From NCBI RefSeq assembly GCF_003002875.1, contig NZ_PVTH01000004.1, positions 248,001-312,000 of the forward strand: a stretch of DNA of 64,000 nucleotides, in the 5' to 3' direction. Position 1 is the first letter of the stretch. Every line of letters begins with the position of its first letter. A program made the translations under genes and the position numbers. The notes beneath the pieces are model-generated. The model did no database searches. It was not told the origin of the DNA and saw only the letters and a program-made list of their open reading frames with translations. This DNA comes from Arcticibacter pallidicorallinus (GTDB lineage Bacteria > Bacteroidota > Bacteroidia > Sphingobacteriales > Sphingobacteriaceae). Below are positions 1-64,000 of this stretch, in pieces.

Positions 1-309
1 GGGATAGAAACCCATGGTGTAAATCCGAAAGCTATTGCTGTCATGAAAGAAGACGGGATAGATATTTCCGCTCATACCTCCAATAATGTAAATGAATACC
101 TGAATATTGATTTCGACTACGTGATTACTGTCTGTGATAATGCAAAAGAGAGCTGCCCTTACTTTCCAACTCAGGCAACAAAATTCCACTACAATTTTCC
201 TGATCCGGCAAAAGCATCGGGAACTGAGCAACAAGTCCAACAGCAATTCAGAACTGTAAGGGACATGATCCGGAGTTACTCAGAGAAATTCATCAACGAA
301 AATATTTAG
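1..309 (+). CDS. arsC: Arsenate reductase, LMW-phosphatase type (5' end outside window)
   Basis: This is the C-terminal part of a thioredoxin-coupled arsenate reductase, which turns arsenate into arsenite for export by the next gene. The frame is open from base 1 (GIETHGVNPKAIAVMKEDG), so the ATG at 43 is an internal Met and the gene begins upstream of the window. The P-loop with the first catalytic Cys is out of view. The visible part carries VCDNAKESC, whose two cysteines have the spacing of the resolving pair Cys82/Cys89 of Staphylococcus aureus ArsC (family knowledge). The stop lies 3 bp before the ACR3 gene, so the two are surely co-transcribed. The family call is firm; the missing N-terminus is a window effect and not a truncation. 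Confidence 0.9.
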   Translation, partial: GIETHGVNPKAIAVMKEDGIDISAHTSNNVNEYLNIDFDYVITVCDNAKESCPYFPTQATKFHYNFPDPAKASGTEQQVQQQFRTVRDMIRSYSEKFINENI

Positions 310-312
310 ACC

Positions 313-1401
313 ATGTCTGCAAATCACTGCGCACCTGCTGCCGAAAGAAAAAAATTAGGCTTTTTAGATCGTTTCCTTACTCTCTGGATATTTCTTGCTA
401 TGGGTATCGGTGTTGCTACCGGCTACTTCCTACCTTCTTCCTCGGGATTTATCAACTCATTTTCGAGCGGAACCACGAATATCCCACTAGCAATTGGATT
501 GATACTGATGATGTATCCACCACTGGCAAAAGTGAAGTATGAGAAAATGGGTGAAGTATTTAAAGACACCAGGGTTTTAAGTGTTTCGCTAGTGCTGAAC
601 TGGGTTATCGGGCCGATATTAATGTTCTTTTTGGCCATTGCCTTTTTGAGAGATTACCCAGAATATATGGCAGGGTTAATCCTTATTGGTCTGGCCAGAT
701 GTATTGCCATGGTTGTAGTGTGGAATGAGCTTGCTGAGGGCAACAGGGAATATGCCGCCGGACTGATTGCGTTAAACAGCATATTTCAGGTGCTTCTATA
801 CAGTGTGTCTGCTTATGTTTTCATTACAGTATTACCCCCTTACTTCGGGCTGGATAGCCTTGAAGTGAACATCACTATTGCAGAGATTGCTAAAAGTGTT
901 GGAATCTACCTGGGGATTCCGTTCGCAATGGGTGTTATCAGCAGATATGGCCTTATTAAACTTAAAGACGAAGATTGGTTTCAAAACAAGTTTATCCCCC
1001 TCATTTCTCCAATTACTCTTATTGCACTGCTTTTCACTATCGTAATCATGTTTAGCCTCAAAGGTGAGTTGATCGTTCAGATACCAATGGATGTGGTCAG
1101 GATTGCTATACCTTTAGTTATCTATTTCTCCATCATGTTTGTAATCAGCTTTTTCGCAGGAAAATATTTTGGTGCTGATTATTCAAGAAGTACGTCTATT
1201 GCATTTACAGCTACCGGAAATAACTTTGAACTTGCCATTGCAGTTGCCATTGGCGTCTTTGGGATCAATTCAGGACAAGCATTTGCAGGTGTTATTGGGC
1301 CATTGGTTGAGGTTCCTGCATTAATTGCTTTGGTCAATCTGGCCTTTTATTTCCGCAAAAAATACTATCCCACAAAAGCCTTAGACATCATACAAAAATG
1401 A
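313..1401 (+). CDS. arsB: ACR3-family arsenite efflux transporter
   Basis: This 362-residue inner-membrane carrier exports arsenite, the product of ArsC. About ten hydrophobic segments fill the protein. The region [17 protein letters not shown] contains the Cys that is conserved and required in ACR3 proteins (family knowledge), and the late segment [16 protein letters not shown] is also typical of ACR3. The length fits the family, and the protein is unlike the 12-segment ArsB proper although the symbol arsB is commonly used. The start ATG lies 3 bp after arsC, and the stop overlaps the next start by 4 bp (ATGA), which points to translational coupling. I see no ArsR operator in the window; the operon promoter must lie upstream. 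Confidence 0.95.
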
Positions 1402-2132
1402 GAATTGCACTTTTTTCAGATATCCATGCGAATCTTGCTGCATTTGAAGCGATGCTAAAGGATATGGACGGTCAGAATCCGGATATCATTTATTGCCTTG
1501 GCGATCTGGTTGGATATCACATCTATCCGAATGAGATCATAGAAGAGATTCGAAGAAGAAAGATAGGGACATTAAAAGGAAACCATGATGAGAAGATTGA
1601 GAAGATAAAGACGACCGCAGAAAGCCTTCAAGAGCCAGGCAAGAATTATGCTTACCATTTAATCAAGGAGGAGAACAGAACATACTTGAAGGCTCTTCCT
1701 GCACATATTAAATTAGAATACAAATTACGGGCAGGCTTGTTGAATCTTATGTTTGCTCACGGCAGTACCCGGCGTATAGATGAATATATACTCGAAGACA
1801 CAGACGAAAATTACGTATTGGAACTAATGGAGGAAGCAGATGCGCACCTACTTTTTGTGGGGCATTCACATAAACCATATCATCGGATCTTAAAGACCAA
1901 CGGTAGTTCGGTCAGGCGGGTTGTGAATATCGGCTCGGCAGGGAAGCCAAAAGACGGCGATCCGCGAGGTTGCTATGTGATGTTGACCCTTGAACCAGAC
2001 GCTGAGATTCTGAAGAATTGTTTTCAAGTGGAATTTAGAAGGTTCAAATATGACGTTGAAACTTCAGCGGAAGATATCGAAAAAAGCTTGCTCCCGAATG
2101 AATTTGCGGAGAATATACGAAACGCGTTTTGA
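1398..2132 (+). CDS. Metallophosphoesterase (YfcE/calcineurin-like) in the ars operon
   Basis: This 244-residue protein has all the metal-site blocks of the calcineurin-like fold: SDIHAN near residues 7-12, GDLVGY near 36, GNHDEK near 61 and GHSHKP near 155. These residues bind two divalent metal ions and hydrolyse phosphoesters. It has no signal peptide, so it is cytoplasmic. Its ATG overlaps the ACR3 stop by 4 bp, so it is translated with the exporter. The substrate is unknown. Its place between the arsenite exporter and ArsM suggests a job in arsenic stress, for example hydrolysing an arsenic-derived ester, but that is inference. Confidence 0.85.
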
Positions 2133-2200
2133 TTATCCGAATAGTTAATCGGTCATGATTGTCAGAGGGCCAAAAGCAGATATCCATTAAATCAAATATT

Positions 2201-3037
2201 ATGAAAACTGAAGAACAACTGAAAGAACTGGTAAGGCAGAAGTACAGTGAAATTGCTTTGCAGGATAAAGAGACAAATGAATCCTCCTGCTGTGGGGCGT
2301 CCGGATGTTCTACTGATGTTTATAACATCATGAATGAAGATTATACCAGCCTTGAAGGATATAACGCAGAAGCAGATCTGGGTTTAGGCTGTGGCTTGCC
2401 AACGCAGTTCGCCAAGATTAGGAAGGGCGATGTCGTGATTGACCTGGGTAGCGGAGCCGGTAATGATGCCTTTATCGCTCGTACAGAAGCAGGCGAAACC
2501 GGCAAAGTCATAGGAATTGATTTTACTCCTGCAATGATCGACAAGGCCAGGTTGAATGCTGAAAAGCTAGCATATCATAACGTAGAATTTCGTCATGGAG
2601 ATATCGAGAATATGCCAGTCTCAGCGAATGTCGCCGATGTAATCGTTAGCAATTGCGTTCTGAATTTGGTACCTAATAAGGCGGGCGTATTTTCAGATAT
2701 CTTCCGTGTGTTGAAGCCAGGTGGACATTTTAGTATATCTGACGTCGTTCTGGTTGGGAATTTACCCAAAAGCCTACGATCTGCAGCAGAAATGTACGCA
2801 GGCTGCGTATCAGGGGCTATTCAAAAGGATGCTTATCTGGAGTTGATATATAATAGCGGGTTTAAAGACATTACTATACAGAAGGAGAAAGCTATTGTCA
2901 TACCGGACGATATCTTAAAGGACTACCTGAACGAACAAGAAATAATTGAATTTAAATCTCGCGCAACAGGAATTTTTAGCATTACCGTTTATGCAGAGAA
3001 GCCGTCCGAGGCTTGCTGTCCTCCAGGATGCTGCTAA
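2201..3037 (+). CDS. arsM: Arsenite S-adenosylmethionine methyltransferase
   Basis: This 278-residue enzyme methylates arsenite with SAM, giving methylated arsenicals. The SAM site is VIDLGSGAGNDAFIAR near residue 80, followed by the acidic block FRHGDIENMP. Arsenite-binding cysteines are plausible in the N-terminal CCGASGC and in the motif SNCVLNL; a Cys-rich tail EACCPPGCC ends the protein. I chose the ATG at 2201: the frame can be extended to a TTG at 2159, but the homologous part starts at MKTEEQLKELV. It follows the phosphoesterase gene by 68 bp and completes a reduce-export-methylate arsenic cassette. Confidence in the family is high; which cysteines bind As(III) is inference. Confidence 0.93.
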   Translation: MKTEEQLKELVRQKYSEIALQDKETNESSCCGASGCSTDVYNIMNEDYTSLEGYNAEADLGLGCGLPTQFAKIRKGDVVIDLGSGAGNDAFIARTEAGETGKVIGIDFTPAMIDKARLNAEKLAYHNVEFRHGDIENMPVSANVADVIVSNCVLNLVPNKAGVFSDIFRVLKPGGHFSISDVVLVGNLPKSLRSAAEMYAGCVSGAIQKDAYLELIYNSGFKDITIQKEKAIVIPDDILKDYLNEQEIIEFKSRATGIFSITVYAEKPSEACCPPGCC

Positions 3038-3082
3038 CAGTTTGATCCTGAGACAATGCGACGATAGCCATAACCATATACT

Positions 3083-3292
3083 ATGTTAGATCAGCGATAT
3101 GCTACCGACATCTATGAAAGGGTAAAAAGAAAAAGTTACGTGACGCTGAGACCTGTTATTCTAACCGCTTCCGTGGCCTTGCTTGGTTTTTTACCAATGG
3201 CACTGTCCACTACTGCCGGAGCAGAAGTTCAAAAGCCGCTTGCAGCTACCCCGCTGACTTTGCTGATTTTACTAGCCTTATATATTCTATAA
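3083..3292 (+). pseudogene. Remnant of a heavy-metal RND efflux pump (CusA/CzcA-like)
   Basis: This 69-codon frame matches only the last part of a CusA/CzcA inner-membrane pump, normally over 1000 residues. YERVKRKSYVTLRPVILTA followed by LGFLPMALSTTAGAEVQKPL is the typical C-terminal block of these pumps. After PLA the expected glycine-rich VVIGGL stretch is missing, and the frame jumps to TPLTLLILLALYIL, so there is an internal deletion too. Bases 3313-3390 encode SEDATILTKGAFYIQS without a start, which faintly resembles the end of an RND adaptor (CzcB-like); that part is tentative. The remnant sits between arsM and the P-type ATPase and indicates that a larger metal-efflux cluster decayed here. 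Confidence 0.75.
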
Positions 3293-3456
3293 ATCACGCT
3301 GTTAAATCCTATCTCTGAAGATGCAACCATTTTAACTAAAGGGGCCTTTTATATTCAGTCGAGAGCCGCAGGCGGAGTGTCCCGATTGCCAGAAATTACT
3401 ATGCAATTCTATTGCGTTGCCTACAAAGGTATCTTTGATTAAACTCATTGAAAAAA

Positions 3457-5433
3457 ATGGAAGAGAAAAAGAATAATCTGCAGCTTAAAGAGCTGACAAA
3501 TATAACCCATCCTGGACATGAACAGCATATAGCCCCGAATCAAGGCGGGCATAATAATGGAAAAGACAGCATCAAGAAAAATGAGGTTCTTACTCATTGG
3601 GACTTGCTTTTGGCTTTATTGATCCTGATTGTCGAGTTGGTAATGGAGTTCGGGTTTAACTATGAGCTGAGCAGACCAGTGAGTTTCGCCGTTAACGCAG
3701 TTGCTTACATCCTTGCAGGAAGGGAGGTACTGAATTTAGCATTTCGTAAAGCAAGCAGGGGCGACTTATTTAATGAGTTTGTCCTTATGAGTGTCGCTAC
3801 ATTGGGCGCCTTCTATATCGAAGAGTACTCTGAAGGTGTTGCAGTGATGGTTTTCTATCAAATTGGTGAGTGGTTTCAGGATTCAGCCGTCAGCAGGGCT
3901 AAGCGCAATATTAAGGCACTTCTGGATATCCGTCCGGATGAAGTAACGGTCCTGAGAAATGGCACTTTTCAGATCGTAAATCCCTCGGAAGTTGCTTTGG
4001 GAGAAACCATTCAGGTAAAGCCGGGCGAGAAAGTTGCCCTGGATGGAGCTCTGGTATCTGAATCTGCATCTTTTAATACCGCTGCTTTGACAGGTGAAAG
4101 TAAACCAGATACCAAATATAAAAGCGAATCCATCTTAGCCGGAATGATCAACTTAAATACTGTAGCAGAGATTGAGGTTAGGTCATTATTTAAGGACAGT
4201 AAGTTAAGTAAGATTCTTGAAATGGTACAGGACGCTACTGCCCGTAAGTCCCAGACCCAGCTTTTCATTTCGCGTTTTGCAAAAGTCTATACCCCTATCG
4301 TTTTTTTCCTGGCCTTAGCATTGGTTGTACTCCCGTATTTTTTTGTGGAGGAGTATGTTTTCAGAGACTGGCTGTACCGGGGGCTTGTGTTCCTGGTTAT
4401 CAGCTGTCCTTGTGCACTGGTGGTGTCAATACCTTTGGGATATTTTGGCGGAATCGGTTTAGCCTCGCGAAATGGAATCCTCTTTAAAGGTGGAAACTTC
4501 CTTGACGTGATGACTAAAGTGAACGCAGTAGTGATGGATAAAACCGGAACGCTTACCAAAGGAGTCTTCAAGGTACAGGAGGTGGTAAGCTCCGGTATTG
4601 AAGAACAAAGGTTGATCCGTATCACTGCCGCCCTGGAAAAGAACTCTACTCACCCCGCTGGAAAGGCAATAGTGGAGCACGCCGGAGATATCCTTGGCAA
4701 TTTGTCAGCCAGCAAAGTCGAAGAAATAGCGGGTCATGGCTTAAAAGGCGAAGTTGAAGAAAGGGAAGTTCTTGCAGGCAATTTGAAGCTTCTTGAAAAG
4801 TTTAATATATCTTATCCTTCTGAAATTAAAGAGATTGCTTATACGATTGTCGTGGTTTCTATCGATCGTACGTATGCAGGATATATTACAATAGCAGACG
4901 AGGTTAAAGAAGATGCAGCAGCTGTAATTAAAGAGCTTCATCGCTTGAATATAAAAACAGTAATGCTATCCGGAGATAAACAATCTGTTGTAGACGCGGT
5001 AGCAAACCAAATCGGTCTCGATGAAGCCTATGGAGATCTGCTGCCTGAAGGCAAAGTGGAGAAAGTGCAGTCTTTAAAAGATCAGGGGTTTCGAATTGCC
5101 TTTGCAGGAGACGGTGTAAATGATGCGCCCGTGGTTGCCCTTGCGGATGCAGGTATAGCAATGGGAGGTCTTGGCAGTGACGCTACGATTGAGACAGCAG
5201 ATGTCGTCATTCAGAATGATCAGCCATCTAAAATTGTTTCTGCTATCAAGGCAGGTAAACTAACAAGAAACATTGTTTGGCAAAACATTATCATGGCGAT
5301 GGCAGTAAAAATTGTCGTATTAACGCTGGGGGCTGGCGGAATGGCGAATCTTTGGGAGGCCGTTATCGCTGATGTGGGAGTTGCCTTGCTCGCCATTCTC
5401 AATGCCGTAAGAATACAACGGATGCAGTTGTAG
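3457..5433 (+). CDS. Zn/Cd/Pb-type P1B ATPase with His-rich N-terminus
   Basis: This 658-residue heavy-metal pump exports divalent soft metals using ATP. It carries the transmembrane metal site SCPCALV, the phosphorylation site DKTGTLTKG, the HP dipeptide in THPAGKA, the hinge GDGVNDAP, and in the last membrane pair a Lys (MAVKIVV) and an Asp (IADVG) that mark the ZntA/CadA subgroup (family knowledge). There is no N-terminal HMA domain with CxxC. Instead residues 15-35 are rich in His, Asn and Gly (HPGHEQH, GGHNNG), a likely metal-binding or sensing tail. I chose the ATG at 3457 over the in-frame TTG at 3448. No metal regulator gene is adjacent. Confidence 0.93.
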   Translation: MEEKKNNLQLKELTNITHPGHEQHIAPNQGGHNNGKDSIKKNEVLTHWDLLLALLILIVELVMEFGFNYELSRPVSFAVNAVAYILAGREVLNLAFRKASRGDLFNEFVLMSVATLGAFYIEEYSEGVAVMVFYQIGEWFQDSAVSRAKRNIKALLDIRPDEVTVLRNGTFQIVNPSEVALGETIQVKPGEKVALDGALVSESASFNTAALTGESKPDTKYKSESILAGMINLNTVAEIEVRSLFKDSKLSKILEMVQDATARKSQTQLFISRFAKVYTPIVFFLALALVVLPYFFVEEYVFRDWLYRGLVFLVISCPCALVVSIPLGYFGGIGLASRNGILFKGGNFLDVMTKVNAVVMDKTGTLTKGVFKVQEVVSSGIEEQRLIRITAALEKNSTHPAGKAIVEHAGDILGNLSASKVEEIAGHGLKGEVEEREVLAGNLKLLEKFNISYPSEIKEIAYTIVVVSIDRTYAGYITIADEVKEDAAAVIKELHRLNIKTVMLSGDKQSVVDAVANQIGLDEAYGDLLPEGKVEKVQSLKDQGFRIAFAGDGVNDAPVVALADAGIAMGGLGSDATIETADVVIQNDQPSKIVSAIKAGKLTRNIVWQNIIMAMAVKIVVLTLGAGGMANLWEAVIADVGVALLAILNAVRIQRMQL

Positions 5434-5491
5434 ATTAGAACTCAGCGGCAATTTTGACTGTAATAATCAGAATTTTATTGAATGTGAATTC

Positions 5492-5944
5492 TTGTCTCTA
5501 TCACTCATACTGGCACAATCCGCTATGGCTTTTAACATAGTTAAATATGCAGGTGCTGCCTACTTGATATACTTAGGTATTTCAAAACTTATTTTGTCAG
5601 AGAGCTTGGTTCAGCAAAAAGAAAATATCCCCTTAGCATCTTTGAGAAAAACGTTTACTTCTGCTGTATTAACTAATACATTGAATCCTAAGGTGGCGAT
5701 CTTCTTTCTGGCATTTTTTCCTCAATTCCTTGAACCTGCTTACTTGCATAGTGCAAAGTCATTTATCCTTTTAGGTACTACTTATGCAATGATCGGTTTT
5801 CTTTGGTTTATAATGCTTACCGTATTTGCTGGATCTTTTTCACCCAAGCTTAATGGCAATCCAGTACTTAGCAAATGGCTCAATAGATTTTCAGCAATGG
5901 CATTCATACTAATGGGAGTTAAAATCGCATTTACAAAGAAGTAA
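5492..5944 (+). pseudogene. 5'-truncated LysE-family amino acid exporter
   Basis: The 150 codons match the C-terminal three quarters of a LysE/RhtB exporter. Homology begins at LSLILAQSAMAFNIVKYAG and runs through YLIYLGISKL and NTLNPKVAIFFLAFFPQF to the normal end. Family members are about 205 residues and start with a first membrane helix and a glycine-proline-rich loop; both are absent here. The frame opens with a TTG, and upstream codons (IECEF) are unrelated, so a deletion or insertion junction lies near base 5490, about 55 bp after the P-type ATPase stop. It is probably non-functional, although translation from the TTG cannot be excluded. Confidence 0.8.
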
Positions 5945-6285
5945 GATACTACAAAGTCTAGGAGAGTTATACGTTCTATAAAACACTCTTTACACCAATC
6001 AGAATATTGCCAGGAAACGGTGATCTTGTTAGATCCAAGTATTAGGCTCATCAAGATTTGTCACAAAAGGAAGCTTAGGTGCTCTCCTATCCGAGTTGAG
6101 CCGCATGATATTATTGCCATTATAGTATAATGACCTAAATTGAGTGTGTTGTTCTTTTAGCTGGAGGTTTACTCAGGTTTTCCAAATACAACAAAAGAGA
6201 GGCGTTTTCAGATAGATATATAGACATCATGATAGTTTTACATCTATGTCAAATACTGAATAGTTTCTCACTTAAATAGAGAACA
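5945..6285. other. AT-rich gene-free stretch at island junction
   Basis: No convincing gene, RNA or mobile-element end was found between the truncated LysE gene and the accessory island. The base composition is AT-rich like the genes to the right. Frames here are shadows or short. It most likely marks a recombination junction between the metal island and the CD-NTase island. Confidence 0.5.
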
Positions 6286-6480
6286 TCAAGTGTCAAAAAA
6301 GGAAAGTTTATCGTTGCTCATTCTGTCGTTCTTTGATGATAGAAAACTATCTTGAAAAAACCGTTGTACGAGACGGCTAGGAGTCAATAATTTATCATAT
6401 GTTAAGTATGTCATGACGATTAGTACTTTCATTTCAAGAAACGGCAGTTTTCTGAAGTGCCTTTTAGCGGTAGCTTTCAT
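6286..6480 (-). CDS. Possible small protein overlapping the hypothetical gene upstream
   Basis: This is a 64-codon frame whose ATG (6478-6480) lies inside the last codons of the 6464-6931 gene, a 17-bp overlap in another frame. The product is basic, has a short hydrophobic middle (MKVLIVMTYLTY) and matches no family I know. The overlap would allow translational coupling. It could equally be chance read-through of AT-rich DNA; I put it in only because no other gene explains this stretch. Confidence 0.2.
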   Translation of the reverse strand: MKATAKRHFRKLPFLEMKVLIVMTYLTYDKLLTPSRLVQRFFQDSFLSSKNDRMSNDKLSFFDT

Positions 6481-6931
6481 CTATTCTCGTTCTTTCGATT
6501 TGTGTGAAGTCCGTCCATTCTCCATGATTTTTTGAGTACTCATAGTTGTCTATATTTTTCTGATATCGTTGCTCAAAACGATAAATCAATTCTTGAAGAT
6601 TATTAACCATATCAAGTGAATCATCAGTGATAAGAATATTGTCAATACATTTTCGATAAGCTGACTTATATTTTAGAGTCTCAGTGTCAATTGTGCCAAT
6701 AACAAACTCTCCTATGTTAGAACACTCCAAGACTGTCCCTCCAACTTCATTAATTGAAATTATTAAATCACGAATATCCAAAAGAGGTTCCTGCGGCTCG
6801 ATTCTTTTCCTTGCACCAATCAGAAAAGGAATTGTCAGACCATTATGAATGTACCCTCTTTTCTCAAAATGTCTTAAAAGTCTGCACCAATATGGAGGAT
6901 TATCAACCATTTCAAATTGCATTATAATCAT
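6464..6931 (-). CDS. Hypothetical protein of the accessory island
   Basis: I do not recognise this 155-residue protein. The chosen ATG at 6931 is followed by in-frame Mets at 6922 and 6910; a TTG at 6940 is also possible. It has no signal peptide or membrane segment. The N-terminal third (PYWCRLLRHFEKRGYIHNG, then PFLIGARKR) is followed by a segment with alternating hydrophobic residues (RDLIISINEVGGTVLEC) and a charged C-terminus rich in Glu, Arg and Tyr. It shares orientation and AT-rich composition with the 7036-8001 and 9037-10038 genes. Its place beside a CD-NTase makes a role in defence possible but unproven. Confidence 0.55.
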   Translation of the reverse strand: MIIMQFEMVDNPPYWCRLLRHFEKRGYIHNGLTIPFLIGARKRIEPQEPLLDIRDLIISINEVGGTVLECSNIGEFVIGTIDTETLKYKSAYRKCIDNILITDDSLDMVNNLQELIYRFEQRYQKNIDNYEYSKNHGEWTDFTQIERTRIDESYR

Positions 6932-7035
6932 AACAAACAATTATCTCATCCTTATTTATTGGTCTAAATTTCATTGCTGTATCAAGTAGTTCTCAATTTG
7001 GTCAACATGGTAGAGTAGGTAGTGTTAAATGGTGG

Positions 7036-8001
7036 CTATCCCTTATCTCGCTTAGTCGAAACCCACCCAAATATGTGGTCAGCTATGCAGTTTGTAATTT
7101 CTATCATGCACATTATTGTTTCAAGCTTATCTTTATTTGAAACATTGTTGTCATTCTTGCTTACGCAGGCAGATATATTTTCTCCTTTCGTGTTTACTGC
7201 CCCTGCGATATGCTTATTGCTAAAATGAATAAATCCAGATGTCTCATTATAAACATTTTCTATCCAGGGGTGAAGCTCTGACACTTTTTGTTTAAGGTAC
7301 CAGTCTTTCAACAGCTTTCCGTCTCTATCTTTTATGCTCGTAACCTGTTCACCCTTCCAGACCTTAAAGGCGAAATCGTGCGGATCACTACACAACCAGG
7401 CCGCATGTAGACGCATGAAATTATCTAAATGCGGTCTAACCAAATGTAAGGCTGATAAATAGTTCCTTGACCTTAGTAGTGTATCAAAGCCATGTATCAA
7501 TGATAAGGATCTACTGACTATTCCAGTAATATAAAAATCTAAATGGTACAAGCCCTTCCCAGACTGGATCATCCATGCAGTTAACCTTTGAAGTTTATCA
7601 TCAAAGAAAGCCAGGCGTTCTAGAAAGTCCAGAACAGTGGGTTCAAGTTCCTCATCAGGCAAATCGGGAACAAAAAGTGTTTTCTCTACTAAATAGATCC
7701 ATGCCAATCTAGATTCAAGTTTAACCACCTTTTTATTGTTATCGATTAGGAATCCTTTTAAAGATCCGTCATCACTAGTAAGCAAAATACCTATATCCGC
7801 ATTTTTTATTTTTTGGGACTCATGTTTGATGAGGAATACTGCCTTATATTCCTCTGGCAGACTTTCTGCAATTTCTTTCCACCTTAGCATATAAACCTTT
7901 TTTTTGTTTAAGGTAATTAAATACCTACTAATTTTCTCAAGGACTGACCGTATCTCTTTTGATGATCCATTGAAAAGTTGCCTTCTGTTTGTATTTGACA
8001 T
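7036..8001 (-). CDS. Hypothetical protein, helical C-terminal half with HDF-type conserved block
   Basis: This 321-residue soluble protein belongs to no family I can name with confidence. The C-terminal half (ALHLVRPHLDNFMRLHAAWL, then DPHDFAFKVWKGE, then NETSGFIHFSNKHI) looks like a helical domain seen in uncharacterised bacterial proteins, in which a His-rich block follows an Arg/His-containing helix. The N-terminal half has no clear motif. I prefer the ATG at 8001 over the TTG at 8055. It is divergent from the S-4TM effector gene (136 bp between starts, room for two promoters) and codirectional with the CD-NTase gene on its other side. A defence role is inference from position only. Confidence 0.6.
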   Translation of the reverse strand: MSNTNRRQLFNGSSKEIRSVLEKISRYLITLNKKKVYMLRWKEIAESLPEEYKAVFLIKHESQKIKNADIGILLTSDDGSLKGFLIDNNKKVVKLESRLAWIYLVEKTLFVPDLPDEELEPTVLDFLERLAFFDDKLQRLTAWMIQSGKGLYHLDFYITGIVSRSLSLIHGFDTLLRSRNYLSALHLVRPHLDNFMRLHAAWLCSDPHDFAFKVWKGEQVTSIKDRDGKLLKDWYLKQKVSELHPWIENVYNETSGFIHFSNKHIAGAVNTKGENISACVSKNDNNVSNKDKLETIMCMIEITNCIADHIFGWVSTKRDKG

Positions 8002-8137
8002 GAGGAGATAAAATTCTGTCAGGAAGTTTATGGAACCTTGAAGAAGGTCTAACAAGAGCGAAAATTTTGTTTAGCAACTCACGATTGGATGCCTTAAAAG
8101 CATTAAATTCGAATAAAAGGCTATATTCAAAGCTAAA

Positions 8138-9040
8138 ATGAACAGAATAACAACGGCACAAAATGAACCAATCCAATTAGAGCGGCTCGCAGCTCAAAGG
8201 GAATTATACACATCGGCTAAACTATATCATATTTGGCAAATATTCTTTATGGTTGTAATCCCTTTGATGTTGTCATTATTACTCTTGCTGCATGAGCCGC
8301 TAATCCCGTTTGCTGCTTTTTATGGCATCATTTCCGCTATTTTAGATCCGTTGCTTTTTGATGCAGTAATACAACGCCGAATAGAAAAGGCAGCTAAAAT
8401 ACAAGAGCTTTTCGATTGTGCTGTTTTACGGTTAAGCCCTTCCCCTCTTAAAACCTCAAATGACCAGATGGTAGAAGATGTTTTGACTCATTATAATGCT
8501 CACAAAAAAATACAGTCGAATATTGAGAAGATCAAAGATTGGTATCCACAGGCCATTGAAGTTTTACCCTACCCAATTGCGAGGCTAATTTGCCAAAGAA
8601 CAAACTGCTATTGGGATTCAAGATTGCGACGAAGATATTCCAACTTTGTAAGCCTCCTTGGAATAGGCCTATTCATTGCTTTCATGCTGTTTGGAATAAC
8701 CACTAATAAAAATTTTAATGATCTTGTTTTAATAGCAAGTGCATTGTTACCTTTAGTGCAATTTTGCCTTAAACAATCAAAAGATCAGAAAGAAACAGCA
8801 AAGCGGCTAGATAGGCTAGTGGACTTTGCAAAACAGGCTTGGGATGAAGGAATGAGTAATACCTCTTCTAATTTAGAAGAGGTTTCACGACGCCTTCAGG
8901 ATGAGATTTACGATCATCGAAGCAAAAGCGCTTTAATCTTGAATTTCATGTATCGCCGCTTTTTAAAGAAAGATGAAGAAATCATGAATAGCACAGCTGA
9001 AGCCTTAGTCCGGGATGCGAAAGAACATGGTTTGATTTAG
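8138..9040 (+). CDS. S-4TM family putative pore-forming effector
   Basis: This 300-residue inner-membrane protein has four hydrophobic segments in two pairs (about residues 33-51, 55-75, 168-187 and 193-211) separated by a charged cytoplasmic region. Between them lies ARLICQRTNCYWDSRLRRR, the conserved block I associate with the S-4TM family. S-4TM proteins are proposed effectors of CD-NTase (CBASS-type) systems: a cyclic nucleotide made on phage infection opens the pore and kills the cell (family knowledge, not shown here). The CD-NTase gene lies immediately downstream but on the other strand, with stop codons overlapping by 4 bp. Start: ATG at 8138, with no clear Shine-Dalgarno. Confidence 0.85.
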   Translation: MNRITTAQNEPIQLERLAAQRELYTSAKLYHIWQIFFMVVIPLMLSLLLLLHEPLIPFAAFYGIISAILDPLLFDAVIQRRIEKAAKIQELFDCAVLRLSPSPLKTSNDQMVEDVLTHYNAHKKIQSNIEKIKDWYPQAIEVLPYPIARLICQRTNCYWDSRLRRRYSNFVSLLGIGLFIAFMLFGITTNKNFNDLVLIASALLPLVQFCLKQSKDQKETAKRLDRLVDFAKQAWDEGMSNTSSNLEEVSRRLQDEIYDHRSKSALILNFMYRRFLKKDEEIMNSTAEALVRDAKEHGLI

Positions 9041-10038
9041 CTCCATCTTGGAAAGTCATCACCAAATACATCATACCAATACAATGTTGACATGTGATGA
9101 TTATTCGCACTTTCATATTCTCTGGCCTTCCTTGCTGCTGCTGCATGTTCGGTAGCTATTTTACTTATTCGAGATTTTTCATCCCAACTTAAGTTATTTA
9201 GGTCGCCTTGAATTCCCTTTGGATCATAGACTGGATTGTAAATGGTACTGGCCAAATAGGTTAAAATGTCGGCTACCTCTAAATCCACCCAGGCACTGCA
9301 TGACGTTGAATGTGCATAGTAGTTCAAAATTATATTTTCCAAAAGATAAGATGGAATAGTTGTTACATTTCGTCTTTTATTCCAGAATTTTATTATTCTT
9401 ATTACGTTTAGAACATTGCCAGAATTCGCTTGATTTATTTGCGAAAGGCGGTCACGGTCTATCCGGGGGTCTGTTTTTTTCCATTTTCCATAACCATCTG
9501 GGATTAGATAAAATGTTTTCCCACTAGAATCTTCATCAGTTATAAAAGAGGGTACAATATCAAATTTCCAGTCGTATGAACTTAAATCTAAAACGGCCGC
9601 CTCTTGATTACGTTTTATAACTGCATTCCGGTACTGATAGATCTGCGGTAAGTATTTAATAAAACAGTTAATTACCTTGATTGAGTTTAGATTTGATGTG
9701 TAAGGATCACAAAGTTTTACTAAACTTGGAATATTAGGATTTGCTGAGATTGTTGCATGAGTAGATGAATACAGATCATAAGTACTTCCAATTCCCATAA
9801 TACCAATCATCAAGTCAATGTCGTTTAGCGGCCTCGTTTTTGTTTTACGAGCAAAAGACCCATAGTGCAGATGAATACTTGATAGGATCGGAGGAAAGTC
9901 ATCATTATCACGAGATAATGATTGCAATTGATTTATGAGCCAATCTTTACTCTTAATTGCCGTAGACGACTGAGATGAATCAAGGTTAACTTTCTCTTTT
10001 AAAAATTCCTTAAATGCTGTGTTTACATTATTGGCCAT
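9037..10038 (-). CDS. CD-NTase (cGAS/DncV-like nucleotidyltransferase, SMODS type)
   Basis: This 333-residue cytoplasmic enzyme has the catalytic signature of the polymerase-beta nucleotidyltransferase fold: YGSFARKT with Gly60-Ser61, then NDIDLMIGI with Asp73 and Asp75, and a third acid Asp160 in WKFDIVPSF. A helical domain follows (LNVIRIIKFWNKRR, then SYLLENIILNYY). This arrangement is that of SMODS/CD-NTases, which make cyclic di- or trinucleotides in CBASS defence. The product cannot be read from the sequence. Its partner is probably the convergent S-4TM gene. No Cap2/Cap3, HORMA or TRIP13 genes are nearby, so it would be a minimal (type I-like) system. Start: ATG at 10038. Confidence 0.88.
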   Translation of the reverse strand: MANNVNTAFKEFLKEKVNLDSSQSSTAIKSKDWLINQLQSLSRDNDDFPPILSSIHLHYGSFARKTKTRPLNDIDLMIGIMGIGSTYDLYSSTHATISANPNIPSLVKLCDPYTSNLNSIKVINCFIKYLPQIYQYRNAVIKRNQEAAVLDLSSYDWKFDIVPSFITDEDSSGKTFYLIPDGYGKWKKTDPRIDRDRLSQINQANSGNVLNVIRIIKFWNKRRNVTTIPSYLLENIILNYYAHSTSCSAWVDLEVADILTYLASTIYNPVYDPKGIQGDLNNLSWDEKSRISKIATEHAAAARKAREYESANNHHMSTLYWYDVFGDDFPRWS

Positions 10039-10418
10039 ATTCTACGATAACCATGCTAAAATAATGATTCCAAGTAATTTATCATAGTAATCTGAGAAGT
10101 GATAATTTCCCTGTAATACGTACGTTTTCTCCAGTCTCCGCTTATAGCCTACCTAGTGGATAAAAAGAACCTAGGTAGTATTACAAATAGCCTCACAAAA
10201 CGAACGTTTTACCAACATCCTAAACAAAGCAATAGATAGACCTCAAAAAACCGTTATCCAGTATCAAAATCCAGTATCAAATATTTGTCTCTTCAATTTA
10301 AACATTCGTTGACTTTAGGAGACAAATATCCCTTGAGGACGCTCGCGTTGTCACGCTGTACACGAACTATCAGCGGCGTGAATCTGCTGGTTTCATACTT
10401 TTGAGGACTCAAGACGAA
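10039..10418. other. Intergenic region between CD-NTase and sbcC
   Basis: About 380 bp without a gene. It must hold the CD-NTase promoter (minus strand). It contains a nearby direct repeat (CCAGTATCAAA twice near 10258-10280), an 11-bp inverted repeat listed separately, and TTGAGGAC twice (near 10333 and 10402). Base composition changes here from AT-rich (left) to more GC-rich (sbcC, right), so this is the likely right border of the island. No integrase gene or tRNA target is visible. Confidence 0.5.
10281..10329. repeat. 11-bp perfect inverted repeat with 27-bp spacer
   Basis: The arms ATATTTGTCTC (10281-10291) and GAGACAAATAT (10319-10329) are exact reverse complements. There is no T-run after either arm, so it is not a standard terminator. 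It may be a protein-binding site or an island end sequence; the function is unknown. Confidence 0.6.
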
Positions 10419-13400
10419 TCACCCCACAACCTCCCCATAACTCATCACCCTGATCCTACTCACCCCTCCCGGCTGCTTGCTCACTTGAATCTGCGTCCCA
10501 ATCCGCTCTTTCAACGCCTCCACATGCGAGATGATCCCGATCGTCTTCCCGTTCGCCTGCAAGTTCTCCAATGCCGAGATCGCAACATCCAGCGTATCCG
10601 AATCCAGGGTACCAAAGCCTTCATCAATGAACAAAGAATTAATCTGCGTCTTCCGGCTGGCCAGGTCCGACAAACCCAGGGCCAGCGCCAAACTTACCAG
10701 AAAGCTCTCCCCTCCCGACAAGGTCGTCATGGGCCTGACCACATCAGCCTGATAGCCGTCGATGATCTGGATCTCCAGGTCCTTCGAAGGGCTCTTTAGA
10801 ATCCGGTAACGATCCGTCAGCTTCTGCAAATGCAGATTGGCTAACTCCGTCAAACGAGCCAAGGTAAGTCCTTGAGCGAAGTTGCTGAACTTCTTGCCAT
10901 TATCTGAACCAATGAGCGACGATATTTTCTGCCACTTCTGCAGCTCTCCCTGCTGAACGACGACCTGATCGGCAATTTCTCTGAAACGAAGCTTAGTCTC
11001 AAAATCAGACTGCAGCCGGTTTCGAATTCCTCCGATCTCCTGATTCAGGTCCCGCCAGGAGGCGTCCAGAGAACTTAGCTGCTCCTGAAGTTCCTCAGAA
11101 CTCAGTTCCGTAAGAGCCTTCGATCGCTCAAGCTGCAAGTCTGCACGCAACCTCGTTAACAGATGCTCTGCATTGGCGATAGCCGTCTTGATCTCAGCCT
11201 CCAGCGTCGAGATCTCAGCAGCGATACCCTCATCAAGTCTATAGGAACGGAGCTCCGCTATATCGGCAATACCCTGTTCCTGAAGTTTTCCTGTCAGTTC
11301 CGCTGAAAGACGGGACAAATCCTTGCCCGCTTTATCCAGGTCCTGCCTGTCCTTCTGTAATGAAGATTCTAGCGTCAGCAACTGATTCTGCAGCTGATTA
11401 CGCAGTTCCTGCTGCCTCTCCAAAGCTTCACGAAGCTGCTTGAGCTGGTTCCTGAGCTGCTCCCGCTCAAACACAGGATCTTTCTCGCCAAACAGCTCCC
11501 GACGTTCGCCCAGCTCTTCCTGCAAACGCAGATCAGCCTGCTTACGCTCTTTCTCCCGTTGCTGAAGAAGTTCCTGCTTTGCTCCCAGAACCTTTTCCAG
11601 ACTCAGACTCTCTGCGCATAGCTCTTGCTTTCGCAATGTGGCCGAAGCTAACTTCTCATTCGACTGCCGGCATACCAGCAAACGCGCGTTTAACGCGCCG
11701 ATAATCTCTTCCGGAATGTCGGTAATCTGCAAAGATCTTAACACCTCCTGAATCTTATTCTGTAGGTCGCCAATTTCAAGATCTAACTTGCCAATTTCCA
11801 ACCGAACCTTCTCCAGATTTCCGGCCCCGCTGCTTAGTTGTGCCAGCAGCGATTCTTTTCTGGTCTTAGCCTGTTCGATAGTACTGTTCAAATCGACCAG
11901 ATGCAACTCCAGCAGACTGATATCTTTCTGCAGAACACGCAACGCCTGGATCTGAGCCTGCAAGGCTGACAATTCACTTTGCTTCTTAAGAACGATCGCA
12001 TCAATAATGGCGGGCTTCTCGAGGGTCAGTGGAGCGGGTAATTTCCCGTTATTTAAGACGAAGGAACTCTCAACCGCGGCAAGCTTCTCTTCAAGCTCTG
12101 CCGACTGCTTGTGCTGACCCGTGAGTTTCTCTTTCCAGGCACTCAGCTTGATTGCCGAATCCTGAATCTCCCTGGAAAGCTTCTGCAGATAGGCTTCATG
12201 GGCATTCCGCTTCTGTTCTGCTTCCGTGAGTGTCGAGTGATAGTGTTTCTCGACGTAAGGATGTTCTTTTGATCCACAAAGGGGACATTCATGATTTTCC
12301 TGCAGCTGCCCCCTGTCGGCATCGTATTTTTGTATGCGAATCTGTATATCAACCGCTTTCCTGTGATCTTCTAATATGCGTTCGGCTTCCTGTTTTTCCT
12401 CTGTTTGGAGCGCCAGCGCTGCCTCTAGCGCAGCCACCGATTCTTCGTTCCGGATTTGCTCCCGCTTTAAACCATCCATCTGAGCACGGGTCTGTGAATA
12501 GTCCTTAGCTAACTTCGATTGATCCTGACATAGGCTGATCAGGCCAGGAAGCTTGTCTGCCGCCTCTTCCAGGACGTCAAGCGACTTGCCCTCAAACTCC
12601 GTTCGCAGCTTGTCTCGAAGTCGAACCAGTTCTTGCTGCCTAAGCAACAAGCCTGCCTTTGATTTAGCTATTTCTCCTTCGATGGCAAGAAGCGACTTTT
12701 CCTGATCCTTTTGCAGATCGACGACACTTCTTTCTTCGGCTTTTTTATCCCGAAGTGAAAGCCGCGCACGGCCTAATTCCTGCTGATATTGATCGATGCG
12801 AACAATTGCCGCCTCCAGTTCATTTTCTTTGGGCTGACCGACAATCAACTGGTTCAAAGCGCTGATCTCCACCTCAAGCGCAGCAATATTTTGAGCCAAA
12901 GTATCCCGGTCACTGATGGCCTGATCCACATCTTTGAGTGCCGTCTTAGCCCAGCTCTCTGCCCTCTCGAGCTCCTTTCTGAAGCCGTCCAGCTGCGCAT
13001 CTTTCTGGATCACCTTCTCAAAATCTGCCTCCTGTTTCTGCATATCTAGTTCCGCAGAACCAAGCAATTCTTTACCTTCCTCAAAAGCCTGATCTGCCTG
13101 ACGGCTCTTCTCCTGAACCGAGGGAAGAACTTCTTCCTGTTCCCGAATTCTTAATGCAAGTTCCTCGATTCTCCCTTCATGATTCTTGATGTCCTGCAAC
13201 TCCGAACGGTAGGCCATGGCCTTCTGATGCAGCGCCAGCTTCTGGAAGTTCTCCTGATGGAGAATCAACCTCTCCTGCTGTTCACGCAGCAGATTCAGCT
13301 GCCGCTCTTCATCAAGTTTCAGTTTACCTAAAAATCCTAACCAGTTGATTTTATCACGTGTATCCAGAGAGTTATCCCGAACGGCCTTTTCCCGAATACT

Positions 13401-14078
13401 CAGATCCTGCAAAGAAATGTTCAGCTGTGAAACTTCTTCATCGGAAAGGATATCTGCATTATCCAGTTGCTCTCTCAGCCTTTCCAGCTTCTCTCTCTCC
13501 TGCCTTGCCCGGTCAAACACATATCTGGAGATCTCCGAATACACTGCCGTATCGGTGATTTTTTCCAGTAGTTCTGATCGCTCGTTTTCTTTTGATTTCA
13601 AGAACTGCGTAAAGTCTCCCTGCGACAACATCACCGATCGCAGGAACTGATTATAATCGAGTCCGCATAAAGCAACAATCTGCTGCTGCACCTCTGAAAG
13701 AGGATGATTAACCATGATGGCTGAAGTCTCCAGGTCAACCAGCTCCATCCGCTGGGTCTGCAGTGCACCGTCCACTTTACCGTAGCCACGGCGCTGCGAC
13801 CACTTCGCCCGATAGCCTTTGCCCTTGATCTCAAACTCCACCTCTGAAAAAGACTCCGCAGTATGCCTGGTCATACTTTCTGAAACATCTCTGTCGTGTC
13901 GATGAACACGTCCGTAGAGCGCGATGGTAATAGCATCCAGAATGGTCGTCTTACCGGCTCCTGTAGGGCCTGTAATCGCAAATAAACCGCTCTCAGTGAA
14001 AGGACTCTGATCAAAACGGATCTGATGCTCTCCTTTCAGGGAGTTCAGGTTTAGAAAACGTACGCTTAATATCTTCAT
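10419..14078 (-). CDS. sbcC: SbcC, ATPase subunit of the SbcCD DNA nuclease
   Basis: This 1219-residue SMC-like protein works with SbcD to open and cut hairpins and protein-blocked DNA ends. Walker A is GPTGAGKTTILDA near residue 37. Two very long coiled-coil arms (Glu, Gln, Leu and Arg-rich) flank the zinc hook CPLCGS near residue 600. The ABC signature LSGGESFLVSLALALG lies near 1120 and Walker B SLFIDEGFGTLD near 1150. The length is slightly above that of E. coli SbcC (1048). It follows sbcD with 5 bp between them, in one operon. The abrupt rise in GC against the genes on the left shows that it belongs to the chromosomal backbone. Confidence 0.97.
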   Translation of the reverse strand: MKILSVRFLNLNSLKGEHQIRFDQSPFTESGLFAITGPTGAGKTTILDAITIALYGRVHRHDRDVSESMTRHTAESFSEVEFEIKGKGYRAKWSQRRGYGKVDGALQTQRMELVDLETSAIMVNHPLSEVQQQIVALCGLDYNQFLRSVMLSQGDFTQFLKSKENERSELLEKITDTAVYSEISRYVFDRARQEREKLERLREQLDNADILSDEEVSQLNISLQDLSIREKAVRDNSLDTRDKINWLGFLGKLKLDEERQLNLLREQQERLILHQENFQKLALHQKAMAYRSELQDIKNHEGRIEELALRIREQEEVLPSVQEKSRQADQAFEEGKELLGSAELDMQKQEADFEKVIQKDAQLDGFRKELERAESWAKTALKDVDQAISDRDTLAQNIAALEVEISALNQLIVGQPKENELEAAIVRIDQYQQELGRARLSLRDKKAEERSVVDLQKDQEKSLLAIEGEIAKSKAGLLLRQQELVRLRDKLRTEFEGKSLDVLEEAADKLPGLISLCQDQSKLAKDYSQTRAQMDGLKREQIRNEESVAALEAALALQTEEKQEAERILEDHRKAVDIQIRIQKYDADRGQLQENHECPLCGSKEHPYVEKHYHSTLTEAEQKRNAHEAYLQKLSREIQDSAIKLSAWKEKLTGQHKQSAELEEKLAAVESSFVLNNGKLPAPLTLEKPAIIDAIVLKKQSELSALQAQIQALRVLQKDISLLELHLVDLNSTIEQAKTRKESLLAQLSSGAGNLEKVRLEIGKLDLEIGDLQNKIQEVLRSLQITDIPEEIIGALNARLLVCRQSNEKLASATLRKQELCAESLSLEKVLGAKQELLQQREKERKQADLRLQEELGERRELFGEKDPVFEREQLRNQLKQLREALERQQELRNQLQNQLLTLESSLQKDRQDLDKAGKDLSRLSAELTGKLQEQGIADIAELRSYRLDEGIAAEISTLEAEIKTAIANAEHLLTRLRADLQLERSKALTELSSEELQEQLSSLDASWRDLNQEIGGIRNRLQSDFETKLRFREIADQVVVQQGELQKWQKISSLIGSDNGKKFSNFAQGLTLARLTELANLHLQKLTDRYRILKSPSKDLEIQIIDGYQADVVRPMTTLSGGESFLVSLALALGLSDLASRKTQINSLFIDEGFGTLDSDTLDVAISALENLQANGKTIGIISHVEALKERIGTQIQVSKQPGGVSRIRVMSYGEVVG

Positions 14079-14083
14079 ATTGA

Positions 14084-15301
14084 TTAGTCCCTCTGAGCCA
14101 TTTTTTCCAAGATTTCGTCAAATAGCTGCAGTAATTCGCCATGGTCTTCCTCCGGAAGCTCAGATTCACAGCGCTTCAAAAATACCGCCCGGGGTTCCAG
14201 CTCATGCAGGGCTGATTCCAGAATGCTCTGCTCGTTTAAACTCATACTGGCCCTTGTCTTGATCTGCCGCGGAAAGAAGCGTTCGATAAAGGGCTTACCT
14301 TCCTTCAGCTTTTCAAGTTGTTCGTCCAGGTCGTGGATAAACCGGTCGGTCGATATCTGAAGCTCTACCCAGGCGGGCATTTTCAAACCTTTGTCTTCCA
14401 TCGTCCCAAGCTTTAGCCTGATCTCTTCCAGTGTTCCCTTAAGCCTGATCAGCTTCCTGCAACAAGGCACTTTCAGCTCCCTGATCTCCTGCAAGCCTCC
14501 GCCTCCGAATTTCAGAATCAGCACTTGCTTCTCATCATCAGTTTCCGAGAAACTTAAAGGAATAGGTGAGCCAGAATACCGTACATGACTCATTTTATTT
14601 ACAATCTGCGGACGATGGATATGCCCTAAGGCTACATAATTGAATTCTTCAGGAAACTGGTCGCCACAGATCTGCCCCAGATTTCCTACGTGGATTTCTT
14701 TCTCGCTCTCCGAAGTACTGGAGCCGGCAGCAAACAAATGTCCCGTTGCGATGACCGGTATTCCCTCTTCTTTATAGGAGGCAATCTCCGTTTTAAACCT
14801 ATTGTAATGCGCACAAATTCCTTCCTTAATTCTCGATTCCCGGTCTGCCGCTGTCTCCCCGGCTACGGAAAGGCGTACGTCCCGGTCCCTTAAAAAAGGT
14901 ATCGCGCATACCACGAGTTCTACCTTACCCCCGGCATTCTTAACAGGAATAATCTGATGCTTTATATCCTCCGGGACTCCACCAACAACATGTATATTGA
15001 AGAACTTCAGCAGCTCTTTCGGAGCATTCAGTGTGCTGATCGAATCATGATTCCCGCCGATGATGATCACCTCCCGGCAGCATGTTCCCTTTACCCGCCA
15101 CAAAAATTTATAATATTGCTCCAGAGCGACATTCGAAGGGTTACCCGTATCGAAAATATCTCCCGCGATAATCAAAACTTCAATGCAATTGTGGGTCAGC
15201 TCATCAATGAGCCAGTCCAGAAAGAACTGATGCTCCTCTGTTCGCTCACATTGCTCTAACTTTTTACCCAAATGCCAATCGGCTGTATGCAGAACCCTCA
15301 T
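14084..15301 (-). CDS. sbcD: SbcD, nuclease subunit of SbcCD
   Basis: This 405-residue Mre11-type enzyme has the manganese site motifs HTADWHLGK (residues 5-13), AGDIFD near 46, GGNHDS near 82 and GHIHRP near 225. The last third (helical, charged) matches the part that caps the nuclease and binds SbcC. The start ATG at 15301 gives the normal N-terminus MRVLHTADWH. It is the first gene of a two-gene operon with sbcC. The gene upstream on the same strand (GH95) is separated by a Rho-independent terminator, so sbcDC must have its own promoter between 15302 and 15385; I could not define it. Confidence 0.96.
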   Translation of the reverse strand: MRVLHTADWHLGKKLEQCERTEEHQFFLDWLIDELTHNCIEVLIIAGDIFDTGNPSNVALEQYYKFLWRVKGTCCREVIIIGGNHDSISTLNAPKELLKFFNIHVVGGVPEDIKHQIIPVKNAGGKVELVVCAIPFLRDRDVRLSVAGETAADRESRIKEGICAHYNRFKTEIASYKEEGIPVIATGHLFAAGSSTSESEKEIHVGNLGQICGDQFPEEFNYVALGHIHRPQIVNKMSHVRYSGSPIPLSFSETDDEKQVLILKFGGGGLQEIRELKVPCCRKLIRLKGTLEEIRLKLGTMEDKGLKMPAWVELQISTDRFIHDLDEQLEKLKEGKPFIERFFPRQIKTRASMSLNEQSILESALHELEPRAVFLKRCESELPEEDHGELLQLFDEILEKMAQRD

Positions 15302-15385
15302 CTACTACAAATTTCGTTATAAAAACGAAATATTCAGCATCCCTGATACCTCGCAGGAAAGAAAGCCCAGAAAAAGAAACACCAC

Positions 15386-15428
15386 AAAAAAAACCTGCTG
15401 CAAGAACGCGAATGTCAGGCAGCAGGTT
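15386..15428 (-). terminator. Rho-independent terminator after the GH95 gene
   Basis: A perfect 10-bp stem (AACCTGCTGC at 15392-15401 with GCAGCAGGTT at 15419-15428), followed on the minus strand by a run of T (complement of A 15386-15393). It lies 19 bp after the GH95 stop and insulates sbcD. Confidence 0.88.
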
Positions 15429-15447
15429 CATTTTCAGGAAATACTTC

Positions 15448-17931
15448 TTAATTATAAAATGTATATGTACCTCCTGCCTTAGTCTCAAATTCAACCAGCT
15501 TGGTTTCTGGCAGTTTATAACCGTCCAAACTGGCTTTTTCCGATTTTAACGGCGCCTTTATTCCACGTACACGATAAAACAGGTTATTATTTTCTCCCTG
15601 AGCATCAATTAATTTAACATCCCCTTTTAAAGAGACAGCCTGAGCTAAACGGAGTCTGCAATTTCCTCCTAAACCAGATCGGATAGTTACCTTCTTTACA
15701 ACATGATCTTTCCATTCGAGATCTATTTCGAATCCACCTCTAACTTTTAGTCCCGAAACTTTGCCCTGAGGTAATGCCTCAGGTAAAGCGGGCAGTAGAA
15801 AAATATTCCCGTCGTAAGACTGCACCAGCATTTCTGCTATACCGGATGTACATCCAAAGTTGCCGTCAATCTGAAACGGAGGATGAGCATCCAGTAAGTT
15901 CGGATAAGTTCCTCCACCCTGCCCCTTTTCCCCTACCGGTGGACTCAACTGGTCCCGAATCAGCTTGAAGCTCTGATTGCCGTCTAGTAGTCTGGCCCAC
16001 CAGTTAACTTTCCAACCCATCGACCATCCTGTAGACTTATCACCCCGATACTTTAATGAGTTCAGGGCAGCTTCGGTCAGGTCGGGATTGCGGAATGGAG
16101 ATATTTGTCCTGAAGGATATAGGCCATATAAGTGCGAAATATGGCGGTGCTTGTCCGTTGTCTTGTCCATATCTTCCAGCCATTCCTGCAATTGCGTATG
16201 CTGGCCGATCTGCATGGGTGGTAATTTATCCAACGCGACTTTTACCGAATCAGAGAGCTTAGCATCGACCCCTAATATCTTAGTCGCGTCAATAAAGTTA
16301 TTGAATACGTCAAAAATCAATTGATTGTCCATGGTCGTGCCTGCAGAAATCCCTACGCTGCCCGGCAGGTACGAGTTCTCAGGAGACATCGAAGGACTTA
16401 ATACCAACCACTTCCCCGAACGGTCTTTATGGAGGACATCCAGGTAAAACAATGCCTTTCCTTTGAGTACATCATAATATTTTTTCAAGAAATTCTTATT
16501 CCCATTATACAGATAATGCTGCCAGATATGCTGTGTCAACCAGGCTCCTCCCATCGGCCACATGCCGTAATAGCCACCGTCTACAATACCTGTAATACGC
16601 CAGAGATCTGTATTATGGTGCATGTTCCAACCGCGTGCCTTGTACATGCCTTGCGCACTTTCTTTGCCTGTTACCGCCAGGTCTTGTAACATGGCGAATA
16701 AAGGCTCGTGTGTCTCGCTGAGATTCGTTACTTCGGCGGGCCAATAATTCATCTCGGTATTGATATTGACGGTGTACTTACTGTCCCAGGGCGGAGATAG
16801 CTTATCATTCCAGATACCCTGAAGATTGGCGGGTTGCCCTCCCGGCTGTGATGAGCTGATAAGCAGGTAACGACCGAACTGAAAGTACAAGGCCACTAAT
16901 TGTGGATCCTCCGCTTTGGCAAACTGCTGCACGCGTATGTCTGTGGTCTTTGCGGCTTGGGCTGATGTGCCTAAATCCAGTTTAACACGGTTGAATTGTT
17001 GCTGATATTTTTTCGTATGGCTGGCCAGGGCTTGCCTATAATCCACTTTTACCGCCCTGTCAAGTATGTCCTGTGCTTTTTTTTCCGGATCCCCGCTCAG
17101 ATCGTTGTATTTTTTAAAGTTGGTACCGATGGAAACATAGAGAATCACTTCGTCTGCCTGTTGTATCTCTAAATTCTCCTGACCAGTAATCAACCTGCCC
17201 CCCTTTAATACAGGATGCACGATACCTTTAAAATTTACCTTACCCGCCAACCCATCTACTGAACTTCCGGTTCCTCTCATACTTAATTGCCCCTTTCCTC
17301 CACTCACAGAAGCAGATTGATGCGGGGAGCTTAAGCTCAGGCTGAAAGAAATACTCCTTTTCTCTGATGCTGTCAGACGAATAATAAGCACATCATCTGT
17401 GAACGATGTGAATACCTCTCTTTTAAAGGTTGTACCACCCACTTTATACGAGGTGCGGGCTACCGCATCTTCTATATCCAGATCGCGAACGAAATTTGTA
17501 TAATTTGTGTGACCTGGAAAATTCAACCAAAGGCTGCCAAACGTTTGATAAGGCATGCCATAGTGTAAGCCTTCGGGAGCTTTCCTCGGAAATGTTTCAT
17601 TCGATAGCTTCTGCGCTTCTTCCGGCTTTCCGTCTGCCAGAAGCTTACGGATTTCCAGGATCTTGGTGTGTGTATTCTGTGGCACGTTATTGCCGGGCCC
17701 GCCAGCCCATATCGTCTCTTCATTCAGCTGCAATTGCTCTTTGGAAGGATCTCCATAGACCATCGCCCCTAATCTGCTGTTGCCTATCGGCAAAGCCTCG
17801 TTCCATTCAGAAGCCGGTTTATCGTAAAAAAGACGTAAACGCTGTTGCTGCTGTTGTTGCGCTGAGGACTCTGAAGCGGAAATAATTAAGGGTACCGCTG
17901 CCGTTACAAAATACTTGAATAGTGCTTTCAT
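15448..17931 (-). CDS. Glycoside hydrolase family 95 (alpha-L-fucosidase / alpha-L-galactosidase)
   Basis: This 827-residue secreted enzyme has a signal peptide ending near SESSAQ, followed by a run of six or more Gln. The N-terminal beta domain starts with the GH95 block FYDKPASEWNEALPIGNSRL. The (alpha/alpha)6 barrel carries NINTEMNYWPAE, SPSMSPEN with the general-acid Glu, and HPPFQIDGNFG with the catalytic-site Asp (by analogy with the Bifidobacterium AfcA structure). The family removes terminal alpha-1,2-L-fucose or L-galactose, sugars found on xyloglucan and pectin side chains. Its ATG overlaps the PL1 stop by 4 bp, so the two are co-translated. Which sugar it takes cannot be read from the sequence. 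Confidence 0.93.
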   Translation of the reverse strand: MKALFKYFVTAAVPLIISASESSAQQQQQQRLRLFYDKPASEWNEALPIGNSRLGAMVYGDPSKEQLQLNEETIWAGGPGNNVPQNTHTKILEIRKLLADGKPEEAQKLSNETFPRKAPEGLHYGMPYQTFGSLWLNFPGHTNYTNFVRDLDIEDAVARTSYKVGGTTFKREVFTSFTDDVLIIRLTASEKRSISFSLSLSSPHQSASVSGGKGQLSMRGTGSSVDGLAGKVNFKGIVHPVLKGGRLITGQENLEIQQADEVILYVSIGTNFKKYNDLSGDPEKKAQDILDRAVKVDYRQALASHTKKYQQQFNRVKLDLGTSAQAAKTTDIRVQQFAKAEDPQLVALYFQFGRYLLISSSQPGGQPANLQGIWNDKLSPPWDSKYTVNINTEMNYWPAEVTNLSETHEPLFAMLQDLAVTGKESAQGMYKARGWNMHHNTDLWRITGIVDGGYYGMWPMGGAWLTQHIWQHYLYNGNKNFLKKYYDVLKGKALFYLDVLHKDRSGKWLVLSPSMSPENSYLPGSVGISAGTTMDNQLIFDVFNNFIDATKILGVDAKLSDSVKVALDKLPPMQIGQHTQLQEWLEDMDKTTDKHRHISHLYGLYPSGQISPFRNPDLTEAALNSLKYRGDKSTGWSMGWKVNWWARLLDGNQSFKLIRDQLSPPVGEKGQGGGTYPNLLDAHPPFQIDGNFGCTSGIAEMLVQSYDGNIFLLPALPEALPQGKVSGLKVRGGFEIDLEWKDHVVKKVTIRSGLGGNCRLRLAQAVSLKGDVKLIDAQGENNNLFYRVRGIKAPLKSEKASLDGYKLPETKLVEFETKAGGTYTFYN

Positions 17932-19403
17932 TGTTGACTTTTTGTAATCTGTTCTATTAAACTATTGAGATAAACCTCCAGATAGGTATATCCTTCTTCA
18001 CTCATATCGTTCGCTGATTTATTGGGGTGATGCTGCTCGATCCAACCATCCGGAATACCGTCACGGTTACCGTCAGCAACGGCGATTCCCGGATCCAGCG
18101 ATGGCCAGGGCTCCCAGGTTTTTACCTCGGGATCAGGGTTAAGATCCTCCTGTGAATCGATAATGCCCTTAAGTGGATAATTTAAGCTTTTCCAGCTACC
18201 TCCCTGTCCGTTATACTTACTTTTGCCTGTAAAGCGCGCGGTTCCCGTCCTTGTTTCTTCGATAATGCGGCGGTCGATGTCATCCCTGTTTAAGGAACTT
18301 CCTGCATAAGCGAGCACCTTTCTATATGCGGTGCGGGCATCCTGAGTATGTATCGGCGCATGTAAGGGAATTGGATACGCTGATTTTATAGTTATTTTTG
18401 ACTGTTCACCCTCAATCTTGACTCCTTCCCAGTTATCGTTTGAAACCCGCACGTTATGAGGCAACACATTCCCGGAGATGTAGTACCTTCCCCAAACGCC
18501 TTTAATAGAAGGAAATGGTCGGCTTTCTGTTTTGGCGTTTAGTGCTACTATCCTGTCTTTTATCCGTTCCCCGGTGGCCGGCCCTGCCTTGAAATAATTG
18601 TTGACCATATTGACGTGCATCGCTTCGCCACCGTAGGCTCCGTTACCGCTCCAGTTGTAAATCACATTATTTCGCATGTCGGTAGTATCATGTCCGGCAT
18701 ACATCGCGCCAGGTCCCAATCTGGGTGTGCGACTATCGTGATGCGCTAAAAGATTATGATGAAACGAGGCTTGTACTCCTCCCCAGATAGCACCATATCC
18801 ATGGGCTCCTTTTGAATGTCCCGACAAACGAAGGCTTTCTGAGATGATACACCATTGCATGGTGAAGTTTTTATTATCGTAGAAAGACGAACATTCATCC
18901 GTTCCCCAGCTGATCGAACAGTGATCAATGATAATATCCTTGTTTTTACCGCCGCTAAACGCATCGGCGCCATCTGCCTCTGCTTTGGAAATATCCCGGT
19001 CACCCATGCGGACCCTTACAAATCTCACGATAACATTATTGGCTCTTATGGACACCGGAAATCCGGCAAGCGTAATTCCGCCCCCGGGCGCCGATTGCCC
19101 GGCTATCGTCAGGTCACCTTTATCGATTACAAGCCGGCTTTTCAGCCTTATTGTACCTCCTGATTGGAATAGGATCGTTCGCGGGCCGTCCTGATTCAAA
19201 CACCACCTCAGTGAGCCCTCATTCAGGTTCACGTCGCCGTCAAGGTTATCCTCCAGGGTATTGACATAGTATACTTTCCCTCCACGCCCGCCTGTCGTGT
19301 ACATACCGCCGCCTTCAGCTCCGGGAAAGGCCGCTACCTGCGCCATTACCGTTTCAAATGAGCAGAAAACCGCTGCTATAAACAGGAATATTAGTTGTTT
19401 CAT
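17928..19403 (-). CDS. Polysaccharide lyase family 1, pectate-lyase-like
   Basis: This 491-residue protein has a signal peptide (cleavage near VMAQ). The N-terminus AAFPGAEGGGMYTTGGRGG and the beta-helix segments VIVRFVRVRMGD, IIIDHCSISWGTDE and FHHNLLAHHDSRTPRLG are typical of bacteroidetal PL1 lyases. These cleave polygalacturonate by beta-elimination. The DHCSISWGTDE block supplies acidic calcium ligands and the HDSRTPR block the catalytic Arg region (inference by family). A Pro/Asp-rich C-terminal part (DGNRDGIPDGWIEQH) may bind calcium. It starts a two-gene unit with GH95, separated from the upstream lipoprotein gene by a terminator. Confidence 0.9.
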   Translation of the reverse strand: MKQLIFLFIAAVFCSFETVMAQVAAFPGAEGGGMYTTGGRGGKVYYVNTLEDNLDGDVNLNEGSLRWCLNQDGPRTILFQSGGTIRLKSRLVIDKGDLTIAGQSAPGGGITLAGFPVSIRANNVIVRFVRVRMGDRDISKAEADGADAFSGGKNKDIIIDHCSISWGTDECSSFYDNKNFTMQWCIISESLRLSGHSKGAHGYGAIWGGVQASFHHNLLAHHDSRTPRLGPGAMYAGHDTTDMRNNVIYNWSGNGAYGGEAMHVNMVNNYFKAGPATGERIKDRIVALNAKTESRPFPSIKGVWGRYYISGNVLPHNVRVSNDNWEGVKIEGEQSKITIKSAYPIPLHAPIHTQDARTAYRKVLAYAGSSLNRDDIDRRIIEETRTGTARFTGKSKYNGQGGSWKSLNYPLKGIIDSQEDLNPDPEVKTWEPWPSLDPGIAVADGNRDGIPDGWIEQHHPNKSANDMSEEGYTYLEVYLNSLIEQITKSQQ

Positions 19404-19462
19404 GCTCTTGAATTAAAGGGCTATTGATTCGATTCCTCCGAACATTCGTGCTCAGTGGTCAT

Positions 19463-19507
19463 AAAAAAACCTGAAGCCCGCTCCCGTTAGGGAGTTGGCT
19501 TCAGGTT
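19463..19507 (-). terminator. Rho-independent terminator after the DUF5123 lipoprotein gene
   Basis: An 11-bp perfect stem (AACCTGAAGCC at 19468-19478 with GGCTTCAGGTT at 19497-19507) is followed on the minus strand by T7 (A run 19463-19469). It sits 12 bp after the lipoprotein stop, before the PL1 gene. It should end or attenuate the susCD transcript ahead of the enzyme genes. Confidence 0.88.
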
Positions 19508-19518
19508 GACTTCTTGAA

Positions 19519-21669
19519 TTACCTCCAGCGAGGGTCTCCAATTCCTTTCGTATAGATAGGATGGTTGAACACTTCCGGGGTGTTTTTATAACGCAGTCCA
19601 TCGAGATTATAGATATGCGAATCAGGAGCCCAGTTAGCGACTACCTTTTTACCTTTCGGATAAGGATCAACCATCAGGTTTTCCGGAGCAATCGGCGTCG
19701 GGCCGGTTATTACTTTCGTTGCCTCCAAACCGCCTTTATTCAATGCACCTGCGTTGGCTCCGGCGCCTCTGCCGTTATGACTGAACGGCTGGTTAACAAA
19801 TATTTCCGCAGAACTGAAATAGGTTACGGCATTGTTTGCTGATTTTGCTGATGTGGAGTAGTTATCGGCAACGTCGAAACTTACCCCTGGACGATAGGTT
19901 CTGAAGTCCATTCCGCTCTGGAAGAACGCCCGATCGTCACCGGCTGCTTTAACCGAGATGAAGAGGTTTTTCCTGACAATGTATTTGCTGTTAGCGGGAG
20001 GATGCTGATGCTGGATCAGGAAACGTCCATTGGAGACAGAAAACGCATTTAAGAACGTGTTATTTTCGATCGTTACATTCCAGACCACGCTTGGTGCCCA
20101 GGCAAGATTCGCGGTTTCACGGATGAGCTGGTCATACGACACGCCAACAAATGAGTTATTTTTAATGACAACGTTATTGAAAATATTCGTTTTTTCTGAA
20201 ACTGCTGCTCCGGTGATTAAGGGGTATCCGCGTCCGTTAACATCGTACATACCTGCATCATGGAATATACAGTTATCCACTATGATATTTTCAATGACCT
20301 GGCGGTTCGAACCCTGTGTTCTGAACCAGGACCGCACCATACCCTGGAAATTACAATTGCGGGCTTCCAGCTTAGAGCAGGTGAATGGCATAGATGCTGA
20401 ACTCTGATTGATAAAATAGTTTCCGTTTATAGACTTTCCGGGATACAGGGACTGGTTGAAGAAGTTAACCGCCAATGGCAACTCGACACTAAGATCGTCG
20501 AAAATGACATCGCCCACGGTAATACTGCCGATTTCGCCTGCTTGAGCATTACGTCCCAATTGGAAGTTGAAAGCAAGTGAGCCATTATTGAGCTCATTGT
20601 ATCCCAGTCCCATATAAAGAGTGGCTTTTGTACCCGGAGTGTTTGATTTTAAGACCAGGCCTTTAGCTAAGACAACATTATTGCCTAGATAATATTTCTT
20701 GCCGGCTTCCAGCATGAATATCGTACCCTCGGCAAGCGTATTATCGAATAAATAGTTATTTAATATGGTATCAAGCCGCGATGCATTGTTTTGCTGGGCC
20801 CAGGTATTTGCAACGTCTACTTTATGCGGAATAAGAATAGGCTCACCTACCTGTCCTCTCATACGAACCATACTGGTGTTATACAGCCGGTCCCAGTAAC
20901 GAACCACCTTATTATTAAGCCCGTTAACAACATATAAAGCATTGGACACTAAGCCTGTAACGTCGACATAGCCATTTGTCAGATCTGCCTGGCTCAACTT
21001 GATGGTCTGAGAGGGCAAATCGCGGTTTACCGATGCGGGCTGCACCAGTATTTCATCCATAAGGAATTGCCCATTTTCGTGTTGAAAGCTAGGGTTTAGT
21101 GCAGGTGGCGCCGGATTATAGACTTTCAGATCAAAATAGACGCGCATGCTATTTTCGGTTACGCCGGCCACAGACACCACATCCGGAATACCTGTTCGCT
21201 CTAACGTCGTAAATTCTGCACGGTCATCCGGGTGAGCGCCGTCTCCCAGCCCATACCACCTCGAATTATAAGCCTCTCCCAAGGGAGAAAGGGTTTGGAT
21301 CATAAAATTATGCATGGTTGAATATTGCAGATCCTTCTTGGTAATTTTAAGCACTTCAGGCCCTACAATGGTATCCCATAGTATGTCGCCCGGGATATCC
21401 CAGGAGCCAGCCTGGGTCTTCATCTTGATGTGGTAACCCGATGCTCCTTCGATGCCGTTCCAGGTCAGGTATATATCGTTCGAATTAACGACCTGGCTGG
21501 CGAGCGGGTCACCGCTTTTGCCGGTATTCGCCTGTATACGAAATACAGCCATAAAGGATCTGTTTTCTTCTTCGTCAGTGAGTTGAAGATCGGGTTTTTT
21601 GCAACTATCGAGAACAAAGACCAGCAAGCCTGCCAGGAATATGCTCTGTATTAAAATCTTGATTTTCAT
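19519..21669 (-). CDS. PUL-associated surface lipoprotein (DUF4957/DUF5123 type)
   Basis: This 716-residue protein has a lipoprotein signal with lipobox VLDSC near residue 22. It continues with fibronectin-III-like segments (LTWNGIEGASGYHIKMKT, and later VSVAGVTENSMRVYFDLK). The C-terminal half looks like a right-handed beta-helix, with repeats such as VIENIIVDNCIFHD and WNVTIENNTFLNAF. Proteins of this make-up occur directly after susD in pectin loci and are thought to be surface glycan-binding proteins or cryptic lyases; neither role is proven here. It starts 22 bp after the susD stop, so susC, susD and this gene form one operon. Confidence 0.82.
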   Translation of the reverse strand: MKIKILIQSIFLAGLLVFVLDSCKKPDLQLTDEEENRSFMAVFRIQANTGKSGDPLASQVVNSNDIYLTWNGIEGASGYHIKMKTQAGSWDIPGDILWDTIVGPEVLKITKKDLQYSTMHNFMIQTLSPLGEAYNSRWYGLGDGAHPDDRAEFTTLERTGIPDVVSVAGVTENSMRVYFDLKVYNPAPPALNPSFQHENGQFLMDEILVQPASVNRDLPSQTIKLSQADLTNGYVDVTGLVSNALYVVNGLNNKVVRYWDRLYNTSMVRMRGQVGEPILIPHKVDVANTWAQQNNASRLDTILNNYLFDNTLAEGTIFMLEAGKKYYLGNNVVLAKGLVLKSNTPGTKATLYMGLGYNELNNGSLAFNFQLGRNAQAGEIGSITVGDVIFDDLSVELPLAVNFFNQSLYPGKSINGNYFINQSSASMPFTCSKLEARNCNFQGMVRSWFRTQGSNRQVIENIIVDNCIFHDAGMYDVNGRGYPLITGAAVSEKTNIFNNVVIKNNSFVGVSYDQLIRETANLAWAPSVVWNVTIENNTFLNAFSVSNGRFLIQHQHPPANSKYIVRKNLFISVKAAGDDRAFFQSGMDFRTYRPGVSFDVADNYSTSAKSANNAVTYFSSAEIFVNQPFSHNGRGAGANAGALNKGGLEATKVITGPTPIAPENLMVDPYPKGKKVVANWAPDSHIYNLDGLRYKNTPEVFNHPIYTKGIGDPRWR

Positions 21670-21690
21670 ATTGAACTTTCTTTATCGGCA

Positions 21691-23619
21691 CTAGTTATAA
21701 CCATAGTGATTCTTATACGCCCCGTTACTCATTTGAATAGCCTGGTCAGGGAAAGGCAGGATGTAACGCACAGGAGGCAAACTATTAGGGTTTAAGCTTT
21801 CCCAGTTCGCTGAAGGCCCGCCTTTTACATATCCACGAAATGAATAAGCTATTTGATTTTTGGGCATCGAAGTATTGACGTCATACCAATCATAGTATGT
21901 TGCTGTTAGCCATTCTGTACCCGGATTCAACACAGCTTCCCATGGGTTATAGAATTCAATAACCTGCAAGCTTGTATTCGGATAGATATCTCTATCGCCC
22001 GGATTTGCGACACGCTTGTAAAACTTGTTAACAGGCAGATTCTGGTATTTTTCAGCACCTTCTATGAAGTCCCCCCCTGCCATTAAAGCTACAATGAGAT
22101 ACTCTTTAAAACTGTCATACACGACTTTAGAATAGAGGTTCCAGCGAACCAGATCCTTCCAACGCAGGTTTTCACCACCAAATTCCCATTTTCTTTCGTC
22201 TGCTATGGCATTAAAAAATGTCTCTTTACTGGCTGCCGCTGTCTGGATGTAGGCGTTAACCTTCACTGCCTGGTCTGCATCTTTAAATGCCCGTTTGCGC
22301 ACCTGTCTGAAAGCCTCTATGGCCCTTGCTCCGTTTGCCCCGCTAACCCCTTCTTCCACCTCATTGACAGCTTCAGCATACATCAATAAAATATCAGCGT
22401 ACCGCATATAGGGTAAATTGATCCCGGTAGCGCCCGAACTTTGATTTCCTAAAGCCTTCGAAGGATCGGCCCAGAGTTTTGACCATTTGTTGTTGTACAT
22501 GGTATAGTCAACGAGTACTTGCGGTATAGCGTTTGCATCGTAGCTCCACTTACCAACCGTATATTCTTGGCGGAGATCATTACGGTCGAAGGAGTAATGA
22601 TAGAATGCATTCAGCCTCATGCCGGCATTTGAAGCGCCCCACACGTGGGTTGTCAGATCGTTAAAGGAACCAACAGCAGCACCAGTAACGTAACCAATAT
22701 TACCGCTTGAATTTCTTAGAAATGGAATTTCAAAAATCGGATCGTCGTTATTGTTCACGATGTTATTGGTCTGATCGATAAAGACATTCCTGAATGCCTT
22801 GTTGAGTGAATGCTTCCCGGAAGATATAGCCGAATCAGCGTACTGCATAGCAATCCGATAATAGTCTTTGTAGTCGGGCATTCGTTTCATCGCACCCTTT
22901 CCCCCTTCCGGATACAAGGCATAGCCCCCGCGGGTCAAGGCCATCCGCGCAATCATGCCGTAGCAGAACTCCTTGGATGCACGCTCCACTCCATGCGTTA
23001 AATCAGCGGCGTATTTCATTCCCGAAGCCGTCTCCTTCAAGTCATTGATGAGGAAGCTGAGGATCTCGTTTCGGTCTGTGACCGGAATCACAAATCCCGA
23101 TTGCAAGTTCATGCTGGGCTCTGTATTGAAAGGAACATCACCAAACATCACCACCAGATCGTGGTAAAACATCGCCCTTAACACTCTTGCTTCACCGAGC
23201 TGTTGCGTCAGATCCATGTCGCTCGGACTAAAGACCGGACTGCTCTGAATGCCATTGATAAAAATATTGGCACGTTCAATGCCTTCGTATTGCTTGTTCC
23301 AGAACCGTAAGATGGAAGGAGCATGTGGAGCGCCGTCAAAAGCCTTGAAATCTTCTCCGTTAACGTTCGGTAACTCACCGGCGAAAGCGGTGAACTCTAC
23401 ATCATTATTGAGTGCGAACGTACTGAAGTACGCGTTGCCGTAACTATCGTTGCTCATTAACGACGCATAGACGGCGGTTAATACCCTGTTGATCTCATCC
23501 TTGTTCCCAAAGACATAATCCCCCTCGTATTTGGAGTCGGAATTTACTTTCAGGAAATCTTTTTCACAGGAAGTAAGGGTTATTAATATAGTACTGAGAA
23601 TGATGATATATTTCCTCAT
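21691..23619 (-). CDS. SusD/RagB-family nutrient-binding outer membrane lipoprotein
   Basis: This is a 642-residue SusD-like lipoprotein that caps the SusC transporter and binds oligosaccharide at the cell surface. The lipobox is ITLTSC near residue 18. The TPR-type helices include RVLRAMFYHDLVVMFGDVP, and the C-terminal block LPYMRYADILLMYAEAVNE and ERKWEFGGENLRWKDLVRW are hallmarks of the family. I start at the ATG at 23619 (MRKYIIILST) and not at the longer frame from 23640. It lies 36 bp after the susC stop. The substrate is probably a pectin-derived oligosaccharide, judged from PL1 and GH95 next to it. Confidence 0.95.
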   Translation of the reverse strand: MRKYIIILSTILITLTSCEKDFLKVNSDSKYEGDYVFGNKDEINRVLTAVYASLMSNDSYGNAYFSTFALNNDVEFTAFAGELPNVNGEDFKAFDGAPHAPSILRFWNKQYEGIERANIFINGIQSSPVFSPSDMDLTQQLGEARVLRAMFYHDLVVMFGDVPFNTEPSMNLQSGFVIPVTDRNEILSFLINDLKETASGMKYAADLTHGVERASKEFCYGMIARMALTRGGYALYPEGGKGAMKRMPDYKDYYRIAMQYADSAISSGKHSLNKAFRNVFIDQTNNIVNNNDDPIFEIPFLRNSSGNIGYVTGAAVGSFNDLTTHVWGASNAGMRLNAFYHYSFDRNDLRQEYTVGKWSYDANAIPQVLVDYTMYNNKWSKLWADPSKALGNQSSGATGINLPYMRYADILLMYAEAVNEVEEGVSGANGARAIEAFRQVRKRAFKDADQAVKVNAYIQTAAASKETFFNAIADERKWEFGGENLRWKDLVRWNLYSKVVYDSFKEYLIVALMAGGDFIEGAEKYQNLPVNKFYKRVANPGDRDIYPNTSLQVIEFYNPWEAVLNPGTEWLTATYYDWYDVNTSMPKNQIAYSFRGYVKGGPSANWESLNPNSLPPVRYILPFPDQAIQMSNGAYKNHYGYN

Positions 23620-23655
23620 AGCTGTAAATTTTATCTGCACTGCTTGATATTTCGA

Positions 23656-26600
23656 TTATAAAGTAATATTTAAACCAGCCAGGAAATTCCGGCTTCTTGG
23701 GTAGCGATTGTAATCAATACCCGGCGTGAGTCCGGTTTGAACATCAACTTCGGGGTCATAACCAGTGTAATTGGTCCATAAAAACAGGTTGTAACCACTA
23801 ACAAATACCCGCAGACTTCCAACCTTAAGGCGTTTCAAAGCGCTTTGAGGCAGCGTATAACCCACAGTTAGATCTTGTAATCGCAGGAATGAACCGTCTT
23901 CGATAAAATAAGAGTGTGTTACCTTCTTGCTAATGTCTACCGGATTGAAAATAGTTGCATTAGAATTGACGTCCCGATACTGTTGCACATAAAGTGCATT
24001 GCTCAGCATCCTGTCTCCATATACATCATCGGCATAGCGCCAACGATTGCTTGCATTAAATTCCGGAAGAATATTAAAGTAGTTGTTATTGTTATTTTCG
24101 AAGGACGACAAGGTATAGCGCGTCGCGTTATTAACGTCAAATCCATACATCCCGAAGAAGTTCGCGGATATATCGAAATTGCGCCATCCCCCGGCAATGT
24201 TGAACCCGCCGCTGAACTTCGGATTGGTGTTTCCTATGACGACTTTATCTCTTTCATTGACTACATTTTCTTCACCCTCTGCGTCTACAAAATTCTTGAA
24301 TTTGGGCCTGCCTGGTTGTGTACCAAAAAGGGCATCATTATTTACCGTTCCGGGTTTAGCCACGAAGTTGAAACCTTGCTGATCAAACTCGTCGAAACCG
24401 TAAATACCATCGTAAACAAAGCCGTAGATAAGGCCCAGCTGATCACCGACTTTCAGCATATAGTCAGCCTCGGAAGACTTCCATCCGCTGGAAGGAGTCA
24501 TCCAGAGCACATCTTCCCGGCCATTAAGTTTGTCGATACGTGTCTTACCTGCTCCAAAGGTTAAGGTTGCATTCAAATAAGCACGTTCCTTTCTAATGAT
24601 TTGCGTGTTGACAGTCAGGTCAAATCCACGATTGGTCACCTGACCGATATTTTGCATTTGCTGGGTATATCCGGTTGTTGTAGGGATATTGCTCAGGTAG
24701 AGCAAGTCTGTTGTGGTGTTCCAATAGGCTTCAGGAGTTATGGTCACGCGCTCGTTAAACAGTCCGATATCGAAAGCCAGGTTGCGGGTGAGCGTAGTTT
24801 CCCATTTGATATCCGGATTGGGCATCGTTCCGCCACCGGTATTACCATAATATTCATATCCCGTTTCGTTGCTTTCGCCCCAGCCCGGACCACCGGTTCC
24901 GTTGATCCTGTACTGGTACCGCCACATATCATCTTCAATCCGGTTATTTCCTGACTTACCGATGGAGGCACGCACTTTAAGTTCTGAAAACAGCTCCTGA
25001 TCTGCCAGGAACTCTTCCTGAGATAATACCCAGGCACCTGCAATCGCCGGGAAATGTCCCCATTGCTTGCCCGGAGCAAACTTGGTAGATCCGTCAGCGC
25101 GGTAAGTAAGTGAAAGAAGATACTTTCGGTCAAAGTTGTAATTTGCCTGTCCAAAGATGGAAGACAATCTTTCAGGCGAAGTACTAAACGAGGTAGCTTT
25201 CCAGGGTGTTCCTAAAGTCAAATTCCGTACTGCTCTTTCCGGTTCAATCTCTTTCGGAAAATAACGGGAAGTATTTGAGCTTGTAAACTGCGCGGAGCTC
25301 TGAATCTCCTGGCCCAAAAGGAACCTGAAATTGTGCTTGTCTAGTTCTGTCGCATACTCTAAAGTATTTGTCCATCCGTATCTGTTCCGCCTTTGACTCT
25401 CCAATTCAACTATAGGTAAGCGGTTGTTGCTAACGGCGTCTGAGGTCAAATCTCCCCAGAAACGATCTTTATAGTTAAACGCCATATATTGCGAACCCAG
25501 GGTGCGGAAAGTCAGGCCCTTCATGATGTTCCAGTCAACCGAAGCCTGATTGGTAAACTCGTAATTATTTCCTTTCTGGTAGTTCTGATTGATGTCTCCC
25601 TTGGGATTATTATATTCAAACAAGCGTTCCTCGTCGGGGTCAATATCCTCTGCGGGCACATGCGAAAATTCACGGATACCATTTGTAGGCCGGTAACGCA
25701 GCACACCAATAATACCACCGCTTCCTACATTACCAGCGCCGGCACCACTATTCTGTCGGTAAGTAAAGCGCGGATTAATCAGCAATTTCACATTTTTGGA
25801 AAGTTCTGCGCTGAACTTGGTATTAACATTGGTTCGCTTAACGCCCGAGCCGATAAGTACACCCTGCTCATCATGGTGGGTGATGCTGGTATTAAACCTC
25901 AACGTTTGCGATCCACCATTCAGCGTAAGATTATACATATGGCTCAATGGGGATCCGCCTAAAATCTCATCTTGCCAGTCGTTTCCCTCAAACCGTTTAT
26001 ACAGATCAAAGTCGAGCGGATTACCGAAGTTACCGCGAAAGCGCTGACGTCTTGTATTATCGCCTACCGCCGCCTCATATTGAACTTTCACAAATTCATG
26101 AGGTGTCATCAAGTCGATTTTCCTGACAAGGGTTCTGACCTGGGTGTTATGGTTGAAATTCAGACTTAGTTTTCCGGAGCTCGCACGCTTGGTGGTAACA
26201 ACCACTACCCCATTTCCTCCGCGGGCACCAAAAATCGCCGTCATCGAAGCATCTTTAAGAATATCAATGCTCAGAATATCTGTCGGCGGTATATCATTAA
26301 TGTTATCTACCGGAAATCCGTCCACTATAAATAGAGGAGCGTTACTCTGTGTTACCGAAGTACCTCCGCGGATACGAATATTTACTTCTGAACCAGGTGC
26401 GCCGTCAGAAGTGGTCACCTGTACACCTGCTGCTTTACCTTGTAAGGCCTCCGCTGCCGATGACACGGGAACACGTGCGATAGTGGCTCCGGAAACTGTC
26501 GATACAGATCCGGTAAGTTCGCTCCTTTTTATAGGAGAGCCGTAACCAGCAGCAACAACCGTAACTTCATCCAGTGCCTTAGTGTCTTCTGCCAGCGAAA

Positions 26601-26877
26601 CACTCACCGGGCCGTTTCCCTTTACGGAAACTGTCTGATTAACGAAACCCACCATTCTGACTTCCAGCTCGACGGTTCCGGTCTTTGTTGTTCGGAGAAC
26701 GAATTTTCCATTGTTTTCTGTCTTGGTTGCCACAGTGGTTCCCTTAAGGAACACCGAGGCACCTGGCAACACCTCTCCTGTGGTTTTTTCGATTACCGTA
26801 CCGGTAATTTGCCTTTCCTGAGCAAACAAGCTGAGGGAAACCCACAGCAAGATGGGGAGAAGTAGCAGTCTTTTCAT
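23656..26877 (-). CDS. SusC/RagA-family TonB-linked outer membrane transporter
   Basis: This 1073-residue protein begins with a signal peptide (LLLWVSLSLFAQ region), followed by a carboxypeptidase-regulatory-like domain (residues about 22-95, ITGTVIEKTTGEVLPGAS). The plug domain contains EALQGKAAGVQVTTSDG, RIRGGTSVTQSNAPLFIVDG and the block AIFGARGGNGVVVVTT. The rest is a 22-stranded beta barrel with aromatic girdles, ending PRSRNFLAGLNITL. It imports oligosaccharides with TonB energy and the SusD lid. It is the first gene of the susCD operon and is preceded by a 264-bp region with a promoter-like box and a palindrome. Confidence 0.96.
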   Translation of the reverse strand: MKRLLLLPILLWVSLSLFAQERQITGTVIEKTTGEVLPGASVFLKGTTVATKTENNGKFVLRTTKTGTVELEVRMVGFVNQTVSVKGNGPVSVSLAEDTKALDEVTVVAAGYGSPIKRSELTGSVSTVSGATIARVPVSSAAEALQGKAAGVQVTTSDGAPGSEVNIRIRGGTSVTQSNAPLFIVDGFPVDNINDIPPTDILSIDILKDASMTAIFGARGGNGVVVVTTKRASSGKLSLNFNHNTQVRTLVRKIDLMTPHEFVKVQYEAAVGDNTRRQRFRGNFGNPLDFDLYKRFEGNDWQDEILGGSPLSHMYNLTLNGGSQTLRFNTSITHHDEQGVLIGSGVKRTNVNTKFSAELSKNVKLLINPRFTYRQNSGAGAGNVGSGGIIGVLRYRPTNGIREFSHVPAEDIDPDEERLFEYNNPKGDINQNYQKGNNYEFTNQASVDWNIMKGLTFRTLGSQYMAFNYKDRFWGDLTSDAVSNNRLPIVELESQRRNRYGWTNTLEYATELDKHNFRFLLGQEIQSSAQFTSSNTSRYFPKEIEPERAVRNLTLGTPWKATSFSTSPERLSSIFGQANYNFDRKYLLSLTYRADGSTKFAPGKQWGHFPAIAGAWVLSQEEFLADQELFSELKVRASIGKSGNNRIEDDMWRYQYRINGTGGPGWGESNETGYEYYGNTGGGTMPNPDIKWETTLTRNLAFDIGLFNERVTITPEAYWNTTTDLLYLSNIPTTTGYTQQMQNIGQVTNRGFDLTVNTQIIRKERAYLNATLTFGAGKTRIDKLNGREDVLWMTPSSGWKSSEADYMLKVGDQLGLIYGFVYDGIYGFDEFDQQGFNFVAKPGTVNNDALFGTQPGRPKFKNFVDAEGEENVVNERDKVVIGNTNPKFSGGFNIAGGWRNFDISANFFGMYGFDVNNATRYTLSSFENNNNNYFNILPEFNASNRWRYADDVYGDRMLSNALYVQQYRDVNSNATIFNPVDISKKVTHSYFIEDGSFLRLQDLTVGYTLPQSALKRLKVGSLRVFVSGYNLFLWTNYTGYDPEVDVQTGLTPGIDYNRYPRSRNFLAGLNITL

Positions 26878-27020
26878 AATGCACGTAATTAAGATTGTAA
26901 TTTGTGTTAGTTGTTAGTTTGTTCGCCTCTTTTGCCGTTCACTGGTTAGGGACCGGAATGCAGGCATACCTTGCGGGATGCAATTATTGTGGACATATCA
27001 GGTTATAAAGGGTTAAAAGA

Positions 27021-27048
27021 CGTTCGCACGAACGATAGCACAAATGTA
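27021..27048 (-). promoter_or_regulatory. susC promoter candidate: -7 box with palindrome at the start site
   Basis: On the minus strand TACATTTG (27048-27041) fits the Bacteroidota -7 box TAnnTTTG. No TTTG is found 19-21 bp upstream, so activation may be needed. Seven bases downstream lies the palindrome CGTTCG-CA-CGAACG (27021-27034), which would cover the transcription start. It may be an operator or a 5' leader hairpin. The rest of 26878-27141 shows nothing else I can name. Confidence 0.45.
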
Positions 27049-27141
27049 TCTGCCTGTAGAAAATGGGGGTGGAAATATTAATCAAAAAGGAGGAAAATTT
27101 CCGCAAGAGCCTGTTGAACGCTCAAAAAGGGCGAAATAGAT

Positions 27142-30100
27142 CTAAGACAGCTGGTTTGAAGAAAGAGATTGGGCAAATTCCTTTGGATTGGATCCAAACC
27201 TTGATTTAAAGCATTTACTGAAATACTTCGGATCATTGAAGCCTACCAGATAGGCGACTTCAGCGATGTTGTCGGTTCCGTTTTCTAAATAAACTTTCGC
27301 TTTATCGAGACGCCTGTCACGGAGAAATTCTACTGGCGTAAGATTGGTGAGACTCTTGAACTTTCTGTAAAATGTGTTCCTTCCCATACTCATTTTTATG
27401 GCCAGATCATCCACACTCAATTCAGAATTTTCCAGACCTTCATCGACGATCCTGATAACATCCAGAAGGAAACTTTCGTCCTTGTTGGTCATGACGACCT
27501 CCTGTGGTCTCCATATATCCGCGACACCGCTTTTCATTTGCTCGAACAAACGACGTCTCTGTACAAGCAGATTTTTTACAGAAACCAAAAGAAATTCGGT
27601 ATCGAATGGTTTCGTGATATAAGCGTCAGCACCGTATTTCAATCCTTCTATCTGGCTTTCTATAGCATGCCTTGCGGTTAAAAGGATAAAGGGGATATGG
27701 CTGGTATCCTGATTTTTCCTCACCAGGTCCAGAAATTGGATGCCATCTAAATTGGGCATCATCACGTCGCTGATGATTAGATCAGGCAGTACTGACGTAG
27801 CCATTTCCATTCCTTCGACACCGTCATTTGCCAGATAGACCTGGTAATGCGACCGAAGCTCGAGCGACAGAAACCAGCGAAGCTCCTTGTTATCTTCAAC
27901 AATCAACACCTTTTGTTTTTCCTGAGCCTGCAGTTCGGGCACCGGGTCCTCCCGCAATGCAGACAGTGAACCGCCTGAAGCTATATCAGCGGTTTCTGCG
28001 TCAGCATCCGACACTACATAATGCTCATCCGCTTCCTCCATATAGGGAAAAGAAAAGCTGACACATAAGCCCCCTTCAGCATTATTAGATGCTGAAACGT
28101 GACCACCATGTAAATTAACCAGTTCCCGCACCAGGGAAAGCCCCACTCCTGTACTCCCCACGGATGTTTTATCCGCCGAATAAACCACATAAAACAAGTC
28201 AAAGATCTTGTCACACGATTTTTCCGGAACGCCCGGTCCTTGATCTCTTACGTCGACCATGATGTCCTTACCATCTTCCGTTCTTCTCAGATAAATTTCT
28301 ATCGACGAATGCGGGGGAGCATACTTCAATGCGTTAGACAAGAGATTTCGGATGATGATCTCCATCTTTTCTTTGTCGGCAACCACATTCAAACACGGCT
28401 CGTCACATCGAACGGCGAGTGATATCGCAGCCTCTTCTGCCGAAGGTCTGAACGTTTCAGCTATATCATTCAACCACTCCGAAAAATCAAACCGGGACAG
28501 GCGAAGTTCGAATTTCTTTTCCTTAAGCCTTCGTACATCTAATAGCTGGTTTACAAATCGCTCCAATACTTTCGCGTTGCTGCGAATCATGCCCGCATAG
28601 TTTCTTTCCTCGCTTGTTAGTGAGTTAGATGACAAAAGCTTGGTAGCGGGACTTAGTATCAGAGTCAGGGGCGTCCTCAGTTCATGTGAAATATTAGTAA
28701 AGAATTCCATCTTCACCTCGCTGAGCTTTTGTTCAAGAATGACCTTGTTCTTCAGGTGTAAGATGGTAAGCAAGAACCTACGGACAAGCACGACAAATAA
28801 AACCACCAGGAGGGCATAGGCCAGATAAGCCCATGAAGTATGCCACCAGGGTGGAGAAATAACAAGCTTCAGTCGCCGGAATGTTCGGTCTGAGTACAAA
28901 TCACTTTCACATTTAATCTCCAGATAATAGACGCCTGGATCTAAGTTGGTAAACGACGCCCGCTGCAGCGAGCCATTCTGCTTCCAGGTACTATCAAGCC
29001 CAATAAGCCTGTAGGAGAAATTATGGTGTGAGTAACGATGGTCTGTTACGCTGAAATCAAAAGTCAAATTGTTCTGGTTATGAAGCAGGTTCACTTCGTC
29101 CAGATATTGTATGTTGATGAATTTATCTCCGGATAGATTGCCTTTGCCCCATTCCTGGTTATTCACCGCAAAACTACTGAACACAATCTGCGACTGGGAA
29201 CTCTTCGGATGCAATTTTCCCAGATCCAGCGATAGGGCACCCACCGATGTTCCCCAGATGATCTCACATGCAGCGTTGTAAGCAATTGCTTTCTCGGCGA
29301 AGCCGAGTGCCTTGAAACCTTCGTTTACGTCGACGTTAACGAATTTATTTGACTTCAGGTCGAGTCTCGAAAGACCTCCTTTGGTCGTTACCCAAAGCGA
29401 TCTTTGCCTGTCTTCCACACAGCTCAGCACGAAGTCGTTTACCAGACCCTGCTCCGTTGAAAAGTTCTGCATCTGCAATTTTCCAAACGCATTCCCCCGA
29501 ACTCGTGTAATTCCTCCCCCCGCTGTACATACCCACATTTCACCTCCTGATCCCAGGTGCAGATATTGTATGTCATTATCTCCAATCCGGCTTTTGATGT
29601 CTTCATGATCACGGATTAACCTCGTCTTTCCAATCCGGTCGTAAATAATCAGGCCGTCTATGGAGGCGATCCATAAATTCCCGTCCCTGTCCGATGTGAT
29701 ATGCCTGATCTTGTCACTTTGATTGCCTCCTAACGCTACGCTACTAAACGTTATTTTATCACTCGATTCATTCAGTTTGAAAAGACCGGCATCAAAAGTT
29801 CCTAGCCATATCTGCTGATCTTTATCCTGATAAATGCTATAGACCTCCTCGCCGAACAAACCACTATTGGTTTTATTGAAGTGAGATAGTGTATAGCTAT
29901 CTTTTTTTTGAGAGCCCGGAACAGCCTTGTAGAGGCCTTTGCCCTTTGTCCCTATCCAAATATTCCCTTCCCGATCTTCCAACAGCGAATAGATGGGTCC
30001 TAAGCCATTCGAAGGCATATTACGAAAATTGACCGGTTGAACCAGGTTCCGTTTACGGACAACCAGATCCCCTCCTTTTGTTCCTGACCATGATCGCCCC

Positions 30101-31464
30101 TGGCGATCGAAAACGATGCTTCTGACCTCTTCTCCCCAGGTCGACCTGGAGCTTTGCTTTAAGCTGGTATGTTTGAAGCTATCATTACCAATAACTAACT
30201 TTACCAGTCCACGTTTTTCCGTCGAGAACCAGGCAATCCCATCAGGATCATAAAACAAATTGGAGATATGCTGAGGAAGCACAATATCCTTCTTGTTCAT
30301 ATCATGAATAGAAAAATTAAATTGCTGTTTCTCTTCATCGAAATAACCAAAGCCACCCCCATTCATACCGATCCATACGGTATGGTTCGGATCTTCAAAC
30401 CCTTCAAAGCGCATATTGGAATTCGCATGATAAAAAGGCGATTTGATAGTAGAGTGATCGCCGGTTATGCTGTTGAAGCGCAGCACTCCTCCATTTCTAA
30501 GTTCGATCCATAAGATACCCTTACTATCTTCAAACAAACCGTATAGCGAGTTTGATGCCTTATGAATAATTCTCCCCCCGCTGCCACCTGAATCCAAAAG
30601 ACATAGTTCTCCCCCTTCCGTTGTGCAAAATAATCTCTGATTTTTTCTCGAACCGCTCAGATGATTGATACTTCCTTCTGAAGACCATATCTTTTTCGCA
30701 GCCTTCGTCTTTTTGTTGAGATAAAAAATAGACTTCTCATTCACAATGCAATAGAGTCCGGACTCATTTTCTACAATTCTGGATATAGAGGCAGCTTTAG
30801 GTAATTCTTCAGAGATACTGCCGACAATAAATTTCCCGGATCTTTGCTGCAACGTGTACAGGCCACTGTTTGTGCCCAGCCATATAATACCATTCCGGTC
30901 TTTCAGAAAGCTATTGACTATGATATTTTCAGGTTCTGAAATCCCTGGAAAAACTATCCGTTGAAGTGATGGATCTTTATCGGAAATAACGTATAAACCA
31001 TCGTTCTCCGACCTAAGCCATACGTTATCTCCATCGACATACAAAATACGGTCAAACAACACCCTCTTCTTTGCACGCTTATCAATTTCAGGCGACAAAG
31101 GATGAAAGACTTCTGCTTTTTTGTCAAACCAGTATAATTGCTTGTCGTAGGTGAGAACCCATAATTTGTCCCCGAGCCCTTCGGCTATTCTAACCATTCG
31201 CCTGCTCTCCAGGTATGATTTCCGGTCTGTTGTTTTCTTAAACGTTCGAAAAGAAGTGCCGTCAAAGCGGTGCAGGCCGTTCCAGGTAGCCATCCACATG
31301 ATACCGTGTCTGTCCTTCGTAATCTTTGAAACAGAACTGTGTGCTAGTCCGTGTTCGGTGGAATAACTAACTAAGCTGTAGTTGGACTGAGCTAGACCGT
31401 GCCTGATTTGGAAAAAGTAGCTAAAAATAATTAGAATAGTTACTTTCAAGTACCAGCCCTTCAT
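27142..31464 (-). CDS. Hybrid two-component system sensor-regulator (HTCS)
   Basis: This 1440-residue regulator senses a glycan fragment in the periplasm and activates the adjacent utilization locus. A signal peptide or anchor comes first. Two-component-regulator propeller repeats fill about residues 30-760 (many GLW/IWLGT motifs), followed by a Y_Y_Y domain, then a membrane helix (SWAYLAYALLVVLFVVLV, about 845-865). The cytoplasmic part has HisKA with FFTNISHELRTPLTLI, an ATPase domain (NLLSNALKYAP, DQGPGVP, GVGLSLV), a receiver (VLIVEDN, DVMMPNLDG, KPFD) and an AraC-type HTH (NTFYRKFKSLTNLTPVEFL). It lies directly upstream of susC, in the same direction, 264 bp away. The ligand is probably a pectin oligosaccharide (inference). 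Confidence 0.96.
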   Translation of the reverse strand: MKGWYLKVTILIIFSYFFQIRHGLAQSNYSLVSYSTEHGLAHSSVSKITKDRHGIMWMATWNGLHRFDGTSFRTFKKTTDRKSYLESRRMVRIAEGLGDKLWVLTYDKQLYWFDKKAEVFHPLSPEIDKRAKKRVLFDRILYVDGDNVWLRSENDGLYVISDKDPSLQRIVFPGISEPENIIVNSFLKDRNGIIWLGTNSGLYTLQQRSGKFIVGSISEELPKAASISRIVENESGLYCIVNEKSIFYLNKKTKAAKKIWSSEGSINHLSGSRKNQRLFCTTEGGELCLLDSGGSGGRIIHKASNSLYGLFEDSKGILWIELRNGGVLRFNSITGDHSTIKSPFYHANSNMRFEGFEDPNHTVWIGMNGGGFGYFDEEKQQFNFSIHDMNKKDIVLPQHISNLFYDPDGIAWFSTEKRGLVKLVIGNDSFKHTSLKQSSRSTWGEEVRSIVFDRQGRSWSGTKGGDLVVRKRNLVQPVNFRNMPSNGLGPIYSLLEDREGNIWIGTKGKGLYKAVPGSQKKDSYTLSHFNKTNSGLFGEEVYSIYQDKDQQIWLGTFDAGLFKLNESSDKITFSSVALGGNQSDKIRHITSDRDGNLWIASIDGLIIYDRIGKTRLIRDHEDIKSRIGDNDIQYLHLGSGGEMWVCTAGGGITRVRGNAFGKLQMQNFSTEQGLVNDFVLSCVEDRQRSLWVTTKGGLSRLDLKSNKFVNVDVNEGFKALGFAEKAIAYNAACEIIWGTSVGALSLDLGKLHPKSSQSQIVFSSFAVNNQEWGKGNLSGDKFINIQYLDEVNLLHNQNNLTFDFSVTDHRYSHHNFSYRLIGLDSTWKQNGSLQRASFTNLDPGVYYLEIKCESDLYSDRTFRRLKLVISPPWWHTSWAYLAYALLVVLFVVLVRRFLLTILHLKNKVILEQKLSEVKMEFFTNISHELRTPLTLILSPATKLLSSNSLTSEERNYAGMIRSNAKVLERFVNQLLDVRRLKEKKFELRLSRFDFSEWLNDIAETFRPSAEEAAISLAVRCDEPCLNVVADKEKMEIIIRNLLSNALKYAPPHSSIEIYLRRTEDGKDIMVDVRDQGPGVPEKSCDKIFDLFYVVYSADKTSVGSTGVGLSLVRELVNLHGGHVSASNNAEGGLCVSFSFPYMEEADEHYVVSDADAETADIASGGSLSALREDPVPELQAQEKQKVLIVEDNKELRWFLSLELRSHYQVYLANDGVEGMEMATSVLPDLIISDVMMPNLDGIQFLDLVRKNQDTSHIPFILLTARHAIESQIEGLKYGADAYITKPFDTEFLLVSVKNLLVQRRRLFEQMKSGVADIWRPQEVVMTNKDESFLLDVIRIVDEGLENSELSVDDLAIKMSMGRNTFYRKFKSLTNLTPVEFLRDRRLDKAKVYLENGTDNIAEVAYLVGFNDPKYFSKCFKSRFGSNPKEFAQSLSSNQLS

Positions 31465-31595
31465 CTTTTTCCCTGGTTATAATTTTCTTTCCAATATACA
31501 AACAATCTTCACATTATTATGTGATTGCAGGTCCTTAAGAAAGAAAATTGATATCCCTGGTTAATTAAGGGTTTCTTCCCTTGAGCATCCGGTAT

Positions 31596-32573
31596 CTATC
31601 CCCTCTGTTTCAAGATTCCCTTAAAAGATTGCCTGCTTCCGGGCTTAGGGAGTTCCGGCGGCTGAGCCATTGCATCGGCCGTAACTTTTTTTGATTCTGA
31701 GGGATGCTTCCTTTTAAACTCCCTCAGAAGCCGATTCCCATCATACCCCATCTCTTGAATCTTCTCGTGACGATCCGGGTAAGCCTCTTTGCTGAGGCGG
31801 AAGGGTTTGGCCGCCATCGGCGCCGCCTGTTCAGCCGGAAAAGCCGCGATAATGGCGCAGGGACTGAAACCTTTGGTGTTCAGCAGAACATATTCGCAGG
31901 TATGTGGCACCTGATCATACATCAGCAGCGACATGCTCAGCATCACGATGCAGCCTGGGTCTGCCTTTGCGTTCAGGGTAATGGTTTGGGCCTCCATAAC
32001 CGCTGTCTTGTGTACATCCAGGTCCTTGATATCCAGATACTCCAGGTACATCTGCCGGAAGTCCAGGGCCACCACCATCAGCCGTATCCGGTAACGGGAT
32101 GCGCTATCGGGATATCCTGCAGCCTTTTTTACGTCTTCTTTGGGTTTGAACCTGCCCAAGCTTACTTCGAGATTGCCCTCTGCATTCCGGACTACGCTGT
32201 GACTGATTTGCAGGACTTCTGCAAGCGGACTGGCACCGTTGAAATCCATACCCAGCAGGTCCTGCAAATTGGCATCGTGGAGGTCACGCTGACCGATGCT
32301 GCCGCTCAGACTGTTGCGCAGACTGCGGTACACTTGCTGCGTGGTGCGGCTCACCGCTTCACCGTCCCGGTGGATATAAGCCGGCTCAAAAGCCCGGCGG
32401 ATCGCCGCGGCAGCCGAGCTGCTCAAGCCGAATTCGGTGGATGCCCGGATGCTTCCTTCAGTCTGTTCAAATTTGCGGGGCTTCCCCTGCATGATGTTCT
32501 TGCCGCGGTACATGCGGTAAATGACGGAACCTGCCTTTCCGCGTATTCTTCCTTTGTTGTCAATGCTTGCCAT
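31596..32573 (-). CDS. Uncharacterised Bacteroidota protein (DUF6266-like N-terminus)
   Basis: This 325-residue protein has no signal peptide and no membrane segment. The N-terminus (DNKGRIRGKAGSVIYRMYRG, then KNIMQGKPRKFEQTEGS) resembles DUF6266 proteins, which begin with a G-x-x-G-x-V motif and a short basic RxxP-type segment; the match is from memory and moderate. The middle is mixed alpha/beta, and the tail is rich in Lys, Pro and Ser. I use the ATG at 32573 because the residues before it (LIYLAFLNQNN) are not typical. The function is unknown. The base composition is more GC-rich than the region on its right. Confidence 0.6.
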   Translation of the reverse strand: MASIDNKGRIRGKAGSVIYRMYRGKNIMQGKPRKFEQTEGSIRASTEFGLSSSAAAAIRRAFEPAYIHRDGEAVSRTTQQVYRSLRNSLSGSIGQRDLHDANLQDLLGMDFNGASPLAEVLQISHSVVRNAEGNLEVSLGRFKPKEDVKKAAGYPDSASRYRIRLMVVALDFRQMYLEYLDIKDLDVHKTAVMEAQTITLNAKADPGCIVMLSMSLLMYDQVPHTCEYVLLNTKGFSPCAIIAAFPAEQAAPMAAKPFRLSKEAYPDRHEKIQEMGYDGNRLLREFKRKHPSESKKVTADAMAQPPELPKPGSRQSFKGILKQRG

Positions 32574-32760
32574 AATGTTATTTTGATTTAGAAAGGCAAG
32601 GTAGATCAGCAAGGGCCTGGTGACGATTTTTTCCTGAAAATCGACAAAATTTTATGCTATTTTTAAAAAAACGCATCTCAAATGCTGTTTGGAAGCTGGC
32701 CGAATGAAGGACAATCGCTCTTGTATAAGTCCCTATAATAGCAGTGATTAAGGCGCGACC

Positions 32761-32790
32761 AGTCCGACTTACAACAGAAGAAGTCGGACT
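32761..32790. repeat. 10-bp perfect hairpin in a 370-bp gene-free region
   Basis: AGTCCGACTT (32761-32770) and AAGTCGGACT (32781-32790) are exact reverse complements around a 10-base loop. No T-run follows on either strand. The region 32574-32943 also contains TTGTATAAGTC twice (32721-32731 and 32901-32911). This region should hold the promoters of the two divergent genes (31596-32573 minus, 32944-33288 plus); the hairpin may be an operator or leader structure. Nothing else is recognised. Confidence 0.55.
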
Positions 32791-32943
32791 TATCCCACCT
32801 GCAAAGCCCCTTCTATACGCCTGCATATAAGTACAATCATAATCGATTAATTAGCGAATCAAGCTATGATCCCCCTCAACTACAAACCATTTTTAGCTAT
32901 TTTTGTATAAGTCTGCAAAAGAAATACACAGAAAAGCGTTTAC

Positions 32944-33288
32944 ATGAAACCAGGGGATAAAGTTATTTGCATCAATGCGCTGATAGACGCAGATAAAAAA
33001 GAGGAGATCAGTCGCGATTTCGAAATTTGGGTTACCAAAGACAAAGAATACACCATCCGGGAGATACTCGATAACAACGGCATCGTTACGGGCGTTCTTT
33101 TGGAGGAAATCTACAATTTACCGAAGTTCTTCAAACTCATCAACAGGTATCAGGAACCGGCCTTCGCCATCTGGCGATTCCGGAAACTGAATTATGCCAC
33201 CGCAGCTGCTGCTGAAGAACATGAGGAAGAGCTTGTTGAAGTGGGTGTTGAGCCTAAAAAAGAAAGCGAACCACTGAAACAATCCTAA
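32944..33288 (+). CDS. Small hypothetical protein (beta-rich, MKPGDKVICI start)
   Basis: This 114-residue protein has no signal peptide. The first 80 residues (KPGDKVICINALID, then TKDKEYTIREILDNNG) look like a small SH3-like beta barrel, as in many short Bacteroidota proteins that open with KxGD-KVxC. The tail is acidic (EEHEEELVEVGVEP) and probably disordered. The stop overlaps the 3' end of the SDR gene by 4 bp (convergent). The function is unknown. Confidence 0.65.
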   Translation: MKPGDKVICINALIDADKKEEISRDFEIWVTKDKEYTIREILDNNGIVTGVLLEEIYNLPKFFKLINRYQEPAFAIWRFRKLNYATAAAAEEHEEELVEVGVEPKKESEPLKQS

Positions 33289-34760
33289 GCTTTGGGCGAT
33301 GGGAGCCCGACGTTATTTTGATATTGCGTAAGCTGTGTGGCCATACCTTTGAATATAAACAAATGGAATGGCCACATAGCATACCAGTACAACCGCCCCC
33401 ACAGTCCGCGCGGACGGAAAGTTGCCGTCTGAATCAATGTCTTCCCCGACGGGTCTGACTGATCGATACAAAACTCCAGCCAGGCCTCGCCCGGAAGCCT
33501 CATCTCCGCATAGAGCAGCAGTCGCTTCTTTTCTTTGTCGGCGAGCAATACCCTCCAAAAATCCAATGCATCACCCGCAATCAGGCTATCCTGGTTTCTT
33601 CTCCCCCTCCTCATTCCTACCCCGCCGACAACTTTGTCGGCAAAACCCCTCAATTTCCATAAGAAGTTCAGGTAATACCACCCCCGGTTACCACCAATTC
33701 CCCAGATATTTTCCAGGACTTCGTCCGGACTTCGATTAAAAGCGATCTTTACCTGGGAGCTTAGGGTTCCGTTCTGCGGAACCTTGATCTGATCCATGAA
33801 GGTTGTTTCGAGGTATCCCCGGTTAAGCGCGTCTTTCCAGCTGCTGACGATGGAATGCTGCTCAATCTTGACGAAGGCGAGTTTTAGTGAATCACGATAA
33901 CTGAAGCATTTTCCAGGAACTATTTTCTTGATATCATCGTTTTGGCAGACCACCTCATTTTTCATGCTTTCCACCAGGGAGCTTGCCAGTGAAAAAGGAA
34001 CAGATGTGACGAAATTAAGCCAGTAAGACGACAGCTTGGGTGTCAGGAAGGGCACGTTAATGATATAGCGTTTGAGATTTCGGGAAGCGGCATACTCGAG
34101 CAGCATCTGCTGGTAGGTCAGGATATCCGGACCGCCTATATCAAACGTCTTATCATAGGCTTCCTCTTTAAAGAGAACGCCGCTCAGATAACGAAGGACG
34201 TCGCGGATGCCGATAGGCTGACAGCGGGTCCTCACCCATTTGGGAGCAACCATGACCGGGAGCTTTTCTACCAGATCCCTGATTATTTCGAATGAAGCGC
34301 TTCCTGATCCGATGATAATCGCTGCTCTTAAGATGGTGCAGTGAATCCGGCTTTGCTTCAAGACATCTTCCACAGCGAGTCGTGAGGAAAGATGCTTCGA
34401 CAGTTTAGCATCATTAACGATTCCCGTCAGATAAATGATCTGTTTACAGCTATCGCAGTTCGAAAGGGCTTTTACAAAGTTCCCGGCAGTCTGTTTCTCC
34501 GCATCCGAGAAATCTCCATTGGGTGAAGACATGGAATGTACGAGATAATAGGCTGCGTCAATATCCACAGGAATCTGGTCCAGCCCCTTCCCGGTTACGA
34601 GATCGGCTTCAATAATAAGGACCTTTTCAGAAAAATCGATTTTTTTAATAAACCGCCGTTTATCACGAACCATGCATACGATGTCATGACCTTCTTCCAA
34701 TAGTACGGGGAGTAGACGTGTGCCGATATAACCATTTGCACCTGTTAGCAGAATTTTCAT
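33285..34760 (-). CDS. SDR-family NAD(P)-binding protein with C-terminal DUF2867
   Basis: This 491-residue two-part protein has an atypical SDR domain (residues 1-300) beginning MKILLTGANGYIGTRLLP, with the GxxGxxG dinucleotide motif, a CMVRDKRR loop that favours NADP, and a YLVHSMSS segment. The C-terminal part (about 330-480, WGIGGNRGWYYLNFLWK, then LYAEMRLPGEAWLEF) is DUF2867, related to START/SRPBCC ligand-binding folds. I start at the ATG at 34760; the frame extends to 34790 but the Rossmann strand begins here. The substrate is unknown; such proteins are often annotated as nucleoside-diphosphate-sugar epimerases without proof. Confidence 0.85.
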   Translation of the reverse strand: MKILLTGANGYIGTRLLPVLLEEGHDIVCMVRDKRRFIKKIDFSEKVLIIEADLVTGKGLDQIPVDIDAAYYLVHSMSSPNGDFSDAEKQTAGNFVKALSNCDSCKQIIYLTGIVNDAKLSKHLSSRLAVEDVLKQSRIHCTILRAAIIIGSGSASFEIIRDLVEKLPVMVAPKWVRTRCQPIGIRDVLRYLSGVLFKEEAYDKTFDIGGPDILTYQQMLLEYAASRNLKRYIINVPFLTPKLSSYWLNFVTSVPFSLASSLVESMKNEVVCQNDDIKKIVPGKCFSYRDSLKLAFVKIEQHSIVSSWKDALNRGYLETTFMDQIKVPQNGTLSSQVKIAFNRSPDEVLENIWGIGGNRGWYYLNFLWKLRGFADKVVGGVGMRRGRRNQDSLIAGDALDFWRVLLADKEKKRLLLYAEMRLPGEAWLEFCIDQSDPSGKTLIQTATFRPRGLWGRLYWYAMWPFHLFIFKGMATQLTQYQNNVGLPSPKA

Positions 34761-34866
34761 CGTTTTGTATGATTCAGATAGTGACAACAAACGGTTTCCT
34801 GTATTGTTAGCATGGTAGTAAACAGGCTTATGATAAAAATATGCATCGTCTGAAACGGATATTTAA

Positions 34867-34874
34867 TACATTTG
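34867..34874 (+). promoter_or_regulatory. -7 promoter box for the small membrane protein
   Basis: TACATTTG matches the Bacteroidota -7 consensus TAnnTTTG and lies 22 bp before the ATG at 34897. No TTTG -33 box at 19-21 bp spacing. Confidence 0.45.
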
Positions 34875-34896
34875 GAAATTCAAACAAAGCAAACTC

Positions 34897-35109
34897 ATGA
34901 AATCTCTATTAAAAAAAGCACTTTACACGTTCTTGTTAATCGCCTCTTCAGCATATAGTTCATTCGCAGTCAATGTGGTAGACAGTGATTTGAGCAATAC
35001 TGCAGGTTCTAACCGGGGACATGAAAATTTAACTATATACGTATTCATCATCATATTCCTTATTCTGGCTGCTACAGCGCCTTTTTATGATAAAAAAGGG
35101 AACAAATAA
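34897..35109 (+). CDS. Small exported/membrane protein of unknown function
   Basis: This 70-residue protein starts MKSLLKKALYTFLLIASSAY with a likely signal peptide (cleavage near SSFA). A short polar stretch (VDSDLSNTAGSNRGHEN) is followed by one membrane helix (LTIYVFIIIFLILAAT) and a basic end (YDKKGNK). It has a -7 type promoter box before it and a strong terminator after it, so it is a single-gene transcript. I do not recognise a family. Confidence 0.65.
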   Translation: MKSLLKKALYTFLLIASSAYSSFAVNVVDSDLSNTAGSNRGHENLTIYVFIIIFLILAATAPFYDKKGNK

Positions 35110-35194
35110 GGGGCGAAAAAAAATTTAAAAATATTTTCATTTTTTTGAAACTATTAATTGTTTTCGCCGTTAAAGTAGGTGATAAGGTTTAGGT

Positions 35195-35231
35195 GCCCTT
35201 GCTATACTCATTATAGCAGGGGCTTTTTTTT
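35195..35231 (+). terminator. Rho-independent terminator
   Basis: A 12-bp stem with one G-U pair (GCCCTTGCTATA at 35195-35206 with TATAGCAGGGGC at 35212-35223) is followed by T8 (35224-35231). It ends the small membrane protein transcript and lies 5 bp from the convergent DUF92 stop. Confidence 0.9.
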
Positions 35232-35235
35232 GCCC

Positions 35236-35955
35236 CTAAAAGTCGATTGCAGAGAGTAATCCGCCTGCAAGTAACGCAGCAAATAGTGTATTCAGAAAGT
35301 TGACGGTATCGTTGCTTATAAAACGTTTGCGCTCCAGGGTAGCACCTAAAACAGAATCGAACACATTCCCCGTTATACCCGCCAGGAGCACGACTGCCAC
35401 TACAGGTGTCCATCCCGTAAAACAAGCGAATAGTAAAGCTATCGCGGCACTTCCGGCTATTCCGGCGATCGATCCTTCCAGACTAACTACTCCATTTTCT
35501 CCTCTACTATCTTTCTGCCAGCTGAGAACATGATAGAACCGGCTACCATAGACGTTTCCTAGTTCTGACGAAAGCGTGTCTGAAGTTGCAGATGCAAAGG
35601 CAGCTGCTACGAGCACCGTGCAGAGCTCGCGTTGTGAGGGAAAGCATAGCGCCAGGACTGCGGCTAAGGCTGGTACCCCGGCATTGGCCAGCACCTGAGA
35701 CGCGACCCTTTGTCCCTTATCCGCTTCTGCAAGTCCCATAACTATTTTAAACTGATGCCTCCATTGACTCGCCGCGGTTCCCAAAATAAAGAAAGCAGCC
35801 ATCATGAGCAGGCCTGCAAACCCAGTACCCAGAAATAGCAGAAAGGCAATAAGTCCCCCACATACCGCGCCCCCTACCGTTAACTTCCGGAGATAGATAC
35901 TGAGAAACATACCGGCACAAACGCACCCTATCAGCAGAATTTTAGTTGAATACAT
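35236..35955 (-). CDS. DUF92-family integral membrane protein
   Basis: This 239-residue protein has about six hydrophobic segments, no signal peptide, and the family pattern KLTVGGAVCGGLIAFLLFLG near the start, an Arg/Gln-rich loop (SQWRHQFK), LANAGVPALAAVLAL, ATSDTLSSELGNVYG and GNVFDSVLGATLERK. DUF92 members are related to TMEM19 and to phytol/CTP-type kinases in plants; the bacterial function is not known. The conserved polar residues D in SDTLSSE and D in FDS-LGA are present, so an enzyme role is possible. Confidence 0.88.
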   Translation of the reverse strand: MYSTKILLIGCVCAGMFLSIYLRKLTVGGAVCGGLIAFLLFLGTGFAGLLMMAAFFILGTAASQWRHQFKIVMGLAEADKGQRVASQVLANAGVPALAAVLALCFPSQRELCTVLVAAAFASATSDTLSSELGNVYGSRFYHVLSWQKDSRGENGVVSLEGSIAGIAGSAAIALLFACFTGWTPVVAVVLLAGITGNVFDSVLGATLERKRFISNDTVNFLNTLFAALLAGGLLSAIDF

Positions 35956-36082
35956 GCTTTAAATATAGGTGTACACCATGTGGGCGTTGATTGTTTGAGC
36001 AAAAAAGTTACAGAAAAGGTGTAAACTATTTTTTATTTTGAGGCGTTAACCTATAACCATGTAAACCTTAGAACGCTCTGAT

Positions 36083-36526
36083 ATGGAGGATAATCTGATT
36101 GTCAACTTAAGACCCCTGTTAATCCACAGCTTAAATGAGACTGGATTTTATGATCAGGCCATTGATCTGGTAAGGGTGCCTGCGTTGAAATCGGCGTTTG
36201 CTAAATATCTATGGATGCGAGGCGAACACATCGTTGGGATTCGTTCTTTTCTGGTTCGCGCGAACTGCAAGCTCAGTGAATTCGACTTTGCAAACTGTCC
36301 TGATTCTGCCGCCTGGGAAGCCTTCAGGCAGACCCTTAATAAACATGACGGCGAAGCACTATTACGCTGGGGTTTACAAAAAGGCAACCTCACTCTCCGA
36401 AAGTATGAATCAACCTTATCCAACACGAGCGAAAACAAGCATCTTCGCTGTATGCTCGACCATCACATGAAAGATATCCGAAATTCTCTGGATAATCTCT
36501 CCGGTTTGAAGTTAAGCTTTCGCTAA
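36083..36526 (+). CDS. Hypothetical helical protein, weakly DUF2383/ferritin-like
   Basis: This 147-residue protein has no signal peptide and looks all-helical. The C-terminal half (ALLRWGLQKGNLTLRKYES, then LRCMLDHHMKDIRNSLDNL) has the pattern of the DUF2383/PA2169 four-helix bundle, in which a pair of helices ends with LxxHxxxIxxxxxxL; the resemblance is weak and from memory. The start at 36083 is the first ATG in frame. It has no close neighbours on its strand until the phosphoglucomutase gene 141 bp on. The function is unknown. Confidence 0.6.
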   Translation: MEDNLIVNLRPLLIHSLNETGFYDQAIDLVRVPALKSAFAKYLWMRGEHIVGIRSFLVRANCKLSEFDFANCPDSAAWEAFRQTLNKHDGEALLRWGLQKGNLTLRKYESTLSNTSENKHLRCMLDHHMKDIRNSLDNLSGLKLSFR

Positions 36527-36667
36527 ATTTCCCGATTCACTGCGCATCATTAGGGTTTCTTGCTGAACTTTTTTTTCTTTGTAAAACAAGTGCGTTAAAT
36601 TTACATTGTGTTGTTATACTTGTAAAATAACGAAGATCACAAAAGAAATACTTAAATCTTAATAACT

Positions 36668-38404
36668 ATGCAGGAATTAGAGCCTTCTGTTCTAAACAAA
36701 ATTAATGAATGGCTTGAGGGAAGCTATGATGCTGATACCCGCCAACAGATTCAACAACTACTGGACGAAAAAGCATTTACGGAGCTGACTGACTCGTTTT
36801 ACAAGGATCTGCAGTTTGGTACAGGCGGACTTCGTGGGACTATGGGCCCTGGCTCCAACCGCATTAACAAATACACGATAGGAAAGGCGACTCAAGGTCT
36901 GGCTAACTATCTTAAGAAAACGTATCCATCGGAAAAGATTAAGGTGGCGATAGCACACGACAGCCGTAATAATTCGGATTATTTCGCACGTGTGACTGCT
37001 GAGGTGTTCTCCGCCAATGGAATTTATGTTTATTTTTTCAAAGAACTTCGTCCTACACCGGAACTTTCTTTCGCTATTCGCGAATTGGGCTGTAAAAGTG
37101 GTGTTATGGTAACAGCCTCTCATAACCCCAAAGAATACAACGGATACAAGGCTTATGGCGCAGACGGCGGACAGTTCGTCGCTCCCGAAGATGCCAAGGT
37201 TTTAGAAGAAGTATTCGCCATTCAAAGCATCGACGAGGTAAAGTTTGACCGCGTGGAAGAAAACATCGAAATGATTGCTGAGGAGATCGATGAGCTTTAC
37301 CTGGAGAAAATTGCTAAGCTGAGCGTTTCTCCCGATGCTATCGCCCGTCAGAAAGACCTGAAAATCGTTTTCTCTCCTATTCACGGCACGGGAATCACGT
37401 TAGTGCCTCAGGCATTGGAACGGTTCGGTTTTACGAATGTAAACCTGGTAGAGAAGCAGATTCAGCCGGACGGCAACTTCCCTACCGTTATTTATCCGAA
37501 CCCCGAGGAAAAGGAAGCGCTTACACTGGCTCTTGAAAAAGGTGTTGAAGTAGACGCGGACCTGATTATGGCTACAGACCCTGATGCTGACCGTATCGGG
37601 ATTGCTGTTAAAAACAATGAGGGAGAGTTTATTCTATTGAATGGCAATCAGACCGGAAGCCTCCTGATCAACTACCTGCTAACCGCATGGGAAGAGAAAG
37701 GGTTGTTGACCGGTAAGGAATACATCGTTAAAACGATCGTTACTTCTTATCTGATTGACGAGATTGCTAAGGCGAAAAAGGTTGAATGCTACAATACGCT
37801 GACCGGCTTCAAATATATTGGTGAGCTGATGACCCGCTTTAAAGATGAGAAGGTATTCATCGGTGGCGGAGAAGAAAGCTACGGTTACCTGATTGGTGAT
37901 CTGGTGCGCGATAAGGATGCTGTTGTATCGGCTGCGTTTATTGCGGAGATGACCGCTTATTATAAGGATCAGGGAAGCAGCCTGTATGATACTTTGCTGA
38001 ATATGTACTTGCAGTATGGTTTGTACAAAGAAAAACTGGTATCGGTTACGAAGAAAGGCAAGTCGGGAGCTGAAGAGATCAAGGCGATGATGGAGCGATT
38101 TAGAAATAACCCTCCTGCAACTCTTGGTGGATCAAAGGTAACCACGTTGAAGGATTATGAACTTCGCGTGTCGACAGATATTGCCAGCGGCACGAGATCT
38201 GACATTGAACTTCCGGAATCTGATGTACTACAGTTCTTTACTGAAGATGGCAGTATTATTTCTGCAAGACCATCAGGTACGGAGCCGAAGATTAAGTTCT
38301 ACTGCAGTGTTAAGACAAGCCTTGCGGATAAAGCGGCTTATGAAGCAGCGAGCGCGGAACTGGATGCGAAGGTAGATGCGATTATGGCGGATCTGGGAGT
38401 GTAA
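36668..38404 (+). CDS. Phospho-sugar mutase (phosphoglucomutase/phosphomannomutase)
   Basis: This 578-residue enzyme of the alpha-D-phosphohexomutase family interconverts glucose-1-P/glucose-6-P and probably related sugars. It has the phosphoserine loop VTASHNPKEYNGYKAYG near residue 145, the metal loop DPDADR near 305, the sugar loop GGGEESYG near 400 and the phosphate site RPSGTEPKIKFY near 535. The length matches the PgcA-type subgroup. The start MQELEPSVLNKINEWL is normal for Bacteroidota. A terminator follows directly, so it is transcribed alone. Confidence 0.95.
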   Translation: MQELEPSVLNKINEWLEGSYDADTRQQIQQLLDEKAFTELTDSFYKDLQFGTGGLRGTMGPGSNRINKYTIGKATQGLANYLKKTYPSEKIKVAIAHDSRNNSDYFARVTAEVFSANGIYVYFFKELRPTPELSFAIRELGCKSGVMVTASHNPKEYNGYKAYGADGGQFVAPEDAKVLEEVFAIQSIDEVKFDRVEENIEMIAEEIDELYLEKIAKLSVSPDAIARQKDLKIVFSPIHGTGITLVPQALERFGFTNVNLVEKQIQPDGNFPTVIYPNPEEKEALTLALEKGVEVDADLIMATDPDADRIGIAVKNNEGEFILLNGNQTGSLLINYLLTAWEEKGLLTGKEYIVKTIVTSYLIDEIAKAKKVECYNTLTGFKYIGELMTRFKDEKVFIGGGEESYGYLIGDLVRDKDAVVSAAFIAEMTAYYKDQGSSLYDTLLNMYLQYGLYKEKLVSVTKKGKSGAEEIKAMMERFRNNPPATLGGSKVTTLKDYELRVSTDIASGTRSDIELPESDVLQFFTEDGSIISARPSGTEPKIKFYCSVKTSLADKAAYEAASAELDAKVDAIMADLGV

Positions 38405-38428
38405 GCTTAGATTTTTGTTAAATATTTC

Positions 38429-38460
38429 AAAGCGGCCATGTTTCATGAGCCGCTTTTTAT
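38429..38460 (+). terminator. Rho-independent terminator after the phospho-sugar mutase
   Basis: The 8-bp stem AAAGCGGC (38429-38436) with GCCGCTTT (38449-38456), extended by CATG/CATG contacts in the loop, is followed by a T-rich tail. Confidence 0.8.
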
Positions 38461-38484
38461 TTTAAATCATTTAGATATTCTATA

Positions 38485-38691
38485 TTGCTACAGAAAGTGA
38501 GCGAAAAGACAGCCTCTGATGTAGAAGAGATCTATATCAAGACGATCGCAGAGAAAATGGTTTATGAGAAAAAACTTATCGTAAAGGAGTTATCCAGACA
38601 TGGAATACAGTCTATTCTGACGTCTCCAAAAAACCTTACCGTAAATACGATAAACAGGTATCTGGAGATTAAATCGAGTCAGCGGCTTTGA
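38485..38691 (+). pseudogene. C-terminal fragment of a DUF58-family protein
   Basis: This 68-codon frame starts with TTG and not ATG. Its text (SEKTASDVEEIYIKTIAEKM, then VKELSRHGIQSILTSPKNLT, VNTINRYLEIKSSQ) looks like the last 65-70 residues of DUF58 proteins, which are normally 300-440 residues long and encoded beside MoxR ATPases. Nothing upstream continues it: a terminator for the mutase gene lies 25 bp before. It is thus a remnant, probably of a duplicated or lost moxR-DUF58 cluster. The family match is from memory; a protein search would settle it. Confidence 0.7.
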
Positions 38692-38897
38692 GAAAAATGG
38701 CCTTCCTTCTTTCTTCTTAACATAAAAACAACAATGAAGGCAACAAGGGGGCTCGCTAAAATCGCCACTATGATCGACCCCCAGTATCCAAGAATTGTAT
38801 TCCTGCCATAATGGCCAATAGCTATAACCATGAGTAACACAATAACGAGTAGAATCACTACCTCGGATGTGCCTATATTCAAAAATGTCAGTGCCAT
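38679..38897 (-). CDS. Small two-helix membrane protein
   Basis: This 72-residue protein has an N-terminal hydrophobic helix (SEVVILLVIVLLMVIAIG), a polar turn (HYGRNTILGYWG), a second helix (SIIVAILASPLVAFIVVFML) and a basic tail (RRKKEGHFSQSR). The MALTFLNIGTSE start recalls TatA-like proteins, but the second helix and the tail do not fit TatA. It overlaps the DUF58 remnant by 13 bp at the 3' end. The function is unknown. Confidence 0.6.
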   Translation of the reverse strand: MALTFLNIGTSEVVILLVIVLLMVIAIGHYGRNTILGYWGSIIVAILASPLVAFIVVFMLRRKKEGHFSQSR

Positions 38898-39078
38898 AGA
38901 TTTAGGTTATGAATCGTTATGAATCGTTCCGAATATAAGGATATTCAGACAGAAAAAAATCAGATCAGCAACTGAATGTGAATATGTTAACAAATAATAA
39001 ACATGTCTTTCACACACTTTTCTCTATCTTTATACTGTAACCAAGCAATCGAAAACTTCATTATGTAAACTTACTCTT

Positions 39079-39552
39079 ATGACCTGGAAAAAATTTAGTG
39101 GCGAGATGATTTCAAACTCGATACATGAAGCAGTAGAGAGCGCTATTCTGCGCGAATACCACCAGGGAAATAAGTTAAAGGTTTGCATAGGAACCGACTC
39201 TCAGGTGAAGGGCTCAGTAACAGACTATGCCACGGTGATTGTTTTCATCAGGGAAAAAAAGGGTGCATTTATGTTCATTCATCAGGAACGGAGTTCGATA
39301 AAAATGAGTATCAAGGAAAGGATGCTGACCGAAGTGCAGAAATCGATAGAAGTAGCCTACTCACTATGTGACCTTCTCGACCTGTATCATGTGGATCTGG
39401 AAGTACACGCTGATATCAATACGAACCCCATGTTTAAGTCCAACCAGGCTCTGCACGATGCGATGGGATATATCCTGAGTATGGGATTCGTCTTCAAGGC
39501 AAAACCGGAAGCCTTTGCCAGTTCGGCATGTGCTAATAAAATGGTACACTGA
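39079..39552 (+). CDS. YkuK/DUF458-family protein with RNase H-like fold
   Basis: This 157-residue soluble protein has the family core VCIGTDSQVKGSVTDYATVI (a DxQ-type strand near residue 39), ERMLTEVQKSIEVAY in the middle and the acidic strand LEVHADINTNP near residue 113, followed by SNQALHDAMGYI. The acids in GTDSQ and HADIN fit the metal site of the RNase H fold. The biochemical role of DUF458 is not established. The start ATG at 39079 gives MTWKKFSGEMI, normal for the family. It is followed 70 bp later by the DtxR-type regulator. Confidence 0.85.
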   Translation: MTWKKFSGEMISNSIHEAVESAILREYHQGNKLKVCIGTDSQVKGSVTDYATVIVFIREKKGAFMFIHQERSSIKMSIKERMLTEVQKSIEVAYSLCDLLDLYHVDLEVHADINTNPMFKSNQALHDAMGYILSMGFVFKAKPEAFASSACANKMVH

Positions 39553-39610
39553 GGAATATCCACTCCTGAGGGGATTATAATTGACCTTCGGTTAAGAGCT
39601 CAGCTTTTTG

Positions 39611-39618
39611 TACTTTTG
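39611..39618 (+). promoter_or_regulatory. -7 promoter box very close to the DtxR-type start
   Basis: TACTTTTG fits TAnnTTTG and ends only 4 bp before the ATG at 39623, so a transcript from it would be almost leaderless. No -33 box at the usual spacing. Confidence 0.4.
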
Positions 39619-39622
39619 CCTC

Positions 39623-40279
39623 ATGCTTTCTTATACCGAAGAAAATTATTTAAAAGCACTCTTTCACCTGACGTACGAAATCGAACATGCTAACGAGGCG
39701 GGAACCAATCAGCTGGCTTCTTATATGGGGGTAAAGCCTGCTACGGCGACCGACATGTTACGGAAACTGAAGGAAAAGGGCCTTATCGACTACGAGAAGT
39801 ACGGCAAGATCACTTTATCTGATGACGGAAAAAGCCATGCGCTGGAAGTTTTGCGTAAGCACCGTCTTTGGGAAACTTTCTTGTTTCAGAAGCTTGACTT
39901 TACCTGGGATGAGGTACATGAGGTAGCGGAGCAACTGGAGCATATCCACTCTCCGAAACTGATTGATAAGCTGGATAAGTTTCTTGGATTCCCGGAGTAT
40001 GATCCGCACGGTGACGCCATACCCGATGCGCAGGGGAACTTAAAACCTTCTTTCAGAAGATCACTTGCTGAGGTTGAGCCGGGCGACCAGTGTAAGATGG
40101 TTGCGGTGCGCGACAATACCGTGGCGTTTTTGCAATATGTAAGTCAGCTGAACTTAAAAATAAATACACCGATTAAGGTCTTGTCCCGTCAGAGCTATGA
40201 CGGAACGATTGAAATTTTAATTGACAATCAGCTAAATACGGTTTCTCAGAAATTTGCTGAAAACATAATGATTGTTTAG
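39623..40279 (+). CDS. Metal-dependent transcriptional regulator, DtxR/MntR family
   Basis: This 218-residue regulator has a winged-helix domain (residues 1-65: NQLASYMGVKPATATDMLRK is the recognition part), a dimerisation and metal-site domain (LRKHRLWETFLFQKL, then HEVAEQLEHIHSPKLIDKL, and the block FPEYDPHGDAIP with metal-ligand candidates) and a C-terminal FeoA/SH3-like domain. It probably binds DNA with Fe2+ or Mn2+ and controls metal uptake. I start at the ATG at 39623 and not the TTG at 39608, since MLSYTEENYLKALFHL is the normal N-terminus. No metal transporter gene is adjacent. The smpB gene follows 25 bp after the stop. Confidence 0.9.
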   Translation: MLSYTEENYLKALFHLTYEIEHANEAGTNQLASYMGVKPATATDMLRKLKEKGLIDYEKYGKITLSDDGKSHALEVLRKHRLWETFLFQKLDFTWDEVHEVAEQLEHIHSPKLIDKLDKFLGFPEYDPHGDAIPDAQGNLKPSFRRSLAEVEPGDQCKMVAVRDNTVAFLQYVSQLNLKINTPIKVLSRQSYDGTIEILIDNQLNTVSQKFAENIMIV

Positions 40280-40304
40280 ACCTTTGTTAAACAGAGACAG
40301 AAAA

Positions 40305-40748
40305 ATGAACGTCAACATACGTAATAAAAAAGCATACTTTGAATATCATATACTCGATAAATATGTAGCGGGTATTCAGTTCCTGGGAACGGAGATCAAG
40401 TCGGTAAGGGAGGGGAAAGCCAATCTGAATGATGCGTTCTGTGCTTTTCTGGGCAATCAGCTATTTGTGAGGAATATGCATATCTCCGAGTACTCGCATG
40501 GTTCATTTTACAACCATGAGTCGAAACGTGACCGCGCGTTATTACTGACCAAAAAGGAGCTTAAGAAACTACGCGACAAGAGTGAGGAGAAAGGATATAC
40601 CATCGTTCCGTTGGGGTTGTTTATCAGCGAGCGTGGCTTCGCCAAGCTGGAGATTGGTCTGGCGCAGGGTAAGAAGACTTTCGACAAGCGAGACACGATA
40701 AAAGACAGGGAGAGCAAGATTGAGCTCGACAGAGCGATGAAACGTTAA
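40305..40748 (+). CDS. smpB: SsrA-binding protein SmpB
   Basis: This 147-residue small basic protein binds tmRNA and brings it to stalled ribosomes. Motifs include NRKA-like NIRNKKAYFEYHILD, QFLGTEIKSVREGKANLNDAF, the VRNMHISEYSHGSF segment and the C-terminal basic block GKKTFDKRDTIKDRE. I start at the ATG at 40305; the longer frame from 40272 adds residues not found in SmpB and overlaps the upstream gene. The C-terminal tail, needed for peptidyl-transfer triggering, ends ELDRAMKR. No ssrA gene is seen in the window. Confidence 0.95.
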   Translation: MNVNIRNKKAYFEYHILDKYVAGIQFLGTEIKSVREGKANLNDAFCAFLGNQLFVRNMHISEYSHGSFYNHESKRDRALLLTKKELKKLRDKSEEKGYTIVPLGLFISERGFAKLEIGLAQGKKTFDKRDTIKDRESKIELDRAMKR

Positions 40749-40759
40749 GGTTTCTGCTC

Positions 40760-41419
40760 TTACCAGGCCTGATCACCTACCAGAGGGACAAAGCGGAAGG
40801 TGTCAAGCTCAATACGCTCATAGTCGTTCTCGTTGAGGCGGATTACGGTGATCATCTTCTGGCTCTTTTCATCACCAACGGGAATCACCATGGTCCCTCC
40901 TACTTTTAGTTGTTTCAGCATGATCTCAGGCACGAATGGTGCGCCTGCCGTTACCAGGATTTTGTCGTAAGGAGCATGTTCGGAAAGGCCTTTTGATCCA
41001 TCGCCAAGAAAGAAGTTAGGAAAATAACCCATTTTGTTCAGGAACAGTTTGGAGCGATGAAACAGCTTTTCCTGACGCTCAATGGTATAAACTTCTGCCC
41101 CCAGTTCCAGGAGGATACAGGTTTGATAACCGGAGCCCGTACCTATTTCAAGCACCTTGTCATTCTTGCGGATATGCAGCAACTGGGTTTGGTAAGCCAC
41201 CGTATACGGTTGGGAGATGGTTTGCCCCTCACCTATGGGGAAAGCAATATCCCGATAGGCCTGGTTCCAGAAGGTCTCATCAAAGAAATAATGTCTCGGT
41301 ACTCTTCCTATCGCGTCCAGAACGTTGGTATCTTCAATCTGTCGCTCATCTTTAAGGAGTCTAACTAATTTTTTTCTCGCCCCTTTTTCCCGGTAATTAT
41401 CTACGAACTTGTAAGCCAT
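40760..41419 (-). CDS. pcm: Protein-L-isoaspartate O-methyltransferase
   Basis: This 219-residue repair enzyme methylates L-isoaspartyl residues in damaged proteins with SAM. Motifs are RHYFFDETFWNQAY, EGQTISQPYTVAYQTQLL (substrate site), VLEIGTGSGYQTCILLELGA (SAM site) and FLGDGSKGLSEHAPYDKILVT. The convergent smpB stop is 11 bp away. A possible -7 box (TATTTTTG on the minus strand, 41434-41427) ends 7 bp before the ATG. Confidence 0.95.
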   Translation of the reverse strand: MAYKFVDNYREKGARKKLVRLLKDERQIEDTNVLDAIGRVPRHYFFDETFWNQAYRDIAFPIGEGQTISQPYTVAYQTQLLHIRKNDKVLEIGTGSGYQTCILLELGAEVYTIERQEKLFHRSKLFLNKMGYFPNFFLGDGSKGLSEHAPYDKILVTAGAPFVPEIMLKQLKVGGTMVIPVGDEKSQKMITVIRLNENDYERIELDTFRFVPLVGDQAW

Positions 41420-41520
41420 TCTGCCGCAAAAATAAGCTTAATTAGAGAATTAAACGGCATAATTAACGGGGACACCGATACTTCATTAGGAATCAAGTGC
41501 ATAAGTTACCCGCCGTGGCC

Positions 41521-44001
41521 TTAAAAAGGATCTACGTCTACCTGTATGAATGTGCCTTTGTTTTGCTTATCGGCTTCAAAGCCCAGAAGTGCCTGTGCGA
41601 GGTATTCCTTCACCTTGGAAACCGGAATTCCTTTACGTTCGATCTTGATATAGATGGTTTTGATATACAGGTTGCGGATCCGGGAAATCATGGGATCCTC
41701 GGGACCGAGAACGCGCTCTCCGAGCGTTGTACGGATTGCTGCAGCGAAGCGCTGTGCGGCTTGCGTAAGCACTTGCTGATCCTTGTGCTTGATATCCAGA
41801 CGGATCATTCGGTACAGGGGCGGATATTTGAAATTGAGCCTTTCCTGGATCTCGGTATTGAACAGGCTTTCGTAATCGTGGCGGATGACCTGATCGATGA
41901 CGCGATGCCTGGTATCATAGGTCTGGATGATCACCCTGCCCGGCTTATCGCGTCGGCCGGCTCTGCCTCCTACTTGGGAAAGCAACTGGAAACCCTTTTC
42001 AAAAGCACGGAAATCAGGGAAGCTCAGCAGGCTGTCTGCGTTGATGATACCGATGAGGGTTACGTGACTGAAGTCAAGGCCCTTGGCTACGATCTGCGTA
42101 CCTACAAGGATGTCGATATTCCGCTCTTCAAAGTCACTGAGAATGTTCTGGAAGCTGTGCTTGGCTCTTGTTGTGTCCAGGTCCATGCGGGCTATCCTGG
42201 CGTCGGGAAAGATGTACTTCAAGTCGTCCTCGATCTTTTCTGTGCCGAAGCCTTTCGGCTCGATATGAACCGAGCCGCAGGCAGGACATGAAGAGAGTAC
42301 GTCTTGCTTGTATCCGCAGTAATGGCAATGCAGCTGCCCAGTGCTCTTGTGGTAGTTCATGCTGACATCGCAGTGGATACACTTGGATATGTATCCGCAG
42401 GTGCGGCAGATGGACAAGGGGGTATAGCCCCTGCGGTTCTGGAACAGGATCACCTGCTCTTTCTTCTCCAGGTTCTCCCTTATGGCCTCGATGAGGACAC
42501 TTGTGAAGTTTGCCTGGATAGTTTTCTTGCTGGTTTCTTCGCTGATGCTGACGACCTTTATTTCGGGCAGGCCGGCTTCTCCGAAGCGCTCGGTGAGCTG
42601 CACGAAACCGTACTTGGAAGATTTGGCGTTAAAGAAGCTTTCGAGTGAGGGTGTAGCCGATCCGAGGAGAACTTTCGCCTGATGGATATGTGCGAGATAG
42701 ATCGCCGTATCACGGGCATGATACCGCGGCGCAGGGTCCTGCTGTTTGTAAGAGGTTTCGTGCTCCTCATCAACGACAATCAGTCCGAGGTCACTGAAGG
42801 GAAGAAACACGGCAGACCGTGCGCCCAGAATAATACTGTATTCATTCTTGAGCACTCTCGACCATACCTCGGCGCGTTCGTTATCGCCCATCCTGGAGTG
42901 GTAGATACCTATGGCATTTCCGAAGTACTTCTTTAGTCTCTCGATGATCTGCGTGGTAAGAGCGATCTCAGGAAGCAGGTACAATACCTGTTTATTCTTC
43001 TGCAGATTCTCCTCGATCAACCTGACGTATAACTGCGTTTTACCGGAAGAGGTAACACCGTACAAGAGGACGACGTCTTTCTGCAGGAAGTGGTCCTTGA
43101 TTTCTTCCTCGGCTTTTAGTTGACTGGAACTCAACAGGAAATTATCTGCCAACTCCAGTTCTCCATGAGCAAGTCGGCTGACTACTTTACTTTCAAGAAC
43201 GAAGATTTCCTTGTCAATGAGGGTCTTGATTATCGAGGCGCTGCAGCCGCACTCTTCCATAATATCCTTACGGAGCACCTCGCTGTTGTTCCTGCTCAGC
43301 TTCAGCCAGGCAAGGAAAGCTTCGAGCTGTTTGGGGCTCCGCTCGAGCACCTCGAAGAGGGCCTTCTTACTCGCTTCTTCCTGGTAGATGGGATTAAGGT
43401 GAATGAAGGATTTGGTCTTGGGCTTATATTTTTCAATGATTTCTTCGGAAATGTGGATAATCCCCTTATCGAACAATGACTTCAGGAGTTTGAAAACGGA
43501 CTTTTGACCGAGAAGCTTGACGATGTCATTTACCTTCAGCTCCGGCTGGATTTCCAGAGCGTCGATAATCAGAAACTCCTTATCGTTGAGATCGGCTTTA
43601 TCGTATTCTGCGTCGTTAATCAGGATGACACGTGTCTCACTGGCGAGCTTGAGCGCCGAAGGCAAAGCTGCCTGCATGACCTCGCCCATCGTACACATAT
43701 AATAGCTGGAGATCCATTCCCAGAGCTTGATTTGCTGCGCATTGACAATTGGCTTATCATCCAGTATATCAATCACATACTTAGCTTCATATAAAGAAGG
43801 GGCCTTTTCGGATACGGCATAAATGACGGAAGTATAGATACGGCTCTTGCCGAACTGGACGACGGCACGCTTTCCGACACCAACCTGATTATTGAGTGCC
43901 CGGGGAACGCGGTACGTATAGGTCTTGGATATTGAGAGAGGCAGTATTACCTCTACAAAGTAGGTTTTGAACTCCCCTTCCGCTTCATTGAATTCGAGCA
44001 T
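41521..44001 (-). CDS. priA: Primosomal replication-restart helicase PriA
   Basis: This 826-residue helicase recognises stalled forks and loads the primosome. The DNA-binding N-terminus (VEVILPLSISKTYTYRVP) is followed by a winged-helix part, Walker A LLYGVTSSGKTQLYV near residue 310, the DEEH box VVDEEHETSYKQQD, GSATPSLES, and the zinc-binding Cys cluster (CRTCGYISKCIHCDVSM, then CHYCGYKQ and CPACGS) near 525-575. The helicase C-terminal motif GTQIVAKGLDFSHV follows. Its ATG overlaps the stop of the DUF423 gene by one base, so the two are coupled. The gene has good length and all motifs. Confidence 0.97.
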   Translation of the reverse strand: MLEFNEAEGEFKTYFVEVILPLSISKTYTYRVPRALNNQVGVGKRAVVQFGKSRIYTSVIYAVSEKAPSLYEAKYVIDILDDKPIVNAQQIKLWEWISSYYMCTMGEVMQAALPSALKLASETRVILINDAEYDKADLNDKEFLIIDALEIQPELKVNDIVKLLGQKSVFKLLKSLFDKGIIHISEEIIEKYKPKTKSFIHLNPIYQEEASKKALFEVLERSPKQLEAFLAWLKLSRNNSEVLRKDIMEECGCSASIIKTLIDKEIFVLESKVVSRLAHGELELADNFLLSSSQLKAEEEIKDHFLQKDVVLLYGVTSSGKTQLYVRLIEENLQKNKQVLYLLPEIALTTQIIERLKKYFGNAIGIYHSRMGDNERAEVWSRVLKNEYSIILGARSAVFLPFSDLGLIVVDEEHETSYKQQDPAPRYHARDTAIYLAHIHQAKVLLGSATPSLESFFNAKSSKYGFVQLTERFGEAGLPEIKVVSISEETSKKTIQANFTSVLIEAIRENLEKKEQVILFQNRRGYTPLSICRTCGYISKCIHCDVSMNYHKSTGQLHCHYCGYKQDVLSSCPACGSVHIEPKGFGTEKIEDDLKYIFPDARIARMDLDTTRAKHSFQNILSDFEERNIDILVGTQIVAKGLDFSHVTLIGIINADSLLSFPDFRAFEKGFQLLSQVGGRAGRRDKPGRVIIQTYDTRHRVIDQVIRHDYESLFNTEIQERLNFKYPPLYRMIRLDIKHKDQQVLTQAAQRFAAAIRTTLGERVLGPEDPMISRIRNLYIKTIYIKIERKGIPVSKVKEYLAQALLGFEADKQNKGTFIQVDVDPF

Positions 44002-44390
44002 TATTTATTCTTGATTGCTGCCAGTAAAAGGAACACCCACCCAAGAATGAACATGAGTCCGCCTATCGGTGTGATGGGTCCGAGAATGCCGGCTTCCAGT
44101 CCCGTTACTGCCCGTGTAGACAATAAATAGAGCGAGCCTGAGAAGAGGAAGATGCCCGCCGTGAAGGCATAATATGCAAATTCGATAAACCTATCGCGGT
44201 AGCGAACCATCGTAGAAAGGAATAACAGGGCCAGAGTATGATAAAAATGATAGCTGACAGCAGTCTTCCAGTTTTCCAGGTCGGAGGCGGAAATGAGACT
44301 CTTAAGTCCATGAGCTCCAAAGGCTCCCAGGATAACGGCTAAAATCCCGAACAAGGAAGCGGTGACGATAATCTTTTTGTTCATACTCAA
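44001..44390 (-). CDS. DUF423-family small integral membrane protein
   Basis: This 129-residue protein has four hydrophobic segments and the family pattern LAVILGAFGAHGLK near the start, HFYHTLALL in the middle and LGPITPIGGLMFILGW at the end (YwdK/YgdD type). The function is not established. It is the first gene of a two-gene unit with priA, whose start codon overlaps its stop by one base. Confidence 0.88.
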   Translation of the reverse strand: MSMNKKIIVTASLFGILAVILGAFGAHGLKSLISASDLENWKTAVSYHFYHTLALLFLSTMVRYRDRFIEFAYYAFTAGIFLFSGSLYLLSTRAVTGLEAGILGPITPIGGLMFILGWVFLLLAAIKNK

Positions 44391-44430
44391 ATCTTAAGGT
44401 GCTAAATTAAGGTTAAAGGTAAAATTTATC

Positions 44431-44438
44431 TAAGTTTG
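44431..44438 (+). promoter_or_regulatory. -7 promoter box upstream of the 44449 gene
   Basis: TAAGTTTG fits TAnnTTTG, 10 bp before the ATG at 44449. No -33 TTTG at 19-21 bp spacing. Confidence 0.4.
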
Positions 44439-44448
44439 TAAACAGACG

Positions 44449-47082
44449 ATGAAGAAATTAATCATTTTCAGTTCTGTTCTGTTAGTCGCGATCATATTCA
44501 TCGCGGTCAAGTACTTTGCAGAACTTAGCGGTAACTCCAACAGCAATACAAAAGTATTAAAATATATACCCTCAGACGCTACCCTGGTTGTCAATTTCAG
44601 TAATGATGCCTCATTTTACGATATCGTGGATGACTATGAGCTTTTCGCGGAGGTCATAGGTGAGCGAAGGAGCGCTGAAATATCTCAGCTCAAGGCGGTT
44701 TTGTTGAATGACCCGCTTGTGGCAGAGATAAGTAGCGGTGAGAAGGTTTTTATATCCTTTCACCAGTTGAAGGCGGATTCGCTGGATTACCTTTTCGCTA
44801 TGGGAATTGGCTCGTCCGTTAAAAAGGAAGATGCAGAGCTGACGCTCAAAAATATTGAAGGACTGAAATACACCACAATTGCTGAGGGTTCGATCATCAA
44901 ACTTGAGCTGAGTACCTTAAACCGGCCGTTTTTTATTCATATTGGCAAAGGGGTTGTTGTGGGTAGCTTTTCATCGGATTTGCTTTCGACGGCAATGGAT
45001 GAGAGAAACGAGAAGCTTCCGGAGGATTTCATCGAGCTGATTAATAAAGAAGCCGATAAAAACCTGAATTCGCCCGTTAATCTCTATGTAAATTCGGAGA
45101 ATTTATCGCGATTTGTAATGTCTTTTATGAGTGGTCGTGCTAACGGTAATATGCAGCTTCTAAATGGCCTGAAAGGATATGCTGCACTTGGCATGAACTT
45201 CAAGAGCGACGCACTCATGTTTAACGGGAACAGCACTCCAGATACCAGCAGCAATAATTACCTCCATACGTTTCTTAAGCAACGACCGGTTCAGAATCAG
45301 CTGAAAGCTCTACTTCCGCAAAACACCGCTAACTTCCTGACCTTCGGGGTTTCAAACTTTAAGACGTTCCATGCGGATCTGAGGAATTATTTTGGCAAGA
45401 GAAAAGAATTGCCGAAACTCCAGGCACAGGTTAAATCCATTATGACGGAGAAATCGCTCAATATTGACGATGACCTTATCCCTAAGCTGGGGAATGAATT
45501 CCTGGTATTTGAAACGGCCGAGGGCGAAAAGCTGGCTCTGCTTAAATTAAGTAACGGTCCGGCGATCGACGCTTCCCTTCAGCAATTGTCGGCTAAAGCT
45601 TCAGAATTCATCAGGCGGTTTAATTATTCAAACGTGTTTTACTATTGCTACGGGGATCCGATGAAGCCCTTCGTAAAGCCTTATTATCAGATCTTCGACA
45701 ATATGCTTGTTCTGGCGAATTCCCAGGGGGCCATCACGCGTTATATGGAAAGCTATAAGGCTAATCGGTTCCTGAACAAAATCAAGGACTTCAAGGAGCA
45801 CGATCAGCTGGTGGCAACGAGCAGTAATATCACCTTTTTCGCAGAAAACAAAAATTCCTCCAGGCAGATACGCTCTACTCTGAAGAACCGCTATGCAGCT
45901 TTGTTCAAGGGTGAAGAATCGGGACTGTCTAATTTTTATGGAATGTCTGTTCAATGGAGTTCTGCCGCCAAGCATTTTCAGACGAATGTATTTGCCAATT
46001 ACAATACGCTGGCAAAACGCGACTTCAAGAAAGAATGGTCTTACAAGATGAATGCACGGATCGCTTCTGCTCCTCAGGTGTTCAGGAGCGGTGATCAGCA
46101 CATCATCATGGTGCAGGATAACGTTTATAATCTCTATGCGATCTCCGATGAAGGAAAACGGATCTGGGCCACTCAGCTTCCCGGCACCATACGAGGCAAG
46201 CTTTATCAGTTGAAAGATGAGACAATCCTGTTTAATACAGAAGACAGAATTTACAGGATTCATCCGGATGGATCTGCGGTCAGCGGATTTCCGGTCTCCA
46301 TCCCGCAAAAGACTGTACATGGCTTGACGCTTACAGGAAATGATCCGGCAAAAGCAAAGATCTATATCGCTGCGCAAAACAAGGTTTTGGGATATACCGC
46401 TGAGGGAAAACCATTAGAGGCATGGGACAAGAATCTCCCCTCCCGCATCTTTACCGAGCTGCTTTATACGGAGGCAGGAGAAACACCTTACCTGATAGCT
46501 GGAACCCGGACAGGAGATTTCTTTTTCTTTGACGAGCGGGACGGATCGCTTCTGCACCAGACTGCCGAAAAAACAGTGGTTACAGATTTCCGGAGCGGTC
46601 TTTTTCCTGTTATAAAGGAACGTGCGGAAGATTCATGGGTGGTAACGACGGATACTGCGGGGGTGCTTCACGAGATCTCGTTTACGGACTCGGTGGCGCG
46701 GAGCAGTATCGGTGTGTGGGACGAAAACCATGTATTTGGTTACAAAAACATTACCGGTGACAGTTATCCTGAGTATATTTACCTTGACAGCAAGGGATTA
46801 TCTGTGTTTAACCGCGATAATACATCTGTTTTTAGTTATGAATTTGAGGATTCGGTAAAGCGGAATCTGCAATTTTTCAGCACAGATAAGAGTTCCTGGA
46901 GCATTGCCGTTTCTTCTTACCAGAATAATGAGATATATTTATTTGACAATGAAGGGAATGTATCCAGAGGTTTTCCGATTAAAGCTGTTGGGGAGTTTTA
47001 TATGGGAGTTATCCGTAACGACGGTTTACGCTATCTTATCTGCGGCACTGCGGATGGCAACCTGCATGCGTACAAACTTTAA
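44449..47082 (+). CDS. Large envelope protein: DUF3352-like N-terminal half, propeller-like C-terminal half
   Basis: This 877-residue protein starts with one membrane helix or uncleaved signal (LIIFSSVLLVAIIFIAV), so it faces the periplasm. Residues 35-480 resemble DUF3352-type proteins (YIPSDATLVVNFSNDASFYD). The second half contains short repeated beta segments typical of a PQQ/WD-like propeller (IIMVQDNVYNLYAISDEGKR, IYRIHPDGSAVSGFP, YLICGTADGNLHAYKL). No catalytic motif is seen. The role is unknown; it may act in outer-membrane or cell-surface assembly with the following DUF5723 gene, whose start lies inside its last codons. Confidence 0.65.
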   Translation: MKKLIIFSSVLLVAIIFIAVKYFAELSGNSNSNTKVLKYIPSDATLVVNFSNDASFYDIVDDYELFAEVIGERRSAEISQLKAVLLNDPLVAEISSGEKVFISFHQLKADSLDYLFAMGIGSSVKKEDAELTLKNIEGLKYTTIAEGSIIKLELSTLNRPFFIHIGKGVVVGSFSSDLLSTAMDERNEKLPEDFIELINKEADKNLNSPVNLYVNSENLSRFVMSFMSGRANGNMQLLNGLKGYAALGMNFKSDALMFNGNSTPDTSSNNYLHTFLKQRPVQNQLKALLPQNTANFLTFGVSNFKTFHADLRNYFGKRKELPKLQAQVKSIMTEKSLNIDDDLIPKLGNEFLVFETAEGEKLALLKLSNGPAIDASLQQLSAKASEFIRRFNYSNVFYYCYGDPMKPFVKPYYQIFDNMLVLANSQGAITRYMESYKANRFLNKIKDFKEHDQLVATSSNITFFAENKNSSRQIRSTLKNRYAALFKGEESGLSNFYGMSVQWSSAAKHFQTNVFANYNTLAKRDFKKEWSYKMNARIASAPQVFRSGDQHIIMVQDNVYNLYAISDEGKRIWATQLPGTIRGKLYQLKDETILFNTEDRIYRIHPDGSAVSGFPVSIPQKTVHGLTLTGNDPAKAKIYIAAQNKVLGYTAEGKPLEAWDKNLPSRIFTELLYTEAGETPYLIAGTRTGDFFFFDERDGSLLHQTAEKTVVTDFRSGLFPVIKERAEDSWVVTTDTAGVLHEISFTDSVARSSIGVWDENHVFGYKNITGDSYPEYIYLDSKGLSVFNRDNTSVFSYEFEDSVKRNLQFFSTDKSSWSIAVSSYQNNEIYLFDNEGNVSRGFPIKAVGEFYMGVIRNDGLRYLICGTADGNLHAYKL

Positions 47083-48505
47083 GCATACGCCTGTATTTTG
47101 CGGGATTCTTCTTTTATTTCTTTCATCGAAAGTATCAGCACAACAATTTTCGCTTTACGGAACGAGAACGTTATGGGATTCTTTTGAGAATCCCGCGCAA
47201 TCTCCTTTCGAACTGAATGAGAGCAGGCAGTTTGCTTCTAATTTTTTTGTTCCGAATAGTGGGGTGAACCTGCAGTTTAACGGTCCCGCACAGGTGGCGC
47301 TTAAGAATATTCTCCTCTATACGAATGGTCTGTCGGTCAGCAATCTGGATGTGGATGCCCCGCGATTTAACAAGGTCAATGCGAGTGAGAATTCATATCT
47401 CCTGATGCTGCGATTGTTCAAGACGGTAGATTACCGGCGTGAACTTGGCTTTTCATGGCAGACCCGGGCAGAAAGTCATGGCAAGCTTCATAACCAGGCT
47501 TTAATTGTGTTTAAGACGGCAAACGAGCAAGGGATTAATGGGATTGACAGGTATTTGAATAGAACAGGTCCCAATCAACTGCGCGGTACTGACCTCCAGG
47601 CTCAGGCTTACCACCAGATAGGATTTACTTTCAGGGAACAGTACAATCAAAACTTCAGCTATGGCATTAAGCTAAGCTACCTAAGCGGTATCGCCCATAA
47701 CTCTATAAAGGTGCGATCGGGGGAGCTTGATAATGATCCGGCTTCTCCGGGTTACCGCACTTTTACCGTTGGCGGAGTTCTGCGGAGCAGCTACTATGAC
47801 GATATTGCCTGGGATGACCTGCGTCCGAACTTCCGAAATCCGGGTATGTCATTGACACTGAGCAGTAATCTGAAGCTCAGGGATGGTTGGAATGTGATGA
47901 CAAATCTGAAGGATGTAGGCTTTATCCGCTGGAGTGCAGATTCTTACAGGAACGGTGCTGATTTGAATATTAATACCCTCGATGACGCGGAGGATCAGCT
48001 GGACAAAATACAGGCCTCACTCGTGAGAGAGCGATATACATCAGTAATAAACGGAAAGGCTGAGGCGCTTATATCGAAAGAGTTCGGGGCGTTCAAGCCC
48101 TCTGCATTGCTGTCTAAAAGTCTTTTTAACAATAGCGGAGATATTGTTCTTATGAATTCTTTCCGATATAAAGTGCTACAAATTGGCGCCTCGGGAGCGT
48201 ACAATCTAAACGATTACTTTCAGTTTGGCGGACAACTAATGCTTAAATCGCCTAACGTAGAATTCTTTATAGGAACGGATAATCTCTTCCAGTCTTACAA
48301 GACCAAGGTACTGCTTACCGATGATCCTGATCAGCGTCTGGAAAGAGTGAATGAAGGTATCAAGGGCGCGGCTGCTTACCTGGGTTTTTCTCTGAAGTTT
48401 GGCAGAATCGTGAGTGATCCTCAGAATGAGAATTACATTCCGGGTATCAACCATAGGGTTCCCGGAACAGGATTCTTGAATAAGATATTTGGAAAACGCG
48501 ACTAG
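47066..48505 (+). CDS. DUF5723-family secreted/outer membrane protein
   Basis: This 479-residue protein has a signal peptide (MRTNFKHTPVFCGILLLFLS, cleavage near VSAQ) and a beta-rich body of strands with Gly, Asn, Tyr and Phe, consistent with an outer-membrane barrel. ENPAQSPFELNESRQFASNFF near the start and VEFFIGTDNLFQSYKTK near the end fit DUF5723 (gliding- or porin-associated family in Bacteroidota). I start at the ATG at 47066, inside the previous gene (17-bp overlap); 47054 is an alternative. The frame itself is open far further upstream, in the shadow of the 877-residue gene. The function is unknown. Confidence 0.75.
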   Translation: MRTNFKHTPVFCGILLLFLSSKVSAQQFSLYGTRTLWDSFENPAQSPFELNESRQFASNFFVPNSGVNLQFNGPAQVALKNILLYTNGLSVSNLDVDAPRFNKVNASENSYLLMLRLFKTVDYRRELGFSWQTRAESHGKLHNQALIVFKTANEQGINGIDRYLNRTGPNQLRGTDLQAQAYHQIGFTFREQYNQNFSYGIKLSYLSGIAHNSIKVRSGELDNDPASPGYRTFTVGGVLRSSYYDDIAWDDLRPNFRNPGMSLTLSSNLKLRDGWNVMTNLKDVGFIRWSADSYRNGADLNINTLDDAEDQLDKIQASLVRERYTSVINGKAEALISKEFGAFKPSALLSKSLFNNSGDIVLMNSFRYKVLQIGASGAYNLNDYFQFGGQLMLKSPNVEFFIGTDNLFQSYKTKVLLTDDPDQRLERVNEGIKGAAAYLGFSLKFGRIVSDPQNENYIPGINHRVPGTGFLNKIFGKRD

Positions 48506-49188
48506 ACAGCCTTTGGAGTCGTGGCCACGAAATCTTTCAGGTAATAGGGCTCAAAGTAGGCGATGTCTTCAAAAACCTGCTCATTAAACCTGTCAAAAGC
48601 TTCTGCACTCATATCCGAAGCAGAGTTTTCGAAGGTGGTTATGAAGGTAGCATTAGCGTTTGCTCCAAGGGTCTCCACACATTTTTCTGCACCATCCCCA
48701 AAGAAGACGATCTTCTTTGTAGCGAGTAAGTCTGCAAAGGAATCTTCATCAATGATCTTTGCTGAAACAGGGTTAATTTCATTTAAGGCGCTGTCGTAAA
48801 CAGCTGTGTACACTTCCATTCTTCTCGCATCGATCATCGGGCATAACAAAGATTCGGTATTACCGGAGTTTACCTGCCTGTTTGAAGCCATTACTTTTAG
48901 GGTATCTACAGCGATCAAAGGAATGTCCAGCGCATAACAAAGTCCCTTGGCAGTAGAAACGCCAATCCTCAAACCTGTGTAAGAGCCCGGACCTTTGCTA
49001 ACTGCTACGGCATTTAGATCGCTCATATCCTTCCCTGCTGACTTCATCACCTCCTCAATGAACAATGTGATGCTGGAAGCGTGAATATTTCTTTCTGAGG
49101 CTTCTTTGCAGGCTATTGTAGCTCCGTTTTCAGCAAGCGATACAGAGCAGGATATTGTAGATGTTTCGATTTGAAGTATTAATGCCAT
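48502..49188 (-). CDS. tsaB: TsaB, tRNA t6A37 biosynthesis dimerisation subunit
   Basis: This 228-residue ASKHA-fold protein acts with TsaD and TsaE in adding threonylcarbamoyl to A37 of ANN-decoding tRNAs. It begins with the strand ILQIETSTISCSVSLAENG, has the nucleotide-fold block VSKGPGSYTGLRIGVSTAKG near residue 65, and continues with ALDIPLIAVDTLKVMA. The length fits the family. It is the last gene of the rpmH-rnpA-yidD-tsaB cluster and overlaps the DUF5723 stop by 4 bp at the 3' end. Confidence 0.93.
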   Translation of the reverse strand: MALILQIETSTISCSVSLAENGATIACKEASERNIHASSITLFIEEVMKSAGKDMSDLNAVAVSKGPGSYTGLRIGVSTAKGLCYALDIPLIAVDTLKVMASNRQVNSGNTESLLCPMIDARRMEVYTAVYDSALNEINPVSAKIIDEDSFADLLATKKIVFFGDGAEKCVETLGANANATFITTFENSASDMSAEAFDRFNEQVFEDIAYFEPYYLKDFVATTPKAV

Positions 49189-49218
49189 TGATGAGATGAT
49201 GTTTGGTTCCAGATTTGA

Positions 49219-49464
49219 TTAAGGGACAGGATCGTGTCCGTGACCGCCCCAAGGGTTACACCTGCCAATTCGCTTGATAGTGAGCCAGCCGCCTTTAAAT
49301 GGACCATGCTTTTTAATCGCTTCCGCACCGTACTGAGAGCAGGTTGGTGTAAATCGGCATGACGCACCGGTTAAGGGGGATATAAAGTATTGATAAAACC
49401 GGATTAGCAGGAGAAATAGACGTCCAACGAGCCAGGAAAAGCCGCTAATTATCTTCTTTATCAT
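49219..49464 (-). CDS. yidD: YidD, membrane protein insertion efficiency factor
   Basis: This 81-residue protein has the unmistakable motif [20 protein letters not shown] (conserved Cys cluster), then [19 protein letters not shown] and [15 protein letters not shown]. It helps YidC-dependent membrane insertion. It lies between rnpA (20-bp overlap with its 3' end) and tsaB, as in many genomes that carry the rpmH-rnpA-yidD order. Confidence 0.95.
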
Positions 49465-49837
49465 ATGCTTTATGCAAGTGTTTAAGAACAGTGATCAGCT
49501 TTTTTTCTATGACTTTATAATCGGCTATTTCATTACCGATATAGCTCAGTGAGAGAATGATGCGAGTGTCGTTTTTGAGTAATACAGGATACAGATGAGT
49601 GTCTTTATGAAGCCTGTAAGCTTCCCTTATTCTTCTCTTCAGCAGATTCCTGTCCACAGCTTTTTTGAATTTCCGTTTGGGAACGGCCACTACTACCTGA
49701 ACCGGGTATTGGCCAGGGAGAGTTTCAGGCATATGAACGACCCGGAAAGGGTAAACTAAAAAAGAAGAACCGCTAGTAAAAAGCTTCTTTAAAAGCCTTT
49801 TGTTACATAACCGTTCTTCTTTCTTAAATGTATGCAT
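49445..49837 (-). CDS. rnpA: Ribonuclease P protein component
   Basis: This 130-residue basic protein supports RNase P RNA in 5' processing of tRNAs. Motifs are [17 protein letters not shown] near the start and the RNR-type block [19 protein letters not shown] near residue 70. The length is typical. The gene sits directly after rpmH (70 bp), before yidD, all leftward, one operon by spacing. Confidence 0.95.
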
Positions 49838-49906
49838 GTACTGATTGCTTTACGCCTGAATGCAGATAATCTGCAGCTCCGTAAGGAAAACGGCTGCAAT
49901 CAATAA

Positions 49907-50065
49907 TTATGCTTTATGACGACGCTCGTCAGATACTGATAGTCTTTTTCTACCTTTGGCTCTTCTTGAAGCTAAAACCCTTCTACCATTGGCAGTGCTC
50001 ATACGCTCTCTGAATCCGTGCTTATTTCTTCTTTTCCTCTGGGAAGGCTGGAATGTTCTTTTCAT
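49907..50065 (-). CDS. rpmH: 50S ribosomal protein L34
   Basis: This 52-codon gene is easy to miss because of its length. The minus strand from ATG at 50065 encodes [20 protein letters not shown], followed by [20 protein letters not shown] and [12 protein letters not shown], then TAA. This is the complete L34 protein with the normal KRTFQPS start. It heads the rpmH-rnpA-yidD-tsaB cluster and has the best promoter in the window 38-68 bp upstream. Confidence 0.97.
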
Positions 50066-50102
50066 GACTTATATAAAATATGACTCTTTCTTACAAAGAG
50101 CG

Positions 50103-50133
50103 CAAATATAGATAGTTTTTTTTTATTGTCAAA
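50103..50133 (-). promoter_or_regulatory. rpmH promoter, full Bacteroidota consensus
   Basis: On the minus strand TTTG (50133-50130) and TATATTTG (50110-50103) are separated by 19 bp, matching the Bacteroidota -33/-7 consensus TTTG-N19-21-TAnnTTTG. It is 38 bp before the rpmH ATG, giving a leader of roughly 30 bases. Confidence 0.85.
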
Positions 50134-50169
50134 TTTTGTATTCATAATAAGTGTATTTAAAGGATTCCT

Positions 50170-50177
50170 TACATTTG
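50170..50177 (+). promoter_or_regulatory. -7 promoter box close to the nuoA start
   Basis: TACATTTG fits TAnnTTTG and ends 5 bp before the ATG at 50183; a transcript from it would have an almost absent leader. No -33 box at 19-21 bp. Confidence 0.4.
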
Positions 50178-50182
50178 ATTTT

Positions 50183-50767
50183 ATGGAGGAAGTGTCTCAG
50201 TTAACAGAATTTGGAAAAGTATTCATAATTCTTCTTGTAGGAGCGATTGTTGTATCAGGCACCATGCTTTTGTCGAAATTGCTATCCCCCTCTAAGCCAA
50301 ATGCGTTAAAACTAAGCTCTTATGAGTGCGGCGAGGAGCCAAGTGGAAATGCTTGGGTTCAGATCAACTCGAGATTCTACGTTATCGCGTTGGTATTCCT
50401 GCTTTTTGAAGTTGAGATGATATTTATTTTTCCATGGTCAACTATTTTTGCACAAAAGGAACTTATCGCGGCAGATTCTACCTGGGGATGGTTGGCATTA
50501 ATCGAAATGTTCATCTTCGTTGGCATCTTGCTACTGGGCTTGGTCTACGTTTGGAGACGGAAAGATCTTAACTGGATAAAACCCCGACCGACTTTGACAG
50601 TTGTCGAAACGGCCGTACCTCTGAGTGCTTACGATAGGATCAATGCGGAGACATATGTCACCCGAGCCTTTTCTGCCGAACCGATAAAAACGGTTCAGGA
50701 ACAGACAGTCCCGGTATCAACACCCAAGCCGGCTTTTAAGCCCGCTTTTAAAAGAGTACAAAAATGA
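50183..50767 (+). CDS. nuoA: NADH-quinone oxidoreductase subunit A with C-terminal extension
   Basis: This 194-residue subunit of respiratory complex I has three membrane helices (about 12-32, 65-88, 102-124) and the conserved loop [20 protein letters not shown] with the Cys that is exposed in the complex. Family members are about 120-147 residues; here residues 134-194 form an extra Pro, Thr and Lys-rich tail ([19 protein letters not shown]) of unknown use. I start at the ATG at 50183; the frame opens at a TTG at 50126 but the homology begins later. The stop overlaps nuoB by 4 bp (ATGA). Confidence 0.93.
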
Positions 50768-51249
50768 GTTTAGATAAAATGTCGCAGGATGGTGGAGTAA
50801 TGGTGGCCAAACTCGACGACCTGCTTAATTGGGCGAGACTTTCTTCGCTATGGCCTGTTAGTTTCGGGATTGCGTGCTGCGCAATCGAAATGATGGGGGC
50901 CTATTCTGCAAACTTCGACCTGGACCGGATTGGTGTATTTCCACGACCTACGCCGAGACAATCCGATGTTATTATAATAGCTGGAACGGTAACGTTCAAA
51001 ATGGCTGAACGGATCCGCAGGCTCTATGAGCAGATGCCGGAACCGCGTTATGTTATCTCCATGGGGTCCTGCTCCAACTGCGGTGGTCCGTACTGGCAGC
51101 ATGGCTATCACGTTGTCAAAGGGGTTGACCGAATCATTCCAGTGGATATATATGTGCAGGGCTGTCCGCCCCGCCCCGAAGCGCTGATCGGTGGTTTCCT
51201 CGAATTGCAGAAAAAAATAACGGAAGAGAGCCTTCTGACATCCAGCTGA
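50764..51249 (+). CDS. nuoB: NADH-quinone oxidoreductase subunit B
   Basis: This 161-residue soluble subunit carries cluster N2, the last [4Fe-4S] centre before quinone. The cysteines Cys38-Cys39 ([10 protein letters not shown]), Cys103 ([12 protein letters not shown]) and Cys133 ([11 protein letters not shown]) are all present. The length is normal. It is coupled to nuoA by a 4-bp overlap. The next genes are purK and purE, not nuoC, so the complex I genes are split in this genome. Confidence 0.96.
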
Positions 51250-51335
51250 TTGGATAGTATTTCCCCGTGAGATTATGTCGCCCTCAATGCTGCATATATT
51301 AGCTTTTTTCGCAGATTTAGAGTAAACTTGCACGA

Positions 51336-52475
51336 ATGAAAGCATTTTATGGTGATTTGCGCGTAGGAATTCTTGGAGGAGGCCAGTTAGGCCGTATGCT
51401 TATCCAGGAAGCGATAAACTACAACGTTAATATCCGAGTTCTCGACCCTGACCCGGAGGCGTCTTGCAGATATCTGTGTAATAAGTTCGTCGTTGGCTCG
51501 CTAACGGATTATGAAACGGTCTATGAGTTCGGTAAAAATCTTGACCTCCTTACTATCGAAATAGAAAAGGTAAACGTCGATGCTCTTCAGAAGCTGGAAG
51601 AAGAGGGCGTGCTTGTCTATCCCGAGCCACGGATCATCCGCTTGATTCAGGATAAAGGACTTCAGAAGGAGTTCTTCAAGCAACACGGGATCCCTTCTGC
51701 ACCATTTCAGCTGATTACATCCCAGGCTTCGCTAAAAAACGCCTCTATTCCTTTCCCTTTCATCCAAAAGTTGAGAAGAGACGGTTATGACGGTAAAGGT
51801 GTTTATAAAATAAAAAGCGAAAGTGATTTCGAGAATGCATTTAATGAACCAAGCATCATTGAGGAGTGGGTTGATTTTGATAAGGAAATTGCTGTAATCG
51901 TTGCACGCAACAATGATGGGGAGACCAAAGCTTTCCCTTGCGTGGAAATGGAGTTCAACCCGGACGCCAACCTCGTTGAGTTCCTGATTTCACCTAGTAC
52001 TTTACCTCTGGAGGTACAGCAAAGGGCGGAGTTTCTGGCTCTCGAGATTGCGAATTCATTGAAGATAACCGGACTTCTGGCTGTTGAGATGTTTCTCACG
52101 AAAACGGGCACTATTCTGGTGAATGAACTTGCGCCACGACCACACAACAGTGGTCATCACACGATCGAAGGAAACTATGTTTCCCAATTCGAACAACATC
52201 TGAGGGCCATCTTCAACCTTCCTTTAGGCGACATCAGGCCGGTAAGCAACGCAGTAATGATCAATCTTCTTGGAGAGCCTGGATTTGAAGGTCCGGCTGT
52301 ATATGAAGGCTTGAATGATATCTTAAAAATGGACGGAGTGTACGTTCACCTTTATGGAAAGAAGTTTACCAAACCCTTCAGGAAGATGGGTCACGTAACC
52401 ATAATTGATGATATCCGCGAGAAAGCTGTAGAAAAAGCCCGGCTGGTTCAAAGCATAGTCAAAGTAATAGCTTAA
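51336..52475 (+). CDS. purK: 5-(carboxyamino)imidazole ribonucleotide synthase (N5-CAIR synthase)
   Basis: This 379-residue ATP-grasp enzyme makes N5-CAIR from AIR, bicarbonate and ATP in purine synthesis. The N-terminal nucleotide-binding block [20 protein letters not shown], the ATP-grasp part ([19 protein letters not shown]) and the catalytic block [19 protein letters not shown] are clear. It lies 8 bp before purE, the next step, so they are one transcript. The start at ATG 51336 follows a weak box TAAACTTG. Confidence 0.96.
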
Positions 52476-52482
52476 TATATAC

Positions 52483-52998
52483 ATGAAAGTTGGAATTATA
52501 ATGGGCAGCAAATCGGACTTACCGGTTATGCAGGATGCCGCAGATATTTTAAAGGTTCTGGGCGCGGAGTTTGAAATAACCGTAGTTTCTGCGCACCGGA
52601 CTCCGGAGAGAATGTTCCAATACGCGAAAACAGCCGCTGACCGGGGAATAGGTGTGATTATTGCCGGTGCGGGTGGTGCAGCTCATCTTCCGGGTATGGT
52701 TGCATCGATTACGCATCTTCCGGTTATTGGTGTTCCTGTTAAGTCTTCGAACTCGATAGATGGCTGGGATTCTATTCTGTCTATTCTGCAAATGCCGAAC
52801 GGAATTCCGGTGGCCACTGTTGCCTTAAATGCCGCCAAAAACGCTGGCATCCTGGCAGCGCAGATTTTAGCAACGGCCGATCCGCGAATCACTGAAAATC
52901 TTAAGGCCTACAAAGAAGACCTTAAAACTAAGGTAGAGGAAACAGCGCAGGAGATGGAATCTGCGTTTAGTTCCAAAGTGGATTCTCCGGAAAATTAG
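52483..52998 (+). CDS. purE: N5-carboxyaminoimidazole ribonucleotide mutase
   Basis: This 171-residue enzyme converts N5-CAIR into CAIR. The class I motif [17 protein letters not shown] at the start, [15 protein letters not shown] with the catalytic His, and [15 protein letters not shown] are complete. It starts 8 bp after purK. The last 32 bp overlap the 3' end of the convergent yqgE gene, an unusually long overlap between tails; the C-terminal [14 protein letters not shown] is not conserved. Confidence 0.96.
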
Positions 52999-53533
52999 CA
53001 ATATGAGCAAACCTGGGACCCAGGTTTGCTACAATCTCTTTCCATAAACCCTCTTCATTGCGTGCGTTCATCACGAAAGCTGATTTATAATTATCGGTAA
53101 CCAGCCAGGAGTTTTGTTCAAGCTCTCGCTCCAGCTGCTCCGGTTCCCAGCCTGAATAACCAACAAAGAATTTTATCTCCTCCTGGTCTATTTGCTGCGA
53201 ATTTATCAGCAGTAACAGTGTTTCAAAGTTACCTCCCCAGAATATTCCTTTGCTGATTTCCTGTCCGCCACTGATCCTCTCATCACAACAATGGATAAAA
53301 TGCAGCGTGTCGGCTCCTACGGGACCACCCACATAAATAGGAAAGTTGGCGTCCGGACAATCCGGCAAAACGTCTTTCAGCAACAGGTTACTTCTCTGGT
53401 TCAATACATATCCTATCGTTCCTTCTTCATTATGCTCTGCCAGTAAGACGACCGACCTTTTAAAGTTGGGATCGAGCATAAACGGTTCGGAGATCAGCAA
53501 ACTTCCTTTCGTGGGTTGAATTTTATTCAGCAT
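52967..53533 (-). CDS. YqgE/AlgH family protein
   Basis: This 188-residue cytoplasmic protein has the family landmarks [20 protein letters not shown] at the start, the VLNQRS-containing segment [33 protein letters not shown] and [20 protein letters not shown]. The function is not established. It is convergent with purE with a 32-bp overlap of the 3' ends, and divergent from pdxH (103 bp between). Confidence 0.92.
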
Positions 53534-53621
53534 ACGTTGATAACAATGTCATGCGATTATATGTTTTTATAAGATTCCCAACTAATATCGGTGTTTATAA
53601 TAGTTAGATTCATTCAATTAC

Positions 53622-53629
53622 TAACTTTG
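53622..53629 (+). promoter_or_regulatory. -7 promoter box close to the pdxH start
   Basis: TAACTTTG fits TAnnTTTG and ends 7 bp before the ATG at 53637. No -33 TTTG. Confidence 0.4.
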
Positions 53630-53636
53630 TATAGTT

Positions 53637-54290
53637 ATGACCTTAGACAAAGAGACCATCCAAAACCTGCGACAGGACTACAAAAGTGCTACCCTCTCTG
53701 AAAAAGATGTCGAAGCAGATCCCGTTAGCCAATTTTCAAAATGGTTCACCGAAGCCATGGCTTCGCAAATATATGAGCCGAATGTGATGACTCTGGCGAC
53801 AGCCACGGCAGATGGTAAACCATCTGCGCGGGTGATGTTGTTAAAAGGATTCGACGAACGGGGCTTTGTTTTCTACACCAATTACTTAAGTCGGAAAGGC
53901 CAGGAGATTACTAAGAATGCACAAGCTGCACTTGTTTTTTTCTGGCAGGAGCTGGAACGGCAGGTACGTATCGAAGGGACGCTTGAAAAATTAAACGAGA
54001 AAGATTCAGAGGCCTATTTTCATTCACGTCCAAAGAAAAGTCAAATCGGGGCAATTGCGTCGCCGCAAAGCCGTGAGATAGATAGTAAAGAATTTCTTTT
54101 AAACAACCTTGCACTTCTTGAAGAGAAATACAAAGACGGCGCAGAGATTCCGAAACCGCCACACTGGGGGGGATATATCGTAAAACCTACCTTTATCGAG
54201 TTCTGGCAGGGCGGATCAGGTAGACTGCATGACCGGATGGCTTACAAATTGGTAGACAATAACTGGAAAATCGTACGACTAGCTCCTTAA
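53637..54290 (+). CDS. pdxH: Pyridoxamine 5'-phosphate oxidase
   Basis: This 217-residue FMN enzyme oxidises PNP or PMP to PLP. Motifs include EPNVMTLATATADGKPSARV, VMLLKGFDERGFVFYTNY, SRPKKSQIGAIASPQSREI and the C-terminal FWQGGSGRLHDRMAY that binds PLP and FMN. The length is normal. It is followed after 1 bp by nuoC, so pdxH and nuoCD form one transcript, a mixed arrangement. Confidence 0.96.
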   Translation: MTLDKETIQNLRQDYKSATLSEKDVEADPVSQFSKWFTEAMASQIYEPNVMTLATATADGKPSARVMLLKGFDERGFVFYTNYLSRKGQEITKNAQAALVFFWQELERQVRIEGTLEKLNEKDSEAYFHSRPKKSQIGAIASPQSREIDSKEFLLNNLALLEEKYKDGAEIPKPPHWGGYIVKPTFIEFWQGGSGRLHDRMAYKLVDNNWKIVRLAP

Positions 54291-54291
54291 A

Positions 54292-54789
54292 ATGACTTTC
54301 GAAGAAATAAAGAACCTGCTGACTGACAAATTTGGCCCTGATGTGATCCTGGGTGAAGAACCGACAGGTCGCCAGCCTGCGCTGATCATTCAGCCTGAAG
54401 CAATAGCGCAAGTTTGTCTGGAGTTAAGAGACAACGACAAGACCTGGTTCGATTTTCTGGCTTCACTTACTGGTGTTGATTATGGTATCGAAGAAAATAT
54501 ATTTGGCGTTGTTTATCACCTCGCATCCATACCCTACAAAAGCTCCCTGACATTAAAAGTACGCAAGTACCATGACCGGAATCGCGAGGAGCTTCCCTCC
54601 TTCCCGACGGTATCTGAGGTTTGGAAAACTGCCGACTGGCACGAACGCGAGGCCTTCGATCTTGTCGGAATAAGATTTGAGAACCATCCTGATCTTCGAA
54701 GAATTCTCTTGCCGGACGATTGGGAGGGTTATCCACTAAGAAAGGATTACAAAGTCCAGGAGTATTATAACGGAATTAAAGTGGACTAA
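54292..54789 (+). CDS. nuoC: NADH-quinone oxidoreductase subunit C
   Basis: This 165-residue soluble subunit has a typical N-terminal domain ([15 protein letters not shown]), the middle segment [20 protein letters not shown] and the conserved C-terminal block [20 protein letters not shown] and [18 protein letters not shown]. The stop overlaps the nuoD start by one base (TAATG). It is separate from nuoD; some relatives have a NuoCD fusion. Confidence 0.96.
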
Positions 54790-55964
54790 TGGAATCAACA
54801 CGATATCATAAGCTTATATCAGAAGTAGAACCTACTGAAATGGTTCTGAACATGGGTCCGCAACACCCCTCCACACACGGAGTCCTGAGGCTGGAACTGA
54901 TCACTGACGGAGAGATCGTTAAAGAAGTAATACCGCATGTTGGCTATCTTCACAGATGTTTTGAAAAACATGCGGAAAACCTGACCTATCAACAGACTAT
55001 TCCCTTTGTTGACCGGCTCGACTATCTTGCTTCCATGAACAGCAGCCATGCGTGGGTGATGGGCGTTGAGAGAATGCTGGGTATAGACGGTGACATTCCC
55101 AAAAGGATAGAATATATACGCGTACTTGTATCTGAGTTGAACAGGATCGGTTCACATCTTATCGCTTTGGGGACATACGGGATAGACATTGGAGCATTCA
55201 CACCCTTTTTGTGGTGCTTCAGGGACCGGGAACACATCATGAATATGCTAGAATGGGCATCCGGGTCGAGAATGCTATACAATTATATCTGGGTTGGCGG
55301 ATTGTACTACGACCTTCCGGTGGGATTCGAAGAAAGGTGTAAGGAGTTTATTGACTATTTCAAACCAAAGATGAGAGAGTTAAACGAGCTGCTAACAGGA
55401 AATGAAATATTCATATCCAGGACTGCCAATGTAGGAGTATTGCCGCTCTCTACAGCGATCAATTACGGATGTTCGGGACCTATGCTGCGCGGATCGGGAC
55501 TAAAATGGGACCTACGACGAGTTGATGAATACTCCGCATATCCAGAGCTGGAATTTGAAATACCTGTTGGTAAGGGTGAAATGGGTACTGTGGGAGACTG
55601 TTGGGACCGCTTTAAGGTTCGTATAGATGAAGTTGAGCAATCGGTGGGTATCATCAGTCAGTGCCTGGAGCGCCTACAGTCAGACCTTAAGCGAACAAAA
55701 GAATTTGACCCAAGGGCCAAACTTCCTAAAAAGATCATTCCTAAAGCTCAGGATTTTTATATGAGGGCAGAAAACCCTAAGGGAGAACTTGGCTTCTATT
55801 TCATTACCGATGGAAAGTCGGAGATACCAAAGCGTGTAAAAGCAAGAGGACCCAGCTTTTGCAATCTGTCTGTTATTTCCGAAATATCCAGAGGAGTTCT
55901 CATTGCCGACCTGATAGCAATCATAGGATCTGTAGATATTGTACTAGGAGAGTTGGACAGATAA
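54789..55964 (+). CDS. nuoD: NADH-quinone oxidoreductase subunit D
   Basis: This 391-residue subunit of the 49-kDa type forms the quinone site. Landmarks are [18 protein letters not shown] near residue 18, [33 protein letters not shown], and the C-terminal [20 protein letters not shown] and VLGELDR end. It follows nuoC with a one-base overlap. No nuoE to nuoN genes follow; a terminator lies 17 bp after the stop. Confidence 0.97.
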
Positions 55965-55981
55965 TAAAAGTTCAATAACGC

Positions 55982-56015
55982 AAAGAAGCCGCCCGGAGAT
56001 CCAGGCGGCTTCTTT
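55982..56015. terminator. Bidirectional terminator between nuoD and the serine protease gene
   Basis: A perfect 12-bp stem (AAAGAAGCCGCC at 55982-55993 with GGCGGCTTCTTT at 56004-56015) with a 10-base loop. The A/T ends give T-rich tails on both strands. It serves the convergent nuoD and protease genes. Confidence 0.9.
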
Positions 56016-56036
56016 GTTCACTCAAACTAACTCTTA

Positions 56037-57134
56037 TCAATAAACCTTAACCATGTAAATGTAATTGCCTATCTTTTTGATCTGCTCACCTCTATTTAAC
56101 GAGGCCAGCGTATTTTTAGTATTTACCGAAACTTTTCTTCCCAAAGAATCCTTTGGAATAGCATCAATAGCTTCCAGAAGGTAAGCAGACTTGATCGCGA
56201 AGGACGCTCCGTCTGTACGATCCTGCTTTGCGTTTACCACACCTACAACATTTCCTTTGCTGTCAAGTAAAGGACCTCCGCTATTTCCACCATTCACAGA
56301 AATATCTACCTGATAGGCAAGCGTGTCACCAGCGTATCCACTTTTAGAACTTAGATATCCGCGCGTGTAGGTTATATCGTCTTTAGGATAGCCTAAAGTG
56401 TATACATCAAGCCCCAAGTCGGCACCTGACTTTTTAAATGAATATGGAAGTGACTTTGGAAGCTTGAAAGAAGGGTCAGTCACTTTCAATACAGCAATAT
56501 CGTATGATGGGTGGACATAAACTGTCGTTGTTTTGAAAGACTTTCCATCGTTATCCTCGATATAAATAGAGTCCGCTCCTTTAACCACATGATAATTGGT
56601 TACGATATATCCTTCAGTATTTAACGCAAAACCGGTACCTCCGAACAAAGATGGTGCAGAAGGCTCCTTTGTGGTAGCGTTGATATTTTGCAGAATCTCG
56701 TTCTGGGAGCGTTTAACCTTTGTATTGATATCCCGGCTCCACTCTCTGCGAAGGGCATTATAATCCGAACGTATGGAAGTAGCCTTGTTGAAGTAACCTG
56801 TCGAAAATAAAGTAGTGAAAACCGCCATAAGAGCAACAGATGCAGCAACAGCTCCGTTAACACGATACTTTCTCCACATCGTCCTTACCTTCAGTCCGAA
56901 CGGAATCACCTCTTCCCTAATCGACTCCACATCGAGGCTTGAATGAATAGCATTCATTTCAGATATCAGCTTACGGTGCTCACCATAATCTTTCATCTGC
57001 TTAATAAATTGCTCATGCAATACCACCTTCTGGTCCAGATCCGGATCAGAAGCTCTTAATCGTTCAAACGCCGCAGCCTCCTCCGCAGACATTTCGTCTA
57101 ATAAATATGCTTCAATCTGTTCTGTAATATCCAT
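56037..57134 (-). CDS. Membrane trypsin-like serine protease with anti-sigma-like N-terminus
   Basis: In this 365-residue protein, residues 1-65 (IEAYLLDEMSAEEAAAFERL, and DPDLDQKVVLHEQF) look like the cytoplasmic part of Bacteroidota anti-sigma factors. A membrane helix follows (about 93-114). The periplasmic part is a HtrA-type S1C protease: His182 in VTNYHVVKG, Asp212 in YDIAVLKV and Ser285 in NGGNSGGPLLD. There is no PDZ domain. It lies 13 bp after the ECF sigma gene, in one operon. It may sense envelope stress and release the sigma factor; the topology supports that, the function is inference. Confidence 0.8.
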   Translation of the reverse strand: MDITEQIEAYLLDEMSAEEAAAFERLRASDPDLDQKVVLHEQFIKQMKDYGEHRKLISEMNAIHSSLDVESIREEVIPFGLKVRTMWRKYRVNGAVAASVALMAVFTTLFSTGYFNKATSIRSDYNALRREWSRDINTKVKRSQNEILQNINATTKEPSAPSLFGGTGFALNTEGYIVTNYHVVKGADSIYIEDNDGKSFKTTTVYVHPSYDIAVLKVTDPSFKLPKSLPYSFKKSGADLGLDVYTLGYPKDDITYTRGYLSSKSGYAGDTLAYQVDISVNGGNSGGPLLDSKGNVVGVVNAKQDRTDGASFAIKSAYLLEAIDAIPKDSLGRKVSVNTKNTLASLNRGEQIKKIGNYIYMVKVY

Positions 57135-57147
57135 AATCTAAACTCCT

Positions 57148-57705
57148 TTATCCTTGAAAGAATAGTTTCTTTAAACGTTGCAGGCATTTGTATTTCTGAT
57201 TTTTCGCATTATCAGCATTCGTATAGCCAAACTTTTCACAGATCTCCTGCATGGATCTGTTGTTTATATAATAATCTTCAATGATCGTCTTACACGGCTC
57301 TCCGAGTCGTCCTAGGGCTGATTCCATCATGGTAAACTGCCTGTCTTTCTCTTCATGCCTTTCAATATCGTCTTCCACTGTAAGAACATCCTCAAAATCT
57401 GTAATATTCCCTGTATTACGGCTTTTCTGCGCAAGCCTTTTCAACCACAGCCTCCTGCATACGGAGTAGAGAAATGTTTTTAACTTACTGTTTAGTACAA
57501 AATCACCCTTCTTGACTTTATCATATAGAACGATAACTGATTCCTGGAAAACGTCCTTTGCATCATCATCATTCCCATTATTCATTACCACAAGCTGAAG
57601 GATCATCGGAAAATATGCCTTATATATTTCTTCCAGTATGCCCTTAGAACCATTCAGAATTCCGAGGATCACCTCATTATCCGCTGGTTCAGACCTTTTT
57701 ATCAT
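57148..57705 (-). CDS. ECF-type RNA polymerase sigma factor
   Basis: This 185-residue protein has the sigma-2 region (IYKAYFPMILQLVVMNNG, then DDDAKDVFQESVIVLYDKVK) and the sigma-4 HTH (LGEPCKTIIEDYYINNRSMQ, then EICEKFGYTNADNAKNQKY, KCLQRLKKLF). I start at the ATG at 57705 and not the GTG at 57714. It is co-transcribed with the downstream protease. The region before it carries a copy of the GGTTAC-N14-GTAT signature also found before the small lipoprotein genes, which suggests that it controls itself and them. It diverges from those genes. Confidence 0.88.
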   Translation of the reverse strand: MIKRSEPADNEVILGILNGSKGILEEIYKAYFPMILQLVVMNNGNDDDAKDVFQESVIVLYDKVKKGDFVLNSKLKTFLYSVCRRLWLKRLAQKSRNTGNITDFEDVLTVEDDIERHEEKDRQFTMMESALGRLGEPCKTIIEDYYINNRSMQEICEKFGYTNADNAKNQKYKCLQRLKKLFFQG

Positions 57706-57714
57706 TCTGCTCAC

Positions 57715-57744
57715 TATTTATACCTTTTTAAGAAATTTGTAACC
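57715..57744 (-). promoter_or_regulatory. Putative ECF-dependent promoter of the sigma factor gene
   Basis: On the minus strand GGTTAC (57744-57739), 14 bp, then GGTATAAATA (57724-57715). It resembles the two lipoprotein promoters with the same spacing, but GTAT is the only strictly shared core of the second box. The box ends only 9 bp before the ATG, so the leader would be very short. Confidence 0.45.
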
Positions 57745-57788
57745 CAATGATAAGTAAAATTAAAAAGAAAAAAATACTGAGTTATATG

Positions 57789-57818
57789 GGTTACTTTTCG
57801 GGAGACCTCGTATTAACA
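57789..57818 (+). promoter_or_regulatory. Putative ECF-dependent promoter of small lipoprotein 1
   Basis: GGTTAC (57789-57794), 14 bp, then CGTATTAACA (57809-57818), 35 bp before the ATG at 57854. The same two elements with the same spacing precede small lipoprotein 2. The GGTTAC/CGTAT pair is like -35/-10 elements of ECF sigma factors (inference). Confidence 0.6.
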
Positions 57819-57853
57819 GTAAATTGTTTGTAAAAAATCATAAAGACATTAAA

Positions 57854-58048
57854 ATGAAAAATCTAGTAAAATTCGGTTTCTTAGCATTGGCTATCACTTT
57901 AACAGCATCTGCTTGTAACTCTACCAAAACTGAAAGTGGTGCTGACTCTACTTTAGTAGATTCTGCTACAACTGACACTACTATGTTATCTGATACTACT
58001 GCTGTTCTTGATTCAACTGTAGTTGTTGATTCAACAGTAGCTCAATAA
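57854..58048 (+). CDS. Small lipoprotein 1 (Ser/Thr/Asp-rich)
   Basis: This 64-residue protein starts MKNLVKFGFLALAITLTASA, lipobox TASAC, then a tail of Thr, Ser, Asp and Val repeats (TTDTTMLSDTTAVLDSTVVV). It is an outer-leaflet or periplasmic lipoprotein of unknown function. I start at the ATG at 57854, because the longer frame from 57824 adds MFVKNHKDIK in front of a normal signal peptide. It is a tandem paralogue of the next gene, about 75% identical in the first 24 residues. Both share the promoter signature, so they are probably expressed together under the ECF sigma factor. Confidence 0.75.
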   Translation: MKNLVKFGFLALAITLTASACNSTKTESGADSTLVDSATTDTTMLSDTTAVLDSTVVVDSTVAQ

Positions 58049-58091
58049 TTATTGAGAAAAAGCGAGAAATAAATTTCAATTTATTTTCTCG
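58041..58091 (+). terminator. Palindromes after small lipoprotein 1, terminator-like
   Basis: The 16-bp perfect palindrome CTCAATAATTATTGAG (58041-58056) overlaps the stop codon. It is followed by an imperfect hairpin with CGAGAAATAAAT (58063-58074) and ATTTATTTTCTCG (58079-58091). Together they may end or stabilise the transcript before the promoter of the next gene at 58098. Confidence 0.55.
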
Positions 58092-58097
58092 AATAAA

Positions 58098-58127
58098 GGT
58101 TACCTATTAGAAATACCCGTATTAACA
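58098..58127 (+). promoter_or_regulatory. Putative ECF-dependent promoter of small lipoprotein 2
   Basis: GGTTAC (58098-58103), 14 bp, CGTATTAACA (58118-58127), 21 bp before the ATG at 58149. Both elements are identical to the copy upstream of lipoprotein 1 although the spacer sequence differs, which argues that they are functional elements. Confidence 0.6.
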
Positions 58128-58148
58128 ATAAACTATTAAAAAAATAAA

Positions 58149-58358
58149 ATGAAAAATCTATTCAAATTTGGCTTTTTAGCTTTAGCTATCACTCTTTCTG
58201 CATCAGCTTGTAACTCTTCTCAAACTGAGAACAACACTGCTGATTCAATCGACTCAACTGCAGATGCTAGCATCGATTCAATCGACGCTTCTGCTGACGC
58301 TAAAACTGACACTATCGATTCAGCTGCTTCTGCTGCTGTTGATTCAGTTCAAAACTAA
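58149..58358 (+). CDS. Small lipoprotein 2 (Ser/Asp-rich), tandem paralogue
   Basis: This 69-residue protein starts MKNLFKFGFLALAITLSASA, lipobox SASAC, then a tail of Ser, Asp, Ala repeats (IDSTADASIDSIDASADAKT). The signal is nearly identical to lipoprotein 1 while the tails differ but keep the acidic and hydroxyl character. Its own copy of the GGTTAC/CGTAT promoter signature precedes it and a strong terminator follows. The function is unknown; a cell-envelope stress role is inference from the ECF link. Confidence 0.75.
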   Translation: MKNLFKFGFLALAITLSASACNSSQTENNTADSIDSTADASIDSIDASADAKTDTIDSAASAAVDSVQN

Positions 58359-58397
58359 TATTAAAACGCACTTTCTGTTTATACAGGACGTATGTTT

Positions 58398-58434
58398 AAA
58401 ACCTGTAACTTGAATAAGTTACAGGTTTTTTTTT
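58398..58434 (+). terminator. Rho-independent terminator after small lipoprotein 2
   Basis: A 14-bp perfect stem (AAAACCTGTAACTT at 58398-58411 with AAGTTACAGGTTTT at 58416-58429) and a 4-base loop, followed by a run of T to 58434. Confidence 0.92.
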
Positions 58435-58483
58435 GCCCCATCTTACAATCTTCAATACTTTTTCCCTGTCTTCCATAAAACAT

Positions 58484-58491
58484 TAACTTTG
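58484..58491 (+). promoter_or_regulatory. -7 promoter box upstream of purB
   Basis: TAACTTTG fits TAnnTTTG, 14 bp before the ATG at 58506. No -33 TTTG at 19-21 bp. Confidence 0.4.
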
Positions 58492-58505
58492 GCAAAATTT
58501 AACTA

Positions 58506-59849
58506 ATGATACTATCTTCACTAAACGCCATATCTCCTGTTGATGGGCGATATGCAAAATCAACCCGCGAGTTATCAGCCTATTTTTCAGAAGCCGCGCT
58601 TATTAAGTTTAGGGTCTACGTGGAAATAGAGTACTTTATTGCATTAGCATCCATTCCTCTTCCCCAGCTTGAAAACTTTCCAACAGAAAATTTTGACGCC
58701 CTGAGATCTATTTACCTAAACTTCAAGGAAGAGGACGCTTTGCGCATTAAGGAAATAGAAAGTGTTACCAACCATGACGTTAAAGCTGTAGAATATTTTA
58801 TCAAGGAAGTCTTTGACACCCTGAGCTTACAGGAATATAAAGAATTTATACATTTCGGACTTACGTCCCAAGACATCAACAATACGGCAATACCTCATTC
58901 TCTGAAACTTGCTGTCGAGGAGGCTTACCTGCCTTCGGTTAAGGAGTTAATCGATAAGCTGAAGGCACTGGCGTCCGATTGGGCAGAAATCCCGATGCTT
59001 GCGCATACGCACGGTCAACCCGCTTCACCGACACGTCTTGGTAAAGAAATCTACGTATTTGTGGAACGCCTTGAAGCCCAGCTTGAGCAGTTGAAAGTAA
59101 TTCCATTTTCAGCTAAGTTCGGTGGTGCTACCGGTAACTTTAACGCACATCACATCGCCTATCCTTCCATAGACTGGAAGAAATTCGCAAACAGCTTTGT
59201 CAACAATCAACTGCAGCTAAACCGTTCCCAGTACACTACTCAGATTGAGCATTACGACAACTTCGCCGCACATTGCGACGTATTTAAGCGAATCAATAAT
59301 ATCATTCTGGATCTTAACCGTGATATGTGGATGTATATCATGATGAACTATTTCGGACAGAAAATCAAAGCTGGAGAAGTAGGTTCATCCGCCATGCCAC
59401 ATAAAGTAAACCCGATTGACTTTGAAAATTCTGAAGGAAACTTGGGAATAGCAAACGCACTGTTCGAACACCTGGCGGCGAAGCTTCCGGTATCACGCCT
59501 GCAGAGGGATCTGACTGATTCTACAGTCTTAAGAAACATTGGTGTTCCTATAGCACATACTCTCATCGCGCTAAAATCGACATTAAAAGGGCTTGGTAAA
59601 CTATTGCTTAACCAAACAGCTATCGAAAGTCACCTGAATGAAAACTGGGCGGTCGCAGCGGAAGCAATACAAACGATTTTAAGAAGAGAGGGTTATCCAA
59701 ATCCGTATGAGGCATTAAAAGAGCTTACACGTACAAATGACAAAGTCAGTGCTGCAACCATATCTGCATTCGTATCTACGCTTAACGTTTCAGAGGAGGT
59801 AAAGGATGAGATCAGAAAGATCAGCCCACTTACCTACGTAGGTATTTAA
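58506..59849 (+). CDS. purB: Adenylosuccinate lyase
   Basis: This 447-residue enzyme of the fumarase/aspartase superfamily acts twice in purine synthesis (SAICAR and adenylosuccinate cleavage). Landmarks are ISPVDGRYAKSTRELSAYFS at the start, HFGLTSQDINNTAIPHSL, LAHTHGQPASPTRLGKEI with the catalytic His, and the signature GSSAMPHKVNPIDFENSEG near residue 290. The length is close to that of E. coli PurB (456). It stands alone between a terminator and the nfu-type gene. Confidence 0.97.
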   Translation: MILSSLNAISPVDGRYAKSTRELSAYFSEAALIKFRVYVEIEYFIALASIPLPQLENFPTENFDALRSIYLNFKEEDALRIKEIESVTNHDVKAVEYFIKEVFDTLSLQEYKEFIHFGLTSQDINNTAIPHSLKLAVEEAYLPSVKELIDKLKALASDWAEIPMLAHTHGQPASPTRLGKEIYVFVERLEAQLEQLKVIPFSAKFGGATGNFNAHHIAYPSIDWKKFANSFVNNQLQLNRSQYTTQIEHYDNFAAHCDVFKRINNIILDLNRDMWMYIMMNYFGQKIKAGEVGSSAMPHKVNPIDFENSEGNLGIANALFEHLAAKLPVSRLQRDLTDSTVLRNIGVPIAHTLIALKSTLKGLGKLLLNQTAIESHLNENWAVAAEAIQTILRREGYPNPYEALKELTRTNDKVSAATISAFVSTLNVSEEVKDEIRKISPLTYVGI

Positions 59850-59927
59850 TTCGGTTGTCAATCGGCCTGCATGGGTCATCTACGCGTAAAAAGCTTAGTG
59901 AACCACGATACAGGCTGATATTTTTGA

Positions 59928-59935
59928 TAATTTTG
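59928..59935 (+). promoter_or_regulatory. -7 promoter box upstream of the Nfu-type gene
   Basis: TAATTTTG fits TAnnTTTG, 17 bp before the ATG at 59953. No -33 TTTG at 19-21 bp. Confidence 0.35.
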
Positions 59936-59952
59936 TACAAAACATACATCTC

Positions 59953-60510
59953 ATGGCAGTTAATATAAACGTATATACAGAATCCACACCGAACCCGGCG
60001 ACTATGAAGTTTCTGGTAAACAAGCTTCTTTTAAACGGAAGTGTGGATTACCCAACGAAAGAGAGTGCCGAGACCTCTCCTTTCGCAAAAGAACTTTACA
60101 AGTTTAATTTTGTGAATGGTGTTTTCTTTGCAAGTAATTTCGTTACAGTAACAAAAACGGAAGATGCTGATTGGGCTGATATTGAACCGATCCTGAAAGA
60201 ATTCGTAAAAGGGGCGACAGAGGCAGAGCTGCGTGTTAAAGACGTAGTGACCGATGAAAACACTGCCTTCGAAGGAACAGAAACCGAAATCAAGATACAG
60301 CAAATTCTTCACGACTATGTCAGGCCTGCAGTAGAGCAAGATGGTGGCGCTATTAGTTACCGCTCGTTTGAAAATGGTATTGTGACAGTTGAATTGAGAG
60401 GATCCTGCAGCGGATGCCCGTCTTCCACCTACACTTTGAAAGCAGGTATCGAAAGCCTCTTAAAAAGAATGGTTCCTGAAGTAACAGAAGTTGTTTCCGA
60501 AGCTCTTTAA
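59953..60510 (+). CDS. Nfu-type Fe-S cluster scaffold/carrier
   Basis: This 185-residue protein combines an N-terminal Nfu_N domain (YTESTPNPATMKFLVNKLLL, then SPFAKELYKFNFVNGVFFA) with a C-terminal NifU-like domain (IQQILHDYVRPAVEQDGGAI, then ELRGSCSGCPSSTYTLKAGI). The CxxC in GSCSGCPSS binds a [4Fe-4S] cluster in a homodimer and passes it to target enzymes. Complex I (nuoB here) is a possible client (inference). A strong bidirectional terminator follows. Confidence 0.93.
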   Translation: MAVNINVYTESTPNPATMKFLVNKLLLNGSVDYPTKESAETSPFAKELYKFNFVNGVFFASNFVTVTKTEDADWADIEPILKEFVKGATEAELRVKDVVTDENTAFEGTETEIKIQQILHDYVRPAVEQDGGAISYRSFENGIVTVELRGSCSGCPSSTYTLKAGIESLLKRMVPEVTEVVSEAL

Positions 60511-60561
60511 GTATTCAGGTTTAACCTGGATAAAACGATACAAAGATAATCTCCTTTTAAG

Positions 60562-60596
60562 ACAAAGCCCTTTAGTGAAAAACTAAAGGGCTTTGT
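60562..60596. terminator. Bidirectional terminator between Nfu-type and IMPase genes
   Basis: A perfect 15-bp stem (ACAAAGCCCTTTAGT at 60562-60576 with ACTAAAGGGCTTTGT at 60582-60596) and a 5-base loop. It serves both convergent genes; 60597-60659 holds nothing else. Confidence 0.92.
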
Positions 60597-60659
60597 TATT
60601 TTATCTAAGCCCAGGACTGTTGTTCCAGAGGTCAAGACAAGAAGCGCTCGAAATATCGC

Positions 60660-61454
60660 CTATTCTTTAAAATGCTTACTGATGACCGTCTGAAGCTCAG
60701 CAGCGATGAATGGATTACCTGCAATTAGTTCCCGCGCCTCAAAAACTTCGGCAGTACCCGAAAAGTTTGTTACCCTACCTCCGGCTTCACGAACCAGGAT
60801 AACCCCGGCTGCAACATCGTAAGAATTAAGATTATATTCAAAAAACCCGTCAAACCTTCCGCAGGCTACGTAGGCAAGATCTACCGCCGCCGACCCAATG
60901 CGTCTTAAGCCATGGCTTACCTGAGTAAGCTCCCTAAAAACGTTGATGTATCGCTCAAGTTTCTCAAAATTATAATAAGGAAAACCCGTTGCTAGTAAGG
61001 AAGCCGAGAAAGATTGATTACCGGTTACAGCAATCTTCTTACCATTCATAAAAGCTCCCCCATCCTTCCAGGCATAGAAACATTCATCCCGATTGATCTC
61101 ATAAATAACACCGAGAACCAGCTCGTCGTTTTCTTGCAAAGCAATGCTAACAGAGAAAGCCGGAATGCCATGAATGAAATTGGTAGTTCCATCAAGAGGG
61201 TCAACGATCCAGTTATACACCTCACCCACCTTGTTAATCGTCTGTTCTTCCGTAATGAAACCTGCCGAAGACAAGTATTTGGACAAACCTGCAACGATCA
61301 TTTCCTCAGCACCCTTGTCGACATAAGAGACCATATCATTAAGACCCTTATACTCGATACTTGCAGCATCGAATCGGGAGGCTTCTTCGCGGATGAATGA
61401 ACCCGCTGATTTTGCCAGCTCTACTACCTGACTGGTTAAATGCTCTAAATTCAT
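60660..61454 (-). CDS. Inositol monophosphatase family protein
   Basis: This 264-residue Mg-dependent phosphatase has the metal motifs [20 protein letters not shown] near residue 90 and [20 protein letters not shown] (the usual WD is replaced by YD) near residue 207, with the upstream Glu in TEEQTINK. The substrate could be inositol-1-phosphate or 3'-phosphoadenosine phosphate (family range). The start ATG at 61454 overlaps the lgt stop by 4 bp, so it is the last gene of the mtaB-lgt operon. Confidence 0.93.
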
Positions 61455-62617
61455 ACTGCTTGGCCTCTCTGTTTTTTGTGATTATTTAAAGACCAAATGA
61501 TGCCGGCTACCCCCATTAAGATCATAATAGTTGAGATAAGCTCGGCCTGAGTAAAACTAAGTCCGCCAACATGATATTTGGAATTAACACGGATCAGCTC
61601 AATCAAGAAGCGCTCCACGCCTGCCAAAATCAGATATAACGAAAACATCATTCCCGCAGGCTTTATCTTCGTTCTGAGTGACCATAACAATGCAAATAGG
61701 ACAAGTCCGCCCAGAAACTCATATAAAGAAGTGGGATACACCGCTGCAGGAAGCTCACTGCAATACCTTCCCACACATCCTGGAATAGGAACACCTTCAT
61801 TAATAACGTTATGCGGAAATTTAAATGACCATACCCAGTCAGGAGCCCAGCTCAGCCAGCCCGGCTTAGCACTGTAGTTTTCGATACCCCAATCACCGTC
61901 ACCTGACATGTGACATCCCATACGGCCCACTGCATAAGCAAGCATCATCCCGGGTCCACCTACATCAAGCATATGAACCGGCTTTATTCCCTTCTTATTT
62001 GCAAGATATAAAACTGCCGCGCCACCACATATCAAACCACCATAGAATGTCAATCCACTAAAAGCAATCAGGCCGCCTATCGGGTCGCGCATAAACTCAT
62101 CGAAGTATTCCAGGTTGTGGAAGATCTTCGCACCTAGAAAACCCCATACAGCTGCCCAAACGATCAGCGTGCTCATATATTGGTAAGGGTGCACAACCTC
62201 TTCTACTACACGAGGTTTCGCAAGCTGAACCTTCTTTTTATCGTTGAAAGCCATGAAAGCAAACGCTACCGCGACGATAACGCCGCCAAAAAAGCTGCCT
62301 CTGCCAGACAAAATAAAGCTTTGAGGATCGTTTACAAATTCGCTGTAATTAAATACAGCATCGATGATCTTATAACCTAGCAAAAAGCCAAACAGACCGT
62401 TAACGACCATTTCTGAGGTTGAAGCAGGCTCGCCAATAGTAACTTTTCTTTTAAAAGGATAAACGAGTCCCAGTTTCTCTTTTCTCTTCAGCTCTTCGCT
62501 AAAGGCCCAGTAGCCGGCCATAAAGGCAAGTGCCACGAAGAAGCCAAACGTTTGGATGGGAAGCGGAATATTCAGTCCGGTAAGATACTCTATCAGATGC
62601 GAGAGGTTAGGAAACAT
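61451..62617 (-). CDS. lgt: Prolipoprotein diacylglyceryl transferase
   Basis: This 388-residue inner-membrane enzyme attaches diacylglycerol to the lipobox Cys of prolipoproteins, which is needed for the many lipoproteins in this window. It has about seven hydrophobic segments, [12 protein letters not shown]-like Gly-rich loop ([16 protein letters not shown]), [15 protein letters not shown] and the signature [16 protein letters not shown]. It is longer than E. coli Lgt (291) because of a charged insertion in the first 90 residues and a periplasmic loop near residues 235-290, features common in Bacteroidota. It starts 28 bp after mtaB and overlaps the IMPase gene by 4 bp. Confidence 0.92.
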
Positions 62618-62644
62618 GGTTGATTATGAAATGAATAATGAAAT

Positions 62645-63967
62645 TTAATGAATCAATACTTCAGCTGCTGGCTCTGCTATTTCCACGTCACCATCATCTG
62701 CCACTGAAGTTAGCAGAACCTGCCTTGTTTCATTTACCAGCAGCGGATCAAATTTAACCTTAACCCTGACATAGTTAGACGTAAAACCGTGCATGTAACC
62801 GTCTTTCTGATCCGCTTCAAACAATACTGCTTGGTTACTGCCCAGTTGATTTGTATAAAATGCCCTTCTTTTTTTATCCGACAAGATGTGAAGCATTTTG
62901 CTTCTATCCGCTCTTTGTGAACCAGGTACTGTACCAGGCATTTCGGCCGCAGGGGTATTCTCCCGCTCCGAATAGGTGAACACATGGAGATAGGATATAT
63001 CCAGGCCGTTGATGAAATTATAAGTGTCGAGAAAATCTTCTCTCGTCTCACCCGGGAAACCGACTATCACGTCCACACCAATACAGCAGTGAGGCATGAT
63101 CGCCTTTATAGCTGCAACTTTTTCCTGGTATAATTCCCGCTTATAACGCCTGCGCATCAGACCCAGGATCTTATTGCTGCCAGACTGCAACGGAATATGA
63201 AAATGAGGCACGAAACGCTTAGAGTTCGCCACAAATCGAATAATCTCTTCCGTCAGCAAATTCGGTTCAATAGACGATATCCGGATTCTGTCAATACCCT
63301 CCACTTCGTCAAGTGCCTTAACGAGATCAAAGAATTTATCTTCGCGTGAACCATCACGGATACCGAAGTCGCCAATATTGACGCCCGTCAAAACGATCTC
63401 TTTTACACCAGAAGCAGCGATGGCCTGGGCCTGAGAGATAACGCTTTCGATCGTATCACTTCTGCTGGAACCTCTTGCCAGAGGGATAGTACAAAACGTA
63501 CAGGAATAATCGCATCCATCCTGAACCTTTAAAAAGGTACGCGTACGGTCGCCATATGAAAATGAAGGCACAAATTGATTTGCTTCAACAATCGGCTGAT
63601 TATAAACTATCGTCTTAGGCTGTTTAGTTAAGTCGGTGAGATACTCAATAATGCGAAACTTTTCAGCTGCCCCAAGAACCAGATCAACACCCGGAATTTC
63701 AGATATTTCTGCGGGTTTAAGCTGAGCATAGCAGCCTACGATGACGATGTATGCGTTAGGCGACTGTTTAAGAGCCTCCTTTACAACTTTGCGGCATTTC
63801 TTATCCGCATTATCAGTAACGGAACAAGTATTTATAAGAAAAACATCCGGCGTTTCTGTAAAACCAACCGTCTGAAATCCTGCCTCACTGAATAATCTTC
63901 CTATTGTCGAAGTTTCAGAATAATTAAGTTTACAACCCAGCGTGTAAAATGCAACTTTTCTGCTCAT
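62645..63967 (-). CDS. mtaB: tRNA t6A37 C2-methylthiotransferase MtaB
   Basis: This 440-residue radical-SAM enzyme converts t6A37 to ms2t6A37, the step after TsaB-dependent t6A formation. The N-terminal UPF0004 domain (VAFYTLGCKLNYSETSTIG, INTCSVTDNADKKCRK, VGCYAQLKPAEI) has the three Cys ligands of the auxiliary cluster. The radical-SAM motif CDYSCTFCTIP follows, then HFHIPLQSGSNKIL, and a C-terminal TRAM domain. The extra Cys pattern LGCKLNYSE separates MtaB from MiaB (which has GCQMN). I start at the ATG at 63967 and not the TTG at 63973. It heads the operon with lgt and the IMPase gene. Confidence 0.94.
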   Translation of the reverse strand: MSRKVAFYTLGCKLNYSETSTIGRLFSEAGFQTVGFTETPDVFLINTCSVTDNADKKCRKVVKEALKQSPNAYIVIVGCYAQLKPAEISEIPGVDLVLGAAEKFRIIEYLTDLTKQPKTIVYNQPIVEANQFVPSFSYGDRTRTFLKVQDGCDYSCTFCTIPLARGSSRSDTIESVISQAQAIAASGVKEIVLTGVNIGDFGIRDGSREDKFFDLVKALDEVEGIDRIRISSIEPNLLTEEIIRFVANSKRFVPHFHIPLQSGSNKILGLMRRRYKRELYQEKVAAIKAIMPHCCIGVDVIVGFPGETREDFLDTYNFINGLDISYLHVFTYSERENTPAAEMPGTVPGSQRADRSKMLHILSDKKRRAFYTNQLGSNQAVLFEADQKDGYMHGFTSNYVRVKVKFDPLLVNETRQVLLTSVADDGDVEIAEPAAEVLIH

Positions 63968-63977
63968 AATCAAGGGG

Positions 63978-63985
63978 CAAAGATA
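63978..63985 (-). promoter_or_regulatory. -7 promoter box for mtaB
   Basis: On the minus strand TATCTTTG (63985-63978) fits TAnnTTTG, 10 bp before the mtaB ATG. The -33 position would be beyond the window end, so it cannot be checked. Confidence 0.45.
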
Positions 63986-64000
63986 GTTATTTTTAATATT

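Follow-up and report, generated by a model that had tools for sequence, protein, structure and literature searches.

Within the window, by which we mean the whole 64 kb stretch of DNA that was analysed, an ECF sigma factor gene is followed by the gene of a partner protein that combines a candidate anti-sigma domain with an HtrA/DegS-like protease, and lies next to two genes for tiny lipoproteins on the opposite strand (Table 1). The sigma protein passes the curated cut-offs of two families, with its region 4 scoring below threshold (12.6 vs 24.1 bits).

Table 1. Positions in the window of the genes, domains and predicted regulatory elements of the locus.
Feature	Position	Strand	Remarks
Candidate anti-sigma-protease gene, 365 aa	56037..57134	-	13 nt after sigma gene
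HtrA/DegS-like protease domain	56175..56657	-	H182, D212, S285; PF13365 90.8 bits (cut-off 27.6)
ECF sigma factor gene, 188 aa	57148..57714	-	GTG start; TIGR02937 72.7 bits (cut-off 42.9), PF04542 (sigma-70 region 2) 27.8 bits (cut-off 24)
Predicted ECF-type promoter, sigma gene	57715..57744	-	GGTTAC-N14-GGTATAAATA; strict site in 30/30 own-family loci
Predicted ECF-type promoter, lipoprotein gene 1	57789..57818	+	GGTTAC-N14-CGTATTAACA
Lipoprotein gene 1, 64 aa	57854..58048	+	Lipobox SASAC (by eye), acidic D/S/T-rich tail
Predicted ECF-type promoter, lipoprotein gene 2	58098..58127	+	GGTTAC-N14-CGTATTAACA
Lipoprotein gene 2, 69 aa	58149..58358	+	Lipobox SASAC (by eye), D/S/A-rich tail, three 33-nt repeats
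Terminator-like hairpin after lipoprotein gene 2	58398..58429	+	14 pairs, then T run; 1 found vs 0.4 expected in shuffles

Promoter-like sites at the locus

According to the sequence-only reading, the hexamer GGTTAC and a 10-base box recur in identical form before both lipoprotein genes, 14 nt apart and with differing spacers, and a third copy precedes the ECF gene on the opposite strand (read from 57744 to 57715); the first statement can be verified directly in the sequence, and the second holds as well. A pattern search with GGTTAC-N14-SGTAT returned exactly three matches in the window, all at the sigma/lipoprotein locus (57720-57744 on the reverse strand, 57789-57813 and 58098-58122 on the forward strand), against a mean of 0.02 in dinucleotide shuffles, none of 100 of which reached three. 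A scan for sigma-70-type promoters found 6 matches, where shuffles average 3.9 (sd 2.3).

The ECF site abuts the GTG start of the sigma gene (57714), so that a very short leader or a leaderless mRNA is predicted. In-frame GTG or TTG starts, mostly GTG, are found 2-3 nt past the -10 element in 25 of 30 own-family loci, and a gap of this length between the -10 element and the ECF start predicts leaderless or nearly leaderless mRNAs in these relatives too. Leaderless mRNAs account for 5.5% in Flavobacterium psychrophilum (PMC9723704).

Conservation of the sites and the module in relatives

We found a full-length partner in 31 of the 37 own-family genomes tested, the window's own genome included, and a profile search over 247 genomes of the class (Bacteroidia) recovered a near full-length one in 35 genomes of nine families at E 6e-77 or better, a count that is drawn from the matches listed and likewise includes the own genome. 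The next matches among those listed begin at model position 85 at least, and thus miss the N-terminal domain. Relatives among the matches listed include Daejeonella, Mucilaginibacter, Pedobacter, Sphingobacterium, Chitinophaga and Hymenobacter.

Each of the 30 own-family loci examined (of 31 module-bearing genomes) has a strict site immediately ahead of the ECF gene; as the search pattern itself demanded the boxes in this set, the independent evidence lies in their presence at that place and in a flanking G and CTTTT. In a pattern-free dyad test on the stretch upstream of the ECF gene, for which 76 loci were reduced to 69 by dropping near-identical sigma proteins, GTTAC-N17-ATTAA and its one-base shift came out on top, in 46 of the 69 loci, compared with at most 7 loci for the top dyad of any of 20 shuffled sets; dyads inside the coding gene reach 35 of 69 loci, from conserved coding sequence. 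Three loci were excluded from this test, as no ECF open reading frame had been called in them (L118, L120 and L221, the last at a contig end). Counted over the same 69 loci, GGTTAC is present upstream of the ECF gene in 68 (L227 being the sole locus without it), GGGTTAC in 66, and the strict site in 57 in the stretch used. The -10 element may read GAATTAA or GTATAAA in distant families. For the lipoprotein promoters, the consensus extends to GGGTTACCTTTT-N10-GGTATTAA.

On the strength of the 30 own-family loci and of the top dyad in the 69-locus set, the proposal that the three sites form an autoregulated ECF promoter set is well supported by comparative genomics: as far as sequences can tell, the signature behaves as expected of an autoregulated ECF promoter, standing before the sigma gene and its putative targets and being conserved in relatives.

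Size of the regulon

Extended to the whole genome, as had been suggested together with the sites, the search with GGTTAC-N14-SGTAT bears out the three sites at the locus and not the remaining four, which are not clearly above chance. The 4.1 Mb genome contains 7 matches against 2 for the pattern read backwards, and a stricter form with GTATWAA has 4, three of them at the locus, against 0 for the control. We also tried and rejected a wider regulon in this genome: with up to 2 mismatches allowed, 9 sites are found and the backward control has 6. The lipoprotein sites at the locus account for two of these 9, and the ECF site is not matched by the pattern used. With its off-locus sites near chance, the regulon in the window's genome looks tiny.

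Strict sites number 271 over 101 family genomes, compared with 49 for the backward control. Ten genomes were read closely. In nine of them the roughly 1.5 kb flanking the ECF site in each direction contains no lipoprotein gene of the type seen in the window, whereas G020 does have one there, and in all nine the promoter precedes a lipoprotein of the same type elsewhere in the genome, which supports the suggestion, again from comparison of sequences, that small lipoproteins are targets. The 32 sites in these ten genomes comprise 10 before the ECF gene, 11 before lipoprotein genes, 1 before a DUF4349 lipoprotein gene and 10 others (7 inside open reading frames); nine of the 11 lipoprotein genes start 41-49 nt on from the site, and the remaining two start 18 nt from it, at an in-frame upstream start.

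In a further sample of 20 hand-picked off-locus stretches, 19 of them among the matches listed for family genomes, three sites lie before lipoproteins of the same type (L181, L184, L185), three before DUF4294 genes, and two are followed by DUF4349 lipoprotein genes (L186, L196), the other twelve being associated with other genes, overlapping open reading frames or no near open reading frame. The DUF4294 genes occur in three genomes of one genus (L192 270-887, L193 270-881, L195 269-880), each preceded at about 41 nt by a GGTTACATTCT-type site, and are a possible lineage-specific target of the sigma factor. The DUF4349 lipoprotein genes, a possible further target, start at varying distances from their sites: 21 nt in L186 (568-1452, reverse strand), about 60 nt in L252 (1591-2397) and 291 nt in L196 (519-1379).

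The lipoproteins

Both lipoproteins of the window have the signal region in common (26 of 33 residues), and their D/S/T/A-rich tails differ. Across relatives, 64 of 86 neighbouring lipoprotein open reading frames, chosen by a signal-peptide and composition filter and with some genomes counted twice, have a site within 140 nt, at a median of 36 nt from the end of the -10 element to the ATG; of the 22 without a site by the relaxed pattern, 11 keep GGTTACC with a -10 element that, by eye, is degenerate.

Membership in the PG1828 family (NF050142), whose lipoproteins are likewise tiny and have a similar signal peptide and size, was considered and rejected, as lipoproteins 1 and 2, at 38.7 and 32.4 bits, stay below its cut-off of 50. 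Matches to NF050142 occur in 120 of 149 genomes of the class, 6 of them over the cut-off, and also in 3 of 14 controls, one over the cut-off, so weak matches to this model say little. One own-family genome (G018) passes the cut-off beside the sigma gene, with neighbouring copies summed; in the other five of the six (L071-L074, L077), no relative of the sigma factor was seen within 1.5 kb. We take PG1827 and PG1828 to be neighbours in Porphyromonas gingivalis. Rows of short frames (52-61 aa) in contig C94 of G025 (29781-30630, reverse strand) and contig C8 of G000 (73024-73295, reverse strand) weakly match the lipoprotein signal model and are possible further arrays of tiny lipoproteins.

The partner protein

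The partner consists of a candidate anti-sigma domain (residues 1-76), a membrane stretch, a linker, a DegS-like protease (about residues 160-320) and a C-terminal tail. Its AlphaFold2 model (mean pLDDT 79.9) has helices over residues 3-76 and a long helix over 81-111, within or just after which the membrane stretch was placed by eye, followed by the protease; residues 116-129 and 141-159 are poorly predicted (pLDDT under 50). The protease domain clearly exceeds the PF13365 cut-off (Table 1), with profile matches to MucD, DegP, DegS and AlgW, its closest structural matches are DegS minus its PDZ domain, and its H182, D212 and S285 are conserved in all 79 aligned partner rows, in which the window gene is counted twice and some genomes are doubled (L022/L103, L031/L106, L109/L209). 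A PDZ domain was not found among the six families matching the window protein, nor among the 25 inspected of the 37 families matching 29 relatives. The C-terminal tail (56040-56117, reverse strand; consensus QIKK...YxxMVKVY) lies beyond the matched protease domain and is well conserved; ending in VKVY, it occupies the position where DegS has its PDZ domain.

Folded alone, the N-terminal 83 residues reach a mean pLDDT of 85.4. A Foldseek search with this domain gave 12 weak matches (E 3 or worse), the first seven of which are chains of sigma/anti-sigma entries, taken as the anti-sigma partner from chain letter and length. VIA-align scored the domain at Z 6.2 against the RsiW entry (rmsd 4.8, 68 aligned), Z 5.7 against RslA (rmsd 5.4, 61 aligned), Z 4.8 against the SigK-partner entry (rmsd 10.3, 72 aligned) and Z 4.7 against PupR (rmsd 2.2, 50 aligned), compared with Z 2.5 for the only other row listed, all values below about 13, where Z may reflect a common helical arrangement. 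At the sequence level, no family matches the N-terminal domain above its curated cut-off, and a search of solved structures with the N-terminal profile found no clear relative, the best match (E 0.007) being to an unspecified fusion protein. The zf-HC2 model, often met in anti-sigma factors, scores 18.3 against a cut-off of 22.2 bits on the window domain and is weakly present in 7 of 18 N-terminal domains and 12 of 29 whole proteins, making it the most frequent Pfam model for these domains. No His/Cys zinc motif was found, as residues 1-83 of the partner contain no cysteine in the window's copy; many class I anti-sigma domains are without zinc. The ECF gene directly precedes the partner gene in 76 of 79 loci (30/30, 19/21 and 27/28), one of the three misses being at a contig end. 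Taken together, fold matches and gene order make an anti-sigma role of the partner likely.

Proposed mechanism and alternatives

We consider it likely, taking the parts jointly, that the sites are promoters recognised by the sigma factor, that the partner is a self-cleaving anti-sigma-protease and that the lipoproteins are the main output. In the mechanism that we infer, the ECF sigma factor encoded next to the three sites would recognise all of them, and they would drive both the operon of the sigma factor and the anti-sigma-protease, giving positive autoregulation, and the two tiny lipoproteins. The partner would be an anti-sigma factor anchored in the membrane: its helices in the cytoplasm would bind the sigma factor at rest, and its extracytoplasmic half is a DegS-like serine protease devoid of a PDZ domain. 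Upon an envelope signal, the protease would cleave the linker of anti-sigma molecules immediately beyond the membrane, probably with neighbouring molecules of an oligomer cutting one another, after which an RseP-type protease would cut within the membrane and free the sigma factor. One RseP-type M50 protease is encoded in the genome, and since such a protease is also present in all 14 control genomes, its presence here is only permissive. We know of no switch for the PDZ-less protease of the partner. That an HtrA protease can remove its own membrane anchor, between molecules and when given an unstructured substrate, is described in a published study (PMC5359297), which makes a self-cut in the linker of the partner plausible. 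The set of sigma factor, protease and lipoproteins may be a compact envelope alarm system.

A doubtful extension of this mechanism, which we would not expect to hold, closes the loop: given their disordered appearance and their putative place as main output, the lipoproteins may in turn influence the protease, which is a guess. The fused protease would then read lipoprotein traffic by means of its own acidic, probably disordered lipoproteins, those stuck at the inner membrane serving as ligands or substrates that trigger the self-cut and plentiful ones competing it away, so that the main output would also be the signal.

The alternative that survives best accepts the promoter set and has the protease spare its own anti-sigma chain, acting as a sensor that binds the signal, or as a quality-control protease for other substrates, alongside a separate first cutter. 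We regard it as somewhat unlikely: the genome does encode at least one further HtrA-type protein (the second match, a 513-aa frame) that could perform site-1 cleavage, and the family search with the window protein found no PDZ switch in the partner, but the catalytic residues are kept in every aligned row across diverged families and the closest solved folds are those of DegS, itself a site-1 protease. It is very improbable that the 365-aa partner, though an HtrA protease anchored in the membrane, has no anti-sigma function and is merely co-transcribed; its N-terminal family matches are all sub-threshold, as such a reading would have it, yet the ECF gene stands directly before it in nearly all loci, the predicted helices resemble anti-sigma entries above other matches, and zf-HC2 is the commonest Pfam model.

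Very improbable, too, is a reading of the sites as operators of another regulator, or as promoters of a different ECF factor, that lie at the locus by chance. Two of the six family genomes without the module, among which two are incomplete assemblies, still show pattern matches, but all 31 module-bearing genomes of the own family have a site (31 of 31 against 2 of 6, Fisher p 2.3e-4), and across genomes the sites track the sigma/anti-sigma module, with GGTTAC right before the sigma gene at all but one of the 69 loci. The spacing of the GGTTAC and SGTAT boxes also resembles that of ECF promoters. That the promoters of the two lipoprotein genes are alike merely because of the tandem duplication of these genes, which have a 102-nt repeat of 78% identity in common, is already contradicted and almost certainly wrong, as the repeat begins at 57832 (14 nt past the first box) and at 58127 (the last base of the second box), so that the boxes lie outside it and out of register and did not just come along with the copied stretch, the 14-nt spacers differ between identical boxes, and neither the ECF copy of the site nor those in relatives belong to the duplication.

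Our preferred reading of a sigma factor held by a self-cleaving anti-sigma-protease places the more unusual part of the locus in the fused protein, which was absent from the sequence-only reading. The module supplies a conserved promoter together with a sigma factor, and a first way into the regulation of these tiny lipoproteins; its regulon, if the reading is true, is small enough to be tested in full.

Comparison with known systems

Only 6% of Bacteroidetes ECF factors have a recognisable class I anti-sigma neighbour, according to a survey of class I anti-sigma factors (PMC7406223). The anti-sigma domain described here scores below cut-offs, so standard models can miss such modules. The multi-domain anti-sigma factors of Bacteroidota (PMC9308784, PMC13088901) likewise follow ECF sigma factors and are linked to envelope functions; as described in these papers, they extend to the outer membrane and have a predicted beta-barrel, whereas the partner has a protease and no barrel. 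The outer-membrane beta-barrel of the Dma anti-sigma family is not seen in the partner, a protein of 365 aa with a protease as its C-terminal part. The SM6 motif of Flavobacterium psychrophilum comprises predicted ECF promoters, including those of type IX secretion genes, and the accessible part of its description has no lipoprotein/HtrA module like that of the window. HtrAw of Brevibacillus (PMC5359297) is also a membrane-anchored HtrA and removes its own N-terminal anchor on unstructured substrate but, unlike the partner, is described there with a PDZ domain and without an anti-sigma domain. We found no anti-sigma factor fused to its own HtrA-type protease in the literature searched, which was mainly open-access; the ingredients are each known, and it is their combination that was not found there.

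The sigma-E, RseA, DegS and RseP proteins of Escherichia coli form an envelope stress pathway (PMC8103513). Like the locus of the window and its genome in our reading, this pathway has an ECF sigma factor, a membrane-spanning anti-sigma factor, a DegS-like periplasmic protease, an RseP-type protease and an autoregulated promoter. In contrast to E. coli, the regulon in the window's genome is apparently limited to the sigma factor's own operon and two lipoproteins, and the putative inhibitor and the site-1 protease, in which no PDZ domain was found, are one polypeptide, as if RseA and DegS had been fused; if this reading is true, the first cut and the inhibition of the sigma factor, perhaps together with sensing, are merged in a single chain.
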